DNA of 64,000 nucleotides. Origin: Gloeocapsa sp. PCC 7428. GTDB lineage: Bacteria > Cyanobacteriota > Cyanobacteriia > Cyanobacteriales > Chroococcidiopsidaceae. This document shows positions 1 to 64,000 of the stretch, in pieces. A model generated the notes under the pieces. That model did not search any database, had not been told where the DNA came from, and worked only from the letters and a program-made list of their open reading frames with translations. The DNA is taken from the NCBI RefSeq assembly GCF_000317555.1, contig NC_019745.1:1860001-1924000 (forward strand). Reading direction: 5' to 3'. Within the stretch, counting starts at the first letter, position 1. Each line of letters starts with the position of its first letter. The position numbers and the translations under genes were made by a program.

Positions 1-198
1 ACATAAATCAACACCTTGATAAATCTTTCCTGTACGCAAGCTAACAGATTGTGTTGTTTCTTTGTCTGTATCAATATGAATAAAACTAACAACTGGTAAC
101 TTATCTAAACTTTTATAGCGATCGACAATGAGTTTGCGAACACGCATCAAAACTTCTTTACCAGTACCGCCTAGACCGATACAAATAGTACGATTGAT
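1..198 (-). CDS. Tubulin/FtsZ-like domain protein, N-terminal part (runs off the window)
   Basis: Reading leftward, this frame gives NRTICIGLGGTGKEVLMRVR, then a basic helix and an FIHIDTDKE strand, ending at the window edge inside the gene. The G-L-G-G-T-G-K/R-E/D-V-L pattern followed by RKLIVDRY and an HIDTD strand is the start of the cyanobacterial tubulin-like (FtsZ-like, Tubulin_2) GTPase family. The frame opens after a TGA at about 223, and no ATG, GTG or TTG lies before the glycine-rich loop. The best start by family length is the ATC codon at 198-196, giving M-N-R-T-I. The gene overlaps the upstream vWA-like gene by 28 bases in the -1 frame, so translational coupling, a rare ATC start or a frameshift are all possible. 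Family and frame are clear; the start is not. Confidence 0.75.
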   Translation of the reverse strand, partial: MNRTICIGLGGTGKEVLMRVRKLIVDRYKSLDKLPVVSFIHIDTDKETTQSVSLRTGKIYQGVDLC

Positions 199-1178
199 TC
201 CTTTGAACCAGGATAATCTATTTCATCAATACAATTAGAATCAGTTTGCCCGATAGCTAAAGCTTTTACAGGTAATAAAGGACGACATTCTTTTTCATAT
301 TTGTCTAAATCTACAGAGACTGAAATCTGGCATTTACAACGTAATTTCAGGAGGTATTCTCTTAATAAAGAAGTAGAAAATAATCCTAAAATAGTTAGGG
401 CAAGAGGTAGCCATAGTTGTCCTATCAAGTAAGAATTAACTTTACAAAATTCTTTGTTGTTTGGAGCAATTGTGCAAAACTCTTGTACAGTCGGTTCTAT
501 ATCAACAACAGCTAATTTATATCGTTGAGATGCTGAGTTTTCAATTGTTAGCTCTCTTTTATTTAAAGGTAAAATATTGAGCCATGCTTGTCGTTCTTTA
601 CTTTGAGAAGAATCTGCTACTCGAAAAGGACTATTGGCCGGTGTTTCAATCCAATCATTTCCCGATTTTGCTAATAAAGGAGCATCGGTCATCCAAACAA
701 CTGATTGTGCTTTAATCGGATGATTTTGTTGAAGACGATTTTGATTAAGCTGAGCTAAGCCTTGATATATAGTAAGTTCTGCTTGTTGAATATCTGTGTT
801 TTGTAACTGTAAATCTGCTGCTAGTGGAATTTTCTGAATAACCTTATCAAAATTTTCTTTATGGCTACTAAATTCGATCGGTATTCCTAAAGGATATAAA
901 TCATATGAGCTTTGTAATGGAACGACTTCAACCGCGAAAGGAACAATGTATACTGAATCTCCTAGTTTTAAACTATCCTCAATAATTTGTTGTAATCGAA
1001 TACGACCTTCATCATTAATGCCTACACTGTCAGTTAAATCAATTGCTAATACTACATCGCGTTTTCCATGAATACGTGCAACTAATCCTAAAGCTGTTTG
1101 TTGCTGAGAGCTTAGTATTTTTCCTGGAGTAACTTTTGTATTCGTAGATAATGATGAAATACGCTCAAACACAAACAT
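171..1178 (-). CDS. vWA-like membrane-anchored protein, partner of the tubulin-like protein
   Basis: A 335-residue protein. Near residues 40-50 a VVLAIDLTDSVG strand-loop looks like a von Willebrand A MIDAS motif (DxTxS in place of DxSxS). It is followed by alternating strands and helices typical of a vWA fold (SVYIVPFAVEV, VVWMTDAPLL). Around residues 250-272 a hydrophobic stretch (GQLWLPLALTILGLFSTSLL) forms a single membrane segment, followed by a basic cytoplasmic tail with several Cys. The gene overlaps the next gene, a tubulin/FtsZ-like GTPase, so the two are probably translated together. FtsZ-like families linked to vWA proteins have been proposed to act in membrane remodelling; that role is inference here. 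Confidence 0.7.
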   Translation of the reverse strand: MFVFERISSLSTNTKVTPGKILSSQQQTALGLVARIHGKRDVVLAIDLTDSVGINDEGRIRLQQIIEDSLKLGDSVYIVPFAVEVVPLQSSYDLYPLGIPIEFSSHKENFDKVIQKIPLAADLQLQNTDIQQAELTIYQGLAQLNQNRLQQNHPIKAQSVVWMTDAPLLAKSGNDWIETPANSPFRVADSSQSKERQAWLNILPLNKRELTIENSASQRYKLAVVDIEPTVQEFCTIAPNNKEFCKVNSYLIGQLWLPLALTILGLFSTSLLREYLLKLRCKCQISVSVDLDKYEKECRPLLPVKALAIGQTDSNCIDEIDYPGSKESIVLFVSV

Positions 1179-1489
1179 ATTTTCAACAAATAGTTATTGA
1201 CAATAAGTGGGTTTAATTTTAATTGATTGAGAGAAGGATTAGTTAGTAAAAAATATAGCTTTAAATAGAAATTGCAGTTTTGATTTAGTCTAATCGAAAT
1301 TTATTTTCCTGTATAAGCGCCATCTTACTGATCATCTTATAAATTCAATTGATAATTGAATTTGAGTTCAGTAATATCACTGTAGAGACTGATTAGATTC
1401 TTTTAGTAAGATATCGTCTTGATACTGAATCAAAGTTGAAAATCCAAAATTGTAAGTAGTATTTCTCTGAACTCGTTTAAGCTTAAAAT
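1179..1489. other. AT-rich gap left of the DnaA-box cluster, no gene
   Basis: About 310 bases, strongly A+T-rich, with no credible reading frame. It lies between the start of the vWA-like gene and the DnaA-box cluster. It could contain the promoter of the leftward vWA/tubulin pair and an easily melted part of the origin. No specific motif can be assigned. Confidence 0.5.
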
Positions 1490-1760
1490 TAGCTTAAAAA
1501 AAATTTAAGGAAAGATTGCCTTGTGAAAAACTTGTAAATTTCTGGGGAAAACTTTGGGAAAATCTGTGGAAAACTAAACAGGTTGAGGAAAAAAATATAA
1601 CTAAGTATAAATACTTTGTGAAAAACTTGGGACTTTTTCCACAAGTTTTCCACAAGCTCAAATCTCCAGAATGAAGGCAGGTAAAGTTTTTTTCGACTTT
1701 TTCCACAATTTCCACAGCCCCTACTACTACTGTAGAAAAGAATAAATATATTCGTAGTAG
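1490..1760. other. oriC: Probable chromosomal replication origin (oriC): DnaA-box cluster upstream of dnaN
   Basis: Four exact copies of TTTTCCACA, the cyanobacterial DnaA box, lie within 145 bases: 1565-1573 (reverse), 1635-1643, 1646-1654 and 1699-1707. Near matches lie at 1522-1530 and 1617-1625 (both TGTGAAAAA, reverse) and 1708-1716 (ATTTCCACA). The flanks are very A+T-rich. In Synechococcus elongatus the origin lies next to dnaN with clustered boxes of this sequence, and dnaN starts about 100 bases to the right here. The long leftward open frames across this stretch are low-complexity translations of the repeated boxes, not genes. Confidence 0.85.
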
Positions 1761-1855
1761 ATAGATTGCAGCAAATGTCAAAAGCAAGTGTTAGGATAGT
1801 TCCTCTAAGCTGAATTTGACCAAAACGCGATCGCAAGCAACTGCTGGATACATCA

Positions 1856-2995
1856 ATGAAATTCGTTTGCAACCAAAGTGATATCAGTACAAACTTGTCA
1901 CTCGTAAGTCGGGCGGTTCCTTCACGTCCTACGCATCCAATTTTGGCAAACGTTCTCTTAACCGCAGATGCACAACAAGGACAGGTGAGTTTGACTGCGT
2001 TCGATCTTAGCTTAGGAATTCGGACTAGCTTTGCTGCACAAGTCGAAACTGGCGGAGAAATTGCCCTTCCAGCAAAGTTACTCAATGACATTATCTCTCG
2101 AATGCCACAAGGAGAATTGACGATTGATGATGAAGGCGACACGCCGTTAAGCGCGACGATCGCATCGACTTCGGGAAAATATCAAGTGCGGGGTATGGGA
2201 GTTGAAGAATTTCCCGAATTACCTGTTGTCGAAGGTGAAACGATTTATCTTCCAGCAGAAGCTTTAACCGAAGGGCTACGCGGTTCTTTGTTTGCAACAA
2301 GTGCGGATGAAACGAAACAAATATTATCTGGACTGCATTTGACTTTAGAACAAGATACTCTAGAATTTGCGGCTACAGATGGTCATCGTTTGGCAGTTGT
2401 ACAAACAATCAACGAAACCGCCCCTGTGGAGACTGATCCAACGCGATTAGAGGTGACAGTACCAGCAAAAGCTTTGCGCGAACTAGAACGGATGCTAGGA
2501 ATGCGCGATCAAGGTGAATCATTGGCATTGTACTGCGATCGCGGACAAATTGTTTTTGAATGGGAAAATCAAAGGCTTACCAGCCGCACTTTAGAAGGGC
2601 AATATCCGGCTTATCGTCAACTGATTCCCCGTCAATTTGAAATTCAAGTCACACTCGAACGCAAATATTTACTCAGTGCGATCGAACGAATTGCAGTTTT
2701 AGCAGATCAGAAAAATAATATTGTTAAGTTTACGCTTGATAGTTCAAAACAAGAATTAGCTTTGTCGGTTGATGCACAAGATATTGGTAGTGGTAGAGAA
2801 TCAATGTCTGCACAAATTTCTGGCGATAGTATTGATATTGCCTTTAATATTAAATATCTAGTTGATGGCTTGAAAGCACTTCCTAGTTCAGAAATTCAAA
2901 TGCAGATTAATACGCCAACAAGCCCAGTGATTTTAACGCCTTTGGGTGGTGTAAAAATGACTTACTTGATTATGCCAGTGCAAATTAGGACTTAA
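1856..2995 (+). CDS. dnaN: DNA polymerase III subunit beta (sliding clamp)
   Basis: A 379-residue protein of normal family length. It forms the ring-shaped clamp that tethers the replicative polymerase to DNA. It starts MKFVCNQSDISTNLSLVSRA and shows the three repeated clamp domains (about 1-125, 130-250 and 255-379). Family landmarks are RPTHPILANVLL, FAATDGHRLAV, the EGQYPAYRQLIP linker and the C-terminal PVILTPLGG...YLIMPVQIRT strand. The ATG at 1856 fits the family N-terminus. It lies just right of the DnaA-box cluster and transcribes away from it, the usual cyanobacterial oriC-dnaN arrangement. Confidence 0.98.
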   Translation: MKFVCNQSDISTNLSLVSRAVPSRPTHPILANVLLTADAQQGQVSLTAFDLSLGIRTSFAAQVETGGEIALPAKLLNDIISRMPQGELTIDDEGDTPLSATIASTSGKYQVRGMGVEEFPELPVVEGETIYLPAEALTEGLRGSLFATSADETKQILSGLHLTLEQDTLEFAATDGHRLAVVQTINETAPVETDPTRLEVTVPAKALRELERMLGMRDQGESLALYCDRGQIVFEWENQRLTSRTLEGQYPAYRQLIPRQFEIQVTLERKYLLSAIERIAVLADQKNNIVKFTLDSSKQELALSVDAQDIGSGRESMSAQISGDSIDIAFNIKYLVDGLKALPSSEIQMQINTPTSPVILTPLGGVKMTYLIMPVQIRT

Positions 2996-3003
2996 GTAGT
3001 AAA

Positions 3004-3825
3004 TTAACTATATTGATGAAATTTCTGCGCGGTAACAAGAAACACCCGTTCGACATTGGGAACGTCGCGGGGTGGTAATTTACGAGTATAACGCCCAAAA
3101 TGTGCGCCTTCATCTCCAGGTTGAATAACTTTTGCTTTCCACCCACAGTTTGCTAGTAACTCTTCTGGATTGTCAAATCCAGAACGCCAATATCCTTGAA
3201 AACTACTGTCTGTGGTTGATTGTATTGCTTTAGTATTAATAACGTCTAAACCAAGCCAACTTCCGGCTACCGCTAGTTGTGAGACTGTTGTCAGCAAAGT
3301 ATGTACTTGAGGTAAATCCAAGTACATCAATAAGCCTTCGATTAACCATACAGAAGGTAAATCAGTACGATAGCCTTGATCTAATAATAAGTGCGACCAA
3401 GGTTGCGTTAGATCTGCGGCGATCGCGTACCGTTCGCAATTAGGTTTTACATCTTTAAGTACAGCGTTTTTATAATGAAGAACTTCAAGTCGATCGAGTT
3501 CGTATACTTTAGTATTTGCTAGCCAAGGAAGCCGATACGCTCGCGTATCCATTCCTGATGCTAAAATGACAACTTGAGGAAGTTGTTTGGCTAATAGAAA
3601 ATCATCAAAAAATCGCGTGCGAACAACGACATAAGGTCTTCCGTCTTGTTCAGGTTGAATTTTTCTTTGTGCTAGAAAGGCGAATGCATCAGTACCCGCA
3701 AGCTGAGTTGCAAATGGATCGTTAAAAATGCGATCGCATCGTGCGGTTTCTTGCGATCGCATTGCTGCTGTTAGTCTTGCAGATAGCGATACAAACGCCT
3801 TTGAATCAAGCTGTTGTTGCGTCAT
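3004..3825 (-). CDS. Class I SAM-dependent methyltransferase, leucine carboxyl methyltransferase-like family
   Basis: About 273 residues. The start is placed at MTQQQLDSKAF because AGGAG lies 5 bases before that ATG; a frame extension of six codons upstream has no such site. N-terminal features RCDRIFNDPFATQLAG and VVRTRFFDDFLL, then the SAM-binding VVILASGMDTRAYRL loop and the YELDR acidic strand end, match the TIGR00027/LCM-like methyltransferases. Enzymes of this family methylate small molecules or carboxyl groups; the substrate here is unknown. It ends 8 bases from the dnaN stop, so the two genes are convergent. Confidence 0.85.
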   Translation of the reverse strand: MTQQQLDSKAFVSLSARLTAAMRSQETARCDRIFNDPFATQLAGTDAFAFLAQRKIQPEQDGRPYVVVRTRFFDDFLLAKQLPQVVILASGMDTRAYRLPWLANTKVYELDRLEVLHYKNAVLKDVKPNCERYAIAADLTQPWSHLLLDQGYRTDLPSVWLIEGLLMYLDLPQVHTLLTTVSQLAVAGSWLGLDVINTKAIQSTTDSSFQGYWRSGFDNPEELLANCGWKAKVIQPGDEGAHFGRYTRKLPPRDVPNVERVFLVTAQKFHQYS

Positions 3826-4199
3826 TTTTGCTCCTGTACGCATTTATGCAACTGAATGTGTCACTTGCACATCACTACACGAAGCTGACGCGCTTTTCCG
3901 GTTAGGAGTTAATCTTGAATGTTTAGGCGATCGCCCTTTGGCAAAATTTGCCCCCTCTCATACCATTTCACTTTAAATTTGCTACAAATGGGTAGCAGAG
4001 GAAGCAGAGGTGCAGAGGGAGAAATTAACTGTAGTTCTTACTTTAGTGAAATAGTATCAGTCTCCCCCAAAATTGGGAGAGAAGAAGCAACAGATTGACA
4101 GACGTTAGAAGATCAACGTCTAACTTATACAAAAAGTCTGTAATACTAAATTGTAGCCAGTCTGCGAAGGCAGACTCTATTTAGCTACAACTTTAGTTG
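3826..4199. other. Intergenic region with low-complexity direct repeats, no gene
   Basis: About 370 bases between two leftward genes. It contains one HIP1-like site, a purine-rich stretch near 3990-4020 with repeated GCAGAGG units, and A+T-rich sequence. A rightward open frame across 3728-3976 is mostly the shadow of the methyltransferase gene. No RNA gene or promoter could be assigned. Confidence 0.4.
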
Positions 4200-5387
4200 C
4201 TAAGCCCTGACACCATCAGCAAAACGAATCTTCAAATAATCATCCTCCATCTTTGCACCTGCTGGTTGTAATGCGGCTAGAGCTTGCGGTAATACTAAGT
4301 TACGCCGATGATTACCAATAGTGATATTCAACTCATCGCCAGTTTTACTCAGTTGAATATTGTCTTTAGCAATTCCTGGTAAATACAGTTCTAAGGTGTA
4401 CTGATTGTTATCTTGAACAACGCGTACCGTTGTTTCTTTGTAATAAACTTGCGTCGGATCTTCGTCTTTATAAAGCGTATCTTTGAGTCGCTCTAAAGCT
4501 GCTAAACCGCACATTTCCTCAGAATATAAAGGAACTTCTTTTACAGGTAGCGGACGGAAATTTTCATGAATTTCTTGGCGATATTGCTGTTGATTTTCCT
4601 TCCATCTTTGAAAGAAAGGATCTTGAACTTCTTCAGGAATAATCCGATTTGCAACAACTAAATCTGTTGCTACATTATACAAACTTAAATAAGCATGAGC
4701 GCGTAGCGATTCTTTTAATACCATTTTTTCTGGATTCGTTACCAAGCGCACCGAAGTTTGCATATTATCCGTTAATACTTTTTCTAATGCTTCGATTTGC
4801 TCGTAAAATTCATACGGCGCATCCATCACTTCTTTATCAGGCAAAGAAAATCCTGCGATCGGTCGAAATAAAGGCTCTACAAGCGGTCTCAACGCTACAG
4901 ACATCTTTTGTAATGGCTTGTAAAAACGTCGCATATACCAGCCGCTAACTTCGGGTAAACTTAATAAACGCAAAGCAGTACCAGTCGGAGCCGAGTCAAT
5001 AATTAAGACATCAAACTCGCCTTCGTCGTAATGGCGCTTCATGCGTACCAATCCGAAAATTTCATCCATTCCAGGCAAAATAGCAAGTTCTTCAGCTTGT
5101 ACGCCGTCAAGTCCCCGCGCTTGTAAAACTTGAGTAATGTAACGCTTAACGGCTCCCCAGTTGCCTTCTAATTCTAATAATGCGTCTAATTCTGCTCCCC
5201 AAAGGTTTGGGCGGACTTGTCGCGGATCGTGTCCGAGTTCTAAGTCAAAACTATCTGCAAGTGAATGTGCTGGATCGGTACTTAAAACGAGTGTGCGATA
5301 GCCTAACTCTGCGCAACGAAGTCCAGTAGCCGCAGCAACAGAGGTTTTTCCGACTCCTCCTTTGCCTGTCATCAGAATTACACGCAT
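4200..5387 (-). CDS. ArsA/GET3 (TRC40) family ATPase with C-terminal HSP20-like domain
   Basis: 395 residues. The N-terminus [16 protein letters not shown] is a deviant Walker A (KGGVGKTS) with the signature lysine of the SIMIBI ArsA/GET3 ATPases. [15 protein letters not shown] is switch I, and [21 protein letters not shown] carries the Walker B and switch II. Residues about 318-392 ([20 protein letters not shown]...[14 protein letters not shown]) form the alpha-crystallin-like ArsA_HSP20 domain typical of cyanobacterial and plastid-type members. ArsA members drive arsenite export and GET3 members target tail-anchored proteins. No arsenic genes are nearby, so a chaperone or targeting role is the more likely one. 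The small DUF2358 gene lies directly upstream on the same strand. Confidence 0.9.
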
Positions 5388-5430
5388 GAATACTTTTGTC
5401 CTGTCTAAGCAATGTTTATATTTCTTTACT

Positions 5431-5820
5431 CTATCTATTCTTGGTAGGAAATAGGTGCTGTTTAATCACGTCGAGGCGCGAACATTTCCAATAATCGACA
5501 TGAGAAGTAATAATGTCCTGTTGATTAACACGCAACTCACTCCAACCAGGAATCGCAATGCGTGGCTTCCAGGGTACAGGAGTGTTCCAGCTTAAAGTCC
5601 ACTCGGTTTTGATCGTGTCTCCTTCGCGACGGATATCATGTAAGTCCATTTTGGGCGCAATGAACCATGTTTCGATAAAACCGATCATGGCTTTGTAGCG
5701 CTCGACACCACGAAATTCGTTTAACGGATCTTTGAAGTACACATCTTGCGCGTAGATGCTGTATGTCTGATTCGCGGGGAACCTTTGGTAGTCTTCTTTA
5801 AGGGTTTCAACAATATCCAT
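5431..5820 (-). CDS. DUF2358 domain protein (NTF2-like fold)
   Basis: 129 residues. [15 protein letters not shown], then [18 protein letters not shown] and a beta-rich C-terminal half ([39 protein letters not shown]) match the cyanobacterial and plastid DUF2358 family, which has an NTF2-like layout. Its function is not known. It is 43 bases upstream of the ArsA-family ATPase gene and probably shares its transcript. Confidence 0.85.
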
Positions 5821-6345
5821 TAGTGAGTTTCAACAGTTTTAATATCAAGATGCTTTTGAGTTTAAGAGTTTATTAGTATTACCTTCCTTTATCTACCGGA
5901 GTAAATCAGGCATTGCTGAATTCAGTATGATATTGCCCCCCGCTGTAGCAACTGGCGTGCAAGTGGCGTGGATTTAGGGGGCAGCAAACGGTTGATGATT
6001 TCAAAAATTTATTCCTCATTCAGCAACGCCGTAAATCAGATATCAAGGAAAAGTGCATATATTGAGTATTTATACTTATCTACGACTCTTTTTTTTGCTC
6101 AAGTGCTTCCAGCAGTACTGAGTTTTCCTTTAACTTTATGTTTACAACATACTCTCAAAAAACTGTCTTTTGCCACTAGTTTGTAGTACTTTGGGGTCTT
6201 GACATCAGTGTAAATCCTTACTTGTATGTAAAAAAAGTACTAAGAAGCAAGATTGTATCTTTACTGACTCAGTAATTTGACTGATACTAAGGTCATGCAG
6301 ATAACAACTGCACCACCTAATACGCAACTATCAAAAGAGGTATTT
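5821..6345. other. Intergenic region holding the MITE and the leader of the next gene
   Basis: About 525 bases between divergent genes. Apart from the MITE at 5909-6030 it is A+T-rich. The open frame at 5968-6186 crosses the MITE end and has no family resemblance, so it is not called. The right part should hold the promoter of the secreted-protein gene at 6346, but no clear -10 or -35 was identified. Confidence 0.5.
5909..6030. mobile_element. 122-bp MITE with terminal inverted repeats and 8-bp target duplication
   Basis: The left end GGCATTGCTGAAT (5909-5921) and the reverse complement of the right end, GGCGTTGCTGAAT (6018-6030), match at 12 of 13 positions. The element is flanked by direct repeats GTAAATCA at 5901-5908 and 6031-6038. 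Inside, GCCCCCC near 5936 and GGGGGC near 5977 can extend the fold. There is no coding capacity. TIR, TSD and size fit a non-autonomous derivative of a DDE transposase element. Terminal sequences like these resemble cyanobacterial insertion sequences, but the parent element is not in this window. Confidence 0.8.
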
Positions 6346-6762
6346 ATGTTGAAAAAATTCGCTGTAGTTCTACCCACATTAGCTGTAGCCCTTTCCCCTA
6401 TCGCTGCCTTTGCTGGCGAAGTTGGAGTTTCCAACAAATATACTGACGGCTGGAGCAATGGTTATAGCCATATTAATATTGAATCTCTCGAAATTCGTAA
6501 AGGTTTTGAAGGTTCTTTTGCTTATGCTGATAAGGACTATCATAGCTACAGTGTAGAGGGAACCAATACTTGGGACTATAGCAATCCGTATAAGCCAGTA
6601 TTCACCTATTCCGGCGATAGCTCTTTTGAGAACGTCAATGCTACTTCTGGTTATATCAGTGCTGGTACGTACCACGTAGAGAATTCGGCTAAAGGTTACA
6701 CCACCAGCAACTTTGGTAATACGAGCTACGAACACAGAACCACTGCTTTCACCAACTTCTAA
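6346..6762 (+). CDS. Small secreted Tyr/Ser/Asn-rich protein of unknown function
   Basis: 138 residues from the ATG at 6346, preceded by AAAAGAGG. This start was chosen over one 23 codons upstream because MLKKFAVVLPTLAVALSPIA is a complete signal peptide, with likely cleavage after AFA. The mature part is rich in Tyr, Ser, Asn and Gly and alternates in a beta-strand-like way (HINIESLEIRKGFEGSF, YHSYSVEGTNTWDY, YHVENSAKGYTT). This suggests an extracellular or surface beta-rich protein. No domain is recognised. A strong terminator follows at 6787, and the next gene is also a small secreted protein. Confidence 0.75.
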   Translation: MLKKFAVVLPTLAVALSPIAAFAGEVGVSNKYTDGWSNGYSHINIESLEIRKGFEGSFAYADKDYHSYSVEGTNTWDYSNPYKPVFTYSGDSSFENVNATSGYISAGTYHVENSAKGYTTSNFGNTSYEHRTTAFTNF

Positions 6763-6786
6763 CTAGCTAAAAGTAGTAGAAGAAGA

Positions 6787-6814
6787 TCCGAGGTGCACCT
6801 CGGACTTTCTTTTT
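6787..6814 (+). terminator. Rho-independent terminator
   Basis: The perfect palindrome TCCGAGGTGCACCTCGGA (6787-6804) is followed by CTTTCTTTTT. It sits 25 bases after the stop of the secreted-protein gene and just before the ribosome-binding site of the next gene. It may therefore attenuate rather than abolish read-through. Confidence 0.9.
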
Positions 6815-6831
6815 GATAATTAGGAGGACAA

Positions 6832-7362
6832 ATGAAGCGTTATATTTATCTGTGTACAGTGGCAATACTGCTACTGTCAAATCCGGTATTGGCTAGTAAC
6901 AAACAAACACAATCTGGAACGCATACGAGCAAAGATGCCAAAAGCAGCTTTCAGCTTGATAATGCTCAAAACAACAATGCTGAAACTTCTCAAACCAATA
7001 CTGGCTCTGTGCAGAATGTAGGAATTCTGAATCAAACTATTGGCGAGTATAACTTTGGTCCAGGAATTAGCTGTAGCACACCTAGTGTTGCACTTAATGG
7101 CTACATGAGTTCGCTAAGTAGAGAGCGTGAGGTATATGGTGCTACATTCTCTTTGATGATTCCTTTAGGAGGAAAAGTAGGAGGAAATTGTCGCCGTCTT
7201 ACAGATGAAATTGTAAAACAACGTCGTCTAGATACTAGTTTGACTCTGGTTAAGACTTGCGTTGATTTCAGCACCAGGGGAGTTAGAATCGACCCTAAGA
7301 TTCATCCTGAGTTAGCAGCAGCGTGTATTGGTGTTTCCGCACCAGCAGCAAAACTTGAGTAA
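6832..7362 (+). CDS. Secreted protein of unknown function
   Basis: 176 residues, with AGGAGG 6 bases before the ATG. MKRYIYLCTVAILLLSNPVLA is a signal peptide. It is followed by a Gln/Asn/Ser/Thr-rich low-complexity stretch (about 25-65), then a more ordered part with GILNQTIGEYNFGPG, ATFSLMIPLGGKVGG and four Cys (CSTPS, GGNCRRL, VKTCVDF, AACIGV) that could form disulfides. No known domain is recognised. It lies 70 bases downstream of another small secreted protein and may share its promoter through partial read-through of the terminator between them. Confidence 0.75.
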   Translation: MKRYIYLCTVAILLLSNPVLASNKQTQSGTHTSKDAKSSFQLDNAQNNNAETSQTNTGSVQNVGILNQTIGEYNFGPGISCSTPSVALNGYMSSLSREREVYGATFSLMIPLGGKVGGNCRRLTDEIVKQRRLDTSLTLVKTCVDFSTRGVRIDPKIHPELAAACIGVSAPAAKLE

Positions 7363-7503
7363 TTGAGTAAGAAGTATTGAGTATTAGGTTGTTCCTGAAT
7401 TGATGTCAATGTCAATTAAGTAAACCACATTTATTTCGTTGGTATAAGTTAGAACAACAAAATTTTTAATTGAAAAGCAGGAAAAATCACTAATCTTCTA
7501 TTC

Positions 7504-8070
7504 TTACTCAACTTCTTGCCACAAGCGTTCTAGCTGTCGCCGCCATGCTGTTAACGTTTCCTCGCGTGACTGCGCTCCTTGTTCCATATCGCCTAAAATT
7601 CCTTCTTCGTAAAAGCGATCGAGATTTTGCAGCGTTGCTTCGAGAGTCAATCCTTGCTGTTTTGCTGCAAAGATGATTTGACGCATTCGACTTTCGACTA
7701 ATTGTGAAAATACATCATTGAGTCCGGCTTGGTATAGCGAAACCAAACGCGCGATCGCATCTGCTAAATCAGCCCTCACCAAACTTTCCGTTCTGTGCTG
7801 AAATACACCCCAAACAACACCTTGTTGCAGCGCGTAGCGCACTTCTTGGGTATCATCAAAATTGGCAGCCAACAATTGTTCTATAAAAGGTTGTGCCGCT
7901 TCAGCAGACATAATTGGTAGTAAAAGCCGCAACCACGATTGATCGTCAGATAAAAGTACCAACAAACGGAATTCAGAAGTTTCAACTTGCCACGAACCAG
8001 GCGCGATCGCTTGTACCGTTGCTGGCTCAAAAATTTCCGTAAGCGTACTTGCAATTTCTTCAGGTGTCAT
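7504..8070 (-). CDS. Conserved cyanobacterial protein, possibly YbjN/CesT-like fold
   Basis: 188 residues from the ATG at 8070 (MTPEEIASTLTEIFEPATVQ). A frame extension up to 8154 is rejected because it would read through a strong terminator hairpin at 8081-8109. The N-terminal part (WQVETSEFRLLVLLSDDQSWLRLLLPI) looks like the strand-rich core of small chaperone-like YbjN/CesT folds. The C-terminal half is helical. That fold is a guess from pattern only. It is 76 bases downstream of the DUF4912 gene, separated by the terminator. Confidence 0.65.
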   Translation of the reverse strand: MTPEEIASTLTEIFEPATVQAIAPGSWQVETSEFRLLVLLSDDQSWLRLLLPIMSAEAAQPFIEQLLAANFDDTQEVRYALQQGVVWGVFQHRTESLVRADLADAIARLVSLYQAGLNDVFSQLVESRMRQIIFAAKQQGLTLEATLQNLDRFYEEGILGDMEQGAQSREETLTAWRRQLERLWQEVE

Positions 8071-8080
8071 AATCTTTAGC

Positions 8081-8109
8081 GAAAAGAAACCCCCGACAAT
8101 TGTCGAGGG
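8081..8109 (-). terminator. Rho-independent terminator of the DUF4912 gene
   Basis: On the minus strand, CCCTCGACAATTGTCGGGGG forms a hairpin (positions 8109-8090) followed by TTTCTTTTC (8089-8081). It lies 38 bases after the DUF4912 stop and 11 bases before the next gene's ATG, so it may also limit read-through into that gene. Confidence 0.85.
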
Positions 8110-8146
8110 ATTTTGTAATCTATTTATCAGTGTGGCAGATAATGCT

Positions 8147-9400
8147 TTAAGCAAACCACTCTGGAACCGCTTCTTCTTTTGTATTCGTATTCCGTGATGG
8201 CGTTTCGCGCGTGAACTTCATATGAATTGAGCGTGTTTGTTCGCCGTCAGCGGCTACCGCCATAATCGGATAGTCGATTAAACCATCCTGGAAGGACATC
8301 TGGAAGCGGAATGTACCATCAGGATTAAGCTTGATCGGACGTCCGCCAATCGTTACAGTAGCATCCGGTTCGGTTGCACCATAAACAATCAACTCGGCAT
8401 CTGCGATTAACCAGAACTGACGCGGGCGCATCGGAATTGCCGAAGCCGAGAAGCCAGCACCCGACATCCCAACACCGGACATTCCTACACCCGACATTGT
8501 TGGTACAGCCCACATACCCATTCCAGAGGCAGTGACATACGAGCTAATTGACTCTACACCAACCATCTGCGCAGAACCTGGTACTTGCTGCATTGAGCCA
8601 TAGAGCGAACCTGCCACTCTTTGCGCTTCAACACCTTGAGCCATACCGAAGATCTCATCGTAGATCGGATTGCTGTCGTGTTGAACTCCAGCGGTTGCCA
8701 TGCGCTTAGCTGGTGGTACAAGTTCGTAGACAGTTTTACTGCGTAGATCTTCTTCAAAGCTGACAGTAATGAAATGGTCTTCAATCCAGTCGCTAGGGTA
8801 AACAGGCGGTACGTGAACAGGTGCAGAACGTGCTAAAACTAACCAACGACCATCAGCACAGCGATAACCAATATCGACAACGTAGTCGCGATCGCTGACA
8901 GGAATTGGTAAATACCATTCTCGCGCTAACTCATCGCAAGGATATTCTTGAATGCTGTGGGGACTTTGGTAATCGATGTTAATGTCTGTAACGTCATAAA
9001 TGCGCAGTGCTAGCTGTTGTCCGCCTTGTTTGCGCAAGTCTTCTTTATGATCGTTGGGGATATCCCAGTACGTGTATGCCCATTGAGGATCGCGAGGCAG
9101 TAACACAATCCGACTTTCGCCATAACCATCAGGTAATTCGGCTAAACCTTCATCTACATCAGCTAAGGAGCCACCTGTACGGTCATCTTGACCTAATTCA
9201 AATTTAGCTGCTTCCACTGCTTCTTGTGCCTCCAGTGTACGAGTTGGAACAACAGAAACTTTTGTGCGCTCGATTTGTTGAATTGCCGCTAGCAGTTGCG
9301 CCTTCCGCATTCGGCTATAACGCGAGACACCGTATTCACTGGCAACTCTTCTGAGTTGCCGCAAGGTCATCTCATCTAAAGGTGGGCGTTCTTTAGCCAT
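8147..9400 (-). CDS. DUF4912 protein with N-terminal Rho_N/SAP-like helix domain
   Basis: 417 residues. The first about 45 residues (LRQLRRVASEYGVSRYSRMR) resemble the Rho N-terminal/SAP-like helix-extended-loop-helix found in nucleic-acid-binding proteins. Residues about 95-225 form the DUF4912 domain (RIVLLPRDPQWAYTYWDIP, LALRIYDVTDI, DYVVDIGYRCADGRWLVLA). A Gly/Met/Ser-rich linker (GMWAVPTMSGVGMSGVGMSG) precedes a second beta-rich domain (FWLIADAELIVYGATEPDAT ... FRFQMSFQDG). This architecture is typical of cyanobacterial DUF4912 proteins, whose function is not established. A terminator follows. Confidence 0.85.
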   Translation of the reverse strand: MAKERPPLDEMTLRQLRRVASEYGVSRYSRMRKAQLLAAIQQIERTKVSVVPTRTLEAQEAVEAAKFELGQDDRTGGSLADVDEGLAELPDGYGESRIVLLPRDPQWAYTYWDIPNDHKEDLRKQGGQQLALRIYDVTDINIDYQSPHSIQEYPCDELAREWYLPIPVSDRDYVVDIGYRCADGRWLVLARSAPVHVPPVYPSDWIEDHFITVSFEEDLRSKTVYELVPPAKRMATAGVQHDSNPIYDEIFGMAQGVEAQRVAGSLYGSMQQVPGSAQMVGVESISSYVTASGMGMWAVPTMSGVGMSGVGMSGAGFSASAIPMRPRQFWLIADAELIVYGATEPDATVTIGGRPIKLNPDGTFRFQMSFQDGLIDYPIMAVAADGEQTRSIHMKFTRETPSRNTNTKEEAVPEWFA

Positions 9401-9962
9401 GAATTTTGTCTCCGGTAATTTGAATCAATTATTCTGTTGCCGGACAAAAACTCCGTTCTGTCGGTGACATCCAGTGCCTGAATGACTGCAATCAAGTTTG
9501 ACTGGTGAGGGCATCTGAATGTTTTGTTATGCATTTAGCTTCTTGAACGGCTCTTGTTGGTACATCCTTGCCAATCCACGTATGCCAAAAAAACAGCATT
9601 TTTTCGGGATCGTGGGGATCGCTGGTTAATAACTATTTAGCCGCAAATCTTTCCCAGGGATCAAGGGGGAACCAAGGGAGCTTTGAGTAATTCTACGCAT
9701 CAATCAGCATTTCGGGGATCGCAATGTCATGAATCTATAACAAAAAGACAAAGATGGCTCTTTATTTGTCATGAAAATTTGACAAACAAGCTTAAATGCC
9801 TGGGTTCCTTAATTTTCGGCTTTTCTTAATTGGCGCATATAAAATAACTCATAGGAGTACTCAAGCTTCTATTTGTTTTTCTCCAATCTTTAGCCGTTCG
9901 TTACTATTTCACTCAATGAGAACTACATATCGTTTCTCCTCTGCGTCCCTTTTTTACTTTAA
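9401..9962. other. Intergenic region between divergent genes, no gene found
   Basis: About 560 bases between the leftward DUF4912 gene and rightward cbiA. It was checked for small frames and for a cobalamin riboswitch in front of cbiA. No convincing B12-box or codable frame was seen. A TTGACA near 9778 is a weak -35 candidate. Promoters of both flanking genes should lie here. Confidence 0.4.
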
Positions 9963-11351
9963 ATGGCATTAATTATCGCTGGAGAACGTAGTGGCGTTGG
10001 TAAAACGACAGTCACGCTGATGTTGCTTGCTTATCTAAGCCAGCGACTACAGGTGCAATCTTTCAAGGTTGGACCTGATTACATTGACCCGATGTTTCAT
10101 CAGTATGTAACAAAACGCCCCTGCCGAAATTTAGATTTGATATTGACTAATGACGCTTATGTAAAGCAGTCCTTCAAACATCACAGTCAAGGTGTTGATT
10201 GTGCGGTGGTAGAAGGCGTTATGGGATTATTTGATGGTGCTACGGGTATTGATGACACAGCAAGTACAGCACACATTGCACGGTTATTAGAGTTACCAGT
10301 TTTACTTGTCATTGACTGTAGTCGGTTATCGCGATCTGTAGCGGCAATCGCTCACGGTTATCGTTCGTTCGATCCACGAGTCAAAATTGCGGGGGTTGTG
10401 CTAAATCGCGTTGGTAGCGATCGCCATTTGCAACTTTTAAAAGAAGCACTAGAATCAATACAGTTACCAATTCTTGGTATATTACGTCGTTCAGATGATT
10501 TAACAATTCCCGATCGTCACTTAGGTTTAGTTCCCACCGCAGAAATGACGCAACTCGATCAATTGATCGATAAATTTGCACAACTTGGAGAAACCTGTTT
10601 TGACTGGGAACAGCTATTACCACTTTTAAAACGAGTGAGTGGCTTTAGCGTAACGACAGAAGATGAAGAAAAGATCGCAAGTGCTACCCATAGTACTTCA
10701 CTCAGAATAGCAGTGGCACGCGATCGCGCTTTTAGTTTCTACTACCCAGATAATCTAGAAATTCTGGCTCAACTGGGTGCAGAGATCGTTTATTGGAGTC
10801 CATTAACTGATCCTGACTTACCAGAAAACATTCACGGATTATATTTAGGTGGCGGCTTTCCTGAAGTATTTGCCCAACAACTAGCGGAAAACAAATCAGC
10901 ACGAGTAGCAGTAAAAAAAGCGATTGAGCAAGGAATGCCTACATATGCCGAATGTGGTGGGTTAATGTATTTGTCGCAGGCGATCGTCGATTTTGAGCGA
11001 AAATCTTGGTCAATGGTAGGCATCATTCCGGCAACAGCAATTATGGATTCTCGCTTAACACTCGGTTATCGCCGAGCCAATGTATTGCAAAGTCCACTTA
11101 TAGCAACGGGAACAGCAGTATGGGGACACGAGTTTCATCGATCGCGGCTCAATCAAACATCTACAGCGCCTTTATATGAATTGCAAGGATACAACTCCAG
11201 CTTTAGAACCTTGGAAGGATGGCAGGCATATCAAGTTCATACATCTTACCTTCACCTTCATTTTGGCGGGAATATCAAAATTCCTCAGCAGTTTTTACAA
11301 CGCTGTCTCCAGTTTCGTGAATCTCAAGTTAGTACGCTAAATAAAAAATGA
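9963..11351 (+). CDS. cbiA: Cobyrinate a,c-diamide synthase
   Basis: 462 residues. It amidates the a and c side chains of (hydrogeno)cobyrinate using ATP and glutamine in cobalamin synthesis. The N-terminal dethiobiotin-synthetase-like ATPase domain carries GERSGVGKTTV (about residues 7-17) and FKVGPDYIDPMFHQ. VEGVMGLFDGATG is the family motif. The C-terminal class I glutamine amidotransferase domain has LYLGGGFPEVFAQQ and the catalytic Cys in YAECGGLMYLS (about residue 331), with a downstream GHEFHRS. No other cobalamin genes are adjacent, and in cyanobacteria they are commonly scattered. Confidence 0.95.
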   Translation: MALIIAGERSGVGKTTVTLMLLAYLSQRLQVQSFKVGPDYIDPMFHQYVTKRPCRNLDLILTNDAYVKQSFKHHSQGVDCAVVEGVMGLFDGATGIDDTASTAHIARLLELPVLLVIDCSRLSRSVAAIAHGYRSFDPRVKIAGVVLNRVGSDRHLQLLKEALESIQLPILGILRRSDDLTIPDRHLGLVPTAEMTQLDQLIDKFAQLGETCFDWEQLLPLLKRVSGFSVTTEDEEKIASATHSTSLRIAVARDRAFSFYYPDNLEILAQLGAEIVYWSPLTDPDLPENIHGLYLGGGFPEVFAQQLAENKSARVAVKKAIEQGMPTYAECGGLMYLSQAIVDFERKSWSMVGIIPATAIMDSRLTLGYRRANVLQSPLIATGTAVWGHEFHRSRLNQTSTAPLYELQGYNSSFRTLEGWQAYQVHTSYLHLHFGGNIKIPQQFLQRCLQFRESQVSTLNKK

Positions 11352-11491
11352 TACAGATCGCTCCCGTTCTCCTACCGCTTCAACGATAGGATAAATAGTT
11401 ACTTTTGCATATGAGGATGATTTTTCAGATCACTACTTTGAAATGACAGTAGTAGGATTGCTAAATGAGCAGCGTATACTTTTTTATAAGC

Positions 11492-12502
11492 TTAAAGAGT
11501 ATCACTAAAATATCTATAAAGTTCATCAACAAATTGATTAGCTGTAATTGGACCTACAACGGTGCTAGCCCAACTCACTACATATACTTGGTTATTCTGT
11601 ACAGCTTTTAATGTTGACCAGAGCGGTTGTTTCAAGAACGATAGTGATTTAAGGTTTTCAGAATCGTCTTTACGGAGTATGTCAATAAATAAAATATCGG
11701 CATCCCAATCAGGCAAAGCCTCAAGGCTTAATTCTAAGTAGCCTTTGAGATTTTTATAAGCAGGGATGAGCGGTATACCGGCATCGAGCATGATCTGACC
11801 GTATGGCACAAAATCCGATCCATAAACAGCAATATTTGACCCGTAAAGGTGAAGAACCGATACTGTTTTAGTCCTCAACTTTTCGGCTAGCTGTTGCTGA
11901 AACGTTTGAATTCGTTTACCATACTCAGCTAAAATTTCTTCAGAGCGATCGCTCCTGTCTAAGATTTCGGCTAAATATTTCAAGTTTTTTTTGAAATCGA
12001 CTCCACTAGCCGTATCTATCATTACCGTAGGCGCGATCATAGACAAGAGTGAATAGTATTGCTTTTGCCATATATGTCCCACAATTAAATCAGGTTTTAG
12101 ACTGATAATTTTTTCTAAAGATGGTTGTTCCCGATGACCCACAAGCGGAATATCAGCAACAACCTGATTAAGCGTATCCGAGTTGATACAGTAGGGGCAG
12201 GTGGCAGCACCCACTGGTTTTATGCCTATTGCTAATAACGGGTCGAGAAGGTAACTACCATCTAGTACCACAATGCGCTGAGGATGGAGGGGAATTTCTG
12301 CTTGTCCTAAAGCATGGCTCACAATTTTTGTTGCTGCTGATTTTTGTGCAGAGTCTGACTGCTCTATTTGTTTAGTTGTTGAATTTATTCTGCCTGGCTG
12401 AAGCCACAGCGTCTTACTATTGCAAGCAGCGATAGAGAAGACAAAAACTGCTGCTAAGAAGAGTAGAAATAGCTTGGCTTTACGGAACACTTTTTTCCTC
12501 AT
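11492..12502 (-). CDS. Iron-siderophore ABC transporter substrate-binding lipoprotein (FecB/FepB type)
   Basis: 336 residues. The N-terminal signal ends in a lipobox (FSIAAC), so the protein should be a lipoprotein in the periplasm. The Peripla_BP_2 fold is visible in PQRIVVLDGSYLLDPLLAIG, IISLKPDLIVG and WDADILFIDIL. These proteins deliver ferric siderophores to an inner-membrane ABC importer. A CPYC motif near residue 107 is unusual for the family. It lies 69 bases downstream of the TonB-dependent receptor gene on the same strand, so the two are probably one operon under the AraC regulator further upstream. No permease or ATPase genes follow in this window. Confidence 0.9.
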   Translation of the reverse strand: MRKKVFRKAKLFLLFLAAVFVFSIAACNSKTLWLQPGRINSTTKQIEQSDSAQKSAATKIVSHALGQAEIPLHPQRIVVLDGSYLLDPLLAIGIKPVGAATCPYCINSDTLNQVVADIPLVGHREQPSLEKIISLKPDLIVGHIWQKQYYSLLSMIAPTVMIDTASGVDFKKNLKYLAEILDRSDRSEEILAEYGKRIQTFQQQLAEKLRTKTVSVLHLYGSNIAVYGSDFVPYGQIMLDAGIPLIPAYKNLKGYLELSLEALPDWDADILFIDILRKDDSENLKSLSFLKQPLWSTLKAVQNNQVYVVSWASTVVGPITANQFVDELYRYFSDTL

Positions 12503-12571
12503 TGTGAAGCATTACAGAATTAACCCATATTCAGCCTGTATCTTTGAGTTCTAACTGGGAGAAGTTGTCCA

Positions 12572-15214
12572 CTAAAATTCCCAACTCACCGAACCGACAA
12601 TTGTAAAGGGTTCAGTTCTTTGAACAAGAGTTCTGCTGAAGGCAAACGCTGCCTCGTCTACATCAAACAAGTTACGGATATTAATCGCACCTCTGAAACG
12701 TCCCCTTCGATAGTAAAGTGCTGCATCAGTTCGTAAGTAATCACCTAGTTGAAACGAGTTATCTAAATCACCTTGCCGTTCACCGATATAAAACAGTCCT
12801 AAACCAAATCCTAAGCCCTCTAAAGCACCTTCTTGAATGGTATAAGTTGTCCAGAGACTTGCTTGATTTTCTGGTACATTTGCTAATCGATTGCCTTCAG
12901 GAAAGGTGTTATCTTTAGTAACTTCTGCATTGGTTAATGCATAGGACAAAATTACGTTCCAACCAGGTAAGATTTCACCTGTCACATCAAACTCAATCCC
13001 CTGACTGCGCTGCTCTCCAGTTTGAATAGAACGAGTAGGGTCATCTGGATCGGGTGTAAGAACATTGGTTCTGGTCAAATGATAGGCAGCTATGGTTGCC
13101 GAAAGTCTGCTATCTAGAAAATCAGCTTTTACACCAACTTCGTATTGAGTTCCTCTCGATGGCTCATAAATAACATCTGCATCCGTACTCGTGTTATCAA
13201 ACCCTGAAAGAGGAGCAAACGATCGCGTGTAGCTAGCGTAGAGCGCAACATTTTCACTAGGTTGATAGACCAAACCCGCACGAGGACTAAAGGCACCGTC
13301 ATTGCGGGTTGGACGATCAATGACATCTCCTGGTGTGGTCAGATCTACTGCAAGATCAGTTGAAACCCAGTCGTAGCGACCGCCAATTAAAAGTTTGAGA
13401 TTATCTAGAAGCGCAATCTGATCCTGAAGATAAACACCGTACGAGCGCCGTACCAAATTGAAATCAGAGAAGGTAGGGATTGTTGAGTAGCTAGGAGTTG
13501 GAATATCGTAATTTGGATTGCGAATGTCCAGAGGAGGTAGAGGCGTATCAGTATCGACATTATTGCCTTCATTACTGAAGCGATTAAAATCAAACCCTGC
13601 TAAAACTTGATGGGAAATTGAGCCAGTTCCAAACTCTCCAACCAAGTCGATCTGTCCGAAAAAATTATTTCTCTGATAATTATCTTTGGAGGCATCAAAT
13701 CCCCCAACAAAGCGATCGTCTTCTACTGTACTAGGAAATCCTGCCACATCATTTCTAAAATGAGTCAGGTTGAGCGCAACATTGTTTCTGATTCGCCAGT
13801 CGTTATTTAATTCGTGTTCCAGCCTGTATCCAAATCTGTCAACTCTAACATTTAGAAGGCTTAAACCAGGATAGTAGGGAGCAAAGTTTCGAGGAGGCAA
13901 ACTACCATCGCTGAGAATTACAGTATTAGTGCCAGCAGCAGAAGGATTAGCATAAAGGTGAGTGTATTCATAGTATAGGTCTAACTCTGTTCGCTCTCCC
14001 AAATTAAAGGTAAGAGAGGGTGCGATCGTAGTTAACCTTGAGTCGGCAAAGCCTTGAAAATCACTTGAGCCTTGGTAGCTAGCAATGAAGCGATATAAAA
14101 CAGAATTGTTATCTGTCAGCGGTTCTGATAAATCAATACTGGGTTGATATAACCCATAACTTCCTGCCGCAAATGTCGCATTATAATAGGGTTCATCTAA
14201 AGGCTGCCGTGTAATGAAGTTAATGATTCCACCAGGTTCCCCTGCTCCAAACAGAACTGAAGCAGGTCCTCTCAGCACTTCTATTTGCTCAACGGTTCCA
14301 ATCGGTAAGAGGCTAAAAAAATCGGTATCGGGAAAGCCATTGCGGAAACTAGTAACTCCTGAAAATCCCTGGTCAAATCCTCTGATGATTCTGTTGTATG
14401 TAATTGATCCATTGCCATAAAGTCCGCCTCCACGAGCAACACCGCTAACGGTTTCCACTGCTTCATTCAGATTTCTCACCTTGCGGTCTTCCAGCACCTC
14501 TCGCGGCACAACTTGAATTGAGAAGGGAATATCCCGTAATGGTGTATCTGTTCGCGTCGCTGTAGAAGCACTCGACGGGTTATATCCCTCATCTTGCTCA
14601 CCTGTCACCACAATCTCGATCGCATCCTCATCCGCTACAGTATCAGCATCCTCCAGAGTCACTGCTAGCACTAATCCTTGAGCTTCTGATGTCACCTCAG
14701 CAGCAGGTGGCGCATCGGTTCCTGTAATCGTTACCTGTACTTGGTTATTTGGTAAACTTGTTACACTCACCAGCGCAATTCCCTCGGTTGGATTTGCTTG
14801 GGAAAACGTTTGAGCGATCGCCGCACCTGCAATATCCACAATCAAATCATTGCCCACAATCCGAGTTTCCGGCACTTCAAAATCGCCATTTGCTGTTTCC
14901 AGCACTACCTGCAAGCCTTCCTCTGTTGCTTCTACACGCACATTCGTAATTTGTACTACCGACGCTTCGATTTGCGCGAGCCATTCTTTGACGGTTGTCG
15001 CGGGTTGGTCTTCAGTAAGCTGAGGTAAAGAAGATACCCGTTCTTTTGTGTTAATGTTCTCTGATGCATAAACTGCTGAGGTTAGCAATAGGGTAAAGGC
15101 GATCGCTCCCACTTTGACAACATCTTGAATTAGCCATAGAAATCTGCCCTGCAAACCCATTCTAACCATGCCCCACACCAAACAAGAATCTTTATCAACA
15201 AACCTAAATTGCAA
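12572..15214 (-). CDS. TonB-dependent siderophore receptor with N-terminal AMIN domain
   Basis: Up to 880 residues. It is an outer-membrane gated barrel for ferric siderophores. The start is uncertain: MQFRF precedes alternatives at MVRMGLQG and MGLQGRFLW. A signal peptide (VGAIAFTLLLTSAVYA) supports any of these. Residues about 75-175 form an AMIN domain (VVQITNVRVEATEEGLQVVL), which is common in cyanobacterial receptors and probably binds peptidoglycan. The plug (about 205-330) includes RDIPFSIQVVPREVLEDRKV and IEVLRGPASVLFGAGEPGG. A long beta-barrel ends in an aromatic residue (VGSVSWEF), as required for outer-membrane insertion. It is upstream of the substrate-binding protein gene and downstream of the AraC regulator. 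Confidence 0.93.
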   Translation of the reverse strand: MQFRFVDKDSCLVWGMVRMGLQGRFLWLIQDVVKVGAIAFTLLLTSAVYASENINTKERVSSLPQLTEDQPATTVKEWLAQIEASVVQITNVRVEATEEGLQVVLETANGDFEVPETRIVGNDLIVDIAGAAIAQTFSQANPTEGIALVSVTSLPNNQVQVTITGTDAPPAAEVTSEAQGLVLAVTLEDADTVADEDAIEIVVTGEQDEGYNPSSASTATRTDTPLRDIPFSIQVVPREVLEDRKVRNLNEAVETVSGVARGGGLYGNGSITYNRIIRGFDQGFSGVTSFRNGFPDTDFFSLLPIGTVEQIEVLRGPASVLFGAGEPGGIINFITRQPLDEPYYNATFAAGSYGLYQPSIDLSEPLTDNNSVLYRFIASYQGSSDFQGFADSRLTTIAPSLTFNLGERTELDLYYEYTHLYANPSAAGTNTVILSDGSLPPRNFAPYYPGLSLLNVRVDRFGYRLEHELNNDWRIRNNVALNLTHFRNDVAGFPSTVEDDRFVGGFDASKDNYQRNNFFGQIDLVGEFGTGSISHQVLAGFDFNRFSNEGNNVDTDTPLPPLDIRNPNYDIPTPSYSTIPTFSDFNLVRRSYGVYLQDQIALLDNLKLLIGGRYDWVSTDLAVDLTTPGDVIDRPTRNDGAFSPRAGLVYQPSENVALYASYTRSFAPLSGFDNTSTDADVIYEPSRGTQYEVGVKADFLDSRLSATIAAYHLTRTNVLTPDPDDPTRSIQTGEQRSQGIEFDVTGEILPGWNVILSYALTNAEVTKDNTFPEGNRLANVPENQASLWTTYTIQEGALEGLGFGLGLFYIGERQGDLDNSFQLGDYLRTDAALYYRRGRFRGAINIRNLFDVDEAAFAFSRTLVQRTEPFTIVGSVSWEF

Positions 15215-15340
15215 GATTACAAGATTTGTATGGGTACCGCCACACGGTAGAACGCCAATTTTTTATCCCTAAAGCGTCATTGAGTGAGTTAACTTATGAC
15301 GACTCTTTAATTACAATGCATTAACTTTCCCCATCTGACA

Positions 15341-16324
15341 TTATTTTGGAGTCATACCAAACTTACGCTTGAATGCCTCAGTAAAATGTCCCAAATGAGA
15401 ATAGCCTACTGCATGAGCAACTTCCGAGACTCGCATCTGTTGGCTGCGTAACAGCTGTTCTGCTTGCTCCATGCGCACATTGTGCAGGTAGCCAAACACG
15501 GTTGTACCGAATAGTTCGCGAAATCCCCGCTGAAGGGTGCGTAGGCGTAGCCCGCCGCAGGCATCGCTCACCTCCACTTGTTGTGCTAACTCTGGTAGCG
15601 ATGGCGGATTCTCAAATTGTGTCGTCAAAATTTCTTTAGCGTAATGCAAACGGGCGATTGTTTCAGGCTTTAGCTTTGGTAAATTACGCAGCTTTTGATC
15701 TACTGAAATTAGGTCGAGGTGTATTGCTAATAACTCAAATACCTTTCCCTGAAGATACATCCGCTTCGCCGCACCTCGATAGGGTGCATTCAATAATTGT
15801 TGCGCCACCGATCGCATTTTCAAAGTTACTGTTGGGTAAAGCGATGTTTTCCAGTCATCTCCTTTAAACAGTAGCCTCCGAATATCAGAATTGTATTGCT
15901 TATCTTCCTGCAAAAATGAGTTTAGCCATTCTGGCTCAATGTCTACACCCACATGGATTGAACGCTCTCCGCCTCGGTACTTTTCAACATACGCTGGTGA
16001 AATTCCGCTACCTGAAAAATAAGCACACGCCCCGCCCAAATTAGGATGAACTGCCTCAAAGTAAATGAATCCTGACAGCAAAATCACAATTTGGATATCA
16101 TGCTCGTGAACAGGTGCTTTTACTATCAAGTCCTGCTGGTATTCGCAATCATAGAAATTTAAACACAGCCCTGGCGATAGCTCTATGTTGCGATTATAGC
16201 CGCGACCTATGCACTCTGGTATGCCTGTAATGTGCTCCAAATCATCAGACACCATGTCAAGTTGAAGTTTGGGAGCCTGCTGATGTAATTCATCCCAGTT
16301 TGCTTGGTTGAGGATCAGTGTCAT
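15341..16324 (-). CDS. AraC-family (PchR-like) regulator of siderophore uptake, with an insertion in its HTH region
   Basis: 327 residues. The N-terminal effector domain (about 1-225, with YFSGSGISPAYVEKYRGGER) and C-terminal double helix-turn-helix (MRVSEVAHAVGYSHLGHFTEAFKRKF class) match PchR-like regulators that switch on siderophore receptor genes, usually when the ferric siderophore is present. It lies directly upstream of the receptor gene on the same strand. Just before the conserved R-T-L-Q-R-G-F helix, seven residues ACGGLRL interrupt the expected S-D-R-T-L order. They are encoded by a short dispersed repeat at 15544-15567. The second HTH is intact. A Fur-box-like site lies upstream at 16364. 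Confidence 0.92.
   Translation of the reverse strand: MTLILNQANWDELHQQAPKLQLDMVSDDLEHITGIPECIGRGYNRNIELSPGLCLNFYDCEYQQDLIVKAPVHEHDIQIVILLSGFIYFEAVHPNLGGACAYFSGSGISPAYVEKYRGGERSIHVGVDIEPEWLNSFLQEDKQYNSDIRRLLFKGDDWKTSLYPTVTLKMRSVAQQLLNAPYRGAAKRMYLQGKVFELLAIHLDLISVDQKLRNLPKLKPETIARLHYAKEILTTQFENPPSLPELAQQVEVSDACGGLRLRTLQRGFRELFGTTVFGYLHNVRMEQAEQLLRSQQMRVSEVAHAVGYSHLGHFTEAFKRKFGMTPK
15544..15567 (-). repeat. Short dispersed cyanobacterial repeat inside the araC coding sequence
   Basis: On the minus strand the stretch begins GCGATGCCTGCGGCGGGCTA and ends CGCC. It resembles the palindromic GCGATGCC...GGCTACGCC repeats scattered through cyanobacterial genomes, usually between genes. Here it adds 21 bases (15542-15562) in frame within the DNA-binding domain. 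Confidence 0.7.
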
Positions 16325-16363
16325 AGCGAGGCTAAGGCGCTAAGTTAGTAGATTATTACTAGA

Positions 16364-16378
16364 TGAGAATCATTGTAA
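16364..16378. promoter_or_regulatory. Fur-box-like site upstream of the siderophore AraC regulator
   Basis: TGAGAATCATTGTAA matches the 7-1-7 Fur consensus TGATAAT-N-ATTATCA at 11 of 14 specified positions. It lies 40 bases upstream of the AraC start, as expected for iron-dependent repression of the cassette. Another short GC-rich palindromic repeat remnant lies at about 16405-16445. Confidence 0.6.
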
Positions 16379-16467
16379 TTAACTTTAGCACGCTCTAGCT
16401 CGCCAACGCCAAAGAATGTCGCTACGCCGAAAGCGATCGCCGTTTTAGCAATACATAAACTTCTGTG

Positions 16468-16905
16468 CTAAGTTTCTCTTTCATACAAATTGATAATTGC
16501 TGCTTGGTTTTTGATATCAGTTGCAGGCTTTGTATACCACCACGCCCATGCGATTAAAACCGCTTGAAACGGCAATCTTACAACCTGAAACCAAGGAGAA
16601 TCAGGAATATTATCAATATGAATGTGGTTTACCGCCATATTAATATTGGCAGGAAAAACCGCAATAAAAAGTGCAATTAGTCCCCACGCAGCAGCGCGAC
16701 TAACTGTAGGAACTAATAACCCAATTCCTCCTAGAATTTCAAAAACGCCACTAATATAAACTAGCTCTAAGGGATATGGTAAAAGAGATGGCACAATACT
16801 GACAAAAATATCAGGTACTGCAAAGTGAAGTAGACCAACTACAATAATACATACAGCAAGAATAACGCGAAGAAGCTCTTTATTTTTACGAATGATTACT
16901 ATCAT
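16468..16905 (-). CDS. DoxX-family membrane protein
   Basis: 145 residues from the ATG at 16905; a TTG nine codons earlier is possible but less likely. Four hydrophobic segments are visible (VILAVCIIVVGLLHFAVPDI, LVYISGVFEILGGIGLL, AAWGLIALFIAVFPANI, FQAVLIAWAWW). The conserved FEILGGIGLLVP and FPANINMA motifs are typical of small DoxX-like proteins. Their biochemical role is poorly defined, though some work with thiol or quinone redox partners. It stands alone between the AraC and AI-2E-type genes. Confidence 0.8.
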   Translation of the reverse strand: MIVIIRKNKELLRVILAVCIIVVGLLHFAVPDIFVSIVPSLLPYPLELVYISGVFEILGGIGLLVPTVSRAAAWGLIALFIAVFPANINMAVNHIHIDNIPDSPWFQVVRLPFQAVLIAWAWWYTKPATDIKNQAAIINLYERET

Positions 16906-17087
16906 AAATTTAATTAAGCTCAATTCTATCAATTTTCTGCTCTGCTTACTCTGCGTCTACAGTCTTTTGTTCAAGCTTAATGCTAATATCATCTTTGGTT
17001 AAATCACCAGACTATCAATCACGAATAATTAAATATTAGCTATTAGCAATTCTAACCGGATATTCATAACTTACAGAGAAACGCTAT

Positions 17088-18215
17088 CTATAAATTATTA
17101 CCATCATCATTAGTCGTAGAACTGACTTTAAGTAAGATTTGATCGCTACTATCGAGTGGGTTATAAAAAAACGAGCCAGTTTGAGGTGGTAGTGTGGGGT
17201 CAAATACAATTTCTGTTAAACTCTTCACAACACCAGTAAGAGGAATTGCTAAAATTACTCCCAAAAAACCACCAAGTTGCGCTCCTAATAGCAACGAGAC
17301 GAAAATAATTACAGGAGATAACCCCGTCAGGTTTCCCATAATTCGAGGGGCGACTAAATTATCTTTAATTTGTTGCAGTGCTACCGCAACTGCTAAAACT
17401 TGGAAGGCAAGCCACCAGTCAATAAACGCGACTACAATTGTTACCGTTGCGATTCCTAAAGTTGCGCCAATAAAGGGAATCACTTCCATAAAACCAATAA
17501 AAACCGCAAATACAAGAAAAAATGGCACGCGCAATGTCCAAAAAGCTAGTGTCAGCGTTACTGCCATGAATAAACCGAGTAATAGCTGACCAGAAACGAA
17601 TCTTTGTAAGTTACGCTGAAGTGATTCTGTCAGCTTTTCACGAATCGTTGGTGCAAAAATACGTGTTAAACCTTGCCACAATCGCTCTCCATCAATGAGC
17701 ATATAAAACGAGATGACCAAAACAAAAATTAAATCTAATACCCAATTAAAAGTTCCCAGTACCAAACCAAAGCCTTTCGTCGCGATCGCTTCGCTTAAAG
17801 TTTGCGCCCGTGCGAGAAACTGTGATGCTAAGATGCGGACATCAAACGGTAAGTTATGCTCTACACTCCAAGTCTGAAACATTGTTAACTGCTGTTGTGC
17901 AGAGGCTACCAGCGATGGCAAATTAACGACTAATTGCCGTGCTTGAATAAACACTGGCGGTACTAAAGTCACAGCAGTGATAACGACAATGACTCCGGCT
18001 AATAAGTAAACAAGGATTGCCGCAATACTTCGAGGTATAAACGATTGCAAAGCTACAACCGCGTAATTGAGTAAAAATGCAATCAACGCAGCCGTAATCA
18101 AAATGCTGAGTAGTTCTCCAATAAACCTTAAGGCATTGAGCGTTACCCAACCATTTATCAAAATCAGCAGCCAGGTAATCAAAAACTGTTGCAATGGCGA
18201 AAAGACACGATTCAT
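17088..18215 (-). CDS. AI-2E family transporter (PerM/YdiK type)
   Basis: 375 residues with about eight membrane segments. The family pattern is clear: an N-terminal hydrophobic pair, a soluble amphipathic stretch (PSLVASAQQQLTMFQTWSVE), then FVSGQLLLGLFMAV, VIPFIGATLGIATV, NLVAPRIMGNLTGLSPV and GGFLGVILAIPLTGV. Members are proposed exporters of signalling or small molecules, and some act as Na+/H+ antiporters. The substrate cannot be predicted. It is divergent from the DUF99 gene, and the two starts are about 170 bases apart. Confidence 0.92.
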   Translation of the reverse strand: MNRVFSPLQQFLITWLLILINGWVTLNALRFIGELLSILITAALIAFLLNYAVVALQSFIPRSIAAILVYLLAGVIVVITAVTLVPPVFIQARQLVVNLPSLVASAQQQLTMFQTWSVEHNLPFDVRILASQFLARAQTLSEAIATKGFGLVLGTFNWVLDLIFVLVISFYMLIDGERLWQGLTRIFAPTIREKLTESLQRNLQRFVSGQLLLGLFMAVTLTLAFWTLRVPFFLVFAVFIGFMEVIPFIGATLGIATVTIVVAFIDWWLAFQVLAVAVALQQIKDNLVAPRIMGNLTGLSPVIIFVSLLLGAQLGGFLGVILAIPLTGVVKSLTEIVFDPTLPPQTGSFFYNPLDSSDQILLKVSSTTNDDGNNL

Positions 18216-18384
18216 TAGAAAGCTGTATTCACAAGCTACTCTCCAAAATGTAGCAGTAAATAAACACGACAGTCAGCGCGATCGCTGCTGCTTGGTGGCT
18301 AAAGTCACAACTACACTTGAGTTGCCAATTGCTAATCATTTTGCTAGCTTTTGTTTACAAATGTTGTGGTTTCCAATCCACTGC

Positions 18385-18972
18385 ATGGATTTAGAGTCTT
18401 TACTACGACGCCGTCGTACTATTCGTGTTATTGGGTTTGATGATGCACCGTTTTCCCGCCCTAGCAGCAGCGGAAAAGTTAGTATTGCTGGTGTAGTTTG
18501 TGCAGATACTCGATTTGAAGGGATGGTTTGGGGAGAAGTGCAGCAGGATGGCTGGGATGCAACCCAAATCATTTGTCAATTGCTAGTAGGGAAAAAATTC
18601 TTGCCACAGTTGCACATTTTGCTGCTTGATGGTATTGCTTTTGGTGGATTTAATCTGGTGGATCTTCCCTTGCTTTCGCAAACACTGTCACTTCCATGTG
18701 TTGCTGTCATGCGACGCTTACCTAATCTTCAAGCAATGCAAGCAGCGATACATCATCTACCGCAATCTGCCCAAAGACTACAAATATTACAACGTGCTGG
18801 TACGATTTATCAGTATCCACCCTTTTTCTTTCAAGTATCTGGGGCAAGTCCTGAAGTAACGTTTGCCGTACTACAACGTTTGACAAATTGTGGAAAAGTG
18901 CCGGAAGCATTACGTTTAGCGCATCTTATTGGTGCTGCTGTCGTCAAAGGGGAAAGTGGAAAATCAGCGTAA
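18385..18972 (+). CDS. DUF99 family protein (endonuclease V-like fold)
   Basis: 195 residues from the ATG at 18385 (MDLESLLRRRRTIRVIGFDD). An ATG at 18361 is also possible. A longer frame reaching into the AI-2E gene is rejected. The conserved RVIGFDDAPF, VSIAGVVCADTRFEGM, LLLDGIAFGGFNLVDL and PEALRLAHLIGAAVVKGES segments define DUF99, a family related in fold to endonuclease V; activity is not established. One base separates its stop from the ATG of the next gene, so the two are translationally coupled. Confidence 0.85.
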   Translation: MDLESLLRRRRTIRVIGFDDAPFSRPSSSGKVSIAGVVCADTRFEGMVWGEVQQDGWDATQIICQLLVGKKFLPQLHILLLDGIAFGGFNLVDLPLLSQTLSLPCVAVMRRLPNLQAMQAAIHHLPQSAQRLQILQRAGTIYQYPPFFFQVSGASPEVTFAVLQRLTNCGKVPEALRLAHLIGAAVVKGESGKSA

Positions 18973-18973
18973 G

Positions 18974-19384
18974 ATGAAACTAAAATCCGTTGATGTATTT
19001 GTCTATGGAACTCTAAAACCTGGACAGATGAACTATCAACACTACTGTACGGATAAAGTGTTGAGGGTAAAACGGGCGATCGCTTTTGGTCAGCTTTATC
19101 ATCTTCCTTTTGGTTATCCGGCGATGACTTCGGGTGAGAATCGCGTACAAGGGTTTGTGCTTTCGTTTGCTGATGCAGAAATATTAACTCACCTTGATTT
19201 GCTAGAAGACTATAATCCTCACCGTCCGATCGCAGAAAATGAATACTATCGCCAGCAGATTGATACTTACAACTTAGATTTAACTTTTCTTACTTCTGCT
19301 TGGGCGTATTTTATGACATTAAAGCAAGTTAATCATTTTGGTGCTAAACTCCTACCGGATGGTTGGTGGAGTGGTTGTAAGTAA
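18974..19384 (+). CDS. Gamma-glutamylcyclotransferase-like protein (GGCT/AIG2 fold)
   Basis: 136 residues from the ATG at 18974. VDVFVYGTLKPGQMNYQHY is the family substrate-loop signature (YGTL). VQGFVLSFADAEILTHLDLLEDYNPHR carries the conserved acidic stretch near the catalytic Glu, and the protein ends in a short Trp-rich tail. Members cleave gamma-glutamyl amines to 5-oxoproline. The exact substrate is unknown. It follows the DUF99 gene by a single base. Confidence 0.85.
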   Translation: MKLKSVDVFVYGTLKPGQMNYQHYCTDKVLRVKRAIAFGQLYHLPFGYPAMTSGENRVQGFVLSFADAEILTHLDLLEDYNPHRPIAENEYYRQQIDTYNLDLTFLTSAWAYFMTLKQVNHFGAKLLPDGWWSGCK

Positions 19385-19416
19385 CGATCATTCAACCACT
19401 CGTAGTTGCTTAAATT

Positions 19417-19977
19417 TTACTCGTGACGGTAGTCAGCTTGATTGATAAAGTGTGGTTCTGGAGCAACGACGGCTGCTTTGGGAATTTCGATAACTGGACT
19501 GTTCACCGCTACCATTAAAGTTTCGTCGGCTTCAGGTACTGGTTGCAACCCAGCGATTTGCAGTGATGGACGACCAGTAAATACGCCAGACAATGCACCA
19601 ACAAATAATGCAGCGATCGCTGTTCCTCCCCAGAGGGCTACTCGCCGCGATCGACGCCGATCAATCCGAGTCAAGACTTGCTGTACAGTTTGTTCTACTG
19701 GCTCGTGTTCGGTCGGTGTTGGTAGCGTTCGTATACTTTGACGTAACTTGAGCAATCTGGCGTATAAACGTTGCATTTCTACGTCATTCGCCAGCCATTC
19801 TTCTACTTGCTGCCGTTCTGCTGCTGTGACTTCACCATCAAGAAAAGCACTTAATAACTCGAAACGGTCGCGCTGACATCTATCCATAACACCTGTTGGT
19901 TTAGCATAACCAGTGTGTATTGCTGGCGAATCCTTTTTTTGGGATTGCTCACGTGGCAACTTGATCTCAGACGTCAT
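19417..19977 (-). CDS. Anti-sigma factor of the SigG-type ECF sigma
   Basis: 186 residues from MTSEIKLPREQ; an upstream in-frame extension of 16 codons looks unlikely. The N-terminal part (DRFELLSAFLDGEVTAAERQ) is the anti-sigma domain that clamps the sigma factor; the Cys-rich zinc motif is mostly absent. One membrane segment (VALWGGTAIAALFVGALSGV, about residues 115-135) anchors it, leaving a C-terminal periplasmic tail. It is 160 bases downstream of the ECF sigma gene on the same strand. In Synechocystis the sigG gene is likewise followed by its anti-sigma gene. Confidence 0.85.
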   Translation of the reverse strand: MTSEIKLPREQSQKKDSPAIHTGYAKPTGVMDRCQRDRFELLSAFLDGEVTAAERQQVEEWLANDVEMQRLYARLLKLRQSIRTLPTPTEHEPVEQTVQQVLTRIDRRRSRRVALWGGTAIAALFVGALSGVFTGRPSLQIAGLQPVPEADETLMVAVNSPVIEIPKAAVVAPEPHFINQADYRHE

Positions 19978-20136
19978 TTTAACACTACTACCAAATGTGA
20001 TTGAGGAAACGAGCCAACTATTCACGCTAGTTAACTGCTACTTCTAATAATCTTCAAAAATCTAAGGTTTTGAGAATCTTCTTTAAGACATAATCCTTAT
20101 CTGCTTTTTTACTTATCTTCATCAAGTCAAGAATCA

Positions 20137-20793
20137 CTAACCATCTAAATATTGTTGAAGTTGTGACTGTAATCGCGAACGCGCCCGCGCGATTCGAGAC
20201 TTAACAGTACCCAAGGAAACACCAGTAATTTCGGCAATGTCTTCATACGCCATGCCTTCGATTTCCCGCAGTACGATTGTTGTCCGGAAAACTTCGGGTA
20301 AGTCAGCGATCGCCTCTTGGAGTTGTTCGTAAAACTCCCGTGTTGTTAACTCTTCATCGGGACTGGGGTGATCTCCGGCAATTTCCCAATCCATATCTCC
20401 ATCTTCCACTGCACGGGGAGCGTCCAACGATAACGGGCTAGAATTGCGCTTGCGTTTGCGTAGCTCGTCGTAGAATAGGTTTGTTGCAATCCGACTCAGC
20501 CAACCTCGAAATTTCACTGGATCGTTTAAGCGCTTGATGTTGCGATAAACTCGAATCCAAACTTCTTGAGCTAAATCTGCTCGATCTTGCCAGTCGGGAG
20601 CCAGATGGTATAAAACCTTATCAACGTGGGATTGATACCGACGTAACAATTCAGCAAATGCATTTCGTTCTGGGCGTAGCCCAGCTTGACAACGCAAGAT
20701 TAAATCGTAGTTAGATAAGCTGTCTACTTGCACTGGTGTTTGAGGAATATTTGCCTCAACAGATGACCAGCTTACAGGAATTGATTGACTCAT
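20137..20793 (-). CDS. sigG: ECF (group 3) RNA polymerase sigma factor, SigG type
   Basis: 218 residues from the ATG at 20793 (MSQSIPVSW); a GTG at 20835 would add 14 residues. Region 2 is clear (NAFAELLRRYQSHVDKVLYH ... DLAQEVWIRVYRNI ... KFRGWLSRIATNLFYDELRK). Region 4 is also clear (LPEVFRTTIVLREIEGMAYE, DIAEITGVSLGTVKSRIARA). An acidic linker (PRAVEDGDMDWEIAGDHPSP) joins them. It directs polymerase to a stress regulon, in cyanobacteria linked to the cell envelope. The membrane-bound anti-sigma gene follows, so release from it is the likely control. Confidence 0.92.
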   Translation of the reverse strand: MSQSIPVSWSSVEANIPQTPVQVDSLSNYDLILRCQAGLRPERNAFAELLRRYQSHVDKVLYHLAPDWQDRADLAQEVWIRVYRNIKRLNDPVKFRGWLSRIATNLFYDELRKRKRNSSPLSLDAPRAVEDGDMDWEIAGDHPSPDEELTTREFYEQLQEAIADLPEVFRTTIVLREIEGMAYEDIAEITGVSLGTVKSRIARARSRLQSQLQQYLDG

Positions 20794-20879
20794 AAAAGCC
20801 ACTGGCTCGACACTTCCCTCATTATTAGACACCACAGTTGTAGGGAAGTTCCTTGCCTGAGTGCCAGATTTATCACTGG

Positions 20880-20955
20880 CTCAATAGAGGGGCGAGGGGT
20901 GAGGAGTGAGGAGTGAGCGGTTAGTTTTGAGTTTTGAGTTTTGAGTTAAATTCTC
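20880..20955. repeat. Tandem heptamer repeats
   Basis: GAGGGGTGAGGAGTGAGGAG is followed by repeated GTTTTGA units (about 20921-20945). Short tandem heptamers of this type are common between genes of cyanobacteria. They lie upstream of the sigma factor gene and have no coding role. Confidence 0.8.
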
Positions 20956-21016
20956 TCATTCAGAATTCAAAACAAAGAACTCATGCTTCTCAATCTCCTC
21001 TGCACTGCTGCTAAAG

Positions 21017-21205
21017 CTACCAAGGGATGGAAGCCGCAGGTAATTGAGGTATCTTTGCGCGATTTGGGGAATTGACTAAACGCGTTGGGGTTTCTCCTAT
21101 ACGGTAACTTGGATAGGTAACGGTCTTGTTTGGCAAACGTACTCCCAAAAACAAATTAAGGCAAAACGTAGCTGTGACCGCTAATATCAGTTTCTCTAGC
21201 ATCAC
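21017..21205 (-). CDS. Possible small secreted protein
   Basis: 62 codons. The start MMLEKLILAVTATFCLNLFL looks like a signal peptide or membrane anchor. The rest is Pro/Arg-rich with no recognised domain (YRIGETPTRLVNSPNRAKI). There is no neighbour on the same strand to form an operon. It is the only candidate gene between the sigma factor and ComFB genes, so it is listed with low confidence. Confidence 0.3.
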   Translation of the reverse strand: MMLEKLILAVTATFCLNLFLGVRLPNKTVTYPSYRIGETPTRLVNSPNRAKIPQLPAASIPW

Positions 21206-21377
21206 TATTCCTCACGCCACACTATTTTTGCTAAATCACAAATCTCGGCAATCAGCTTGCGACAACAAGCCAGATACCAAAGAATATGACTGAACTCCTA
21301 GCTATAATGTGCCTGAGGTATGAGAAAAAATGCGTGAAAAACTGGTAAATCTTTATTAAATTTTTGTCTGAGAGTGA

Positions 21378-21938
21378 TTAAGATACCTCATGGTCTGTAG
21401 CTGTTTGTTCTTCAAAATTAGGCGCGTACGCTTGTAGGAGGCTACTGACTTGTTTGAGGACTTCGTTTCCTGTACTTTTGCTGATAGCTTGCCGTTCGGG
21501 GAAGAAATGGGGTTGATCGAGACTGCGGGCGATCGCCGCGCTGACTTGCTCGCGAATTAAATCTTGTAGTTCTTCACTCGCTCTTTGGCTTTGGTATTTA
21601 GCACCTTCTTCAGTTGTCGCATAAAGCGGCGGCAGACGATTTAACGCGTAAGCGGCAATATCACCGACGTCAATAGTATGTACGCTTGTCACTTGAATTT
21701 CTGCTACTCGCGCGATCGCTTCGGTCAGCACTAATTCTTCCATCACATTGATGAATTGCTTGCGTGGTACTGCAACAACTTCCCCTGTTAATAGCGCTCC
21801 CATGAGCTTGTCGAGTGCCATGTAATCTTCAATGGAAAGTTCCGCTGCTGTGTCGCAAATTCGACCGACCTCGGTTTCCATTGCTGGTGTTAAATAACCA
21901 TCATGCAAAGCTTGTTCTACTATCTTTTGGATACTCAT
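21378..21938 (-). CDS. comFB: ComFB-family c-di-GMP receptor
   Basis: 186 residues from MSIQKIVEQAL; the upstream in-frame ATG is less likely. The core ComFB domain spans about 60-150: PRKQFINVMEELVLTEAIAR, HTIDVGDIAAYALNRLPPLY and ATTEEGAKYQ. Cyanobacterial ComFB (CdgR) proteins bind c-di-GMP and influence cell size, natural competence and pili. Here it carries an N-terminal extension (GYLTPAMETEVGRICDTAAE) of the usual cyanobacterial kind. It stands alone, downstream of the M23 peptidase gene on the same strand. The family is clear; the cellular process in this organism is inferred. Confidence 0.88.
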   Translation of the reverse strand: MSIQKIVEQALHDGYLTPAMETEVGRICDTAAELSIEDYMALDKLMGALLTGEVVAVPRKQFINVMEELVLTEAIARVAEIQVTSVHTIDVGDIAAYALNRLPPLYATTEEGAKYQSQRASEELQDLIREQVSAAIARSLDQPHFFPERQAISKSTGNEVLKQVSSLLQAYAPNFEEQTATDHEVS

Positions 21939-22034
21939 AACGCTTCCAAACTCCACGGCGCTTGCTCAATAGATCGCAGTAACCTTGTATTAATTTTTCC
22001 CAGTTCTCCCGCAAAACGATCAAGCTTGATGCAA

Positions 22035-22991
22035 TTAGTTAAATCCTTGTTCGCGCCAAGGTACGGGATCGACCGCTTCGCCATGAACATACAATCCCCA
22101 ATGCAAGTGAGGTCCTGTAACTGCGCCTGTGGCTCCTACTGCGCCAATGACTTGACCAGGTTTGACCATATCTCCTTCTTTAACATCAATGCGGCTGAGG
22201 TGTAAAAAAGCGCTTGTGACTCCTTGACCGTGATCGATGCCGACAATGTTACCGTGAATGCGGAAGCCTTGCGATACTGTACCAACCAAAGCAACGCGTC
22301 CTGATGCTGGTGCTACCACCGGCGAACCGACGCCACCTGCATAGTCAACACCGCGATGGTAGTAATCTTTGGCAAATTTACCGTTGTAGTAGCGACGAAC
22401 GCCGTAAATCGCACTGATCCGACCTTTGTTTGGTCGGGCAAAAGCACCATTCCAGTATTTTTGTGGTGTCACAAGTTTTTTAAACGCCGCCACGCGGTCG
22501 AGTTCGTATTGTGTGGCGGAGATTCCTGATTTTCCAGGAGGAAGATTGATGCGTTGGATGGGAAATGAGCGATTGCCAACTTTCACAGCAATATTACGTA
22601 CTTGATCGCCAGCTATAACTTGAAATCGACGTACACCAGGTTGTTCTAGCGGCGTTGTTGGTAGCATCGCTCGAAATCGATTTGGGGCAATTTCAAAAGC
22701 AGGGTATGTTTTGTCTTGTAGCTTGATGGTAGGAGTCCTGCCGGTTGTGCCTGGTTGCTGCTCGATCGCAACAGCGATTGTATCTCCTAACTTCGGATTG
22801 GTTGGAGAAACTCGAACTTGCAAAGCACCGACTGCGGGTGTGCTGAAGGTTATGGGCAAAGCGATCGCCACAATTCCAACTAAGCCTAGCGATAAGAAGC
22901 TGATCAGGCGCTTAAATTTAAATAGTCGATGATTGCTTCCAAAATTAACTAATTTTTTCCAGAAATTATACGCGCGGTATTGGTGAGTCAT
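22035..22991 (-). CDS. M23-family (LytM-type) murein endopeptidase
   Basis: 318 residues. An N-terminal membrane anchor or signal (LISFLSLGLVGIVAIALPIT) is followed by a beta-rich domain (VRVSPTNPKLGDTIAVAIEQ), then the M23 domain. Zinc ligands are visible in YYHRGVDYAGG (HxxxD, about residue 210) and in GPHLHWGLYV (HxH, about residue 295), with NIVGIDHGQGVTSAFLHLSR between them. All catalytic residues are present, so it should cleave peptidoglycan cross-links outside the cytoplasmic membrane. It is about 97 bases upstream of comFB and convergent with nothing. Confidence 0.93.
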   Translation of the reverse strand: MTHQYRAYNFWKKLVNFGSNHRLFKFKRLISFLSLGLVGIVAIALPITFSTPAVGALQVRVSPTNPKLGDTIAVAIEQQPGTTGRTPTIKLQDKTYPAFEIAPNRFRAMLPTTPLEQPGVRRFQVIAGDQVRNIAVKVGNRSFPIQRINLPPGKSGISATQYELDRVAAFKKLVTPQKYWNGAFARPNKGRISAIYGVRRYYNGKFAKDYYHRGVDYAGGVGSPVVAPASGRVALVGTVSQGFRIHGNIVGIDHGQGVTSAFLHLSRIDVKEGDMVKPGQVIGAVGATGAVTGPHLHWGLYVHGEAVDPVPWREQGFN

Positions 22992-23236
22992 AAAACGAAA
23001 AAACCTGAAGCTGATTTTGACGATCTAGACTAGCTCTTTGTGGTTACTCTGTCCAACTAGTTGGAGGTCAAAGGTCAAAGTTCAGGTAATGCTTATAGAA
23101 GTTTAGAGGGTCAAGCAATCAACATAGGTTTTATGGTGCGTGTTGTGACATCAAAATTCAGTCGTGCTACTTTTCTGAGAAACTGAAAAGTTTGTATGCT
23201 GAAGTTTATAGACCTTAATAGTTCTTTTAAAAACTT

Positions 23237-25513
23237 GTGCAAGAAGATTTTAGATTAATTGTTGATTTAGTTTTGGTTCTCGCCGCCGCTGCTGGTGGAG
23301 GGCTGTTAGCGGCGCTATTACGTCAACCAGTACTACTGGGTTATCTTTTGGGAGGTATGGTCGTTGGTCCTGCGGGACTAGGATTAATCAAAGAATTAAT
23401 TCAAGTAGAAACTCTGGCACAGTTTGGCGTTGCGTTTTTATTGTTCGCTTTGGGTGTTGAATTTTCTTTTGCTGAAATAAAAAAAGTTCAAGTTATTAGT
23501 TTAGGTGGTGGTGGGTTACAAATCGCCTTAACAATTTTGATAACAGCCTTAGTCTCACTCTTTGTCGGTTGGGTGAGTTCTCCAGCGCAAGGCGTGTTTT
23601 TAGGGGCAATTTTGTCACTCTCCTCAACCGCAGTTGTCCTCAAGTGCTTGATGGAACGTAACGAAACGGAAACCACCCACGGACAGGTGATGCTGGGAAT
23701 TTTGGTGGTTCAAGATTTGGCACTAGGATTAATGTTGGCGGTCTTACCAGCTTTGGATCAACCTGCTGAAACAATCGGTCTTGCGGTCGTTACTGCGCTC
23801 TTGCGGATTGGCTTATTTGCTGGAGGTGCAGTCGCTGCCGGAATTTGGCTGATTCCAGGGCTGTTGAGACTCTTAGCACGCACCGAAAGTAAGGAGTTAT
23901 TTTTACTTGGCGTTGTGGCTTTATGCTTAGGCATTGCCCTACTCACAGAACATTTAGGTCTTTCGATTGAAATGGGGGCATTTGTTGCCGGATTGATGAT
24001 TTCGGAGGTGGAGTACGCCGATCAAACTTTAACGTATGTGGAACCACTGCGTGATATTTTTGCCACGCTATTTTTTGCGGCGATCGGGATGTTGATCGAT
24101 CCGGTGTTTCTCTGGCAAAACTTAGAGTTAATTTTAGGATTGGTGGCGCTGGTATGGTTGGGTAAGTTTTTGATTGTTACGCCTTTAGTCAAAGCGTTTG
24201 GCTACTCGTTGAAAACAGCTTTATTAGCAGGATTAGGCTTAGCACAAATTGGGGAATTTTCTTTCGTTTTAGCAAGCGAAGGACAGGCGTTAGGGTTAGT
24301 TTCTCGCAGAGTATATCTTTTAATTTTGGGAACAACCGCAGTGACGCTGGTGTTAACACCATTTGTGTTGCGGTTAGTTCCGTCGTTTTTTAATTGGGCA
24401 GAATCTGTACCTTGGCTAAGACCATATTTAGATGCGGATGTACCAAAAGAAGTTGCATCAGATATTCCAATACAAGGTCATTTGGTTGTTTGTGGTTATG
24501 GACAGATGGGGCGTAATTTAGTGCGACTGATGCAAGAACACGGGCTACCTGTGGTGGTGATTGACCAGTCAGAAAGTAAAATTCAACAGTTACGTGAAAC
24601 TCATATACCGTATGTGTATGGAAATGCGAGTAGTTTGCGAGTATTAGAAACTGCTGGGGTAGATAAAGCGCGATCGCTCGCAATTGCCTTGCGCGATCCG
24701 ATGAGTACGCGTTTGTGTCTGAAGCGGGCTTTGGAACTATCACCGGAACTTGATACCGTAGTTTGTGCGAATAAAGATCAAGATATTGAATTGCTGTATC
24801 AACTCGGTGCAAGAGAAGTTGTCCAACCAGAGTTTGAAGCGAGTATCGAACTTTCAACGCATTTATTAGCAGGGGTAGGTTTAGCACTACCAGTGATTCA
24901 ACAAGAAATGCAGCAAATTCGATCGCATCATTATCTCGAATTGCGCCCTGCGCGATCGCCTGCGCAAGTTTCGCGCGAGTTACAGCTAGCTGCTAGAGAT
25001 ATGAATAGCCGCTGGTATCGTTTACCTGACAAATCTCCGCTGGCTGACATGACGTTGGAAGAAGCAAACTTACGGTATCTTACTGGTGTCAGTTTGATAG
25101 CAATCCGTCGAGCGAAAGGTGAAGAAGTCGATTATCCTGATGCGACAGCAATTTTACAAACAGGCGATCGCTTGTTACTTGTCGGAACGACTGAGGAACT
25201 CGCGGCGTTTGACGAATTAGCGAAAGGTGAAGTGGCGATTCATGATGAAAATATGCTGTGTCACTGGATTACACTTGGAGTGAATAGCCCCGTGGTTAAT
25301 CAAACCTTGGCTCAGTTGGATGTTTTTACGCGTTGCAGTGTACAGGTACAAGCAATTCGGCGTGATGGAAAATTCTTTTGGTTTCCTGATAACAGTATGA
25401 ATTTACAAGCAGGCGATTTGTTATTGTTGTGTGGAGCTTATCCAGCGTTGAATCAACTACAGCAGTTACTGTCAGCCCAAGGCGTACAAAGTATTTTTCC
25501 TATTCTGTCGTAA
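23237..25513 (+). CDS. CPA2-type cation:proton antiporter with RCK (TrkA) domains
   Basis: 758 residues starting at GTG (23237). About twelve membrane segments fill residues 1-395 (KefB/Na_H_Exchanger, with LGYLLGGMVVGPAGLGLI and EMGAFVAGLMISEVEYADQT). From about residue 413, GHLVVCGYGQMGRNLVRLM is an RCK_N NAD-binding domain. Two TrkA_C domains follow at about 590-665 and 675-750. The protein should exchange K+ or Na+ for H+ under nucleotide control. Its stop overlaps the end of the disrupted LysR gene by 14 bases in convergent orientation. Confidence 0.93.
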   Translation: MQEDFRLIVDLVLVLAAAAGGGLLAALLRQPVLLGYLLGGMVVGPAGLGLIKELIQVETLAQFGVAFLLFALGVEFSFAEIKKVQVISLGGGGLQIALTILITALVSLFVGWVSSPAQGVFLGAILSLSSTAVVLKCLMERNETETTHGQVMLGILVVQDLALGLMLAVLPALDQPAETIGLAVVTALLRIGLFAGGAVAAGIWLIPGLLRLLARTESKELFLLGVVALCLGIALLTEHLGLSIEMGAFVAGLMISEVEYADQTLTYVEPLRDIFATLFFAAIGMLIDPVFLWQNLELILGLVALVWLGKFLIVTPLVKAFGYSLKTALLAGLGLAQIGEFSFVLASEGQALGLVSRRVYLLILGTTAVTLVLTPFVLRLVPSFFNWAESVPWLRPYLDADVPKEVASDIPIQGHLVVCGYGQMGRNLVRLMQEHGLPVVVIDQSESKIQQLRETHIPYVYGNASSLRVLETAGVDKARSLAIALRDPMSTRLCLKRALELSPELDTVVCANKDQDIELLYQLGAREVVQPEFEASIELSTHLLAGVGLALPVIQQEMQQIRSHHYLELRPARSPAQVSRELQLAARDMNSRWYRLPDKSPLADMTLEEANLRYLTGVSLIAIRRAKGEEVDYPDATAILQTGDRLLLVGTTEELAAFDELAKGEVAIHDENMLCHWITLGVNSPVVNQTLAQLDVFTRCSVQVQAIRRDGKFFWFPDNSMNLQAGDLLLLCGAYPALNQLQQLLSAQGVQSIFPILS

Positions 25514-26112
25514 TGTGTGCGGCGGTATTAACAAACTTCTGTAAAACTGGAGAGGAGTCGTGTTGTCGCCAGGCTACAGCGATTTCAATTTCTGGTGTGG
25601 GTTCTTGAAGCATTTTATAAACAACCCCTGGTCTTTGTAAATTTTGCAGCGAAGCAGGTACAAGGGCGACACCAACACCGCCAGCGACTAAGCTGATTGT
25701 TGTTTGCAGTTGCGTTGCTTCTTGCACAACGTTTGGCGTGAAATTTGTCTGTTGAAAAAAGCGTAGAATTTGGTTGTATAACCCTCCTCCTAAATGATGC
25801 GGAGGTATGATAAACGGTTCGTGGCTGAGTGCTTTGAGTGATAATTCGGGTAATGCTGCTAAGGCGTGAGTTTCGGCGATCGCGACAACAAGGCTTTCTT
25901 GTAATACAGTCGTAGTACTAAGGATGCGGCTTTCAATCGGTAAATAAAGAATACCGACATCGATTTGGTTTTGGTGAAGGCGATCGCACTGTTGGTGCGT
26001 GGTTAACTCTTGCAAATCTAACTCTACATCTGGGCAGTGTTCGCGAAAGACACGTAAAATCTTTGGCAATACACTGTACGTCGCTGAACTGTTAAAACCA
26101 ATTACTAATCGA

Positions 26113-27074
26113 ACCTGAGTTCGGGATAAGGAAAGGGGCAGGTAGTAAGCTGAAAATAACGACAAATCCAGCAACCTGCCCTATGTTTAGTTTAGAGGCT
26201 TTGTTTTGCCATGTAGATGATTTCTGTAAGGCTTTTGAAGCGCAGTGGCACAAAAAGCTATTAAGTCATGGAGGAATAAAACGTAATCGTTCAAAAGGTC
26301 TATGTTGGAGTGAGATAATGACGATACTGATTGCGTTTCATCAGAATCACTACCGAAATTTTAAGTATTTTTATTTGAATCAAGTGAAACGATATTGGAG
26401 TGATGCTTTTCCAGGTCTTCCGAGTTATCAAAGATTTATTGAATGGCTACCATCGACCTTGATACCGTTGTGCGTTTACCTCAAGCATTGTTTTGGAAAA
26501 TGTACAGGTATCGGTTTGATAGATTCGACAAGCTTAAAAGTCTGTCATAATCGACGGATTGCTCAACACAAAGTGTTTCAAGGTTTAGCGGCTCGTGGCA
26601 AAACTTCTGTGGACTGGTTTTATGGTTTCAAACTTCATATTGTCGTCAATGAACTTGGTCAACTCTTAAATGTGACTATCACTCCTGGTAATGTTGATGA
26701 CCGTCAGCCAGTTCCTGATTTACTTAGTCAGCTGTTTGGCAAGATTTTTGCCGATAGAGGTTATGTTTCTCAAAAACTGGCAGCTCAACTTTTAGAAGAC
26801 TTCGGTATTCAGTTTTTTGCTAAACCTCGGCGCAATATGAAAAACAAGTTGATGCTTCTGCATGACAAGCTTTTATCCCGTAAACGTTCCATTATTGAGA
26901 CTATTAACGACCAACTCAAGAATATTTCTCAGATTGAACATTCCAGGCACCGTAGTCCTGTGAATTTTTGCGTTAACGTTCTGTGTGGATTAATCGCTTA
27001 TTGCCATCAACCTAAGAAACCCAGCCTTCAGATGGACTGGCTTTTATCTCAAAGTGCTTAACCCGAACTCAGGT
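26113..27074 (+). mobile_element. IS982-family insertion sequence, complete (962 bp)
   Basis: The left end ACCTGAGTTCGGGATAAG (26113-26130) matches the reverse complement of the right end, ACCTGAGTTCGGGTTAAG (27074-27057), at 17 of 18 positions. Target duplications TAATCGA lie at 26106-26112 and 27075-27081. The intact transposase gene fills the element. Clean ends, perfect TSD and an unbroken reading frame suggest a recent insertion. Confidence 0.95.
26183..27061 (+). CDS. IS982-family transposase
   Basis: 292 residues, full length for the family. The DDE-type domain shows IGLIDSTSLKVCHNRR (first Asp), then YGFKLHIVVNELGQLLN, TPGNVDDRQPV, FADRGYVSQ (second Asp) and RSIIETINDQLKN (Glu). LPSYQRFIEWLPS in the N-terminal region is typical of IS982. 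There is no frameshift or stop, so the element is probably active. It is encoded antisense to the LysR gene it interrupts. Confidence 0.95.
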   Translation: MFSLEALFCHVDDFCKAFEAQWHKKLLSHGGIKRNRSKGLCWSEIMTILIAFHQNHYRNFKYFYLNQVKRYWSDAFPGLPSYQRFIEWLPSTLIPLCVYLKHCFGKCTGIGLIDSTSLKVCHNRRIAQHKVFQGLAARGKTSVDWFYGFKLHIVVNELGQLLNVTITPGNVDDRQPVPDLLSQLFGKIFADRGYVSQKLAAQLLEDFGIQFFAKPRRNMKNKLMLLHDKLLSRKRSIIETINDQLKNISQIEHSRHRSPVNFCVNVLCGLIAYCHQPKKPSLQMDWLLSQSA

Positions 27075-27484
27075 TAATCGACCAATTTCACCACGACTGG
27101 CTTTTTGAACTGCAATAATTGCTTGATCGACTTGTTGTAAGACTAGCCGTGACTTTTCTAAAAACACTTTTCCTGGAGTTGTTAATTCTACTCTGCGCTT
27201 GGTTCGCTCAAAAAGTTGAACCCCTAACTCGACTTCTAAGTCTCGAATTTGTTGACTTAATGGTGGTTGGGCAATGTGCAATCTTTCTGCTGCACGACTG
27301 AAATGTAGTTCCTCTGCAACTGCAATGAAGTAATGTAGGTGTCGCAGTTCCATTTAGGTAACTGGTAATAGGTAATGGTTGTTCAATTTATATATTTAAA
27401 GTATAAATGAGCTATTAAAAATATATTGGACATCTATTGATTGCTTCTCTACAGTGAGTAGTAGGCGTACTCAGGAAGCTGAAA

Positions 27485-28003
27485 ATGGATGAAATTGATA
27501 TTAGAATTCGCGTAGCAACGATTGAAGATCGGGAGTTAATTCTTTCATTTATTTCGCAAAAAGCAAACTTTGATAGGTATCCCCAGCCTCTAGAAATCAC
27601 GATTGATAAGTTAAGGCAAACTTTATTCGCTCAACCTCCACTCGCACAAGTGTTGTTAGCCCAAATAAATAATGTTGCGGTTGGATTTGCGCTATTTTCC
27701 TACGCTTACTCTAGCTTTTTAGCACAGCCGACGCTTTGGGTAGGCGATCTGTATGTACAGCCGCTAATGCGCGGTAAAGGAATTGGTACAGCGTTGTTGC
27801 AACGTTTGGCACAAATTGCAGAGGAAGCAAATTGTGGCAGGTTAGAATGGACGGTTGCGGATCGCAATACCCGTGCGATCGCTTTTTATAAAAAACACGG
27901 TGCGCAAGTTTTAGATGTCCGGCTGTGTCGAATCGAGCGATCTGTAATTTCGCAACTAGCAGGTAAACGGTCAGACAAAAGATTTACTGCTTCTCAAAAG
28001 TAA
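27485..28003 (+). CDS. GNAT-family N-acetyltransferase
   Basis: 172 residues. IRVATIEDRELILSFISQKA begins the fold. VGDLYVQPLMRGKGIGTALL holds the acetyl-CoA pyrophosphate-binding RGKGIG motif, and NTRAIAFYKKHGAQVLDVR is the conserved C-terminal motif. The layout resembles diamine/thialysine acetyltransferases, but the substrate is not assigned. It is followed 16 bases later by a second GNAT gene on the same strand, probably co-transcribed. Confidence 0.9.
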   Translation: MDEIDIRIRVATIEDRELILSFISQKANFDRYPQPLEITIDKLRQTLFAQPPLAQVLLAQINNVAVGFALFSYAYSSFLAQPTLWVGDLYVQPLMRGKGIGTALLQRLAQIAEEANCGRLEWTVADRNTRAIAFYKKHGAQVLDVRLCRIERSVISQLAGKRSDKRFTASQK

Positions 28004-28019
28004 ACAAAGAACATGAAAT

Positions 28020-28433
28020 ATGCACAAAGTAAAAATTAGCTATAAGGAGAATTATGATATTGATCGCCACAGTATTCTTAATTTATATAAAGCGAATGAT
28101 TGGTCTTCAGCTAATAAACCTCAGCAACTCTACAATGCACTAATGAATTCTCACTTTCTAGTTTCTGCGTGGGATAAAAGTAAGCTAGCTGGTTTAGGCA
28201 ACGCTATTTCTGATAACTTTTTAGTCGTTTACTATCCTCACTTACTTGTTTTGCCAGAGTATCAGAAACAGGGCGTAGGTAGACAAATTATGAAGATTTT
28301 AACGTCTCGTTACCAAGGTTTTCATCAACATATCCTCCTTGCAGACAAACAGGCAATTGAGTTTTATAAAAGGTGTGGATTTGAGCGCGCAGGCGAAACT
28401 GAGCCAATGTGGGTATATACGGAAGAAGATTAG
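28020..28433 (+). CDS. GNAT-family N-acetyltransferase (small)
   Basis: 137 residues. LVLPEYQKQGVGRQIMKIL gives the acetyl-CoA loop (QKQGVG), and DKQAIEFYKRCGFERAG is the standard C-terminal GNAT motif. An N-terminal ILNLYKANDWSSANKP segment is common in small single-domain members. The substrate is unknown. It lies 16 bases after the first GNAT gene. Confidence 0.88.
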   Translation: MHKVKISYKENYDIDRHSILNLYKANDWSSANKPQQLYNALMNSHFLVSAWDKSKLAGLGNAISDNFLVVYYPHLLVLPEYQKQGVGRQIMKILTSRYQGFHQHILLADKQAIEFYKRCGFERAGETEPMWVYTEED

Positions 28434-28457
28434 TCTACTTTAAACCACTTTTATCTA

Positions 28458-28673
28458 CTAGTTTATTGGCTTAAGATAAGCGATCGCGTGTCGCCAGACG
28501 ATGATAGTCTGATTATTTACATCGATAATACATAAACAGTTTTGATCTTGCCAGCTAATTTTGCCAATGACTAAATCGCCAGTGACAAGTTTTAACTCGA
28601 CGCGGTTTACTTGTTTAATTAAGGTTTGAACTTGGCGAATGCTAGGTAATGCTGGATCAAATTCGCTAGGCAT
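28458..28673 (-). CDS. hfq: Cyanobacterial Hfq-like protein
   Basis: 71 residues. MPSEFDPALPSIRQVQTLIK, then VELKLVTGDLVIGKISWQDQ and TIIVWRHAIAYLKPIN, match the divergent cyanobacterial Hfq. It lacks the canonical KH motif and carries WRHAI-YLKP instead. In Synechocystis this Hfq binds the pilus ATPase PilB1 and is needed for type IV pilus motility, with weak RNA binding. It lies next to divergent dapF, a conserved cyanobacterial pairing that supports the call. Confidence 0.9.
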   Translation of the reverse strand: MPSEFDPALPSIRQVQTLIKQVNRVELKLVTGDLVIGKISWQDQNCLCIIDVNNQTIIVWRHAIAYLKPIN

Positions 28674-28689
28674 AAATTTGGTTTTCTCG

Positions 28690-28760
28690 TTGGGAAAGGG
28701 GTAATGGGTAATCGGTAATCGAAAACAAAAAGATATTTACCAGTTACCAGTTACCACTCT
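28690..28760. repeat. Inverted GGTAAT/ACCAGTTACC short repeats
   Basis: GGGGTAATGGGTAATCGGTA followed about 30 bases later by TACCAGTTACCAGTTACC can fold into an imperfect hairpin. Similar GGTAA-type repeats occur at about 27356-27380, 33363-33430 and 43366-43416. They fill short gaps between genes, here between hfq and dapF. They are a common degenerate intergenic repeat in cyanobacteria. Confidence 0.65.
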
Positions 28761-28795
28761 TTAAGTTACATTTATTTTCACTCACTTAAAATCCT

Positions 28796-29641
28796 ATGAC
28801 GATTGAATTTGCCAAATATCACGGACTCGGAAACGATTTTATTTTGATTGACAATCGCTTGTCATCACAACCTGTCGTCACGCCCGAACAGGCAATTATG
28901 TTATGCGATCGCCACTTTGGTATTGGTGCAGATGGCGTTATTTTCGCGCTACCAGGGCAAAATGGCACTGACTACACGATGCGGATCTTTAATTCTGATG
29001 GTTCAGAACCGGAGATGTGCGGTAATGGCATTCGTTGTTTAGCGGCATTTGTTGCAGAAATTGACGGTAATCAGCAAGAAAATAGCCAAAAACGGATTCA
29101 TACGCTGGCTGGCACTATTACACCGCAAATCATGTCTGATGGTCAAGTCAAAGTAGATATGGGTGTCCCTCGGTTATTGGCAAGCGAAATTCCAACAACT
29201 TTAGGTGCGGAAAATCAGAAGGTCATCGATCAGCCTTTGGAAGTCGCAGGGCAAAGTTGGGATGTGACGTGTGTCAGTATGGGAAATCCGCACTGTATTA
29301 CGTTTGTTGAAGATGTGGCGGTAATTCCTTTAGAAAAGATTGGTCCACAATTTGAGCATCACGCCGTTTTTCCGCAACGAACGAACACCGAATTTATTCA
29401 AGTCGTGCGTCGCGACTACTTAAAAATGCGTGTGTGGGAACGCGGTGCAGGGGCTACTTTGGCGTGTGGTACAGGGGCTTGTGCGGCATTAGTCGCAGGT
29501 GTATTGACAGGAAGATGCGATCGCCTAGCGACAGTCGAACTTCCTGGAGGTTGTTTACAAATCGAATGGTCCGAAGTCGATCAGCGTTTGTGGATGACGG
29601 GACCTGCGCAGCGAGTGTTTACGGGTGTTGTAGGAGTTTAG
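28796..29641 (+). CDS. dapF: Diaminopimelate epimerase
   Basis: 281 residues. It converts LL- to meso-diaminopimelate for lysine and peptidoglycan synthesis. [20 protein letters not shown] is the family start. The two catalytic Cys are in [13 protein letters not shown] (about residue 80) and [16 protein letters not shown] (about residue 226), and [14 protein letters not shown] is complete. It is divergent from hfq, and its stop overlaps the end of the GHL10-type gene by 4 bases. Confidence 0.97.
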
Positions 29642-31149
29642 CGGATTCTACAAGATTTGCGCTCGCTTTCTAGCTGTGGATCTTGCCAAGACAGGGCAAA
29701 ATGACTGATTCCTTGAAGACGTGGCGCATAGGCGCGGAGTGCCTGCATTTGGGCTTCTAAAGATGGGCGATTGCTAATTGGTTTTCCCCAAACTCCAGCG
29801 ATCGCAGGAATAACCTGCGTACCTGGGGGCGCGTACTGCAAAACTCGCTGTACCAAAGCCGCGATACAACTCGTATTATTGCAGGCTGCGTAAGACATCG
29901 GATGCCATTCTAAAGTCGTCGGAAAGCGATCCCAAGGCTGTAGGCGCGAGTCATACCCTTGACCAACTGCCTGGTTGCCATCTGGGAAAAATACTGCACC
30001 TGCTTTAACTCCCTGGCGCTGGACGGGCCACGCTGCGACTGCTAAAAAGTCGATGATACCTTGAATTGCATGAGCAACACTGAGTTGCCATAATTCCCAT
30101 TGTAGTTGGGGCTGTCTTTGTGCAGCCGTTGGCGGTTCGTTTGGTGGTTGTGGTGCTGGGGGCGGCGTGCGACCTTGCCATAACGGTTCGCCTTCTTGCG
30201 GATACAGTTGATCGACGATTTCGATATCTCTGGCGCTGACATACCCTTTACTGAGAAAGCGTTGAATCAAATTGAGTCCTTTGTTGTTCAGCGCCCGACG
30301 ATACAAGGCTTGTTGCGCAGCTTCGCTATGAATCCACAAATCTTGAACTCTGTTGACGACAGATCCCGCGCCTAACCCTCTGGGATAGCGCACGTAGTCG
30401 AAGAGAACGCCATCAGGACGACGGCGCATAACTTCGAGAACTAGCTGATAATAATCTCGTTTGGCTTGCAAGTTGTAAGGATCGACAAATACTTGGCTAG
30501 CATTATCGACGACATACAAGCTTGTTTCGCCTTTACTGTTGCGCGCTAGTGCCGATTGGCGATCGGGGCGCTGTCCGTAGGAGTAGCCAAAATTCATCAT
30601 GAACATCCAAGCATAGACTTTCAAGCCGCGATCGCGTCCTTTTTGAATTGCTTGGGCAAGTAAATCGGTTCTTTCAGCCCCAGGAACTCGAACCACCGAC
30701 GGCCAAACCGTGGGATTTGCTGCCGCTGGTAGCAAAACTTGACCGTCGTAAAATACTTCTACATACACTTGGTTATAGCCACGATTAACAACCTGATCCA
30801 TTACTTTATCGAGGACTCCTGGTTGAACATCACACGGATATAACCGTAGCCATACTGCTTGGGTTTGAGGCCAAGTGCGATTGCGGCAGTCCTGTAAAAT
30901 TTGAGCGTGTTGATTTACAAGCGCTCTGTAGCGATTCTGCGCGTCTGTGTTGCCTCGTAGTGCTGCTTGACGTAAAGTTTCTTTTTCTCGGGTTGCTGCT
31001 GTTGTTAGCTGACAATACGCTGTTGTTTGTGCTTGAGCCAGCGGAAGACTACCAAAATTGGCACTCAATAAGCTACTTGTCAACACAGTAGCAGCCAAAC
31101 GTTGCCAAGCAAAGCGAGGACGGGCAAATCTCAAACGATGGTTGAACAT
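29638..31149 (-). CDS. Family 10-like (GHL10) glycoside hydrolase, secreted
   Basis: About 503 residues from [18 protein letters not shown]; an ATG four codons upstream is also possible. A long basic N-terminus precedes a signal segment ending near SLPLAQAQ. The GHL10 domain (about 95-300) shows [51 protein letters not shown] and [14 protein letters not shown] Pro/Gln-rich insert near residues 345-365 separates the C-terminal part. These TIM-barrel hydrolases are often attached to the cell surface; the polysaccharide substrate is unknown. It converges on dapF with a 4-base overlap. Confidence 0.88.
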
Positions 31150-31588
31150 TACCACAAACACAACATAAGTACGATCAATAAATCAGTCTTGTAAGACTGA
31201 TGGTGGCAAGGCTAATCATCAACGCACACGTGATGACCTCAACAAGCGTTGCTTAAAAAAACAGCGCCTTAGATTATCTGTTACTAGCTGCACTAGAACA
31301 ACGTCGCAAGGCACGCTAATAGGTCACTAGTAAGTACCCTGCGTTACAGAGTCTTTAAGACTAGTGTTAGAGACTACAAAAGCTCTGATTCGGTTTCCTT
31401 AGCCATTTAATTTCTTAAGTGTGGCACATGAAGGAAACCGCCTCAGGTGTTTAACTCAACTGCTCAAATCATTAGACTTATTAGCTTTTGGCGACTGATC
31501 TTGTCAAATTCATTGAGGAGTAAGATTTTATTTTTTAGTAGTGAACTTGCTCGCTACTTGCAACTTATCTTTTATGATTATGAAGAGT
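31150..31588. other. Intergenic region with two perfect hairpins; possible small RNA
   Basis: About 440 bases without a credible frame. ATCAGTCTTGTAAGACTGAT (31182-31201) is a perfect hairpin with a 2-base loop. CGGTTTCCTT (31391-31400) and AAGGAAACCG (31431-31440) form a 10-bp stem with a 30-base loop. No T-tract follows either stem on either strand, so neither is a simple terminator. A structured RNA or leader is possible, but nothing names it. Confidence 0.4.
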
Positions 31589-31993
31589 TTAGCTACCTCG
31601 GTTAAGCGCCATTTCTACTTGTTTGAATTCTTGTTCTAACCGTTGTTTGAGTTTTTTTGGGACTGGACGATTTGGGTAAGAACTATAGTGCCCTGCTAAA
31701 GAATTTAATGCAGTTCGCATTGTCGTGAAAGAACTTAAACCAGCAACACTACCATCTCGTTGATAACGCGCTGCAAATTCGTTGATCTTTTGACGGGCTT
31801 CTGTTTGCGCCTCGGCTTTTTCAGGCGCATCATCAGGCAAATCAAGGGCATTTCTCAGTGTGTTTACCACAGCAAGCGTATCTTGACGATAATCCCCACT
31901 CAGACTGTCTGAGAAAGCGTTGCTAGAACAGCCCGTCAAGCCGATGACAACAACCAACGCGAGGGCAAGTAGACGTGACCAATAGCGCTTCAT
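31589..31993 (-). CDS. psb27: Photosystem II assembly lipoprotein Psb27
   Basis: 134 residues from MKRYWSRLLALAL; an ATG two codons earlier is possible. The signal ends at the lipobox LTGC, so the mature protein is lipid-anchored in the thylakoid lumen. The mature part is a four-helix bundle (YRQDTLAVVNTLRNALDLPD, ARQKINEFAARYQRD, TTMRTALNSLAGHYSSYPNR, LKQRLEQEFKQVEMAL) that matches Psb27. Psb27 binds CP43 during assembly and repair of photosystem II and holds off the manganese cluster until maturation. It is 116 bases downstream of cofH on the same strand. Confidence 0.95.
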   Translation of the reverse strand: MKRYWSRLLALALVVVIGLTGCSSNAFSDSLSGDYRQDTLAVVNTLRNALDLPDDAPEKAEAQTEARQKINEFAARYQRDGSVAGLSSFTTMRTALNSLAGHYSSYPNRPVPKKLKQRLEQEFKQVEMALNRGS

Positions 31994-32108
31994 AAGCATT
32001 AAGTGAGAAAAGACAGAAATCAACGTCCATCCTATCTCGGAATGGCACTGCGGGGATCAATTATTTGGAGTAGAGGGGCAGAGGAGGAATAGTTTTCTAT
32101 ACCACTCA

Positions 32109-33278
32109 TCACTCCTGGCTACTAACCGTTTGCTTCTGGTCTTTTTTGATTAGGCAATAGAGAGTATCGCGTTGGGCGTAAGGTCTTTTGATAGAGGCGA
32201 TCGCAGTGTGTAAATTTTCTACTTCCATACACGTACCGCCGATCGCACCCGCCATTGTAGTAATGTGTTCTTCCATCAAAGTGCCGCCAATATCGTTGCA
32301 ACCCCACTTTAAAGCTTCTGTTGCTCCTGTTAGTCCTAGCTTGACCCAACTGGGTTGATGGTTGGGTATGACGTTTCCTAAAAAAATCCGTGCTACTGCT
32401 GTGAGTAATAAGGCATCAGCAAGTACTGGTTGATCTCTACCGACGCGGCGGCGTAATGCTTTAGGGGCTTCTTGACCGACGAATGGTAGCAAAATGAATT
32501 CGGTAATTGCTGCGGAATAGTTGCGATCGCGCGCTGTTTTTTGTAGCGATCGCAATTGTTCGAGGTGATGAATCTGCTGTTGGGGTGTCTCAATATGTCC
32601 AGAAAGCATTGTACTGGTTGTTGGTAAACCTAAGCGATGCGCAGTACTGACTATTTCGAGCCAAGTCGTTGTGTTGATTTTTTCTGGACACAAAATCCGC
32701 CGGACTCGGTCGTCGAGGACTTCGGCGGCGGTTCCTGGCATTGAACCCACTCCAGCATCACGCAAAGCAGCAATGACAGCGGCATAGCTCATATCGTCTT
32801 CTCGCGCGATAAATTCAACTTCCTGGGGTGAGAAAGCGTGTAAGTGCAGTTGCGGAAATTGTGTTTTGATGGTTTCTACGAGTTTTAGGTAATAAGGCAA
32901 AGAACGCCCGTTGATTTTCGCTTGCGGGTTTAATCCGCCTTGCATACAAATTTCTGTCGCACCGCGTTGTACTGCATCGGTGGTTTTTTCGAGAATTTGC
33001 CCCCAATCGAGCCAGTAAGCTTCTTTTTCACCAGAATCGCGGCGAAATGCGCAGAAACTACAGTGCTGTTCGCAAATATTAGTAAAGTTAATATTACGAT
33101 TAATAACATACGTTACAGTCTCCCCTGCCTGCAAGCGGCGGAGTTGATCGGCGGTATCGCGAATTGCCGCGATCGCGTCTTCATCGGTTTGCTGTAATAA
33201 GATGACTCCCTCTTGTGGAGATAATTCGTCACCCGTTAAAACACGCGCCAGAATCTTTTCAACAGCTTTATTAGTCAC
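32109..33278 (-). CDS. cofH: FO synthase subunit 2 (5-amino-6-(D-ribitylamino)uracil--L-tyrosine 4-hydroxyphenyl transferase)
   Basis: 389 residues. It is a radical SAM enzyme that joins the tyrosine-derived moiety to 5-amino-6-ribitylaminouracil to make the deazaflavin chromophore FO. The cluster motif is in [20 protein letters not shown] (CxxxCxxC). [12 protein letters not shown] and [20 protein letters not shown] are CofH landmarks. In cyanobacteria FO serves as an antenna chromophore in some photolyases. The partner subunit CofG is not adjacent. Confidence 0.95.
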
Positions 33279-33459
33279 AGAACATCAGGAATTAACTGCA
33301 CTTCTGTTTCAATTGTGTCAGTAAATATTAAAAATCTGATGAGTCATGACACTTTTTCCGTGATGGGTAATGGGTAACGGCGAATAGGGAATATTTGATG
33401 TCTATTTTCCGCAATCATCGATTACCAATGACCAGCGTTCAAACTACACTTCCTTACTG

Positions 33460-35133
33460 ATGTCACGCAATCACAAGCTCAAGACCGAATATCAAGATAT
33501 ATTGTTGCTGTTGGGATGGACGGCGATCGCTGTTGGTTTGCGGTTGACGCTACTTGCTAGTAAACCACCATGGACAGATGAGTTCTCAACGCTAGTTTTT
33601 AGCTTGGGTAATAGTTTTCTTGGTGTTCCTTTAAATCAGGCGATCGCGCTTGATACACTTTTGCAACCGTTGCAGCCTAACCCAAATCATGGCGTTGTCC
33701 AAGTTGTTCAAAACTTAATCACAGAAAGCAATCATCCACCACTGTACTTTGTGCTAGCTCATTTGTGGATGAATTTTTGGTTGCCGCAGTCAACAGATTT
33801 AGTTTCGGTATGGGTAGCGCGATCGCTTCCGGCGTTACTTGGTGCAGCATCGATTCCAGCAATTTATGGATTGAGTTGGCTGAGTTTTCGATCCCGCCTT
33901 GTGAGTCAGCTAGCGGCGGCGATGATGGCGGTTTCGCCTTATGGCATTTTTCTAGCGCAAGAAGCCCGACATTACACACTAGCAATTTTATGGGTGATTG
34001 CTTCTTTGAGTTGTTTAGCGATCGCAATTCGACGGCTTGAGTACCGTAAACTCATACCCCTGTGGCTCGTTATTGTTTGGATTGCTGCAAATTTTTTAGG
34101 AATGGCCACGCACTATTTTTTTGTGTTGACTTTGTGTGCTGAAGCTATTGTGTTAAGCGTGTTGTGGTGGCGTCAGCATCGGCGTACTGGCTTTCGGTTA
34201 ATGTCGAGTGCTGATCCTTGGTGGCAAATTTTGCTCGTTGCGGTGGGGACGTTTTTGGGTGGTTTAGTGTGGCTACCTGTATTCTTCCACAACAATTATG
34301 GTAGCGATCTCACTGATTGGATTCAAAATGGAAGCAATGGATTATTAGCGTTACTTAATCCGATTTTTCAAGCACTAGCGGCTTGGCTGACGATGATATC
34401 GTTGCTACCAGTGGAAGCACGACAACTACCGATTGTGATTGCTTCGGGTTTTGTGATGCTCATTTTCTTTTTATGGGCGCTACCTTGGTTGTATCGTGGC
34501 ATCAAAGTAAAACTCACGCAATCGAAAACGCGGTTAATGACGTGGGTTTTTGTGGGAATTGTGTGTAGTGCGATCGCGTTGTTCTTTTTCTTCACTTACG
34601 TTTTTGGGATCGATCTGACTCGTGGTGCGCGTTACAACTTCGTCTACTTTCCGGCGGTGATGGTTTTACTCGGAGCAAGTCTTGCAGTATGTTGGCGGAC
34701 TCCTAATCAGCAAGGAAAACGTGCTGTCGCGTTAATCTGGCTAATGGGGCTACTAAGTGCAATTACGGTAGTATGTAATTTGGGTTATCAAAAATACTAC
34801 CGCCCTGACTTGATGCTGGAAATTATGCAAAATGCCTCGCGATCGCCAATACTTATTGCGACAACGCACAAAACGCACGTGCAAATTGGCGAAATGATGG
34901 GTCTAGGAAGGGAATTTAAATTGGCTGGAATTGATACGCCGCAATTTCTGCTAGCGCGTGAAACCAGCGCACCCACGACGACTTTACAACAAGCCGTCAA
35001 TAATTTTTCTCGACCGTTAGACTTGTGGTTAATTAATTTTCACGCTCCAGTGGAAGTAGATAGCTGTACAATTGATGCTCTATCTTCACCACCCGTCAAT
35101 GGTTACGATTACCAACTGTATCGCTGCAATTAA
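33460..35133 (+). CDS. GT39-like integral membrane glycosyltransferase
   Basis: 557 residues with about eleven membrane segments. The first periplasmic loop has PPWTDEFSTL, whose Asp-Glu pair is the usual catalytic motif of GT-C (GT39/ArnT-like) enzymes. LITESNHPPLYFVLAHLW and LAQEARHYTLAILW are also family patterns. GT-C enzymes transfer a sugar from a polyprenyl-phosphate donor to a lipid, glycan or protein. The acceptor is unknown. The gene stands alone, upstream and convergent to trpB. Confidence 0.85.
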   Translation: MSRNHKLKTEYQDILLLLGWTAIAVGLRLTLLASKPPWTDEFSTLVFSLGNSFLGVPLNQAIALDTLLQPLQPNPNHGVVQVVQNLITESNHPPLYFVLAHLWMNFWLPQSTDLVSVWVARSLPALLGAASIPAIYGLSWLSFRSRLVSQLAAAMMAVSPYGIFLAQEARHYTLAILWVIASLSCLAIAIRRLEYRKLIPLWLVIVWIAANFLGMATHYFFVLTLCAEAIVLSVLWWRQHRRTGFRLMSSADPWWQILLVAVGTFLGGLVWLPVFFHNNYGSDLTDWIQNGSNGLLALLNPIFQALAAWLTMISLLPVEARQLPIVIASGFVMLIFFLWALPWLYRGIKVKLTQSKTRLMTWVFVGIVCSAIALFFFFTYVFGIDLTRGARYNFVYFPAVMVLLGASLAVCWRTPNQQGKRAVALIWLMGLLSAITVVCNLGYQKYYRPDLMLEIMQNASRSPILIATTHKTHVQIGEMMGLGREFKLAGIDTPQFLLARETSAPTTTLQQAVNNFSRPLDLWLINFHAPVEVDSCTIDALSSPPVNGYDYQLYRCN

Positions 35134-35228
35134 ATATATTGCGGAACTATCGCCTGCACCAGTAGAGTTGAGTTGATTCTCGAAAGAAAGGTAGAGAGAC
35201 AATTGAACCAATTACCTATAACCAAAAT

Positions 35229-36461
35229 CTACTGAAGATGCTTCGCGACAGTTTGCACATCTTTATCGCCACGCCCTGAACAGTTGATGACAATTCGCGG
35301 ACTTCCTTCGAGTTGCGGACATAAAGTATCGAGATATGCGATCGCGTGTGCAGTTTCAAGCGCCGGAATAATTCCCTCTAGCTGCGCTGTACGCTTAAAT
35401 GCGGCTAACGCTTCTTCATCAGTAACGCTGTAATATTCTGCTCGTTGTATGTCTTTTAAATAGCTATGCTCAGGTCCTACCCCAGGATAATCTAACCCTG
35501 CACTAATTGAGTGTGCTTCTAAAACTTGACCGTCATCGTCTTGTAAGAGATAACTCATCGCCCCGTGTAACACGCCAACCCGTCCCTGAGTCAAAGTAGC
35601 CGCGTGTTTTTCAGTATTGACGCCTTCGCCTGCGGCTTCAACACCAATTAATCTTACAGAGGAATCATTCACAAATTCATGAAATAAGCCCATTGCATTA
35701 GAACCACCACCCACACACGCGAGAAGAATATCAGGTAATCCCCCCCATTTTTCTAGACACTGCGTGCGAGTTTCTTTACCAATCACAGCATGAAAATCAC
35801 GTACAATCATGGGATACGGGTGCGGACCTGCAACCGAACCTAAAATATAGTGAGTCGTTTCTACATTCGTTACCCAATCGCGAATTGCTTCAGAAGTTGC
35901 ATCCTTAAGCGTTCCTGTTCCCGCTGAAACAGGGCTAACTTCCGCGCCCATTAACCGCATCCGAAACACGTTAAGGCTTTGGCGTTCCATATCTTGAACG
36001 CCCATGTAAATTATGCATTTTAAGCCAAATCTCGCGCAAACTGTAGCCGTGGCAACGCCGTGTTGTCCTGCACCTGTTTCGGCAATAATCCGCTGTTTAC
36101 CCATGCGCTTGGCAAGTAATACTTGCGCTAGGGCATTATTAATTTTGTGCGCGCCAGTATGATTCAAATCTTCGCGCTTTAAATAAATTTGTGCGCCTGT
36201 GCCATCAGGTCGGGCATAATGTGCCGTCAGACGTTCCGCGAAATATAATGGCGTAGCCCTTCCTACATAATCTCGCAGCAATTCTTGTAACTCGGCGATA
36301 AATTCTGGATCGTGGCGATATAGTTGATATGCTGCTTCTAGTTGAGTCAAAGCCGGCATCAACGTTTCAGGTACATATTTACCACCAAAGCGCCCAAAGC
36401 GTCCGAGTGAGTCGGGGCGTTGTTCAGCTTGCGATTGCGCAGGTAAGGGAGTAGTAGTCAC
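35229..36461 (-). CDS. trpB: Tryptophan synthase beta subunit
   Basis: 410 residues. It condenses indole with serine using PLP. Family features: [40 protein letters not shown] (the PLP-binding Lys in GAHKINN), [13 protein letters not shown] and the glycine-rich [12 protein letters not shown] phosphate loop. It ends with the [14 protein letters not shown] segment. trpA is not adjacent, which is common in cyanobacteria. Confidence 0.97.
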
Positions 36462-36603
36462 AGACTGGCTAAAATAACAAAATACGGTTAATTAATTATA
36501 AATTAAACTCTCAGACCTATTCCTATTTCATAATTATTTATTCTCCTCTGCTCCTCTGCTTCCTCTGCTCGCGTATGCTGAAGTTTAGAGTTAAGTAATT
36601 ACT

Positions 36604-36951
36604 ATGGCTGCTGCGAATCGTAAATCTTCGGATAGTCCCTATGTTTACCGCGAGTTTGGCGGCGACAATTCCCCTGCACTCGAACGCGGAACCCAGGAAT
36701 TACCACCTGCGCAACAAAATCTCCGCGTCCAAGCTTCGCGTAAAGGACGCAAGGGTAAAACAGTAACGGTAATTACTGGTTTTCAAACAAAACCCGAAAA
36801 TTTAACTGCACTGGTAAAGCAGTTAAAAACGCAATGCGGTACTGGCGGAACTGTCAAAGATAACGAAATTGAAATTCAAGGCGATCACAAGCAAAAAATC
36901 GTGGAAATCCTTACTCAACTAGGCTATAAAGCAAAAATCAGTGGTGGCTAA
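36604..36951 (+). CDS. SUI1/eIF1-like translation factor (YciH family)
   Basis: 115 residues. The SUI1 domain spans about 45-113: RKGRKGKTVTVITGFQTKPE, ALVKQLKTQCGTGGTVKDNE and IEIQGDHKQKIVEILTQLGY. The GTGGTVK-x-x-E-I-E-I-Q-G-D core is diagnostic. Bacterial members affect start-codon fidelity, but their role in cyanobacteria is undefined. It is divergent from trpB. Confidence 0.93.
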   Translation: MAAANRKSSDSPYVYREFGGDNSPALERGTQELPPAQQNLRVQASRKGRKGKTVTVITGFQTKPENLTALVKQLKTQCGTGGTVKDNEIEIQGDHKQKIVEILTQLGYKAKISGG

Positions 36952-37053
36952 GCCCTGTGTTAGTATAAATACAATTTAAGACTATCTTAAGAAATCAGCC
37001 TCTACCGTTCATCGACGATCAGGCTGGCAAATTGTTGTTAGATTGAAATAAAA

Positions 37054-37212
37054 ATGGACATTATTCGATTACTTTGTGCAATCTTCCTACCGCCACTTGG
37101 TGTTTTCTTGCAGGTAGGATTAGGTCGAGATTTTTGGATTAACGTCCTTCTCACTTTACTAGGTTACATTCCAGGAATCGTTCACGCGGTTTGGATCATT
37201 CTTTCCAAATAA
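37054..37212 (+). CDS. Pmp3/YqaE-family small membrane protein (52 residues)
   Basis: The short reading frame MDIIRLLCAIFLPPLGVFLQ, then GLGRDFWINVLLTLLGYIPG and IVHAVWIILSK, is an almost ideal Pmp3/UPF0057 proteolipid. It has two membrane spans, the FLPP-GVFL turn and the LLT-LGY-PG-IHA-WI signature. These proteins are stress-induced and affect membrane potential and ion leakage. The ATG at 37054 follows an A-rich leader with no strong ribosome-binding site. It is 100 bases downstream of the SUI1 gene on the same strand. Confidence 0.92.
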   Translation: MDIIRLLCAIFLPPLGVFLQVGLGRDFWINVLLTLLGYIPGIVHAVWIILSK

Positions 37213-37299
37213 GCTGTCCATAAAAATGCCAAACAGCGCCCGATCGCAATAAGCGCTGCTAAATAATAAGTTTAAATACAAATATAAAACCCAATCAGC

Positions 37300-37497
37300 T
37301 TATTCTTCTAAAGGTTTATTTTCAAAATATCCTGTTTCACATAAAGAGTGCTTTACTAAGTCCATCTCAAAAATAAACTTAGGATCGCCACTACGCATAG
37401 AATCCAAAGCAGTCACTAGTTTAGACACTACCTTCAACGTAGCATCTAATTTTTCCTCCAACTCTGCAACTCTAGCCACAAGGTCTTGTTCACTCAT
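37300..37497 (-). CDS. Small coiled-coil protein, hypothetical
   Basis: 65 residues from MSEQDLVARVAELEEKLDAT. A longer frame would extend into the dienelactone hydrolase gene and is rejected. The first half is a heptad coiled coil (VARVAELEEKLDATLKVVSK). The C-terminal part (DPKFIFEMDLVKHSLCETGY) has no recognised domain. It starts 14 bases after the hydrolase stop, so the two genes may be coupled. Confidence 0.6.
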   Translation of the reverse strand: MSEQDLVARVAELEEKLDATLKVVSKLVTALDSMRSGDPKFIFEMDLVKHSLCETGYFENKPLEE

Positions 37498-37511
37498 TTC
37501 TCTGTGGTTCG

Positions 37512-38306
37512 TTACCTTACACCAAATATCTCCGCGAAAAACTGCCGCATATCCTGCCAAGAACGGCGATCAGCTAACTGATTATACGCTGTACCTTGAG
37601 ATTTATCATTACCCGCTTCAGGATTTGTAAAACTGTGAACAGCACCACCATAAGCGATTAATTGCCAATCTACGCCAGCGGTACCCATTTCCTCAGCAAA
37701 GCCTAAAACTTGTTCAGGCGGTACTAGAGGATCTTCCGCACCATGTAAAACAAGTACTTTGCCTTTGATATTTTTCGCATCACTGGGATTTGGTGTATCA
37801 AGACTACCGTGAAAACTGACGACACCAGCGACATTTGCCCCACTACGCGCGAGTTCCAACACAGTGCTACCACCGAAACAGTATCCAATAGCAGCAATGC
37901 GTTGGACATCAGTTAAAGAATTTTTTTGGAGAACCTGTAACCCCGCCAAAGCGCGATCGCGCATCAACTGACGGTTAGATCTGTAGATTTTAGCTTGTGC
38001 TGCTGCTTCTTGGGGATTTTTAGGTCGAATACCTTTACCGTAAATATCAGCTGCAAACGCAACGTATCCTAGTTTTGCTAATTGTTGTGCGCGTTGTTGG
38101 ATATAGGGATTAATTCCTGTCCACTCATGAACAACCATCACGCCAGGACGTCTACCTTGAATTTCATCATCATAGGCAAGATATCCTTCTAATACCGTGT
38201 TGCCTTGCTTGTATTGTACAACTTGTGTTCTAACTACAGCTTGGGCAACAGTGCTAAACGCTAAAGCAAAAATAGGAGCAAGTAAAAGTGAGCGTAAGAT
38301 CTTCAT
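37512..38306 (-). CDS. Dienelactone hydrolase family protein, exported
   Basis: 264 residues with an N-terminal signal (LLLAPIFALAFSTVAQAVV). The alpha/beta hydrolase core has the Cys-Asp-His triad of the family: IGYCFGGSTVLE (about residue 145), LHGAEDPLVPPEQ (about residue 195) and GGAVHSFTNPEAG (about residue 227). VMVVHEWTGINPYIQ is the oxyanion region. It probably hydrolyses esters or lactones in the periplasm; the substrate is unknown. It lies 23 bases downstream of ndhD on the same strand. Confidence 0.9.
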   Translation of the reverse strand: MKILRSLLLAPIFALAFSTVAQAVVRTQVVQYKQGNTVLEGYLAYDDEIQGRRPGVMVVHEWTGINPYIQQRAQQLAKLGYVAFAADIYGKGIRPKNPQEAAAQAKIYRSNRQLMRDRALAGLQVLQKNSLTDVQRIAAIGYCFGGSTVLELARSGANVAGVVSFHGSLDTPNPSDAKNIKGKVLVLHGAEDPLVPPEQVLGFAEEMGTAGVDWQLIAYGGAVHSFTNPEAGNDKSQGTAYNQLADRRSWQDMRQFFAEIFGVR

Positions 38307-38329
38307 TGCGTTGACAGTGGAACTTTGAC

Positions 38330-39943
38330 TTATTCGCTAGCAATCAGTACTTGTGATTCAGGTACAGCCAGCTGTGGTGCAACTAATGCAGTTGAGTATA
38401 AAGGCGATCGCTGCTTTTGCGCGATAACTGTCGGTAAAACTTGACGTACTTGCGCTGCAACCGCAACTGTTTTTACATCATACGTCTGAGTTGCCAACTT
38501 TGGATACATCCCGATGCCGATAATTGGTAGCAACAAGCAAGCTGCAATAAATACCTCGCGTGGCTTCGCATCCCCAAGATACTCTTCAATCACAATGCCA
38601 GTATTGTCTTTGCCGTAAAACACTTGGCGCAGCATCGACAACAAGTAGATTGGAGTTAAAATCACGCCCACCGCAGCTAAGAGAGTTACAACAACCTTAA
38701 ACGCAGGATTGTAAGCATCACTCGTGGTAATTCCCAAGAAGATCGTTAATTCACCAACAAAGCCACTCATTCCAGGTAGCGCTAATGAAGCCATCGCCCC
38801 AGCGGTGAAGAGTGCGAAAACTTTGGGCATTGCTTGCGCCATACCACCCATTTTCTCCATGATCAGCGTATGCGTGCGCTCGTAGGTGACTCCGGATAAG
38901 AAGAACAAGCTAGCCGCAATCAAACCATGCGATACCATTTGCAGTACTGCACCACCGATACCAAGTTCGGTAAACGAAGCAATACCGATTAGCACAAAAC
39001 CCATGTGCGCGATCGAAGAATAAGCTAAGCGGCGCTTGAGATTTGTTTGCGCAAACGCGGTTAATGCACCGTAGACAATATTGACGACACCTAAAATAGC
39101 GAGTACAGGAGCAAACGCAACATGAGCCGAGGGCAACATTTCGATATTCATGCGAATTAGCCCGTAGCCTGCCATTTTGAGCAATACACCCGCCAAAATC
39201 ATTGATACAGGTGCAGAAGCTTCACTGTGCGCGTCTGGAAGCCAAGTGTGTAATGGGAAAATTGGTAACTTAACGCCAAAAGCAATGAGTAATGCAGCGT
39301 AAACTAATAATTCAAACGCTCTAGGATATTGCTTAATACCCAAGGTTGCCATGTCAAAGGTAACAACATCGCCATACATTGCCATCGCAAACGCGGCGAC
39401 GAGGATAAATATCGATCCCGCAGCGGTGTAGAGGATAAACTTTGTTGCGGCGTAGCGGCGATTTTGTCCTCCCCAAATCGAAATCAGCAAGTAAACAGGT
39501 ACTAATTCGAGTTCCCACATCAGGAAGAACAGCAGCATATCTTGGGCAACAAAGACGCCAATTTGCGCGCTGTACATCATCAGCATCAACGCGAAAAATA
39601 AGCGTGGCTTTTTCGTCACGTTCCACGCTGCCAAGATTGACAAAGTTGTCACAAAGCCTGTTAACAATACCAACGGTAACGATAAGCCATCTACCGCAAC
39701 CGACCAATTCATGCCTAGCTGGGGTATCCAAGGATAGCTTTCAGCAAGTTGAAATGTTGAGATTTGTAAATCGTAGTTCTGCCAAACGGCGTATACCATC
39801 AGAACGAAGTCCGCAATTCCTACACCCAAGGCGTACCAGCGAACTGTTTTACCTTGATTGTCTGGAATCAAAGGAATGGCTAGGGCAGCCACTAGCGGTA
39901 ACAGAATGACAGTTGTTAACCAAGGAATTTGTATGCTAAGCAT
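38330..39943 (-). CDS. ndhD: NAD(P)H-quinone oxidoreductase subunit 4 (NdhD)
   Basis: 537 residues from [17 protein letters not shown]; the frame continues 12 codons upstream, but this ATG is the usual family start. About fourteen membrane segments. [37 protein letters not shown] (with the essential Glu), [19 protein letters not shown] and [15 protein letters not shown] are conserved proton-pumping subunit motifs. It belongs to the NDH-1 complex of respiratory and cyclic electron flow in the thylakoid membrane. The paralogue type (D1 or D2) is not settled here. No ndhF is adjacent. Confidence 0.93.
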
Positions 39944-40403
39944 GACTGAGGATAAATACCTATTGCCTATGACATACATTCTATTAAGTTACGTGAAGTT
40001 TTGAGAAGGTGTATTTTGGATATTTACATTGACATCATAAGAATAAATACTTACTAGACTTTGCTATTACAAATCTTAATGAATAAATGTTAAGCTGGCA
40101 ACTGAAGTCACGGCTAAGTAAACATAGACGCGCAGCGGTGAGTAGCGCGTTGGGCGGTGCCGACTTGAAGCGACTGCGAACCCGAAGGGCTTCCCGCAGG
40201 GTAGTCCACGCACGTGAACTTTAAACCTCCTGCATGAATGCTTGACGAATAAATTCGCAGTCAAACAAAAGACAATCTACCACTGTGAACTTATTGATAA
40301 GAGTTTTGCTTCGTACGAAAGTACACTTTGCTTGAGTAGCCCCTGACTTCAGTCAAAGGGCGTTTGTGATTCATGCAGCAAGTCTTTTGTAAAGGTTCCC
40401 TCA
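39944..40403. other. Intergenic region holding a hairpin-repeat element and related repeat fragments
   Basis: About 460 bases between divergent ndhD and the methyltransferase gene. The left third is A+T-rich and may hold the ndhD promoter. From about 40090 to 40205 it is GC-rich, with repeat fragments (GAAGGGCTTCCCGCAGGGTA). The complete hairpin element at 40229-40379 follows. The frame at 40076-40264 is a translation of repeats, not a gene. Confidence 0.6.
40229..40379 (-). repeat. Hairpin-rich dispersed element, copy A (151 bp)
   Basis: Its ends CCTGCATGAAT (40229) and GCTGCATGAAT (reverse from 40379) are inverted repeats. Read on the minus strand, it has a first hairpin (CCCTTTGACTGAAGTCAGGG), then CTACTCAAGCAAAGTGTACT and a GCGAATTTATTCG hairpin near the other end. 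The order and sequence match the copy at 62035-62172 closely over the first about 55 bases. There is no coding capacity. Confidence 0.75.
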
Positions 40404-41240
40404 ATGACAGCGAAACAACCTCATGGCTGGTACACTACCGTTGCTAGTGTCTACACTTCAGAACAAAGAAAAAACTGGTACAGTACAGCAGCAGATGCTT
40501 ACAACCGAGTCAGACCGCGCTATCCGCAACAGTTGATTTACCGTGCTGTCGAGTGGGCTAAACTGCCTGATGATGGAGTTATTTTAGAAGTAGGCTGTGG
40601 TCCTGGGATTGCAACAGTCGCGTTTGCAGATCTTGGCTTTTCGATGGTTTGTTTGGAACCAAACCAAGAAATGTGGCAGTTAGCACAGCAAAATTGCTTA
40701 CAGTATCCGAACGTAGAAATTATCAATGCTTCATTTGAAGAATGGCAGTTAGAGGCTAGGAAATTCGATGCTGTAATTGCTGCAACTTCTTTTCATTGGA
40801 TTTCACCTGAAATTGGGTATCAAAAAGCTGCTGCTGCGCTGCAAGATAAGGCTTCGTTCATTTTGCTGTGGAATGCGATTCCGATTCAACCTCCACTCGC
40901 TATTTATCAACTGTTAGAGGAGGTTTATCAGACTTACGCGCCGTCGCTTGCACAATATGAAGCAAGAAGCATTCAAGAAGAAAATCTCAAAGCGTTTGGA
41001 CAAGCGGTGATTGATTCAGGGCGATTTAAAGATTTGATGTCTGAACAATTGACTTGGGAAGCGATTCATAGTGTTGATGACTATTTGACGCTTTTAGGTA
41101 CGTTGTCACCATATATTAGGTTAGAACTGCACAAGCGAGACGCGTTGTTCGCGGGAATCAGGGAATTGTTGGGAAGAAACGGTATTGAGAGGATTCCGGT
41201 TGGTTATCTTTCTGTGCTTCAGGTTGCTCAAAGAATGTGA
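40404..41240 (+). CDS. Class I SAM-dependent methyltransferase
   Basis: 278 residues. NWYSTAADAYNRVRPRYPQQ, then VILEVGCGPGIATVAFADLG (SAM-binding motif I, with E-V-G-C-G-P-G) and CLEPNQEMWQLAQQN (acidic loop), and FDAVIAATSFHWI (motif post-I) are the Methyltransf_11/25 pattern. A C-terminal helical cap completes it. The substrate is unknown. The ATG at 40404 lies just after the hairpin element at 40229-40379, so its promoter may lie within or before that repeat. Confidence 0.9.
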   Translation: MTAKQPHGWYTTVASVYTSEQRKNWYSTAADAYNRVRPRYPQQLIYRAVEWAKLPDDGVILEVGCGPGIATVAFADLGFSMVCLEPNQEMWQLAQQNCLQYPNVEIINASFEEWQLEARKFDAVIAATSFHWISPEIGYQKAAAALQDKASFILLWNAIPIQPPLAIYQLLEEVYQTYAPSLAQYEARSIQEENLKAFGQAVIDSGRFKDLMSEQLTWEAIHSVDDYLTLLGTLSPYIRLELHKRDALFAGIRELLGRNGIERIPVGYLSVLQVAQRM

Positions 41241-41261
41241 ATTTGTGATGATGTGAGCCTG

Positions 41262-41307
41262 GCGAATAAATTCGCGACTCAATAAACAAAGTCCACCGGC
41301 GTGGACT
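41262..41307. repeat. Hairpin-repeat family fragment, copy B
   Basis: GCGAATAAATTCGC (41262-41275) and AGTCCACCGGCGTGGACT (41290-41307) are two perfect hairpins. Both are modules of the larger elements at 40229 and 62035. They lie between two convergent genes, where a bidirectional RNA structure could form. Confidence 0.75.
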
Positions 41308-41335
41308 ATCGACACAACAACAAATACAAATAATG

Positions 41336-41833
41336 TTAAACAATGCGATTGACGATTGTTAATACGTCGCCATCGGTGCGGATGTAGGGAACCGAGATCG
41401 ATTTGAAGCCAGTAATTAAAGGTTTGTAGTACACTTGCCAATAACTGGGACTGAGTTCGTCCGCGATGGCTTTGAGCGATCGCAATTCATCTGCGAGTTC
41501 AGCGGCGAGTTGATTAATGCGTTCAGCTTGGGCTTGCGCTTGTTGTTTACCAGCAGCGACGCGTTGTGCTAACGAATCATTTTGGGAAAGTTGCGATGCT
41601 AACTTGATTTTTTGCGCAAGTTGTGATTCTAAAGCCGCGATCGCATCATCAATGCCCTTGACTTCAGCGAACAATTGTAAATCTTCTCTAGCACGACGAC
41701 GGTAAGCAGCCGCGATCGCCTCTGGAGAGGCATTTTCTAAATCTATCGGATCAGTTGTCAGTGAAGTACGTTCCTGACGTAGCGCCGCAATTTGAGCTTG
41801 AAGAGCCGTAATTTCTGCTTGGATATCATTCAT
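41336..41833 (-). CDS. Coiled-coil protein of unknown function
   Basis: 165 residues, mostly long coiled coils (AEITALQAQIAALRQERTSL, AQAQAERINQLAAELADELR), ending in a short strand-rich tail (YWQVYYKPLITGFKSISVPY ... DGDVLTIVNRIV). No domain is recognised. It begins 8 bases after the thrB stop on the same strand and is probably co-transcribed with it. It converges on the methyltransferase. Confidence 0.7.
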   Translation of the reverse strand: MNDIQAEITALQAQIAALRQERTSLTTDPIDLENASPEAIAAAYRRRAREDLQLFAEVKGIDDAIAALESQLAQKIKLASQLSQNDSLAQRVAAGKQQAQAQAERINQLAAELADELRSLKAIADELSPSYWQVYYKPLITGFKSISVPYIRTDGDVLTIVNRIV

Positions 41834-41841
41834 AGTACCTA

Positions 41842-42801
41842 CTAGGCTACCTCAATCGTGCTACGCGCACCGAACTTATCAATTTCGAGCGATCGCACGT
41901 GTGGATTCACTCCTACTTGCTGCCAAGCTTGAGCGATCGCCGCAATTACCGCCTCAGCTTGTCTTTGGTTCGTCAAAGCAAGTAGTGTAGGACCTGCACC
42001 ACTAATAACCAAACCATACGCCCCAGCAGCGATCGCCGCTTGTTGTACCGCTTCATAAGCGCGAATCAAAGCTTGACGATAAGGCTGATGCAATCGATCC
42101 TGCAACGCCGCCCGAATCCAAGCTTCATTTCCCGTCTCCAACCCGCGTAACAATAACCCCAAATGCGCCGTATTAAAAATCGCATCCCCTCGACTCACCT
42201 CACTCGGTAAAACTCGCCGCGCCTCAACCGTTGAAAGCTCAAAATCAGGAATCGCCACCACAGGCACTATGCTCTCATGCCAAGGCACATCACAAACTTC
42301 CCAACCTTTGCGTCCTTGGTGCCTTTGTGGTTCATTTCCCCCAACACTCGCCGCCAACCGACATCCCCCCAACAACGCCGGAACCACATTATCAGGATGT
42401 CCTTCCAAAGCGATCGCCAACTCCATCACCGCATTTGTATCAAGTGGTTCCCCTGCCAGTAGATTTCCCCCAACCAAACCCCCAACAATAGCTGTTGCGG
42501 AACTTCCCAAACCCCGCGCTAGCGGCACATCCATCGCAATATCTATATGCACAGATGGTGGTGTTTGTTCGATATGTTCATATAATTTGACAAACGAGCG
42601 ATAAACCAAATTAGTCTCATCCGTGCGGACGCGATCGCTTTCTGTTCCTGTCACGCGAATTGCGACTTCCTCTTGATGCGTAAACTTGAAATGGTTATAC
42701 AGCGTCAACGCTGCACCAATACAATCAAAACCAGGACCTAAGTTAGCCGTTGTCGCCGGAACCGAGACAGAGACAGAGTGAGTCATTACTGATTGTGTCA
42801 T
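41842..42801 (-). CDS. thrB: Homoserine kinase
   Basis: 319 residues. It phosphorylates homoserine in threonine synthesis. The GHMP kinase fold is shown by SVPATTANLGPGFDCIGAAL, the ATP-binding PLARGLGSSATAIVGG loop and the C-terminal GAYGLVISGAGPTLLAL motif. The protein is full length. A coiled-coil gene follows closely. Confidence 0.97.
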   Translation of the reverse strand: MTQSVMTHSVSVSVPATTANLGPGFDCIGAALTLYNHFKFTHQEEVAIRVTGTESDRVRTDETNLVYRSFVKLYEHIEQTPPSVHIDIAMDVPLARGLGSSATAIVGGLVGGNLLAGEPLDTNAVMELAIALEGHPDNVVPALLGGCRLAASVGGNEPQRHQGRKGWEVCDVPWHESIVPVVAIPDFELSTVEARRVLPSEVSRGDAIFNTAHLGLLLRGLETGNEAWIRAALQDRLHQPYRQALIRAYEAVQQAAIAAGAYGLVISGAGPTLLALTNQRQAEAVIAAIAQAWQQVGVNPHVRSLEIDKFGARSTIEVA

Positions 42802-42920
42802 ACCACAGACCGACGCAAATCATATCAGAATTCATTCACCAATATCGACGCCAAGCTTGACTCTGCCCTTGGGGAAGAGTGTTTACTGTGAATTAAATGC
42901 AACAGAGGTGATACATAGTT

Positions 42921-43316
42921 ATGAAACTAGGAGCGATTCATCATATTGCCTTGACGGTATCTGATATGGAGCGATCAGAAGCTTTTTACAACAAACTACT
43001 CGGCTTTATGGGTTATGAACAAGGCGAAAAAACAGAACAATTAATTCTTTGGGCAAGTTCTCACAGTGCGATGACGATTTCTCCAGCGAAGCAGCAATTT
43101 CATCAAAAATGCGATCGCTATTCTCCAGGATTGCATCATCTAGCGTTTAGTGCCGATCGTCGCGAAGATATAGACAAACTGTATCAAGAACTGCTCGAGC
43201 AGCAAGTTACAATTCTCGATCCGCCTGCTGAATATGACTATCTACCAGGTTACTATGCTGTCTACTTTCTCGACCCCGATGGTATCAAATTGGAATTAGC
43301 ACATACACCCACTTGA
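42921..43316 (+). CDS. VOC-family (glyoxalase/dioxygenase fold) protein
   Basis: 131 residues. MKLGAIHHIALTVSDMERSE and YYAVYFLDPDGIKLELAHTP are the paired beta-alpha-beta-beta-beta modules of the vicinal oxygen chelate fold. Putative metal ligands are His8 or His9, the GLHHLAF His pair and the late Glu in KLELAH. The reaction is unknown: lyase, dioxygenase or resistance protein are all possible. It is upstream of, and co-oriented with, the MerR gene but about 110 bases away. Confidence 0.9.
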   Translation: MKLGAIHHIALTVSDMERSEAFYNKLLGFMGYEQGEKTEQLILWASSHSAMTISPAKQQFHQKCDRYSPGLHHLAFSADRREDIDKLYQELLEQQVTILDPPAEYDYLPGYYAVYFLDPDGIKLELAHTPT

Positions 43317-43424
43317 TAATTTGAAGTAAGTGGATGAAAATGAACATAAATTCAAGGTGGGTAAATGTTAACTGGTAATTGGTCATTATTTAAACACTAA
43401 TAACTATTACCCAAAACCGGAAGA

Positions 43425-44234
43425 ATGCTGAAAATCGGCGACTTTTCCAAACTCAGCCATGTATCAATCAAAGCATTGCGTCTCTACGACCAAATGGGAT
43501 TACTTAAACCAGTACACGTAGATGAGTTTACTGGCTATCGCTATTACGCAGCCCATCAGTTACCTCGACTCAATCGCATTTTGGCACTCAAAGATTTAGG
43601 TTTCTCGCTAGAACAAATTGCCAAGCTTCTAAATGAAATTTCACCAGCACAAATTCAGGGAATGCTGCAACTGAAGCACGCTGAACTACAACGATTAGTT
43701 GCAGAAGAACAAGCAAGATTACAGCGCGTCGCAGCGAGACTTCAGCAGATGGAAGAGGATAACATGCCTGATTATGATGTTGTTGTCAAAACTGTTACCC
43801 CGATTAAAGTTGCGGCAATTCGGGAAATAATACCAAGCTTTCACGCTGTGGCAGGGCTTTATGATGAGTTACTAGAATATTTGCGACTTTGTCAAGGAGT
43901 TAAAGAAAGTAGTTACTGTGCAGGAATTTGGCACGACAGTGCATATAAAGATACGGATATTGATTGGGAAGTTGCGATCGCAGTAGAAGAGGTGTATGGT
44001 AGCGATCGCATCAAAGTCTACGAACTACCCCGCGTGGAAATGGCTTGTGTTGTCCACAATGGCAGTTACAACACGATTAGCCGCGCCTACGCTGCATTAC
44101 CTGCTTGGATTGAAGCTAGTGGCTATAAAATTACGGGTTCCAACCGTGAAGTTTATATTGTTGGTGGCAATCAACAAGACGATGAATCTTATGTCACAGA
44201 AGTGCAATTTCCTGTAAAAAAGCTTGACAGCTAA
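43425..44234 (+). CDS. MerR-family regulator with GyrI-like effector domain
   Basis: 269 residues. The N-terminal winged helix (MLKIGDFSKLSHVSIKALRL, then YDQMGLLKPVHVDEFTGYRY) is MerR type. A coiled coil (LKHAELQRLVAEEQARLQRV) leads to a C-terminal GyrI-like small-molecule-binding domain (about 120-268, with EVAIAVEEVY and EVYIVGG). This is the BmrR-like multidrug-sensing architecture. Target genes are not evident, although the EamA transporter gene lies nearby in convergent orientation. Confidence 0.92.
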   Translation: MLKIGDFSKLSHVSIKALRLYDQMGLLKPVHVDEFTGYRYYAAHQLPRLNRILALKDLGFSLEQIAKLLNEISPAQIQGMLQLKHAELQRLVAEEQARLQRVAARLQQMEEDNMPDYDVVVKTVTPIKVAAIREIIPSFHAVAGLYDELLEYLRLCQGVKESSYCAGIWHDSAYKDTDIDWEVAIAVEEVYGSDRIKVYELPRVEMACVVHNGSYNTISRAYAALPAWIEASGYKITGSNREVYIVGGNQQDDESYVTEVQFPVKKLDS

Positions 44235-44367
44235 AGTTGTGGCTGAACTAAAGGCGATGAGCTAATTACGAATCGAAGATCGCTAATCGCTTCAGGGGTA
44301 AAGTTTAGTGTAACTGCGATTTCATGCGCTAAGCTCTTCTGTGTTAAAAAGTTCTTAAAATTCATTT

Positions 44368-45228
44368 CTAGTGTTTTGTATTAAAAACTAGCCAAATACT
44401 CAATAAAATTGTTATAAGTCCAATGATTAAGCCAAAGTTAACGGGTTCACCAAGTAGAGTTTTTCCAAATAGCAGACTGAAAACAGGAATCAGAAAAGTG
44501 ACGGTTGCTGCTTGGGTTGCACCTGCCTTAGCAATTAGTTGAAAGTAGAGTAAATAGGCAAACGCTGTACAGGCGATCGCAAGTGTGATTACTGCGAGAA
44601 TGACTTCAGTAGAGGGAACAGTATTGGGGATAGACGTAAAAGTAACAGGAATAAGTAAAACGCTAGAACCAACCAATTGCCCGATTGCGGTTTCAGTTGC
44701 TCGGTTGTGCCTAAATCTCCGACGCGCATATACAGCAGCAATACCATAAAAGAGTGCAGCAATTAAAGCTGATAGTCCTCCTAAAATGACTGATAGCGAC
44801 AGTAGCAAAGGACTCCATCCAACTAAGATGGCAACTCCAACAATACCAAGCAATAGCCCTACAATTTTTCGTTTATTTAATGGTTCCTTGAGCCAGATAG
44901 CTGCTACGATTGCAGTGAATAAAGGAGTTGTTGCATTGAGAATCGCTGCAATCGATGCATTGAGATTAACAATAGCGATCGCAATCAATATGAAAGGAAT
45001 TACATTATTTAGTAAACCCAATAAAAGATAGGACAACCAACGGGTTTTGAGAGTGGAGAGTTGTTGTGCAAGCACTCCATATAAACCCAATGCACATGCT
45101 GCAATAATGACCCGTAAGCTGATGGTGAAGAATACTCCTAAAACGGGAGCCGTAATTCGGATAAATAAATACGAACTACCCCAAAGCGCGGCTAGTAAGA
45201 ATAAACGCGCTAAATCAATCGGTTTCAT
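44368..45228 (-). CDS. EamA/DMT-superfamily transporter
   Basis: 286 residues with ten predicted membrane helices in two EamA repeats (about 5-135 and 145-285). LFLLAALWGSSYLFIRITAP is the family start. ATTPLFTAIVAAIWLKEPLN and LIPVFSLLFGKTLLGEPVNF carry the conserved Glu-Pro at the end of helices. Such proteins export amino acids or metabolites. It begins 16 bases after the ada stop on the same strand. Confidence 0.92.
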   Translation of the reverse strand: MKPIDLARLFLLAALWGSSYLFIRITAPVLGVFFTISLRVIIAACALGLYGVLAQQLSTLKTRWLSYLLLGLLNNVIPFILIAIAIVNLNASIAAILNATTPLFTAIVAAIWLKEPLNKRKIVGLLLGIVGVAILVGWSPLLLSLSVILGGLSALIAALFYGIAAVYARRRFRHNRATETAIGQLVGSSVLLIPVTFTSIPNTVPSTEVILAVITLAIACTAFAYLLYFQLIAKAGATQAATVTFLIPVFSLLFGKTLLGEPVNFGLIIGLITILLSIWLVFNTKH

Positions 45229-45244
45229 GCCTAAAATTGCCGAA

Positions 45245-46345
45245 CTACTGAATTGTCTCGTTGCTTGGTAACTTTCCAGTACGCTCCAGTTCTAACAGTA
45301 AGCGTTTTCGCCAAAGTCCACCGCCGTATCCAGTTAACTGCCCATTTTTGCCAATCACGCGATGGCAAGGAATGAGGATATTGATCCGATTCATTCCATT
45401 CGCTCTGGCTACGGCACGAACTGCTGTTGGTTGATTGATGCGTCGAGCCAGTTCGTCATAAGAAATTGTTTTCCCATAGGGAATGCGCTGTAGCTCTGAC
45501 CAAACTTGTTCTTGAAATGTAGTACCGCGAGAAACTAAAGGAATTGTAAACTCGGTCAGCTGCCCCACAAAATAACGAGAAAGTTCCGCTCGCAAATGCT
45601 CGATGTGGGAATTTGTGACAGGCAGAACGGGATAGCCAAACTGTTTGCGGATTGTGGCGTAGTTATGCTCTAGCATTCGCCTATCTGCGTATTCAATCAA
45701 ACATACACCTTCACTGACTGCACCAACCAGCAATGCTCCTAGAGGTGTTTCTAAAATTTGCGTTGCGATAAAGTCACTGGTTTGGCTCTGCCCTGGCGGG
45801 ACACCAAAGACTTTACTGAAAGCTTCTCTAAAACCACTATGGGATTCATATTGATTAGTGAAGACAACATCATCGAGTGTGGCTCCCGCGCGGATTTGAG
45901 TGAAAGCATTCGCCAGACGTCGTCCGCGACACCATTCTACAAACGTCATTCCGTAATGCTCTTGAAACCAGCGCCGGACTCGTTCAGGAGTTAAACCCAG
46001 CGAACGAAGTTCTACATCTGTAATTTTGACATTTGGTGTAGTTTCTACACGCTGCATCAACCTCGCAACCCAATCTGGCAGTACCCCGTATACCTCCAAA
46101 GGATGACATCGTTTGCACGGACGATATCCTGCAAAAACGGCATCTCGAATTGTGGGAAAAAATTCAATGTTTTCCGGTTTTGGGCGGGCAGGACAAGACG
46201 GGCGACAGAAAATACCTGTGGTGCGGACAGCTACAAAAAACACGCCGTCATAACTAGTATCCTTACGATAAAACGCTTGCTCCATTTCGGTGTGTGATGG
46301 CGAGAGCTTTAAAGTCATTTGAACAGCTACGTAACTGGATTCCAT
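45245..46345 (-). CDS. ada: Ada: methylated-DNA repair protein and transcriptional activator
   Basis: 366 residues (MTLKLSPSHTEM, nine codons in, is an alternative start). The N-terminal Ada zinc domain has FCRPSCPARPKPEN and GYRPCKRCHP, whose four Cys include the phosphotriester methyl acceptor. An AraC-type HTH follows (TPERVRRWFQEHYGMTFVEW). The C-terminal O6-methylguanine methyltransferase has the active site NILIPCHRVIGKNGQLTGYG. It repairs alkylated DNA and induces the adaptive response. The EamA gene follows directly. Confidence 0.95.
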   Translation of the reverse strand: MESSYVAVQMTLKLSPSHTEMEQAFYRKDTSYDGVFFVAVRTTGIFCRPSCPARPKPENIEFFPTIRDAVFAGYRPCKRCHPLEVYGVLPDWVARLMQRVETTPNVKITDVELRSLGLTPERVRRWFQEHYGMTFVEWCRGRRLANAFTQIRAGATLDDVVFTNQYESHSGFREAFSKVFGVPPGQSQTSDFIATQILETPLGALLVGAVSEGVCLIEYADRRMLEHNYATIRKQFGYPVLPVTNSHIEHLRAELSRYFVGQLTEFTIPLVSRGTTFQEQVWSELQRIPYGKTISYDELARRINQPTAVRAVARANGMNRINILIPCHRVIGKNGQLTGYGGGLWRKRLLLELERTGKLPSNETIQ

Positions 46346-46425
46346 GTCAGCTATTTTTGCAACCCAAAGAATTGCTGTCTACCGAAAAAGCGACATGACG
46401 TTTACGTTATCAATGCGAACAACGC

Positions 46426-47931
46426 TCAAGCAGTGCGTGACAAATACGCTTGCACTAATTCTCCCAATACTGCAATACCTCGCTCAATCTTGTCTGGCGA
46501 TAGCGTAAAATTGAGACGTAATGCCGGATAGCCTTGTTGTCCTGGGAAAAACGGTGTTCCTTCAGCAACAAAAACTCCGCGTGATAATGCTTGCTGATAA
46601 ATTTCAGCCATTGGGACGGCGGGCATTTGTACCCACAAGAAAGTACCACCATTAGGAACCGTCCACGATGCGGAGGGCGGGAAATACTTTTGCAAAGCAG
46701 CTAACATTGCCGTTTGACTTTGACGATGTTGGGCTTGTAAGTGTGCTAAGTGATGGCGATAGTGTCCTGATGCAAGATATTCGCTCACAATCGCTTGAGA
46801 TACTGTAGACACGTGCAGATCGTCGAGTAATTTGCGTTCGACTAACGGCTGATAATGCTTTCCAGTGACGACTAAGTAACCGACGCGGATACCTGGCATT
46901 AAAGTTTTAGAAAAAGTACCAACATAAGTTGCGATATCTTTACGATCTAAAGCTTTAATTGGGGCGGGGACAGGTTCAAAGTTTAACCCTTCATAAGCAT
47001 TATCTTCTAGAATTACGCAGTCATAACGTTCCGCAAGTTGTAGCAATTGCTGACGATGTGCTTGCGAAGTGGTGATTCCGGTAGGATTGTGCAAGGTGCT
47101 GACGGTAAAAATCAGCTTTGGGCGATACGTGTAGAGATTCTTTTCTAATAACTCCAGATTCATTCCTTCAGCGGTCATTGGAATACCGATGACTCTTGCT
47201 CCCATGCTGTATAAAAGTGATAGCATTCCGTGCCAGGTAGGACTTTCAACGATGACCCAATCGCCTGGTTTGACGTAGTAGTGAACAACGAGCGACAGCC
47301 CTTGCTTAGAACCATTGGTAATAATGAGATCCTCTGGTGTGACATTCATGCCATGCTGCTGTACAAGCATACGGCTGATTTGCTGCCGCAGCATTAATTG
47401 CCCTTGCGGATTGTCGTAGTTAAATAAACTACCAGTCACTTGCTTAACTGCTCTGCGGGCGATACGCGGTAAATCTTCTAAACCGGAGTCTGAGGGAAAC
47501 CCGCTACTTAAGTCAATCATTCCTGGTGAGGAACGCGCTTGCAGCGATGCCATATAGTGATTGAAAAACGCGCCGCTTTTTGCTTCCTCAAATGGATATG
47601 GCGGTGGTTGTTCGGAGACAATCACATCTTGCGGCGGTGCAAAATTTGAAACGGATTTTGGCTGAAGAGTGGGATTGACAAAATACCCTGAACCTGGGCG
47701 CGCTGCGATTAATCCATCAGCTTCCAGAACGTTGTAGGCTTCGATAACGGTTAGCTTATTAACTCCTGTATTTTCGGCTAAAGCACGAATTGAAGGCAGT
47801 TTGTCACCAGTTTGCAAGGCTCCGGTTTCGATTAAACGACGAATGCGATCGCGGATCTGTAAATAAACTGCTTTGGATGAATGCCGCTCTAAAGGAATTC
47901 TCACGGTTCCGTCCTTCTTGAAGAATGACAA
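46426..47931 (-). CDS. MocR-type regulator (GntR HTH fused to aminotransferase fold)
   Basis: 501 residues. The N-terminal GntR winged helix (about 10-85) includes YLQIRDRIRRLIETGALQTG and KLPSIRALAENTGVNKLTVI. A class I aminotransferase-like domain (about 120-495) carries GTFSKTLMPGIRVGYLV with the PLP-binding Lys. MocR proteins use PLP or aminated ligands as effectors, for example in pyridoxine or GABA control. The regulon is unknown. It is near but not coupled to ada. Confidence 0.92.
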   Translation of the reverse strand: MSFFKKDGTVRIPLERHSSKAVYLQIRDRIRRLIETGALQTGDKLPSIRALAENTGVNKLTVIEAYNVLEADGLIAARPGSGYFVNPTLQPKSVSNFAPPQDVIVSEQPPPYPFEEAKSGAFFNHYMASLQARSSPGMIDLSSGFPSDSGLEDLPRIARRAVKQVTGSLFNYDNPQGQLMLRQQISRMLVQQHGMNVTPEDLIITNGSKQGLSLVVHYYVKPGDWVIVESPTWHGMLSLLYSMGARVIGIPMTAEGMNLELLEKNLYTYRPKLIFTVSTLHNPTGITTSQAHRQQLLQLAERYDCVILEDNAYEGLNFEPVPAPIKALDRKDIATYVGTFSKTLMPGIRVGYLVVTGKHYQPLVERKLLDDLHVSTVSQAIVSEYLASGHYRHHLAHLQAQHRQSQTAMLAALQKYFPPSASWTVPNGGTFLWVQMPAVPMAEIYQQALSRGVFVAEGTPFFPGQQGYPALRLNFTLSPDKIERGIAVLGELVQAYLSRTA

Positions 47932-48116
47932 TCCGATGATGTTTAGTCATCATAAATGATTCTTTGATAGATGTCCTAGTACACTTTCACTTTATTTATC
48001 TAGGACAGTTGGTATTGGTTCAAACTGTACTATTTAAAATATTTTATTTTGTACCTTCTTTTAAAAAGAAATTTATAGGAAAACTAAAAATGAAAGAAAA
48101 ATGATTTTATAAATTT

Positions 48117-48362
48117 ATGAAAAACGTAGTCTTTTCGTATGTATTTTTGCCAAAAAACAACAAATTTAAACAGTTAGTTGAGTTTATTCTGCTTCGCTTA
48201 TTTCGATACTTAACAAGTCGGGATGATGTACAAGTTTGGCAGAAAAAAGACCGTTATGGGCGTTCTTATTGGCAAGCCTATGATTCAGCAACAGACAAGA
48301 AGATTAGCCTTGCTTCTGAAGCTGAAATGCGTATTTGGATTGAACAACGCTATTACAAATAA
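48117..48362 (+). CDS. Small conserved cyanobacterial-type protein
   Basis: 81 residues. The N-terminus is basic and aromatic (FVEFILLRLFRYLTSRDDVQ region). The C-terminal half, VQVWQKKDRYGRSYWQAYDS then ISLASEAEMRIWIEQRYY, looks like a small compact domain found in short cyanobacterial proteins. No function is known. Its stop is 2 bases before the ATG of the following micro-ORF. Confidence 0.6.
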   Translation: MKNVVFSYVFLPKNNKFKQLVEFILLRLFRYLTSRDDVQVWQKKDRYGRSYWQAYDSATDKKISLASEAEMRIWIEQRYYK

Positions 48363-48364
48363 TT

Positions 48365-48529
48365 ATGGAACCCATAGTTTACTTTCTAACTTATGGATGT
48401 TGGTTGGTTTATTGTTGGTTATTGACTAATGCTAAAAATCAGCCACTTCCTCCCCCATCACGTTTTCATCATCGGCGTGTTCCTCAAAAAATGAAAATTA
48501 GTCTCCGTTGTCAAAAGTATTGGTTTTGA
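48365..48529 (+). CDS. Micro-ORF, 54 residues, coupled to the previous gene
   Basis: Starts ATG GAA CCC two bases after the preceding stop, suggesting coupled translation. The protein has a hydrophobic aromatic first half (IVYFLTYGCWLVYCWLLTN), probably one membrane span. A Pro/Arg/His-rich basic tail follows (QPLPPPSRFHHRRVPQKMK). No family is recognised. It lies wholly outside other genes. Confidence 0.45.
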   Translation: MEPIVYFLTYGCWLVYCWLLTNAKNQPLPPPSRFHHRRVPQKMKISLRCQKYWF

Positions 48530-48637
48530 GAGCTTGAATATTAGGAGTACTTTATCTATAAGCGATCGCACTGAAGCACTACTGCAACTAATTTAAATAA
48601 ACATAAATTCGACCTGCTAGACAATAACATTAAGAAT

Positions 48638-48678
48638 ACTGAGATTGAGATTTTGATATTCAGTCTCAGTTCTTTTTT
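48638..48678 (+). terminator. Rho-independent terminator
   Basis: ACTGAGATTGA (48638-48648) pairs with TCAGTCTCAGT (48660-48670, one G-T pair). It is followed by TCTTTTTTG. It closes the small-gene unit at 48117-48529 and separates it from the TPR gene. Confidence 0.75.
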
Positions 48679-48796
48679 GTCAATGCCTACGATCGCAATT
48701 CTTTACTGATCGTATCCTGAAATACAAGTTGAGGCGATGAAGTATTCCTTACAGTCAGTTCAGTTTGGCATTGTTCATGCAAATGAGGTGACGTAA

Positions 48797-50491
48797 ATGA
48801 ATCGCACGAAACTTCTTTTCAGTTTACTAATCGCTTTAGGAATATCAGAATGGACTGCCACACCATTACAACAGGCGATCGCGTGTCAATCGAGTGGTCA
48901 TTATCATACCGAATTGGGCGATCGCAAAGTCCCATTATTAAATCTTGGCAGCCACCACCATCCGATTTCAACTAAAAATCCGCTGACGCAACGCTACTTT
49001 AATCAAGGACTCATCCTCGCCTACGGCTTCAACCATGCTGAAGCAGAGCGCTCATTCCGCGAAGCCGCAAGACTCGATCCCGACTGCGCGATGTGTTATT
49101 GGGGAATCGCCCTAGTTTTAGGTCCAAATATTAACGCATCGATGAACGATGCGGCAGTTCCTAAAGCTTTTGCAGCATTGCAAAAAGCTCAGAATCTAGC
49201 ACCTAAAGCAAGTCAAGTTGAGCAAGCATACATTCAAGCGTTAGCAAAGCGTTATACTGCACAGCCAGTTAAAGATCGCACGTCACTTGATAAAGCTTAT
49301 GCCCAAGCTATGCGCGAACTCTCGCAGCGCTATCCCAACGACCTAGACGCCGCGACACTGTATGCTGAAGCCTTAATGGATCTGACACCTTGGAATTTCT
49401 GGACGAAGGACGGACAACCGACAACGTACACAAACGAAATTGTATTGACCCTCGAATCAATCTTACAGCGTGCCCCTAATCATCCAGGAGCGAACCACTA
49501 TTACATTCATGCGGTTGAAGCTTCACAAACTCCAGAACGAGCAATTCCCAGCGCGCAACGGCTAGAGACACTCGTCCCTGATGCTGGACACTTAGTTCAT
49601 ATGCCTTCGCACGTTTACTGGCGTGTAGGGCGCTATTACGATGCTGCACGGATCAACGAACGCGCGATTCGCGTAGATGAAACACATGGCGTCGGTGGAA
49701 CTCGCGATCAGAATGTCCACAGCTACTATGCATTAGCGTACTATCCGCACAATATTCACTTTCTGTTTGCTGCTGCACAAATGGCAGGGCGTAGCAACTT
49801 AGCGCTCGAAGCCGCACGCAAGTTAGTCGCGAAAATTCCTGATCGCGCGTATCGCGAAATTCCTGCGTTGGAAGACTTTAAACCGATGCCTCTCTTTGCC
49901 TTAGTACGCTTTGGTAAATGGCAAGAGATCCTTCAAGAACCACAGCCAGCATCCGAACTGCAATATACGACTGGTATGTGGCACTGGGCGCGTGGTTTAG
50001 CCTATGTGCGACGTGGAAACCTCGACAAGGCAAAAGCTGAATATGCACAGCTACGCAAAATTGCACAGACAGATGCAATGAAAGAGCTAACCCTAGCATC
50101 GTTTCCCCAAGCATCAACGTTGTTAGATATTGCCTCGCACGTACTAGCAGCGGAACTTGCTAGCGCGGAGGGACAAACAAATGCGGCGATCGCACAACTT
50201 AAAGAAGCCGTACGCATCCAAGATAATCTGAGCTACATCGAACCGCCAGCTTGGTATTACCCTGTGCGTCATAACTTGGGTTACACCTTACTCAAAGCAG
50301 GCCAAGCAAAGGAAGCCGAAGCTGTTTATCGCGAAGATTTAAGACAATATCCGCACAATGGCTGGTCGCTATTTGGACTCGTGCAAAGCTTGCGCGCGCA
50401 GGGCAAAACTCAGGAAGCGCAAATGGTACAGCAACGATTTATTGCAGCTTGGAAGTATGCAGACGTCAAGCTCGCTGCCTCACAATTCTAA
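48797..50491 (+). CDS. Exported tetratricopeptide-repeat protein with Cys/His-rich motifs
   Basis: 564 residues. An N-terminal signal (KLLFSLLIALGISEWTATPL) precedes TPR-like helical pairs (FNHAEAERSFREAARLDPDC, then AMCYWGIALVLGPNINASMN). Conserved metal-ligand-like motifs recur: CQSSGHYHTE, LGSHHHPI, GANHYYIHAVEAS, HLVHMPSHVYWRVGRY and DQNVHSYYALAYYPHNIHFL. Homologous TPR proteins with these HYYIHAVE/HMPSHxYxRVG motifs are widespread but without assigned function. The methyltransferase gene follows after 20 bases, so the two form an operon. Confidence 0.85.
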   Translation: MNRTKLLFSLLIALGISEWTATPLQQAIACQSSGHYHTELGDRKVPLLNLGSHHHPISTKNPLTQRYFNQGLILAYGFNHAEAERSFREAARLDPDCAMCYWGIALVLGPNINASMNDAAVPKAFAALQKAQNLAPKASQVEQAYIQALAKRYTAQPVKDRTSLDKAYAQAMRELSQRYPNDLDAATLYAEALMDLTPWNFWTKDGQPTTYTNEIVLTLESILQRAPNHPGANHYYIHAVEASQTPERAIPSAQRLETLVPDAGHLVHMPSHVYWRVGRYYDAARINERAIRVDETHGVGGTRDQNVHSYYALAYYPHNIHFLFAAAQMAGRSNLALEAARKLVAKIPDRAYREIPALEDFKPMPLFALVRFGKWQEILQEPQPASELQYTTGMWHWARGLAYVRRGNLDKAKAEYAQLRKIAQTDAMKELTLASFPQASTLLDIASHVLAAELASAEGQTNAAIAQLKEAVRIQDNLSYIEPPAWYYPVRHNLGYTLLKAGQAKEAEAVYREDLRQYPHNGWSLFGLVQSLRAQGKTQEAQMVQQRFIAAWKYADVKLAASQF

Positions 50492-50511
50492 ACACGAAGG
50501 AAAATTAACCG

Positions 50512-51597
50512 ATGACGACACAACAAAAGGAAGCTTTGATTGAGCGGTTGCTGAAGTCAGTTGCAGGGACTTTTGATATTTTCACAATTTATATTGGCGA
50601 TCGCCTAGGTTTCTACCAAGCGCTTGCCGATGGCTGGTTAACTTCGACGGAACTCGCAACTCAAACGAACGCGGTTGAGCGCTATGTGCGTGAATGGCTC
50701 GAACAGCAAACAGTTACGGGTATCCTAGAAGTTAATGACGAAAACGCACCAGCAACCACGCGACGCTATCACCTACCTGCGGGACACGTCGAAGCACTCC
50801 TCGATCGCGACAGCCTCGATTATCTCACTCCACTAACTTATATGTTGGTAGGCGTGACACGTCCCTTGACGTCATTATTAAATGCTTATCGCAACGGTGG
50901 TGGCGTACCTTACAGCGAATACGGAACTATGTTCCGCGAAGGACAAGCAGCAATTAATCGCTCGATGTTTCTTCAGCAGCTAGGCACTCAGTGGCTTCCA
51001 GCAATGCCTGATGTTCATGCGCGATTGCAAGCTGATCCACCTGCACAGGTTGCAGACATCGGTTGCGGTGGCGGTTGGTCGAGTATTGGTATTGCGCAAG
51101 CATACCCCAAGGTGCAAGTTGATGGATATGACCTCGATCCACCTTCAGTTGAATTGGCACGGCAAAATGTCCGCGAAGCACGATTAATCGATCGCGTCAC
51201 GATCCATCAGTGTGACGTTAGTCACCCGACAATAACGAAAAAGTATGACTTGGTGACGGCTTTTGAATGTATTCATGATTTGGGTAATCCCGTAGGCGCA
51301 CTCCAAACTATGCGGCGTCTAGTAGGGGAAAATGGTGCCGTATTGATTGCCGATGAGCGCGTTGGCGATCGCTTTACGGCTGCTGGTAATGATGTTGAGT
51401 GGATGATGTACGGCTGGAGTGTTCTACACTGCTTGCCGGTAGGTATGGCAGATGGCGGTGAATCTCACTGTGGCGGTACGGGTACGGTCATGCGGACTGA
51501 TACCTTGCAACATTATGCCCAAGCCGCCGGTTTCCGTGACGTCGAGGTTTTGCCTATTGATAACTTCTTCTTCCGGTTCTATCGCTTGTATCCTTGA
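50512..51597 (+). CDS. SAM-dependent methyltransferase with N-terminal winged-helix domain
   Basis: 361 residues. Residues about 1-100 form a winged-helix-like dimerisation domain (DIFTIYIGDRLGFYQALADG, VERYVREWLEQQTVTGILEV), like that of O-methyltransferases. The Rossmann domain has QVADIGCGGGWSSIGIAQAY (motif I), VDGYDLDPPSVELARQNVRE and YDLVTAFECIHDLGNPVGAL. The protein resembles rhodoquinone/methylase-type Methyltransf_25 members. The substrate is unknown. It follows the TPR gene by 20 bases. Confidence 0.9.
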   Translation: MTTQQKEALIERLLKSVAGTFDIFTIYIGDRLGFYQALADGWLTSTELATQTNAVERYVREWLEQQTVTGILEVNDENAPATTRRYHLPAGHVEALLDRDSLDYLTPLTYMLVGVTRPLTSLLNAYRNGGGVPYSEYGTMFREGQAAINRSMFLQQLGTQWLPAMPDVHARLQADPPAQVADIGCGGGWSSIGIAQAYPKVQVDGYDLDPPSVELARQNVREARLIDRVTIHQCDVSHPTITKKYDLVTAFECIHDLGNPVGALQTMRRLVGENGAVLIADERVGDRFTAAGNDVEWMMYGWSVLHCLPVGMADGGESHCGGTGTVMRTDTLQHYAQAAGFRDVEVLPIDNFFFRFYRLYP

Positions 51598-52171
51598 TGA
51601 CTTGCGTCAAGACAAGAAGTATATAAATTTAACTGTCACATTCATTAACATTTTCAACTTTTTGTATCAGTTTTTTCAATATTGAGCTTTAGTATGACAA
51701 CTGTCTGCTCTAATTTTTTGCCTTGATATTTAACTTTTGCTGCGTGCAGTCTCCTCGTTTTTGAAAAAACTGCTTCCGATGAGGTTGATGTTATGGTTAC
51801 ATTGCATATATGTAATGTAACCTATTCTTTTTTTGCATCTATGCAGTGGATTTGCGCTAAGTGTTGCAACACTTGATTGACCAAAGTTTACAATCAAGAA
51901 AGGCTTTGACAGCATAGAATTAAATAGTAGGTTTTACAAATATCCGACACATATTCTTCACGTGGCTGTCATATACAGCTGGTAGTTTAATGATGTTCGG
52001 TAGTAAATTACTGCATTATACGTTATCTAATTATTAACCAAATCTAAAGATTTGAGTTGTAGTTGTTCATGAACTGAGCAAGCAATAGCGTTTGAGTAAT
52101 AATTCAAATTTTAATTTTTAAAAATTCAATTGTTGTTTGAATTAGCTTTATTGTATTCTCAGGAGGATAGT
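51598..52171. other. Intergenic region; holds a terminator and no gene
   Basis: About 570 bases. A terminator-like hairpin lies at 51795-51835. The rest is A+T-rich, with no frame of family resemblance. The promoter of the small gene at 52172 should be at its right end. Confidence 0.5.
51795..51835 (+). terminator. Rho-independent terminator of the TPR-methyltransferase operon
   Basis: GGTTACATT (51795-51803) pairs perfectly with AATGTAACC (51814-51822), with a 10-base loop. TATTCTTTTTTTG follows. It lies about 200 bases after the methyltransferase stop. Confidence 0.8.
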
Positions 52172-52363
52172 ATGTTTTTTACTCAAAGTTTTAAATATCG
52201 CTTTCCTTTAATAATAGAATCTATGACAATATCTTCCTTACGTCGCAACTTAAAAGATTGGATTCGCCGAGAGATTGTGGATGACGATCCCTACGATGTG
52301 GAAAGCTTGTTTCCTGATGTGAATCAGTTTAAGACTTTGACAGCACAAGACGACAAAGATTAA
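52172..52363 (+). CDS. Small acidic hypothetical protein
   Basis: 63 residues from the ATG at 52172, chosen because AGGAGG lies 6 bases before it. The sequence has a short hydrophobic segment (MFFTQSFKYRFPLIIESMTI), then SSLRRNLKDWIRREIVDDDP and an acidic tail. No domain is recognised. The strong ribosome-binding site supports it as a real gene. Confidence 0.55.
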   Translation: MFFTQSFKYRFPLIIESMTISSLRRNLKDWIRREIVDDDPYDVESLFPDVNQFKTLTAQDDKD

Positions 52364-52650
52364 CTTTGCACAAGTGTAGCGAAGCAACAAGTAGCGTTCA
52401 TATTCCTTAATCAACATCTGTCCTATCCATCGTCTGTATCTTACATTGGTACGCTGGCAAACTATTGCTGTTGCGATCGCGTGACGGATAAGTTATAGCC
52501 ATATTCAATCGAGTTAGGACAGCTGTGATTTCCCTAAAGGAAGTTTAACCCTGATCCCTGACCTCTATATAATTCATCAGGTACACAATCTTTGAGCCGT
52601 GAATTTGTGAATGATAAATTTTTAAGCTCAAAATAAGTAGTTTTTTAGTT

Positions 52651-52740
52651 ATGCCTCATTTTTTCTTTGCGTTCTTTTTAGTCAGTTTAGTGACTATGTT
52701 TGCTTTTACGGCGATCGCCTACTTATTTCCTCAAGATTAA
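52651..52740 (+). CDS. 29-residue single-span membrane micropeptide candidate
   Basis: Starts MPHFFFAFFLVSLVTMFAFT and ends AIAYLFPQD: one hydrophobic membrane helix with a short polar end. The size and shape are those of the tiny subunits of photosynthetic complexes, but it does not match PetG, PetL, PetN, PetM, PsaM, PsbM or Psb30 as remembered. No clear ribosome-binding site was seen. A hairpin (CCCCTTCTC ... GAGAAGGGG, 52765-52792) follows. Confidence 0.45.
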   Translation: MPHFFFAFFLVSLVTMFAFTAIAYLFPQD

Positions 52741-52814
52741 GCGAATCGCATTGTAAAAAAATTCCCCTTCTCTTGAAGTAGGGAGAAGGGGTTAAGGTTC
52801 TGTCGCCTACTACT

Positions 52815-54086
52815 TTAATTTTGAGACTGCAACTGAGTAGGAAAAGCCCCCGTATTCAAAGCGAGGTTGACATTTCTACCACCACGACGGACTTCAAGTT
52901 GTAGTTGTTCGCCGACTCTTGTATTTTCTACTGCTCTTTGCACAACTTCAGCGGTTGTTGCGTCTTGACCGTTAATGCGGCGAATTACATCGCCTGCGCG
53001 CAGTCCGGCACGGGCTGCGGGAGAATTAGGAAGAACTCGCACAATCAAAACGCCGCGATCTTCGGTAATCGTTATACCACTGTTGGGGTCACTGTTAATC
53101 TCTTGGCGCAACTCAGGCGTTATTGCTACCATCTGAACGCCAACATAAGGATGTTCGACTCGACCTTGCGCAATCAATTGGCTAGAAATACGTTGGGCGG
53201 TGTTAATGGGAATCGCAAAGCCCAAGCCTTGCGCGCCACTTAGAATGGCGGTATTCATCCCGATAACTTCACCGCGCGCGTTCAACAATGGTCCGCCAGA
53301 GTTACCTGGATTAATTGCTGCGTCGGTTTGAATAAATTGTACGCGCTTATCAGCCACACCAACTTGATTGCTAGTACGACCTGTAGCGCTGATGATACCA
53401 GTTGTTACCGTATTGTCTAATCCTAGCGGGTTGCCGATCGCGATCGCAAATTCACCTGGGCGCAACTGATCCGAGTTACCCATTGTTAATGTTGGTAGCC
53501 GATCTGCGTCGATTTTGATGACAGCAACATCGGTGACAGGATCTGTTCCTAGCACTCTACCCGTAAAACGGCGTCCATCGTTGAGTACCACATTTACACT
53601 GCGCGCACCATCGACAACGTGAGCATTCGTTAAAATGCGTCCATCGGAACTAATGATGAACCCTGACCCTGTTCCTTGTTGTACTCTTTGTTGCGTTCGG
53701 GGAATTTGCGAACCAAAGAATCGACGGAAAAATGGATCGTCAAAAACATCGGGAACGCGAGTCGTGACGGTGCGTGACGCTTCAATCCGTACGACAGCAG
53801 GACCAACTCTTTCGACGACATTCGCGACAAAATTGGGGTCGGTTGTGGGGATAGGTGCGGCGATCGCAGGACTAATCGGCGACGTTGCGACACTCGACGA
53901 TGGTTGAAGTCGCGTTGCGAGATTACTTCCTGAAACTGCGACACCTGCGCCCAATAACATCATTGAAAGGTAACTTGCGGTTTTGTGCCAGGGTGCCGTC
54001 AACGATGTCTTTCTTGCAGCGCTTGAGGAGTTGTTAACTTGGCTTGATTGATTTCTTTCTTGTGGTTCGTTTTGCATAGGTTTCAC
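52815..54086 (-). CDS. Deg/HtrA-type serine protease with PDZ domain (HhoA-like)
   Basis: 423 residues. An N-terminal membrane anchor or signal (YLSMMLLGAGVAVSGSNLAT) is followed by the trypsin-like domain (about 125-290). The catalytic triad is visible: His in ILTNAHVVDGA, Asp in DPVTDVAVIKID and Ser in NPGNSGGPLLNARG. A single PDZ domain follows (about 310-410, SPAARAGLRAGDVIRRINGQ). It degrades damaged proteins in the periplasm or thylakoid lumen. It could be HhoA, HhoB or HtrA; the paralogue is not settled. Confidence 0.95.
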   Translation of the reverse strand: MKPMQNEPQERNQSSQVNNSSSAARKTSLTAPWHKTASYLSMMLLGAGVAVSGSNLATRLQPSSSVATSPISPAIAAPIPTTDPNFVANVVERVGPAVVRIEASRTVTTRVPDVFDDPFFRRFFGSQIPRTQQRVQQGTGSGFIISSDGRILTNAHVVDGARSVNVVLNDGRRFTGRVLGTDPVTDVAVIKIDADRLPTLTMGNSDQLRPGEFAIAIGNPLGLDNTVTTGIISATGRTSNQVGVADKRVQFIQTDAAINPGNSGGPLLNARGEVIGMNTAILSGAQGLGFAIPINTAQRISSQLIAQGRVEHPYVGVQMVAITPELRQEINSDPNSGITITEDRGVLIVRVLPNSPAARAGLRAGDVIRRINGQDATTAEVVQRAVENTRVGEQLQLEVRRGGRNVNLALNTGAFPTQLQSQN

Positions 54087-54716
54087 TTACAGCAAAGTCT
54101 CATTGATGACTAGATACAAAAATACAAATACTGTTTTAGCAAGGTTCTTTATAGATTGTTGACTGGCTTGTCACCTTGATAGTTTCCTGTTTAACTTATT
54201 TTTAGTTTAAACAGCTACTATGTCTTTTTTGTGACAGCTTTATTGCACTTTAATGAAAACGATTCTGCGCAGCAATTTTAGCAGTTATGTTCATGCATTT
54301 TACTCATTTAAGCCATACGAATTGATTTCTACAAGCATGGACAGATATGGCAAATACAGATTGGTTTCGCATATATTATTGTTCATAAAGCTATTCCTAT
54401 CCTTTTTTACGGGTAGCACTACTTGCTTTTCTATATTTTTTGTTATAGATGAATCGCCGAGTTTGTAGGTCTAAAAATCTGGAATCAGAGTAGTAGCTTT
54501 AGCATATTCGACACGAATATATTGTACCCAAATTTCTGAACTCATTGCAGGTTTTGCTGTCGTCAAGCTAGTGAGATAGCTACTCTATCTAACACCTAAA
54601 TAGCATCAACAAGAACGGTTATGACCTGATTACCAAGCGCAATAACATCCTACAGTTGATTTAAGGATGCGATGCTACGCCTCAATGTCACAGGGGGATG
54701 TAGGGATGATAAAACA
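54087..54716. other. Intergenic region, no supported gene
   Basis: About 630 bases between two leftward genes. A rightward frame at 54253-54468 lacks a ribosome-binding site and any family pattern. The promoter of the HtrA-like protease should be near 54100-54250, which is A+T-rich. No repeat family element was found. Confidence 0.45.
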
Positions 54717-55559
54717 TTACTCTTTGAGAAAACGAGGTCGGGCGGAGTGTGTTGATTTGAGTTGTTGTTCTAAAGCTTCCCAGTTTTCTTGTTCGACGAT
54801 CGCAATCAAGGCATCTAGGTGTTGGCGATACGAGTTCAGCGATCGCAGTAATTCTTGACGATTGTAGCGTGCCATCATCACGCCTAATTCTGAATTCCCA
54901 CCGCCGACGCGACTGGTGTCGCGAAATCCAGAACTTGCTAAATTCTGCGCCAAAGTTAAAACGTCAGGGTTACTCTCACTCATACACGCGGCGATTAAAT
55001 TGCTACTCACCATCACGGGTAAATGCGAAATCCAACTTACCGCACGGTCGTGGTCTTCAGGGCGACAGTGGTAAATTTTAGCTTGGAGCGATCGCGCTAC
55101 TTCCTCAACGATTTGCACTGCGCTTGCTGGAGTTGACGCAATCGGAGTTAATACATACGGGTTGTTGACAAATAACTCTTTTTGTGCAGCTTCAATGCCA
55201 CTTTCTGTTTTTCCCGCCATGGGGTGTCCGCCCACAAAATTTTGCCATAATGGGGCGATCGCCTCGACGACAGGAACTTTAACCGAACCAACATCGGTGA
55301 GAATCGTCGCCGGCGAGAGATGCGGAATCAGTTGCTGTACAGTTGGTAAAATTGCCGCGATGTGCGTACAGATAATAATGACATCAGCACTTTTAAGCGT
55401 CGCCAAGTCAATACTCGCGGTATCAACCGCACCGCAGGCGATCGCTTGTTCGCACGTTTGTTCGCGACGACTGACACCCAAAACATGATATCCCTGCGCT
55501 CTTAAATCTAAACCTAACGAGCCACCGATTAAACCGAGTCCGACAATGCCAATATTCAT
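54717..55559 (-). CDS. tyrA: Prephenate/arogenate dehydrogenase
   Basis: 280 residues. It makes tyrosine by oxidative decarboxylation of arogenate (the usual cyanobacterial activity) or prephenate. MNIGIVGLGLIGGSLGLDLR is the NADP-binding GxGxxG motif. DVIIICTHIAAILPTVQQL, TDVGSVKVPVVEA, GGHPMAGKTESGIEAA and DHDRAVSWISHLPVMV are conserved family segments. The protein is full length. It is divergent from the DUF1517 gene, and the starts are 62 bases apart. Confidence 0.95.
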   Translation of the reverse strand: MNIGIVGLGLIGGSLGLDLRAQGYHVLGVSRREQTCEQAIACGAVDTASIDLATLKSADVIIICTHIAAILPTVQQLIPHLSPATILTDVGSVKVPVVEAIAPLWQNFVGGHPMAGKTESGIEAAQKELFVNNPYVLTPIASTPASAVQIVEEVARSLQAKIYHCRPEDHDRAVSWISHLPVMVSSNLIAACMSESNPDVLTLAQNLASSGFRDTSRVGGGNSELGVMMARYNRQELLRSLNSYRQHLDALIAIVEQENWEALEQQLKSTHSARPRFLKE

Positions 55560-55621
55560 AGTGGATGCTTTGTTAACTTAGTAGGCATTAAATCATTTTT
55601 GTAAATGGCGAGGATATAAAA

Positions 55622-56224
55622 ATGAATGCATGGCGCGATCGCTTAAATCGAATGACGGGGCGCACCCGCTTTGTTGTCTGTCGTATCTTTGTTCATCTTG
55701 CAGGTTCTGACGTCGCACCGTTGCTGGGAATATTAAATCGTACCGCACGCGAAGCGATTGATTCTGAGGGCGACTTAGAAGTTTTGGGCGAAGGCTTAGT
55801 AGAAGTTTGCCAAAGCTTATTGCAATACGATGAATACTGGCTTTCTGCGGCTAACGAGGGTGATGTTTTTTGGGACGAAGGAGAAGCAGGTGACTACTTC
55901 AACGAGTTGTTTACTGATTCAGCACAGCGATACTTGAGTGAAGTAGACTTAGACAGTGATGCTAATTTGAATGAGCCGCTGTCGCTACCAGCCACCCGCA
56001 ACGTCATTGTCATGCTGACGGCGGCTTTTGAAGGCGAAGTTCCCGAATTAGAAACAAATTTAGCGGATATTAACGCTTTGAAAGCTGGATTGAAGGCTTT
56101 AATTAATTTGCACTATCAAGAAAGACTGCGCGGAATACAAGTGCATTTTTCGCCAGCGCAATTTGGCGATGAATTGACGAATGACCAATTGCTGCAATAT
56201 TTTCCTGAGTTAGTTCCTTTGTAA
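55622..56224 (+). CDS. DUF1517 family protein
   Basis: 200 residues. MNAWRDRLNRMTGRTRFVVC, then FVHLAGSDVAPLLGILNRTA and the VIVMLTAAFEGEVPEL strand with LRGIQVHFSPAQFGDELTND, match the cyanobacterial form of DUF1517. No enzymatic motif is visible and its function is unknown. It is 80 bases upstream of the lipoprotein gene and probably in one unit with it. Confidence 0.8.
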   Translation: MNAWRDRLNRMTGRTRFVVCRIFVHLAGSDVAPLLGILNRTAREAIDSEGDLEVLGEGLVEVCQSLLQYDEYWLSAANEGDVFWDEGEAGDYFNELFTDSAQRYLSEVDLDSDANLNEPLSLPATRNVIVMLTAAFEGEVPELETNLADINALKAGLKALINLHYQERLRGIQVHFSPAQFGDELTNDQLLQYFPELVPL

Positions 56225-56304
56225 GCGATCGCAGTCCTGCCACTAGCCAGGTGTCAGAAGAGTTGAGATCTTGTTAATCTCGAAGTAAGCTGATTTTTGA
56301 AAAT

Positions 56305-57213
56305 ATGATGACAATCTTGCGGCGATTTACACTGATTTTTTTAACGATAACTTTGTGCTGGACAACGATCGCCTGTGGTAGACCGGAATCGACAACTTCC
56401 CAGGTACGCAATGTTGCATCCCCAGTGGCGACAAATACGCGGCTGAGTGATGGACAATACCCCGTCCAGCAAGCGACTTATGATGATGCGACAGGAGAGT
56501 ATAGTTTATTTTTACTAAATACTCCTCCTGGTGCGCCACCAACGTTTACTACAGCTAACTTGCAGATGGCGCGGCTAACAGATGAAGAAGTCAAAGCAGG
56601 TCAAAAAACCTATCTCAAAGTAGAAAACGGTCAGCCAGTTCTATACCTTACCGAAGATTTTAGAATCGAGTACGTTCATAATGTCGCGGAAACTCAAACA
56701 AATCCCCAAACCGGACAACAAGAAACCGTGATTGTCCGTCGCGAGACAGGATTTTGGTCGCCGTTTGCGGGTGCTTTAGCAGGTCAAGCAATTGGCAGTT
56801 TATTGTTTAGACCGCAATACTACGTACCACCACTTTACCAGCCAGGTGCATCTGTGATTACAGGTTTTGGTGGTTATGGTAGCTCTTATGGTCAAGCCGT
56901 CGAGCGCTATCAATCGCGATACAACGCACCGCCGCTTGCCGAAAGAAATCGCCGGTCTAATTTGCGCACAACGGGACGCATCCGAACACCGAGTTACAGA
57001 CAACCGACAACAACGACACGCCGTAGCACGCCCCGCGTGACGACGAACAATCGTCCTACAGGTTCAGGATTCGGCGCTAGTAACTTGCGATCGGGTAACT
57101 CTAATAACCGCCGTCCTTCATCAGGAAGTTTTGGTAGCAGCAACCGTTCGTTTGGATCGAGTCGCAGTCGTAGTAGCGGTGGTTTCCGCAGTAGTGGCGG
57201 ACGTCGCCGTTAG
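56305..57213 (+). CDS. Lipoprotein with Arg/Ser/Gly-rich tail, unknown function
   Basis: 302 residues. A lipobox (TIACG) follows the signal FTLIFLTITLCWTT, so it is lipid-anchored outside the cytoplasm. The middle has YSLFLLNTPPGAPPTFTTAN and a hydrophobic glycine-rich stretch (FAGALAGQAIGSLLF). From about residue 210 the tail is low-complexity Arg/Ser/Thr/Gly (FGSSNRSFGSSRSRSSGGFR). Such tails can bind glycans or nucleic acids or be unstructured. It follows the DUF1517 gene and converges on ppx. Confidence 0.75.
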   Translation: MMTILRRFTLIFLTITLCWTTIACGRPESTTSQVRNVASPVATNTRLSDGQYPVQQATYDDATGEYSLFLLNTPPGAPPTFTTANLQMARLTDEEVKAGQKTYLKVENGQPVLYLTEDFRIEYVHNVAETQTNPQTGQQETVIVRRETGFWSPFAGALAGQAIGSLLFRPQYYVPPLYQPGASVITGFGGYGSSYGQAVERYQSRYNAPPLAERNRRSNLRTTGRIRTPSYRQPTTTTRRSTPRVTTNNRPTGSGFGASNLRSGNSNNRRPSSGSFGSSNRSFGSSRSRSSGGFRSSGGRRR

Positions 57214-57269
57214 ATGGATAGCAGAGGTCAAAAAATAACGCTCTTATTCCAGCTTGGCGAATGAATTCA

Positions 57270-57352
57270 GGGTAAGGCATACCTTACCCCTTTAGTGTGC
57301 TGCCTTGCACACTTTGTCTGCGTAGCCCCGACTTTAGTCGCAGGGCTACGCC
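57270..57352. repeat. Hairpin-repeat family, copy C (three stems)
   Basis: GGGTAAGGCATACCTTACCC (57270-57289), GTGTGCTGCCTTGCACAC (57295-57312) and GCGTAGCCC/GGGCTACGC (57320-57352) are consecutive perfect or near-perfect stems. Read on the minus strand, the order and sequence follow copies A and D. It lies between two convergent genes. The TAG stop of the Ppx gene lies inside the last stem. Confidence 0.75.
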
Positions 57353-59022
57353 GTTACATGATACGTAGAAGCGGCGATTTCTGATTCAGGTGTTTCTAAG
57401 GTCGCGATTAATTTAACATTGTATTCCGCCTCGAACACGTCTTTTTTGTAATCTAAACTCCACAATTCTAAGGCACAGTCGTCGCCTGGTTGCGATGGAG
57501 TTAGCCACAAGTGAAATTCTTGCGTTTCTGGGCGATATTCGCTTCGTACTTGCGCGATCGCACCAATTTGACGGCGATCGAGCGCGACAGCTATTCGCAG
57601 TAATGCACTCAATTGGCTTACCATTTGGCGGTGTTGTTTTGTCGGTAAGTTGCGGTAGTTATCGTGCTTTTTCTTCGGGGCACTGCGGCGGTGGTAACGC
57701 GCGATATTGGCAATGAGTTCGAGTTCGGTTTCGGTGTAGCCAAGAAGTTCGCCGTTACGGATCAGGTAGTACGAGTGTTTGTGATGTGATGAATGACTGA
57801 CAAAGTGACCGCAGTTGTGTAAAATCGCAGCTGCCCAGAGAAGTTCGCGTTCTTCGGTTCCCCACTGGTGGAGGATTCCTTGCGTTTGATCGAATAAACT
57901 CAGTGCAAATGCAGCGATGCGATCGCTATACTCTAACTTGACTTGATATTTTTGGGCAGTTCTAATCACACTGCGTTGGCGTATTGAACCTTGATAGCGT
58001 AAGCGATCTTCAATTAAGCCGTGAGTAAGCATCCAGTCTACAATCACACCCTCACGCAGCGCGCGTTCGCAGATTGTAATCGAATCTGCACCTAGCAATG
58101 TCATCGCTTCTTGCAAAATGATTAGCCCTGCGACGATAATTTCCGATCGCCGATCCGACATTCCAGGAATGGCAGCACGTTCAGCATAACTTAACTTGCG
58201 CAAGCGGTTGAGAATTTCCCGCAAGTCTTTTAGACTCACTTGATAGCCTGTTAAGAGCGAGGGAACCATCCCTAATTTTTCTCGCGCATGGATGACGGCT
58301 AGCGTTTCAATCGTCCCCGAAGTTCCTACAAGGCGGAGTGTTTCATCAGGTTGTAACTTGGCTAGCAACTCTTCGACAGGGCGTTCTAACATCCCGCGCA
58401 CGTATGCTTGCAAGAATTGAAACTCTGCATTACTGATAGGATCGGTGGTGACAAATTCGCTTGAAAGTCGCACTGCACCAACTTTAGTACTACTCAGCGA
58501 TCGCGGTTCGTGACTGTCACCGAGAATAAGTTCTGTGGAACCGCCGCCAATATCGATAATTCCATGCGGATGGCTATTAAGTTCCATCGCTGACAAAACG
58601 CCAAGATAAATGCGTCTTGCTTCTTCTTGTCCTGAAATTAAGTCAACATTGAGATCGAGTTCATCTTTGACTTGTTGTAAGAACTCTTTACCGTTGGGAG
58701 ATTCGCGTACTGCACTGGTTGCTACTGCAACAATCGTATCTGCATTGAGGCTTCTGGCAATTTCTTGAAACCTGCGTAAAGTTGCGATCGCGCGTGCTAT
58801 TACTTCGGGTTTTAAATTGCCGTCTGGCGTGCGATCGCCTAACCTAACCGTATCTTTTTCTCTGGCAATAATACTAAAAGTTGGTAGTTCCGGTTTAATG
58901 CGCACGACTACCATATGCAAGGAGTTTGTCCCCAAGTCTATGGCAGCGAGGATTTTTTCTTGCTGCATTACCTGAGTAGGAATACTTACCGAACTGGCTG
59001 ATACTAAATTTACCATGGACAC
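57346..59022 (-). CDS. ppx: Ppx/GppA exopolyphosphatase family protein
   Basis: 558 residues. Two ASKHA phosphate-binding loops are present: AAIDLGTNSLHMVVVRI (about residues 31-47) and HGIIDIGGGSTELILGDS (about 155-172). The C-terminal HD-like domain has ILHNCGHFVSHSSHHKHSYY. It hydrolyses polyphosphate or (p)ppGpp-type substrates. The C-terminus (STYHVTA) and stop codon are formed by the dispersed hairpin repeat at 57270-57352, so the natural end may have been a few codons shorter. Confidence 0.92.
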   Translation of the reverse strand: MSMVNLVSASSVSIPTQVMQQEKILAAIDLGTNSLHMVVVRIKPELPTFSIIAREKDTVRLGDRTPDGNLKPEVIARAIATLRRFQEIARSLNADTIVAVATSAVRESPNGKEFLQQVKDELDLNVDLISGQEEARRIYLGVLSAMELNSHPHGIIDIGGGSTELILGDSHEPRSLSSTKVGAVRLSSEFVTTDPISNAEFQFLQAYVRGMLERPVEELLAKLQPDETLRLVGTSGTIETLAVIHAREKLGMVPSLLTGYQVSLKDLREILNRLRKLSYAERAAIPGMSDRRSEIIVAGLIILQEAMTLLGADSITICERALREGVIVDWMLTHGLIEDRLRYQGSIRQRSVIRTAQKYQVKLEYSDRIAAFALSLFDQTQGILHQWGTEERELLWAAAILHNCGHFVSHSSHHKHSYYLIRNGELLGYTETELELIANIARYHRRSAPKKKHDNYRNLPTKQHRQMVSQLSALLRIAVALDRRQIGAIAQVRSEYRPETQEFHLWLTPSQPGDDCALELWSLDYKKDVFEAEYNVKLIATLETPESEIAASTYHVTA

Positions 59023-59123
59023 CCACTAGAACTCCAGCCCCGATCCGAATAACGATATTCTATAGGGGAAGCTGATCCAAAATCCCTTCTCACATTATTT
59101 CATTTACGGTAATTTTTTAAACG

Positions 59124-60005
59124 ATGCTGACACAGCAAGAACAATCTGAACCAACGTGGTTTACGATCATTCGCCTATTGCGCTGGGATAAGCCTGAGGG
59201 AAGACTCATTCTAATGATTCCCGCACTTTGGGCAGTTTTTTTAGCCGCGCAGGGAACGCCTCCGCTACCGCTTGTTGGTGTCATTGTCTTAGGAACTCTC
59301 GCGACAAGTGCGGCGGGTTGTGTTGTTAACGATCTCTGGGATCGCGATATCGATCCGCAAGTGCAAAGAACTCGCAATCGACCCTTAGCATCTCGTGCGC
59401 TTTCTGTCAAGGTAGGAATTGTTGTTGCTTTTGTTGCTTTAGTTTGCGCGTTTGGTTTATCGCTGTATCTCAACGCATTGTCTTTTTGGCTATGCGTCGC
59501 GGCTGTACCCGTTATTCTATTGTATCCTGGCGCAAAGCGCGTATTTCCTGTTCCTCAACTCGTCTTGTCAATTGCTTGGGGATTTGGCGTATTAATTAGC
59601 TGGAGTGCAGTAACAGGATCGCTATCGCTTCCGACATGGTTACTTTGGGGGGCGACGGTATTATGGACTTTGGGATTTGATACAGTTTATGCAATGAGCG
59701 ATCGCGATGACGATCGCCGCATTGGGGTGAATTCTAGCGCTTTATTCTTTGGCGATTATACAGCAGATGCGATCGGTATTTTCTTTATTGGAACCGTTGG
59801 TTTACTTGCTTGGTTAGGTATCGAATTACAGCTTAATATTGCTTTTTGGATTGCACTTACACTAGCTACAGCAGGTTGGATTTGGCAGTATGTTCGTTTA
59901 AAACAAGAAGATATTCCAAATTCAGCTTATGCAGAGATGTTTCGCCAAAATGTTTGGTTAGGTTTTCTTGTACTTGCTGGCATGATTGCTGGAAGTTTGA
60001 GTTAA
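59124..60005 (+). CDS. ubiA: 4-hydroxybenzoate solanesyltransferase (UbiA family)
   Basis: 293 residues with about eight membrane helices. It attaches the solanesyl chain to 4-hydroxybenzoate in cyanobacterial plastoquinone synthesis. The two Asp-rich motifs for magnesium-diphosphate binding are NDLWDRDIDPQVQRTRNRPL and DTVYAMSDRDDDRRIG. LRWDKPEGRLILMIPALWAV is the family N-terminus. It overlaps nothing and is followed after 6 bases by the LOG-like gene. Confidence 0.95.
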   Translation: MLTQQEQSEPTWFTIIRLLRWDKPEGRLILMIPALWAVFLAAQGTPPLPLVGVIVLGTLATSAAGCVVNDLWDRDIDPQVQRTRNRPLASRALSVKVGIVVAFVALVCAFGLSLYLNALSFWLCVAAVPVILLYPGAKRVFPVPQLVLSIAWGFGVLISWSAVTGSLSLPTWLLWGATVLWTLGFDTVYAMSDRDDDRRIGVNSSALFFGDYTADAIGIFFIGTVGLLAWLGIELQLNIAFWIALTLATAGWIWQYVRLKQEDIPNSAYAEMFRQNVWLGFLVLAGMIAGSLS

Positions 60006-60011
60006 TAAAGA

Positions 60012-60509
60012 ATGACTCGTAAAACGATTATCGGGGTGATGGGTCCTGGCGAACAAGCGACTGAACATGATTTACAAAATGCTTATCAGCTAGGATATCT
60101 CATCGCCCAACAAGGATGGATACTGCTAACTGGTGGTAGAAATGTCGGCGTGATGGAAGCTGCAAATCAAGGCGCAAAAGCAGCCCAAGGTTTAACCGTT
60201 GGTATTCTTCCTGGTAACGATACAAGTGGTGTTTCTGCTGCGGTTGATATTGCAATTGTTACTGATATGGGTAATGCCAGAAACAATATTAACGTACTTT
60301 CGAGTGATGTTGTCATTGCTTGCGGTATGGGCGCAGGAACCGCCTCAGAAATAGCTTTAGCAATCAAATCAAATAAGCCTATTATCTTATTAAATGATGA
60401 CCTAAATAGCCAAGATTTCTTTCAAAAAATAGCACCAAAAAATATTTTTATTGCTCATAGTGTAGATGAGGCGATCGCTTTAACTCAAAACATTTTATTC
60501 AACTCCTAA
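60012..60509 (+). CDS. TIGR00725/LOG-like nucleotide-binding protein
   Basis: 165 residues. A SLOG/LOG Rossmann fold with GWILLTGGRNVGVMEAANQG and NVLSSDVVIACGMGAGTASE. The PGGxGTxxE motif of true LOG phosphoribohydrolases is replaced by GMGAGTASE, as in the TIGR00725 family, so activity on nucleoside monophosphates is uncertain. It is 6 bases downstream of the prenyltransferase. Confidence 0.85.
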   Translation: MTRKTIIGVMGPGEQATEHDLQNAYQLGYLIAQQGWILLTGGRNVGVMEAANQGAKAAQGLTVGILPGNDTSGVSAAVDIAIVTDMGNARNNINVLSSDVVIACGMGAGTASEIALAIKSNKPIILLNDDLNSQDFFQKIAPKNIFIAHSVDEAIALTQNILFNS

Positions 60510-60553
60510 GAACTGATAGAATACATATACTATCCACTGTCAGGAGTGGTTTA

Positions 60554-61114
60554 ATGAATACTGCAACAAATATCCACTGGACAACAGCTGATCTCAAGTT
60601 ATTTCCAGATGACGGAAATCGCTATGAAATTATTGATGGAGAGTTGTTTGTGACTAAAGCGCCCCACTGGAAACATCAAAATGTTGCTGATAATGTTTGC
60701 ATAGAGTTAAAACTTTGGTCAAGGCAAACAGGTTTAGGGGATGCAGCTACGACTCCTGGAGTAATTTTTACAGATGCTGACAACGTGATTCCCGATGTGG
60801 TATGGGTTAGTAATCAGCGCTTAGCAGTAATACTAGATGATGCAGGGCATTTAGTGGGCGCACCAGAACTTGTTATTGAAGTGTTATCTCCAGGAGAATT
60901 ACAAGCGAAACGCGATCGCCAACTCAAACTGAAACTTTACTCGATTCAAGGCGTACAAGAATATTGGATCATCGATCCTCAAAAGCAGCAGGTAGAAATT
61001 TATCGTCGAGAAAATGCTGTGTTGAAACTAGCAGCAACTTTATATAAAGAAGATGATTTAAATAGTCCTCTTTTACCTGATTTTAGTTGTAGTGTTACGC
61101 GGATATTTAACTAG
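60554..61114 (+). CDS. Uma2-family (DUF820) PD-(D/E)XK nuclease-fold protein
   Basis: 186 residues. YEIIDGELFVTKAPHWKHQN, then VIPDVVWVSNQRLAV (Asp), ELVIEVLSPGELQAKRDRQL (Glu and Lys) and LYSIQGVQEYWIIDPQKQQV form the Uma2 restriction-endonuclease-like fold with all expected active residues. These are abundant in cyanobacteria, often as many paralogues of unknown role. It has its own short leader after the LOG-like gene. Confidence 0.92.
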   Translation: MNTATNIHWTTADLKLFPDDGNRYEIIDGELFVTKAPHWKHQNVADNVCIELKLWSRQTGLGDAATTPGVIFTDADNVIPDVVWVSNQRLAVILDDAGHLVGAPELVIEVLSPGELQAKRDRQLKLKLYSIQGVQEYWIIDPQKQQVEIYRRENAVLKLAATLYKEDDLNSPLLPDFSCSVTRIFN

Positions 61115-61126
61115 CGATCGCTTCAA

Positions 61127-61975
61127 TTACAATAATGGATTAAATGGAGAGTATTCTGCAAACTTCCATCGTAGATTTGTAGCATTAATAGTTTCTCTAA
61201 CGCCTTTAATTTGAAATTCGACAAGACGTTCTTTTTCCCAAATGATGCTAGCTTCTCCTGTAAGTTGTAATGTGTTGCCGCGTTCAAAATCAACAAACAA
61301 CAAACCTGAATTTGGATTGAGCGCAATGTTACCCAAAGTATTGAACATATTATTACCAACATAGTCAGGAAATACAAGCAGGTTTTCATTCACTACCTGA
61401 ACAAATCCTGGATATCCGCCGCGATGCGATGCATCAGCACCACTTTCAGGATGCATACTGGCAATAAAGAATGTATCAGCAGAAGTAATCCACTGTTGCT
61501 GTTTTACAGTGAGACTATTAAAATCTTGAACTGACGGTGTAGGTAGCTGAGTGTCATCTGCAACTAAATAACGCTGTTGGATATACTTGGGGCAATTGAA
61601 ATAAACTTGTTGAGTTGCGATATCAGTACTAACATCAGATTTTCTCGTAGCCTTCCCGTTAATTCTTAAACGTCGTCGAGTTGCAAAATCGATAACCAGT
61701 AAACCAATTTGCAGTGATGCGCTAGGAATTGTCGCTTGAATGTTGATGGTGCGATCGCCGATCGCTTGCACAAATCCAGGTTTTCCAGTCAACAACGATG
61801 CCCATACATGGTTTGAATCAATAGTGGATGCGATCGCAAATCTTTGATTTTGCAAAAAGTCTTTTGCTGCTGGTTTAATCGTTGCACCAATGATATTTCC
61901 TAAGCTTGCAGCTTCTGCTTGCACTCCCGCTTGACTTTGAACCGCAAGTTCTCCGGCGTGGTAAGGAGTTTCCAT
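61127..61975 (-). CDS. Pyridoxamine 5'-phosphate oxidase-fold protein (two FMN-binding-like domains)
   Basis: 282 residues. Two split-barrel stretches are visible: FAIASTIDSNHVWASLLTGK and WITSADTFFIASMHPESGAD, each followed by TINIQAT- or VVNENLLVFPDYVGNNMFN-type strands. The second has NIALNPNSGLLFVDFERGNT and LTGEASIIWE, as in PPOX proteins that bind FMN or F420. The substrate is unknown. CofH elsewhere in the window makes FO but does not prove F420 use. Confidence 0.88.
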   Translation of the reverse strand: METPYHAGELAVQSQAGVQAEAASLGNIIGATIKPAAKDFLQNQRFAIASTIDSNHVWASLLTGKPGFVQAIGDRTINIQATIPSASLQIGLLVIDFATRRRLRINGKATRKSDVSTDIATQQVYFNCPKYIQQRYLVADDTQLPTPSVQDFNSLTVKQQQWITSADTFFIASMHPESGADASHRGGYPGFVQVVNENLLVFPDYVGNNMFNTLGNIALNPNSGLLFVDFERGNTLQLTGEASIIWEKERLVEFQIKGVRETINATNLRWKFAEYSPFNPLL

Positions 61976-62034
61976 GATATTTAGTGGCTAGTGGCTAGTT
62001 TTGAGTTTTGAATAGATAGAAATACAGTAGCCTT

Positions 62035-62172
62035 CCTGCATGAATCACAGATGCCCTGCGACTGAAGTCAGGGCTATTCAAGCAAAGTGTACCTTCGTAC
62101 ACTAAAATAAGTCCACCTCCGCGGACTTTGTTTATTTAGCTGCGAATTCATTCGCAAGCACATTCACGCAGG
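62035..62172 (+). repeat. Hairpin-rich dispersed element, copy D (138 bp)
   Basis: The ends CCTGCATGAATCA (62035) and, reversed, CCTGCGTGAATGT (62172) form imperfect terminal repeats (10 of 13). Inside are stems: a 22-base stem at 62053-62074 (arms GCCCTG and CAGGGC side), GTGTACCTTCGTACAC (62087-62102), AAGTCCACCTCCGCGGACTT (62109-62128) and GCGAATTCATTCGC (62142-62155). It is the most complete copy. There is no coding capacity. Confidence 0.8.
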
Positions 62173-62197
62173 ATATCTAGTATTCCCCTCTGCCCCC

Positions 62198-62800
62198 CTA
62201 CCCTGCAATACCTGGCATACTGATATAACCAGGAAGATCTTTGATACGGTTGATCCAATTAGTGACATGAGGATAAGCATCTAAAGAAATTTTGCCTTGT
62301 GGTGCTAATGCTATATATGGAAAACAGGCTATATCTGCAATCGTTAGGCGATGGCATTCTAACCAGTCACGCTTACTCAAGTGTTCATCAAATATTTGCA
62401 GAATTTGGTAAGCTTTCTGGTGCGCTAAATCTAAATCCAGCTGGGTATTAAATAAGAAATGCAATCTAGCCGCAGCTATACTATTTTGAATATTATTAGC
62501 TGCGATCAATAACCACTGCATAACTTTACTCATCGAGTCTGCATCTGTGGGCAACCATTTTTCCCCTCCATAGCGCCGCGCCAGATACACTAAAATTGCC
62601 TGCGAATCCCAAACTACCACGTCATCATCAATAAGTACTGGTACTTGCCCTAGCGGATTTAGTTGCAAAAACGCTGCTGATTTTTGTTCGCCTTCTTTCA
62701 AGTTGACAGGAATGAGATCGTAATCGAGTTGCAGGAGTGACAACATTAACCGTACTTTATGGCAGTTGCCTGATAGTGGGAAATCGTACAATTTCAACAT
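62198..62800 (-). CDS. Glutathione S-transferase family protein
   Basis: 200 residues from MLKLYDFPLSGNCHKVRLML. A ten-codon upstream extension with an in-frame ATG is less likely, since it would reach toward the palindromic operator region. The N-terminal thioredoxin-like domain has LNPLGQVPVLIDDDVVVWDS, and the C-terminal helical domain has KRDWLECHRLTIADIACFPY. It probably conjugates or reduces electrophiles with glutathione. It is divergent from the TetR gene and is likely its target. Confidence 0.92.
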   Translation of the reverse strand: MLKLYDFPLSGNCHKVRLMLSLLQLDYDLIPVNLKEGEQKSAAFLQLNPLGQVPVLIDDDVVVWDSQAILVYLARRYGGEKWLPTDADSMSKVMQWLLIAANNIQNSIAAARLHFLFNTQLDLDLAHQKAYQILQIFDEHLSKRDWLECHRLTIADIACFPYIALAPQGKISLDAYPHVTNWINRIKDLPGYISMPGIAG

Positions 62801-62832
62801 TACGTCTCCTGTCATTTTGAGCGCGTACAACT

Positions 62833-62877
62833 TTATACCGATCGTTCGGTATAAATATTTTTACTGATCGTTCGGTA
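62833..62877. promoter_or_regulatory. Two palindromic operator copies between the GST and TetR genes
   Basis: Site 1 at 62833-62854 has 9-base arms TTATACCGA and TCGGTATAA around TCGT. Site 2 at 62862-62877 has arms TACTGA and TCGGTA around TCGT, one mismatch from perfect. The centres are 26 bases apart. This is a typical TetR-family operator pair placed across the shared promoter, predicting repression of both divergent genes. Confidence 0.85.
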
Positions 62878-62908
62878 CAATGTCAAGGAGAGAACAACAA
62901 TCTTCTAG

Positions 62909-63454
62909 ATGTCCAAAGACAAAGAACAAGTCATTATCGAATTACTCAAAGTTTTTCGGCAATATGGGTACGAAGGGGCAACATTAACGCGGCTTTCGCA
63001 AGCTACAGGTTTAGGCAAAGCCAGTCTTTATCATCATTTTCCTAAAGGTAAGGAAGAAATGGCACAAGCAGTTCTCAATTACCTTAACGATTGGATGGAG
63101 ACAAATATTTTTGCAACATTGCGCAGTCACAATCAACCGATTGAGCGAATTCGGGCGATGACGCAAAAAGTTAATGAATTGTACAATTGCGGCGAACACG
63201 CCTGTCTTCTAGCAGTATTATCACTCGAATCAAAGTTGTTTGCAAAAGAAATTCAGAACGCTTTAACCGGTTGGATTAATAGTTTGGCACAGGTTTTGAT
63301 TGATGCTGGCTTTGAAGAAAAACTAGCGCATCAGAAAGCAGAAGATGCCGTATTACAAATTCAAGGTTCATTAGTATTAGCAAGGGGTCTAGGAAACACT
63401 GCACCTTTTCAACGTGTTTTACAACGTTTACCCGAAGAGTTATTGAAAAGCTAG
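62909..63454 (+). CDS. TetR/AcrR-family repressor
   Basis: 181 residues. MSKDKEQVIIELLKVFRQYG and YEGATLTRLSQATGLGKASL form the N-terminal HTH, with YHHFPKGKEEMAQAVLNYLN after it. The C-terminal ligand domain is helical. Residues such as NCGEHACLLAVLSLESKLF are conserved in the YxaF/LmrA-like subgroup. It probably represses the divergent GST gene and itself through the two palindromes between them. Confidence 0.92.
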   Translation: MSKDKEQVIIELLKVFRQYGYEGATLTRLSQATGLGKASLYHHFPKGKEEMAQAVLNYLNDWMETNIFATLRSHNQPIERIRAMTQKVNELYNCGEHACLLAVLSLESKLFAKEIQNALTGWINSLAQVLIDAGFEEKLAHQKAEDAVLQIQGSLVLARGLGNTAPFQRVLQRLPEELLKS

Positions 63455-63526
63455 AATACAAGCATTTTTTAGTAGTCACTTAGTGGTAAATGTATTGATA
63501 ATAAATTGCACTAAGCTAGCGCCACC

Positions 63527-64000
63527 ATGACACTTATCCTCAACGGATCGGACTGGGATGAATTGCGCAAGCAGGCTCCAAAACCCCAGGTTCAGAATCT
63601 CGTACTCGATGGTTTTGAGATACTTGAGGGTATGCCGGAAATTGCAAATTGGGGCTACTCTCGCAGCATGGATCTATCGCCTGGGGTGTGGTTGTGTTTC
63701 TCAGATTGTGAATTTCACCAGGATTTAATCTTAAAGATACCTGCCCATGACCATCCGATTCAGTTCACGATTTTTCTATCAGGAGGCTTATATTTTGATG
63801 ATGTTCATCCTCATGTTATGGGTGGGACACATAGCTATTTTTCAGGTAGTGGAATTTCGCCTGCCTGTGCCGAGAAAAATCGCGCTGGAGATCGCTTAAC
63901 TATTGTAGATTTGACAATTGAACCGCAACTGTTAGAATCATTTTTTCTGGAGGAAGGGCATTATAGTCATGCTCTCCAGAAACTGCTGTTTAAAGGCGAA
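63527..64000 (+). CDS. AraC-family (PchR-like) regulator, N-terminal part (runs off the window)
   Basis: 158 codons before the window edge. MTLILNGSDWDELRKQAPKP, then YFDDVHPHVMGGTHSYFSGS and GISPACAEKNRAGDRL, align along the whole length with the AraC regulator at 15341-16324, so it is a paralogue. The effector domain is intact as far as seen; the HTH lies outside. By analogy, a second siderophore receptor gene may follow to the right. Confidence 0.9.
   Translation, partial: MTLILNGSDWDELRKQAPKPQVQNLVLDGFEILEGMPEIANWGYSRSMDLSPGVWLCFSDCEFHQDLILKIPAHDHPIQFTIFLSGGLYFDDVHPHVMGGTHSYFSGSGISPACAEKNRAGDRLTIVDLTIEPQLLESFFLEEGHYSHALQKLLFKGE

Follow-up and report, generated by a model that had tools for sequence, protein, structure and literature searches.

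Which part of this chromosome starts its copying, and does the group of DnaA boxes before dnaN mark that place or something else? The window, the whole 64,000-nucleotide stretch analysed here, spans C1:1,860,001-1,924,000 in a genome of 5.88 Mb on five contigs, the main contig measuring 5,431,448 bp. A first-pass annotation had read the locus as the likely chromosomal origin next to dnaN; this reading is supported, since clustering, a basal unwinding system (BUS), conservation and co-loss with dnaA agree. We have high confidence in positions 1522-1770 as the predicted chromosomal oriC of this Gloeocapsa/Gloeocapsopsis-type cyanobacterium.

The boxes sit in intergenic DNA adjoining dnaN (1856-2995, forward strand), which encodes the DNA polymerase III beta clamp (379 aa; Pfam PF00712, PF02767 and PF02768), its closest named match coming from Gloeocapsopsis crepidinum (90% identical). 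An intact DnaA of 457 aa is encoded in the genome. Its gene begins at the contig start, 1.86 Mb from the candidate oriC, a distance which counts against the oriC reading. The dnaA locus was rejected as a rival origin: from 1.5 kb before to 1.6 kb after the contig start, exact boxes are absent and there are two sites with one mismatch.

A unique cluster of DnaA boxes

Four exact TTTTCCACA boxes, as previously claimed, lie at 1565-1707, 149-291 bases upstream of dnaN. The accompanying claim of at least three near matches was borne out by one-mismatch sites at 1522, 1543, 1584, 1617, 1708 and 1731, of which those at 1522, 1543, 1617 and 1708 are conserved. The region is also A+T-rich as described: 1490-1760 contains 67.9% A+T against 56.6% in the window, exceeding 98% of 271-base windows.

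We aligned the window with 10 relatives, gapped cells being set aside. The left arm consists of near-match boxes TTTTTCACA (1522-1530, identity 0.88) and TTTTCCCCA (1543-1551, 0.94), both on the reverse strand. They are followed on the same strand by an exact box (1565-1573, 0.96) and by TTTTCCTCA (1584-1592), which at an identity of 0.42 is probably no conserved box. An A+T-rich element, CTAAGTATAAATA (1601-1613, 0.81), separates the left arm from the central boxes and is kept in most of these relatives. A further reverse-strand TTTTTCACA (1617-1625, 0.90) reads TTTTCCACA in many relatives. The central direct pair of exact boxes (1635-1643, 0.96; 1646-1654, 1.00) and the last two boxes, exact TTTTCCACA at 1699-1707 (0.96) and ATTTCCACA at 1708-1716 (0.90), one mismatch away from it and abutting it, are on the forward strand. 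Apart from the 1584 site, box identity thus ranged over 0.88-1.00, whereas spacer and flanks reached 0.37-0.53 (0.37 for the spacer 1655-1698, about 0.5 for the flanks). The one-mismatch site at 1731 was discounted as a box; it falls inside the trio tract described below.

The window holds five exact TTTTCCACA words where 0.84 are expected, the only one outside the cluster being at 18889; its one-mismatch sites show a mild excess (34 vs 24 by chance). At least three exact boxes within 1 kb occur at this site only in the 5.88 Mb genome (77 places inspected by eye). A stronger cluster elsewhere, which the first-pass annotation had named as contrary evidence, was sought genome-wide and none was found, the runner-up at 2,671,598-2,671,648 having one near-match besides its two exact boxes. 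A coincidental gathering of TTTTCCACA-like words in an intergenic region rich in A+T might be entertained because the nine-mer is barely enriched in the whole genome (77 exact copies vs 64 for the reversed pattern), but it is vanishingly improbable: none of 100 shuffles gave five exact boxes in the window, exact and one-mismatch sites number 10 in 250 bases against two at the next best place, and the conservation of the boxes across species already refutes it.

The last two boxes lie in a predicted basal unwinding system

The first-pass annotation had overlooked a BUS at 1699-1732, in which the last two boxes lead through a GC spacer to four DnaA-trios. According to the available part of PMC8287927, a BUS comprises tandem boxes, a spacer of 10-13 bases from the better box and at least three trios with a central A, mostly 3'-GAT-5'. 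In the same portion of that paper, 1755 of 2070 predicted origins are reported to contain a BUS, and several DnaA homologs, that of S. elongatus included, to separate DNA strands in vitro. Here, a box within the mismatch limit is followed by a tandem box, and 13 bases (1708-1720, ending in the GCCC spacer 1717-1720) separate the better box from the first trio. The tract itself (CTACTACTACTG, 1721-1732, forward strand; 3'-GATGATGATGAC-5' on the other strand), the predicted start of unwinding, holds four trios with a central A, 3'-GAT-5', of which three are perfect. Its identity is 0.89 in three family members and 0.70 across the 10 relatives. The stretch after the trios (1733-1770, 76% A+T) is the predicted melted region.

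We then searched for the core pattern TTCCACAN{2,7}CTACTACTA. It gave one match in its own genome, at the candidate oriC. Across the phylum, the reversed pattern was present in 4 genomes out of 386 and the pattern itself in 40. Its absence in exact form from the other 346 counts against the oriC reading. Thirty matching loci from these 40 genomes were examined: 25, our own included, precede dnaN by no more than about 0.6 kb, among them some from genomes where DnaN identity falls to about 42%; one adjoins dnaA, and four are spurious. The spurious matches (G058, G129, G133 and G352) have no box cluster, no dnaN and no dnaA; in G058, four BUS-like copies (L272-L275) lie inside an apparent insertion-sequence transposase gene and were rejected as a false positive.

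A mirror-image GTAGTAG was also observed at 1754-1760, within the A+T stretch about 20 bases past the trios, forming a trio-like tract on the opposite strand which faces the first one. This motif was picked after inspection; a similar element is present in 13/13 same-order BUS loci aligned (two of which come from a genome or species that another locus already represents) and in 2/22 other BUS loci, a total of 15/35 vs 7.2 expected.

Cluster position relative to dnaN and dnaA

Since DnaA acts as a transcription factor in other systems, and the boxes lie on an A+T-rich stretch at promoter-like distance (149-291 bases) before dnaN, they might be a DnaA-regulated promoter of dnaN and no origin. 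For 80 named dnaN loci, we counted the exact boxes lying up to 700 bases upstream (288 bases only for L070). At least three were present in 25, two in 1 and none in 54, and a box pair was found in 26 of the 30 genomes searched from this survey. Ten of the 54 box-less loci belong to genomes searched. Seven of these ten genomes have a cluster behind dnaA, starting 27-120 bases past its 3' end, and three are without dnaA. Thus, the absence of boxes before dnaN cannot be equated with origin loss, and that idea was rejected. Anabaena lutea FACHB-196, Trichormus sp. NMC-1 and Anabaena catenula FACHB-362 showed neither box pair nor dnaA match. The pair pattern missed G388, a genome with dnaA whose dnaN is preceded by four exact boxes.

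In these seven genomes, cluster and dnaN are 0.58 Mb (G404), 1.42 Mb (G405) or about 167 kb (G400) apart, or on separate contigs (G392 and G399). In the last two the distance is about 4 kb (G391) and below 1 kb (G415); a limit of 700 bases was too narrow here, and these two provide no argument against a promoter. Other genomes have dnaA, oriC and dnaN adjacent, or, as here, oriC with dnaN and dnaA remote. A cluster at the dnaA 3' end is not the dnaA promoter, and one which stays with dnaN or with dnaA, varying by genome, is as such unexplained as the promoter of either. A dnaN promoter as the sole role of the boxes is accordingly quite improbable: the cluster persists in seven dnaA-bearing genomes where dnaN lacks an exact box at a distance of up to 700 bases, and trios, for which a promoter site has no need, are nevertheless conserved in distant cyanobacteria.

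Box pairs are mostly lost together with dnaA

Among 291 genomes of the order, 239 match PF00308, 235 strongly and four weakly. The 52 without a match are far above the five free-living dnaA-less strains listed in section 14 of PMC7198777. Without regard to its position, a box pair was found in 222/235 genomes with strong dnaA vs 9/56 others (Fisher 5e-33, with shared ancestry ignored and with a pattern that also matches pairs outside oriC); in 13 dnaA-bearing genomes the box pair is missing. Restricting the 56 others to those at least 90% complete (45 of 56) left 6/45 with a pair. Contrasts in both dnaA and box pair were seen within genera (f6/g36, f5/g11, f7/g13 and f4/g33), one dnaA-less genome of f4/g33 retaining its pair. 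Full-length DnaA, searched in 12 dnaA-negative genomes (nine of the 52 without PF00308 and three named strains), was not found in any. Most relatives without DnaA have lost their box clusters too.

In an uncultured Trichormus (G407, L102), dnaA is broken by many stops and one box pair is left beside it. In the Azolla symbiont, dnaA is likewise broken, which has been related to symbiosis (PMC2900214, in its accessible part). Three named Anabaena/Trichormus strains (L051, L052 and L053; G393-G395) are also without detectable dnaA. If their assemblies are complete and the strains, judging from their names, are close to the symbiont and free-living, the symbiosis explanation becomes less certain; dnaA loss may predate symbiosis, provided that this kinship, deduced from names, holds.

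Skew and the use of the origin

The GC-skew change by which the first-pass annotation proposed to check the locus, for cyanobacterial origins a supportive mark and no defining one, is absent: right-minus-left difference was 0.0015 (permutation 0.42) over 43 stretches totalling 0.86 Mb, or 16% of the chromosome. T-A skew at the site was -0.0156 (permutation 0.975), of a sign opposite to the usual one, and is counted against the oriC reading. No best-fitting origin elsewhere beat permuted data in the same 43 stretches (0.64 for GC, 0.12 for T-A), and no V-shape in GC, T-A or CDS skew was found in 40 stretches plus the window. The cumulative CDS skew minimum falls in the window, as a signal too weak to use. 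Irregular skew is described for most cyanobacterial genomes in the available part of PMC7198777, so the flat skew here is uninformative rather than contrary.

According to the same partial source, DnaA dependence has been lost several times in cyanobacteria, and certain dnaA-bearing species replicate independently of DnaA, from other or several origins. An intact-looking oriC is thus no proof of its use. Similarly, many Nostoc/Anabaena-type genomes keep the boxes with a degenerate trio tract, and boxes alone therefore do not prove origin use. The locus could accordingly be a relic to which DnaA still binds, the chromosome being copied mainly without DnaA from several sites as reported for Synechocystis and Nostoc PCC 7120; the flat sampled GC skew and the recurrent loss of DnaA dependence fit such a relic. 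We consider it unlikely, because DnaA is intact and the complete BUS is kept here, its three perfect trios included, while many Nostoc/Anabaena-type genomes have it in degenerate form.

The locus is very probably an ordinary origin, the site where chromosome copying starts, with its DNA-opening element intact. Box identity, clustering, linkage to dnaN, the unwinding element and conservation in distant cyanobacteria point to oriC, as do the co-loss of the cluster with dnaA and its retention in genomes where dnaN or dnaA sits elsewhere. A scheme for DnaA binding, filament growth and unwinding at this locus can be drawn by analogy with work on Bacillus subtilis and S. elongatus. DnaA would bind the left-arm boxes, the central boxes and the tandem pair 1699-1716, from which a DnaA-ATP filament would grow across the trios 1721-1732. 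The filament would open the A+T-rich stretch on the dnaN side, where helicase would be loaded before the departure of two forks.

A second box array precedes DUF2811

The genomic runner-up (C1:2,671,598-2,671,648; L033:11598-11648) is made of phased direct boxes at 21-base steps and lies about 300 bases before a gene (L033:11853-12161) encoding a small DUF2811 (PF10929) protein. The array pattern TTTCCACAN{10,14}TTTCCACAN{10,14}TTTCCACA, which can also match inside oriC, was found in 152/291 genomes, with none for the reversed form among the matches listed. By hand count, it is present in 146/235 genomes with strong dnaA vs 6/56 others. Among the first 19 array regions (L202-L220), DUF2811 was found in 10 and not in nine, one of these being oriC. 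In L222-L241, the 17 arrays chosen by look as the DUF2811 kind all had DUF2811 downstream (280-553 bases away in 16, 1612 in one), against 0/3 of those chosen as another kind.

As a less selected test, we turned to 30 class-level genomes, whose choice had not depended on the array, and placed one DUF2811 gene in each by tblastn. At least two boxes (at most one mismatch) were found in the 750 bases before the gene in 28/30, where shuffles gave 0.17 boxes, and a pair 18-24 bases apart in 24/30. The two misses were L253, with 274 bases available only, and L260, with a single box.

The gene itself is mostly kept or lost along with dnaA: DUF2811 occurs in 224/235 dnaA-bearing genomes vs 13/56 others (Fisher 1.8e-29, shared ancestry ignored), whereas the neighbouring DUF3082 gene, used as control, occurs in 226/235 vs 52/56 (p 0.28). 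DUF2811 carries stops in G393 and is partial in G407, and it was looked for in G394 and G395 and not found. S. elongatus PCC 7942 also has a DUF2811 match. Against the link, 13 dnaA-less genomes keep DUF2811 (8/45 at 90% completeness or above; two of f7 and four of f4) and 11 dnaA-bearing genomes are without it. Searches for a phage copy, for a sequence match to a solved structure and, in one look through the literature, for a paper under the name DUF2811 found none. In our own reading of its sequence, the protein resembles a ribbon-helix-helix protein.

Because gene and array mostly vanish with dnaA, we see about an even chance that cyanobacteria have at least two conserved DnaA-box loci, oriC and this array among them, and that DUF2811 is a part of the DnaA system, which would be controlled by DnaA and may act back on initiation. 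A role of DUF2811 as feedback regulator of DnaA-oriC initiation is our conjecture.

A second kind of array (L207-L210, L214, L216, L217 and L237-L239) was observed in other families, at the 3' ends of apparent CDF transporter and/or guaA genes and often between converging genes, these gene identities being assigned by reading alone. Such arrays are perhaps DnaA control sites of the DARS/datA type.

Comparison with known origins

This work gives a probable origin for a chromosome where the sampled GC skew gives none. The intact box-spacer-trio element, readable from sequence, offers a testable forecast of which cyanobacteria still initiate through DnaA; the comparison finds box pairs absent from most dnaA-less genomes, within several genera; and it singles out DUF2811, so far unstudied, as a candidate partner in the DnaA system.

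Origins linked to dnaN and bearing TTTTCCACA boxes are already established: in the available part of PMC4674748, 55 of 68 cyanobacteria have a predicted oriC flanked by dnaN, and most have the TTTTCCACA box. As a predicted origin, the locus joins that kind and, like those of Synechococcus elongatus PCC 7942, Anabaena PCC 7120 and Cyanothece ATCC 51142 in the DoriC/Ori-Finder set, has its TTTTCCACA boxes beside dnaN. It differs from that set by its four exact and four conserved near-match boxes, with dnaA 1.86 Mb off. The cyanobacterial BUS, likewise, has already been tested with S. elongatus (PMC8287927, same part). As in the BUS of Bacillus subtilis oriC, tandem boxes are followed by a 13-base spacer and at least three trios, mostly 3'-GAT-5'. 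Unlike the B. subtilis BUS and its counterparts, the predicted element described here has the extra mirror GTAGTAG about 20 bases downstream.
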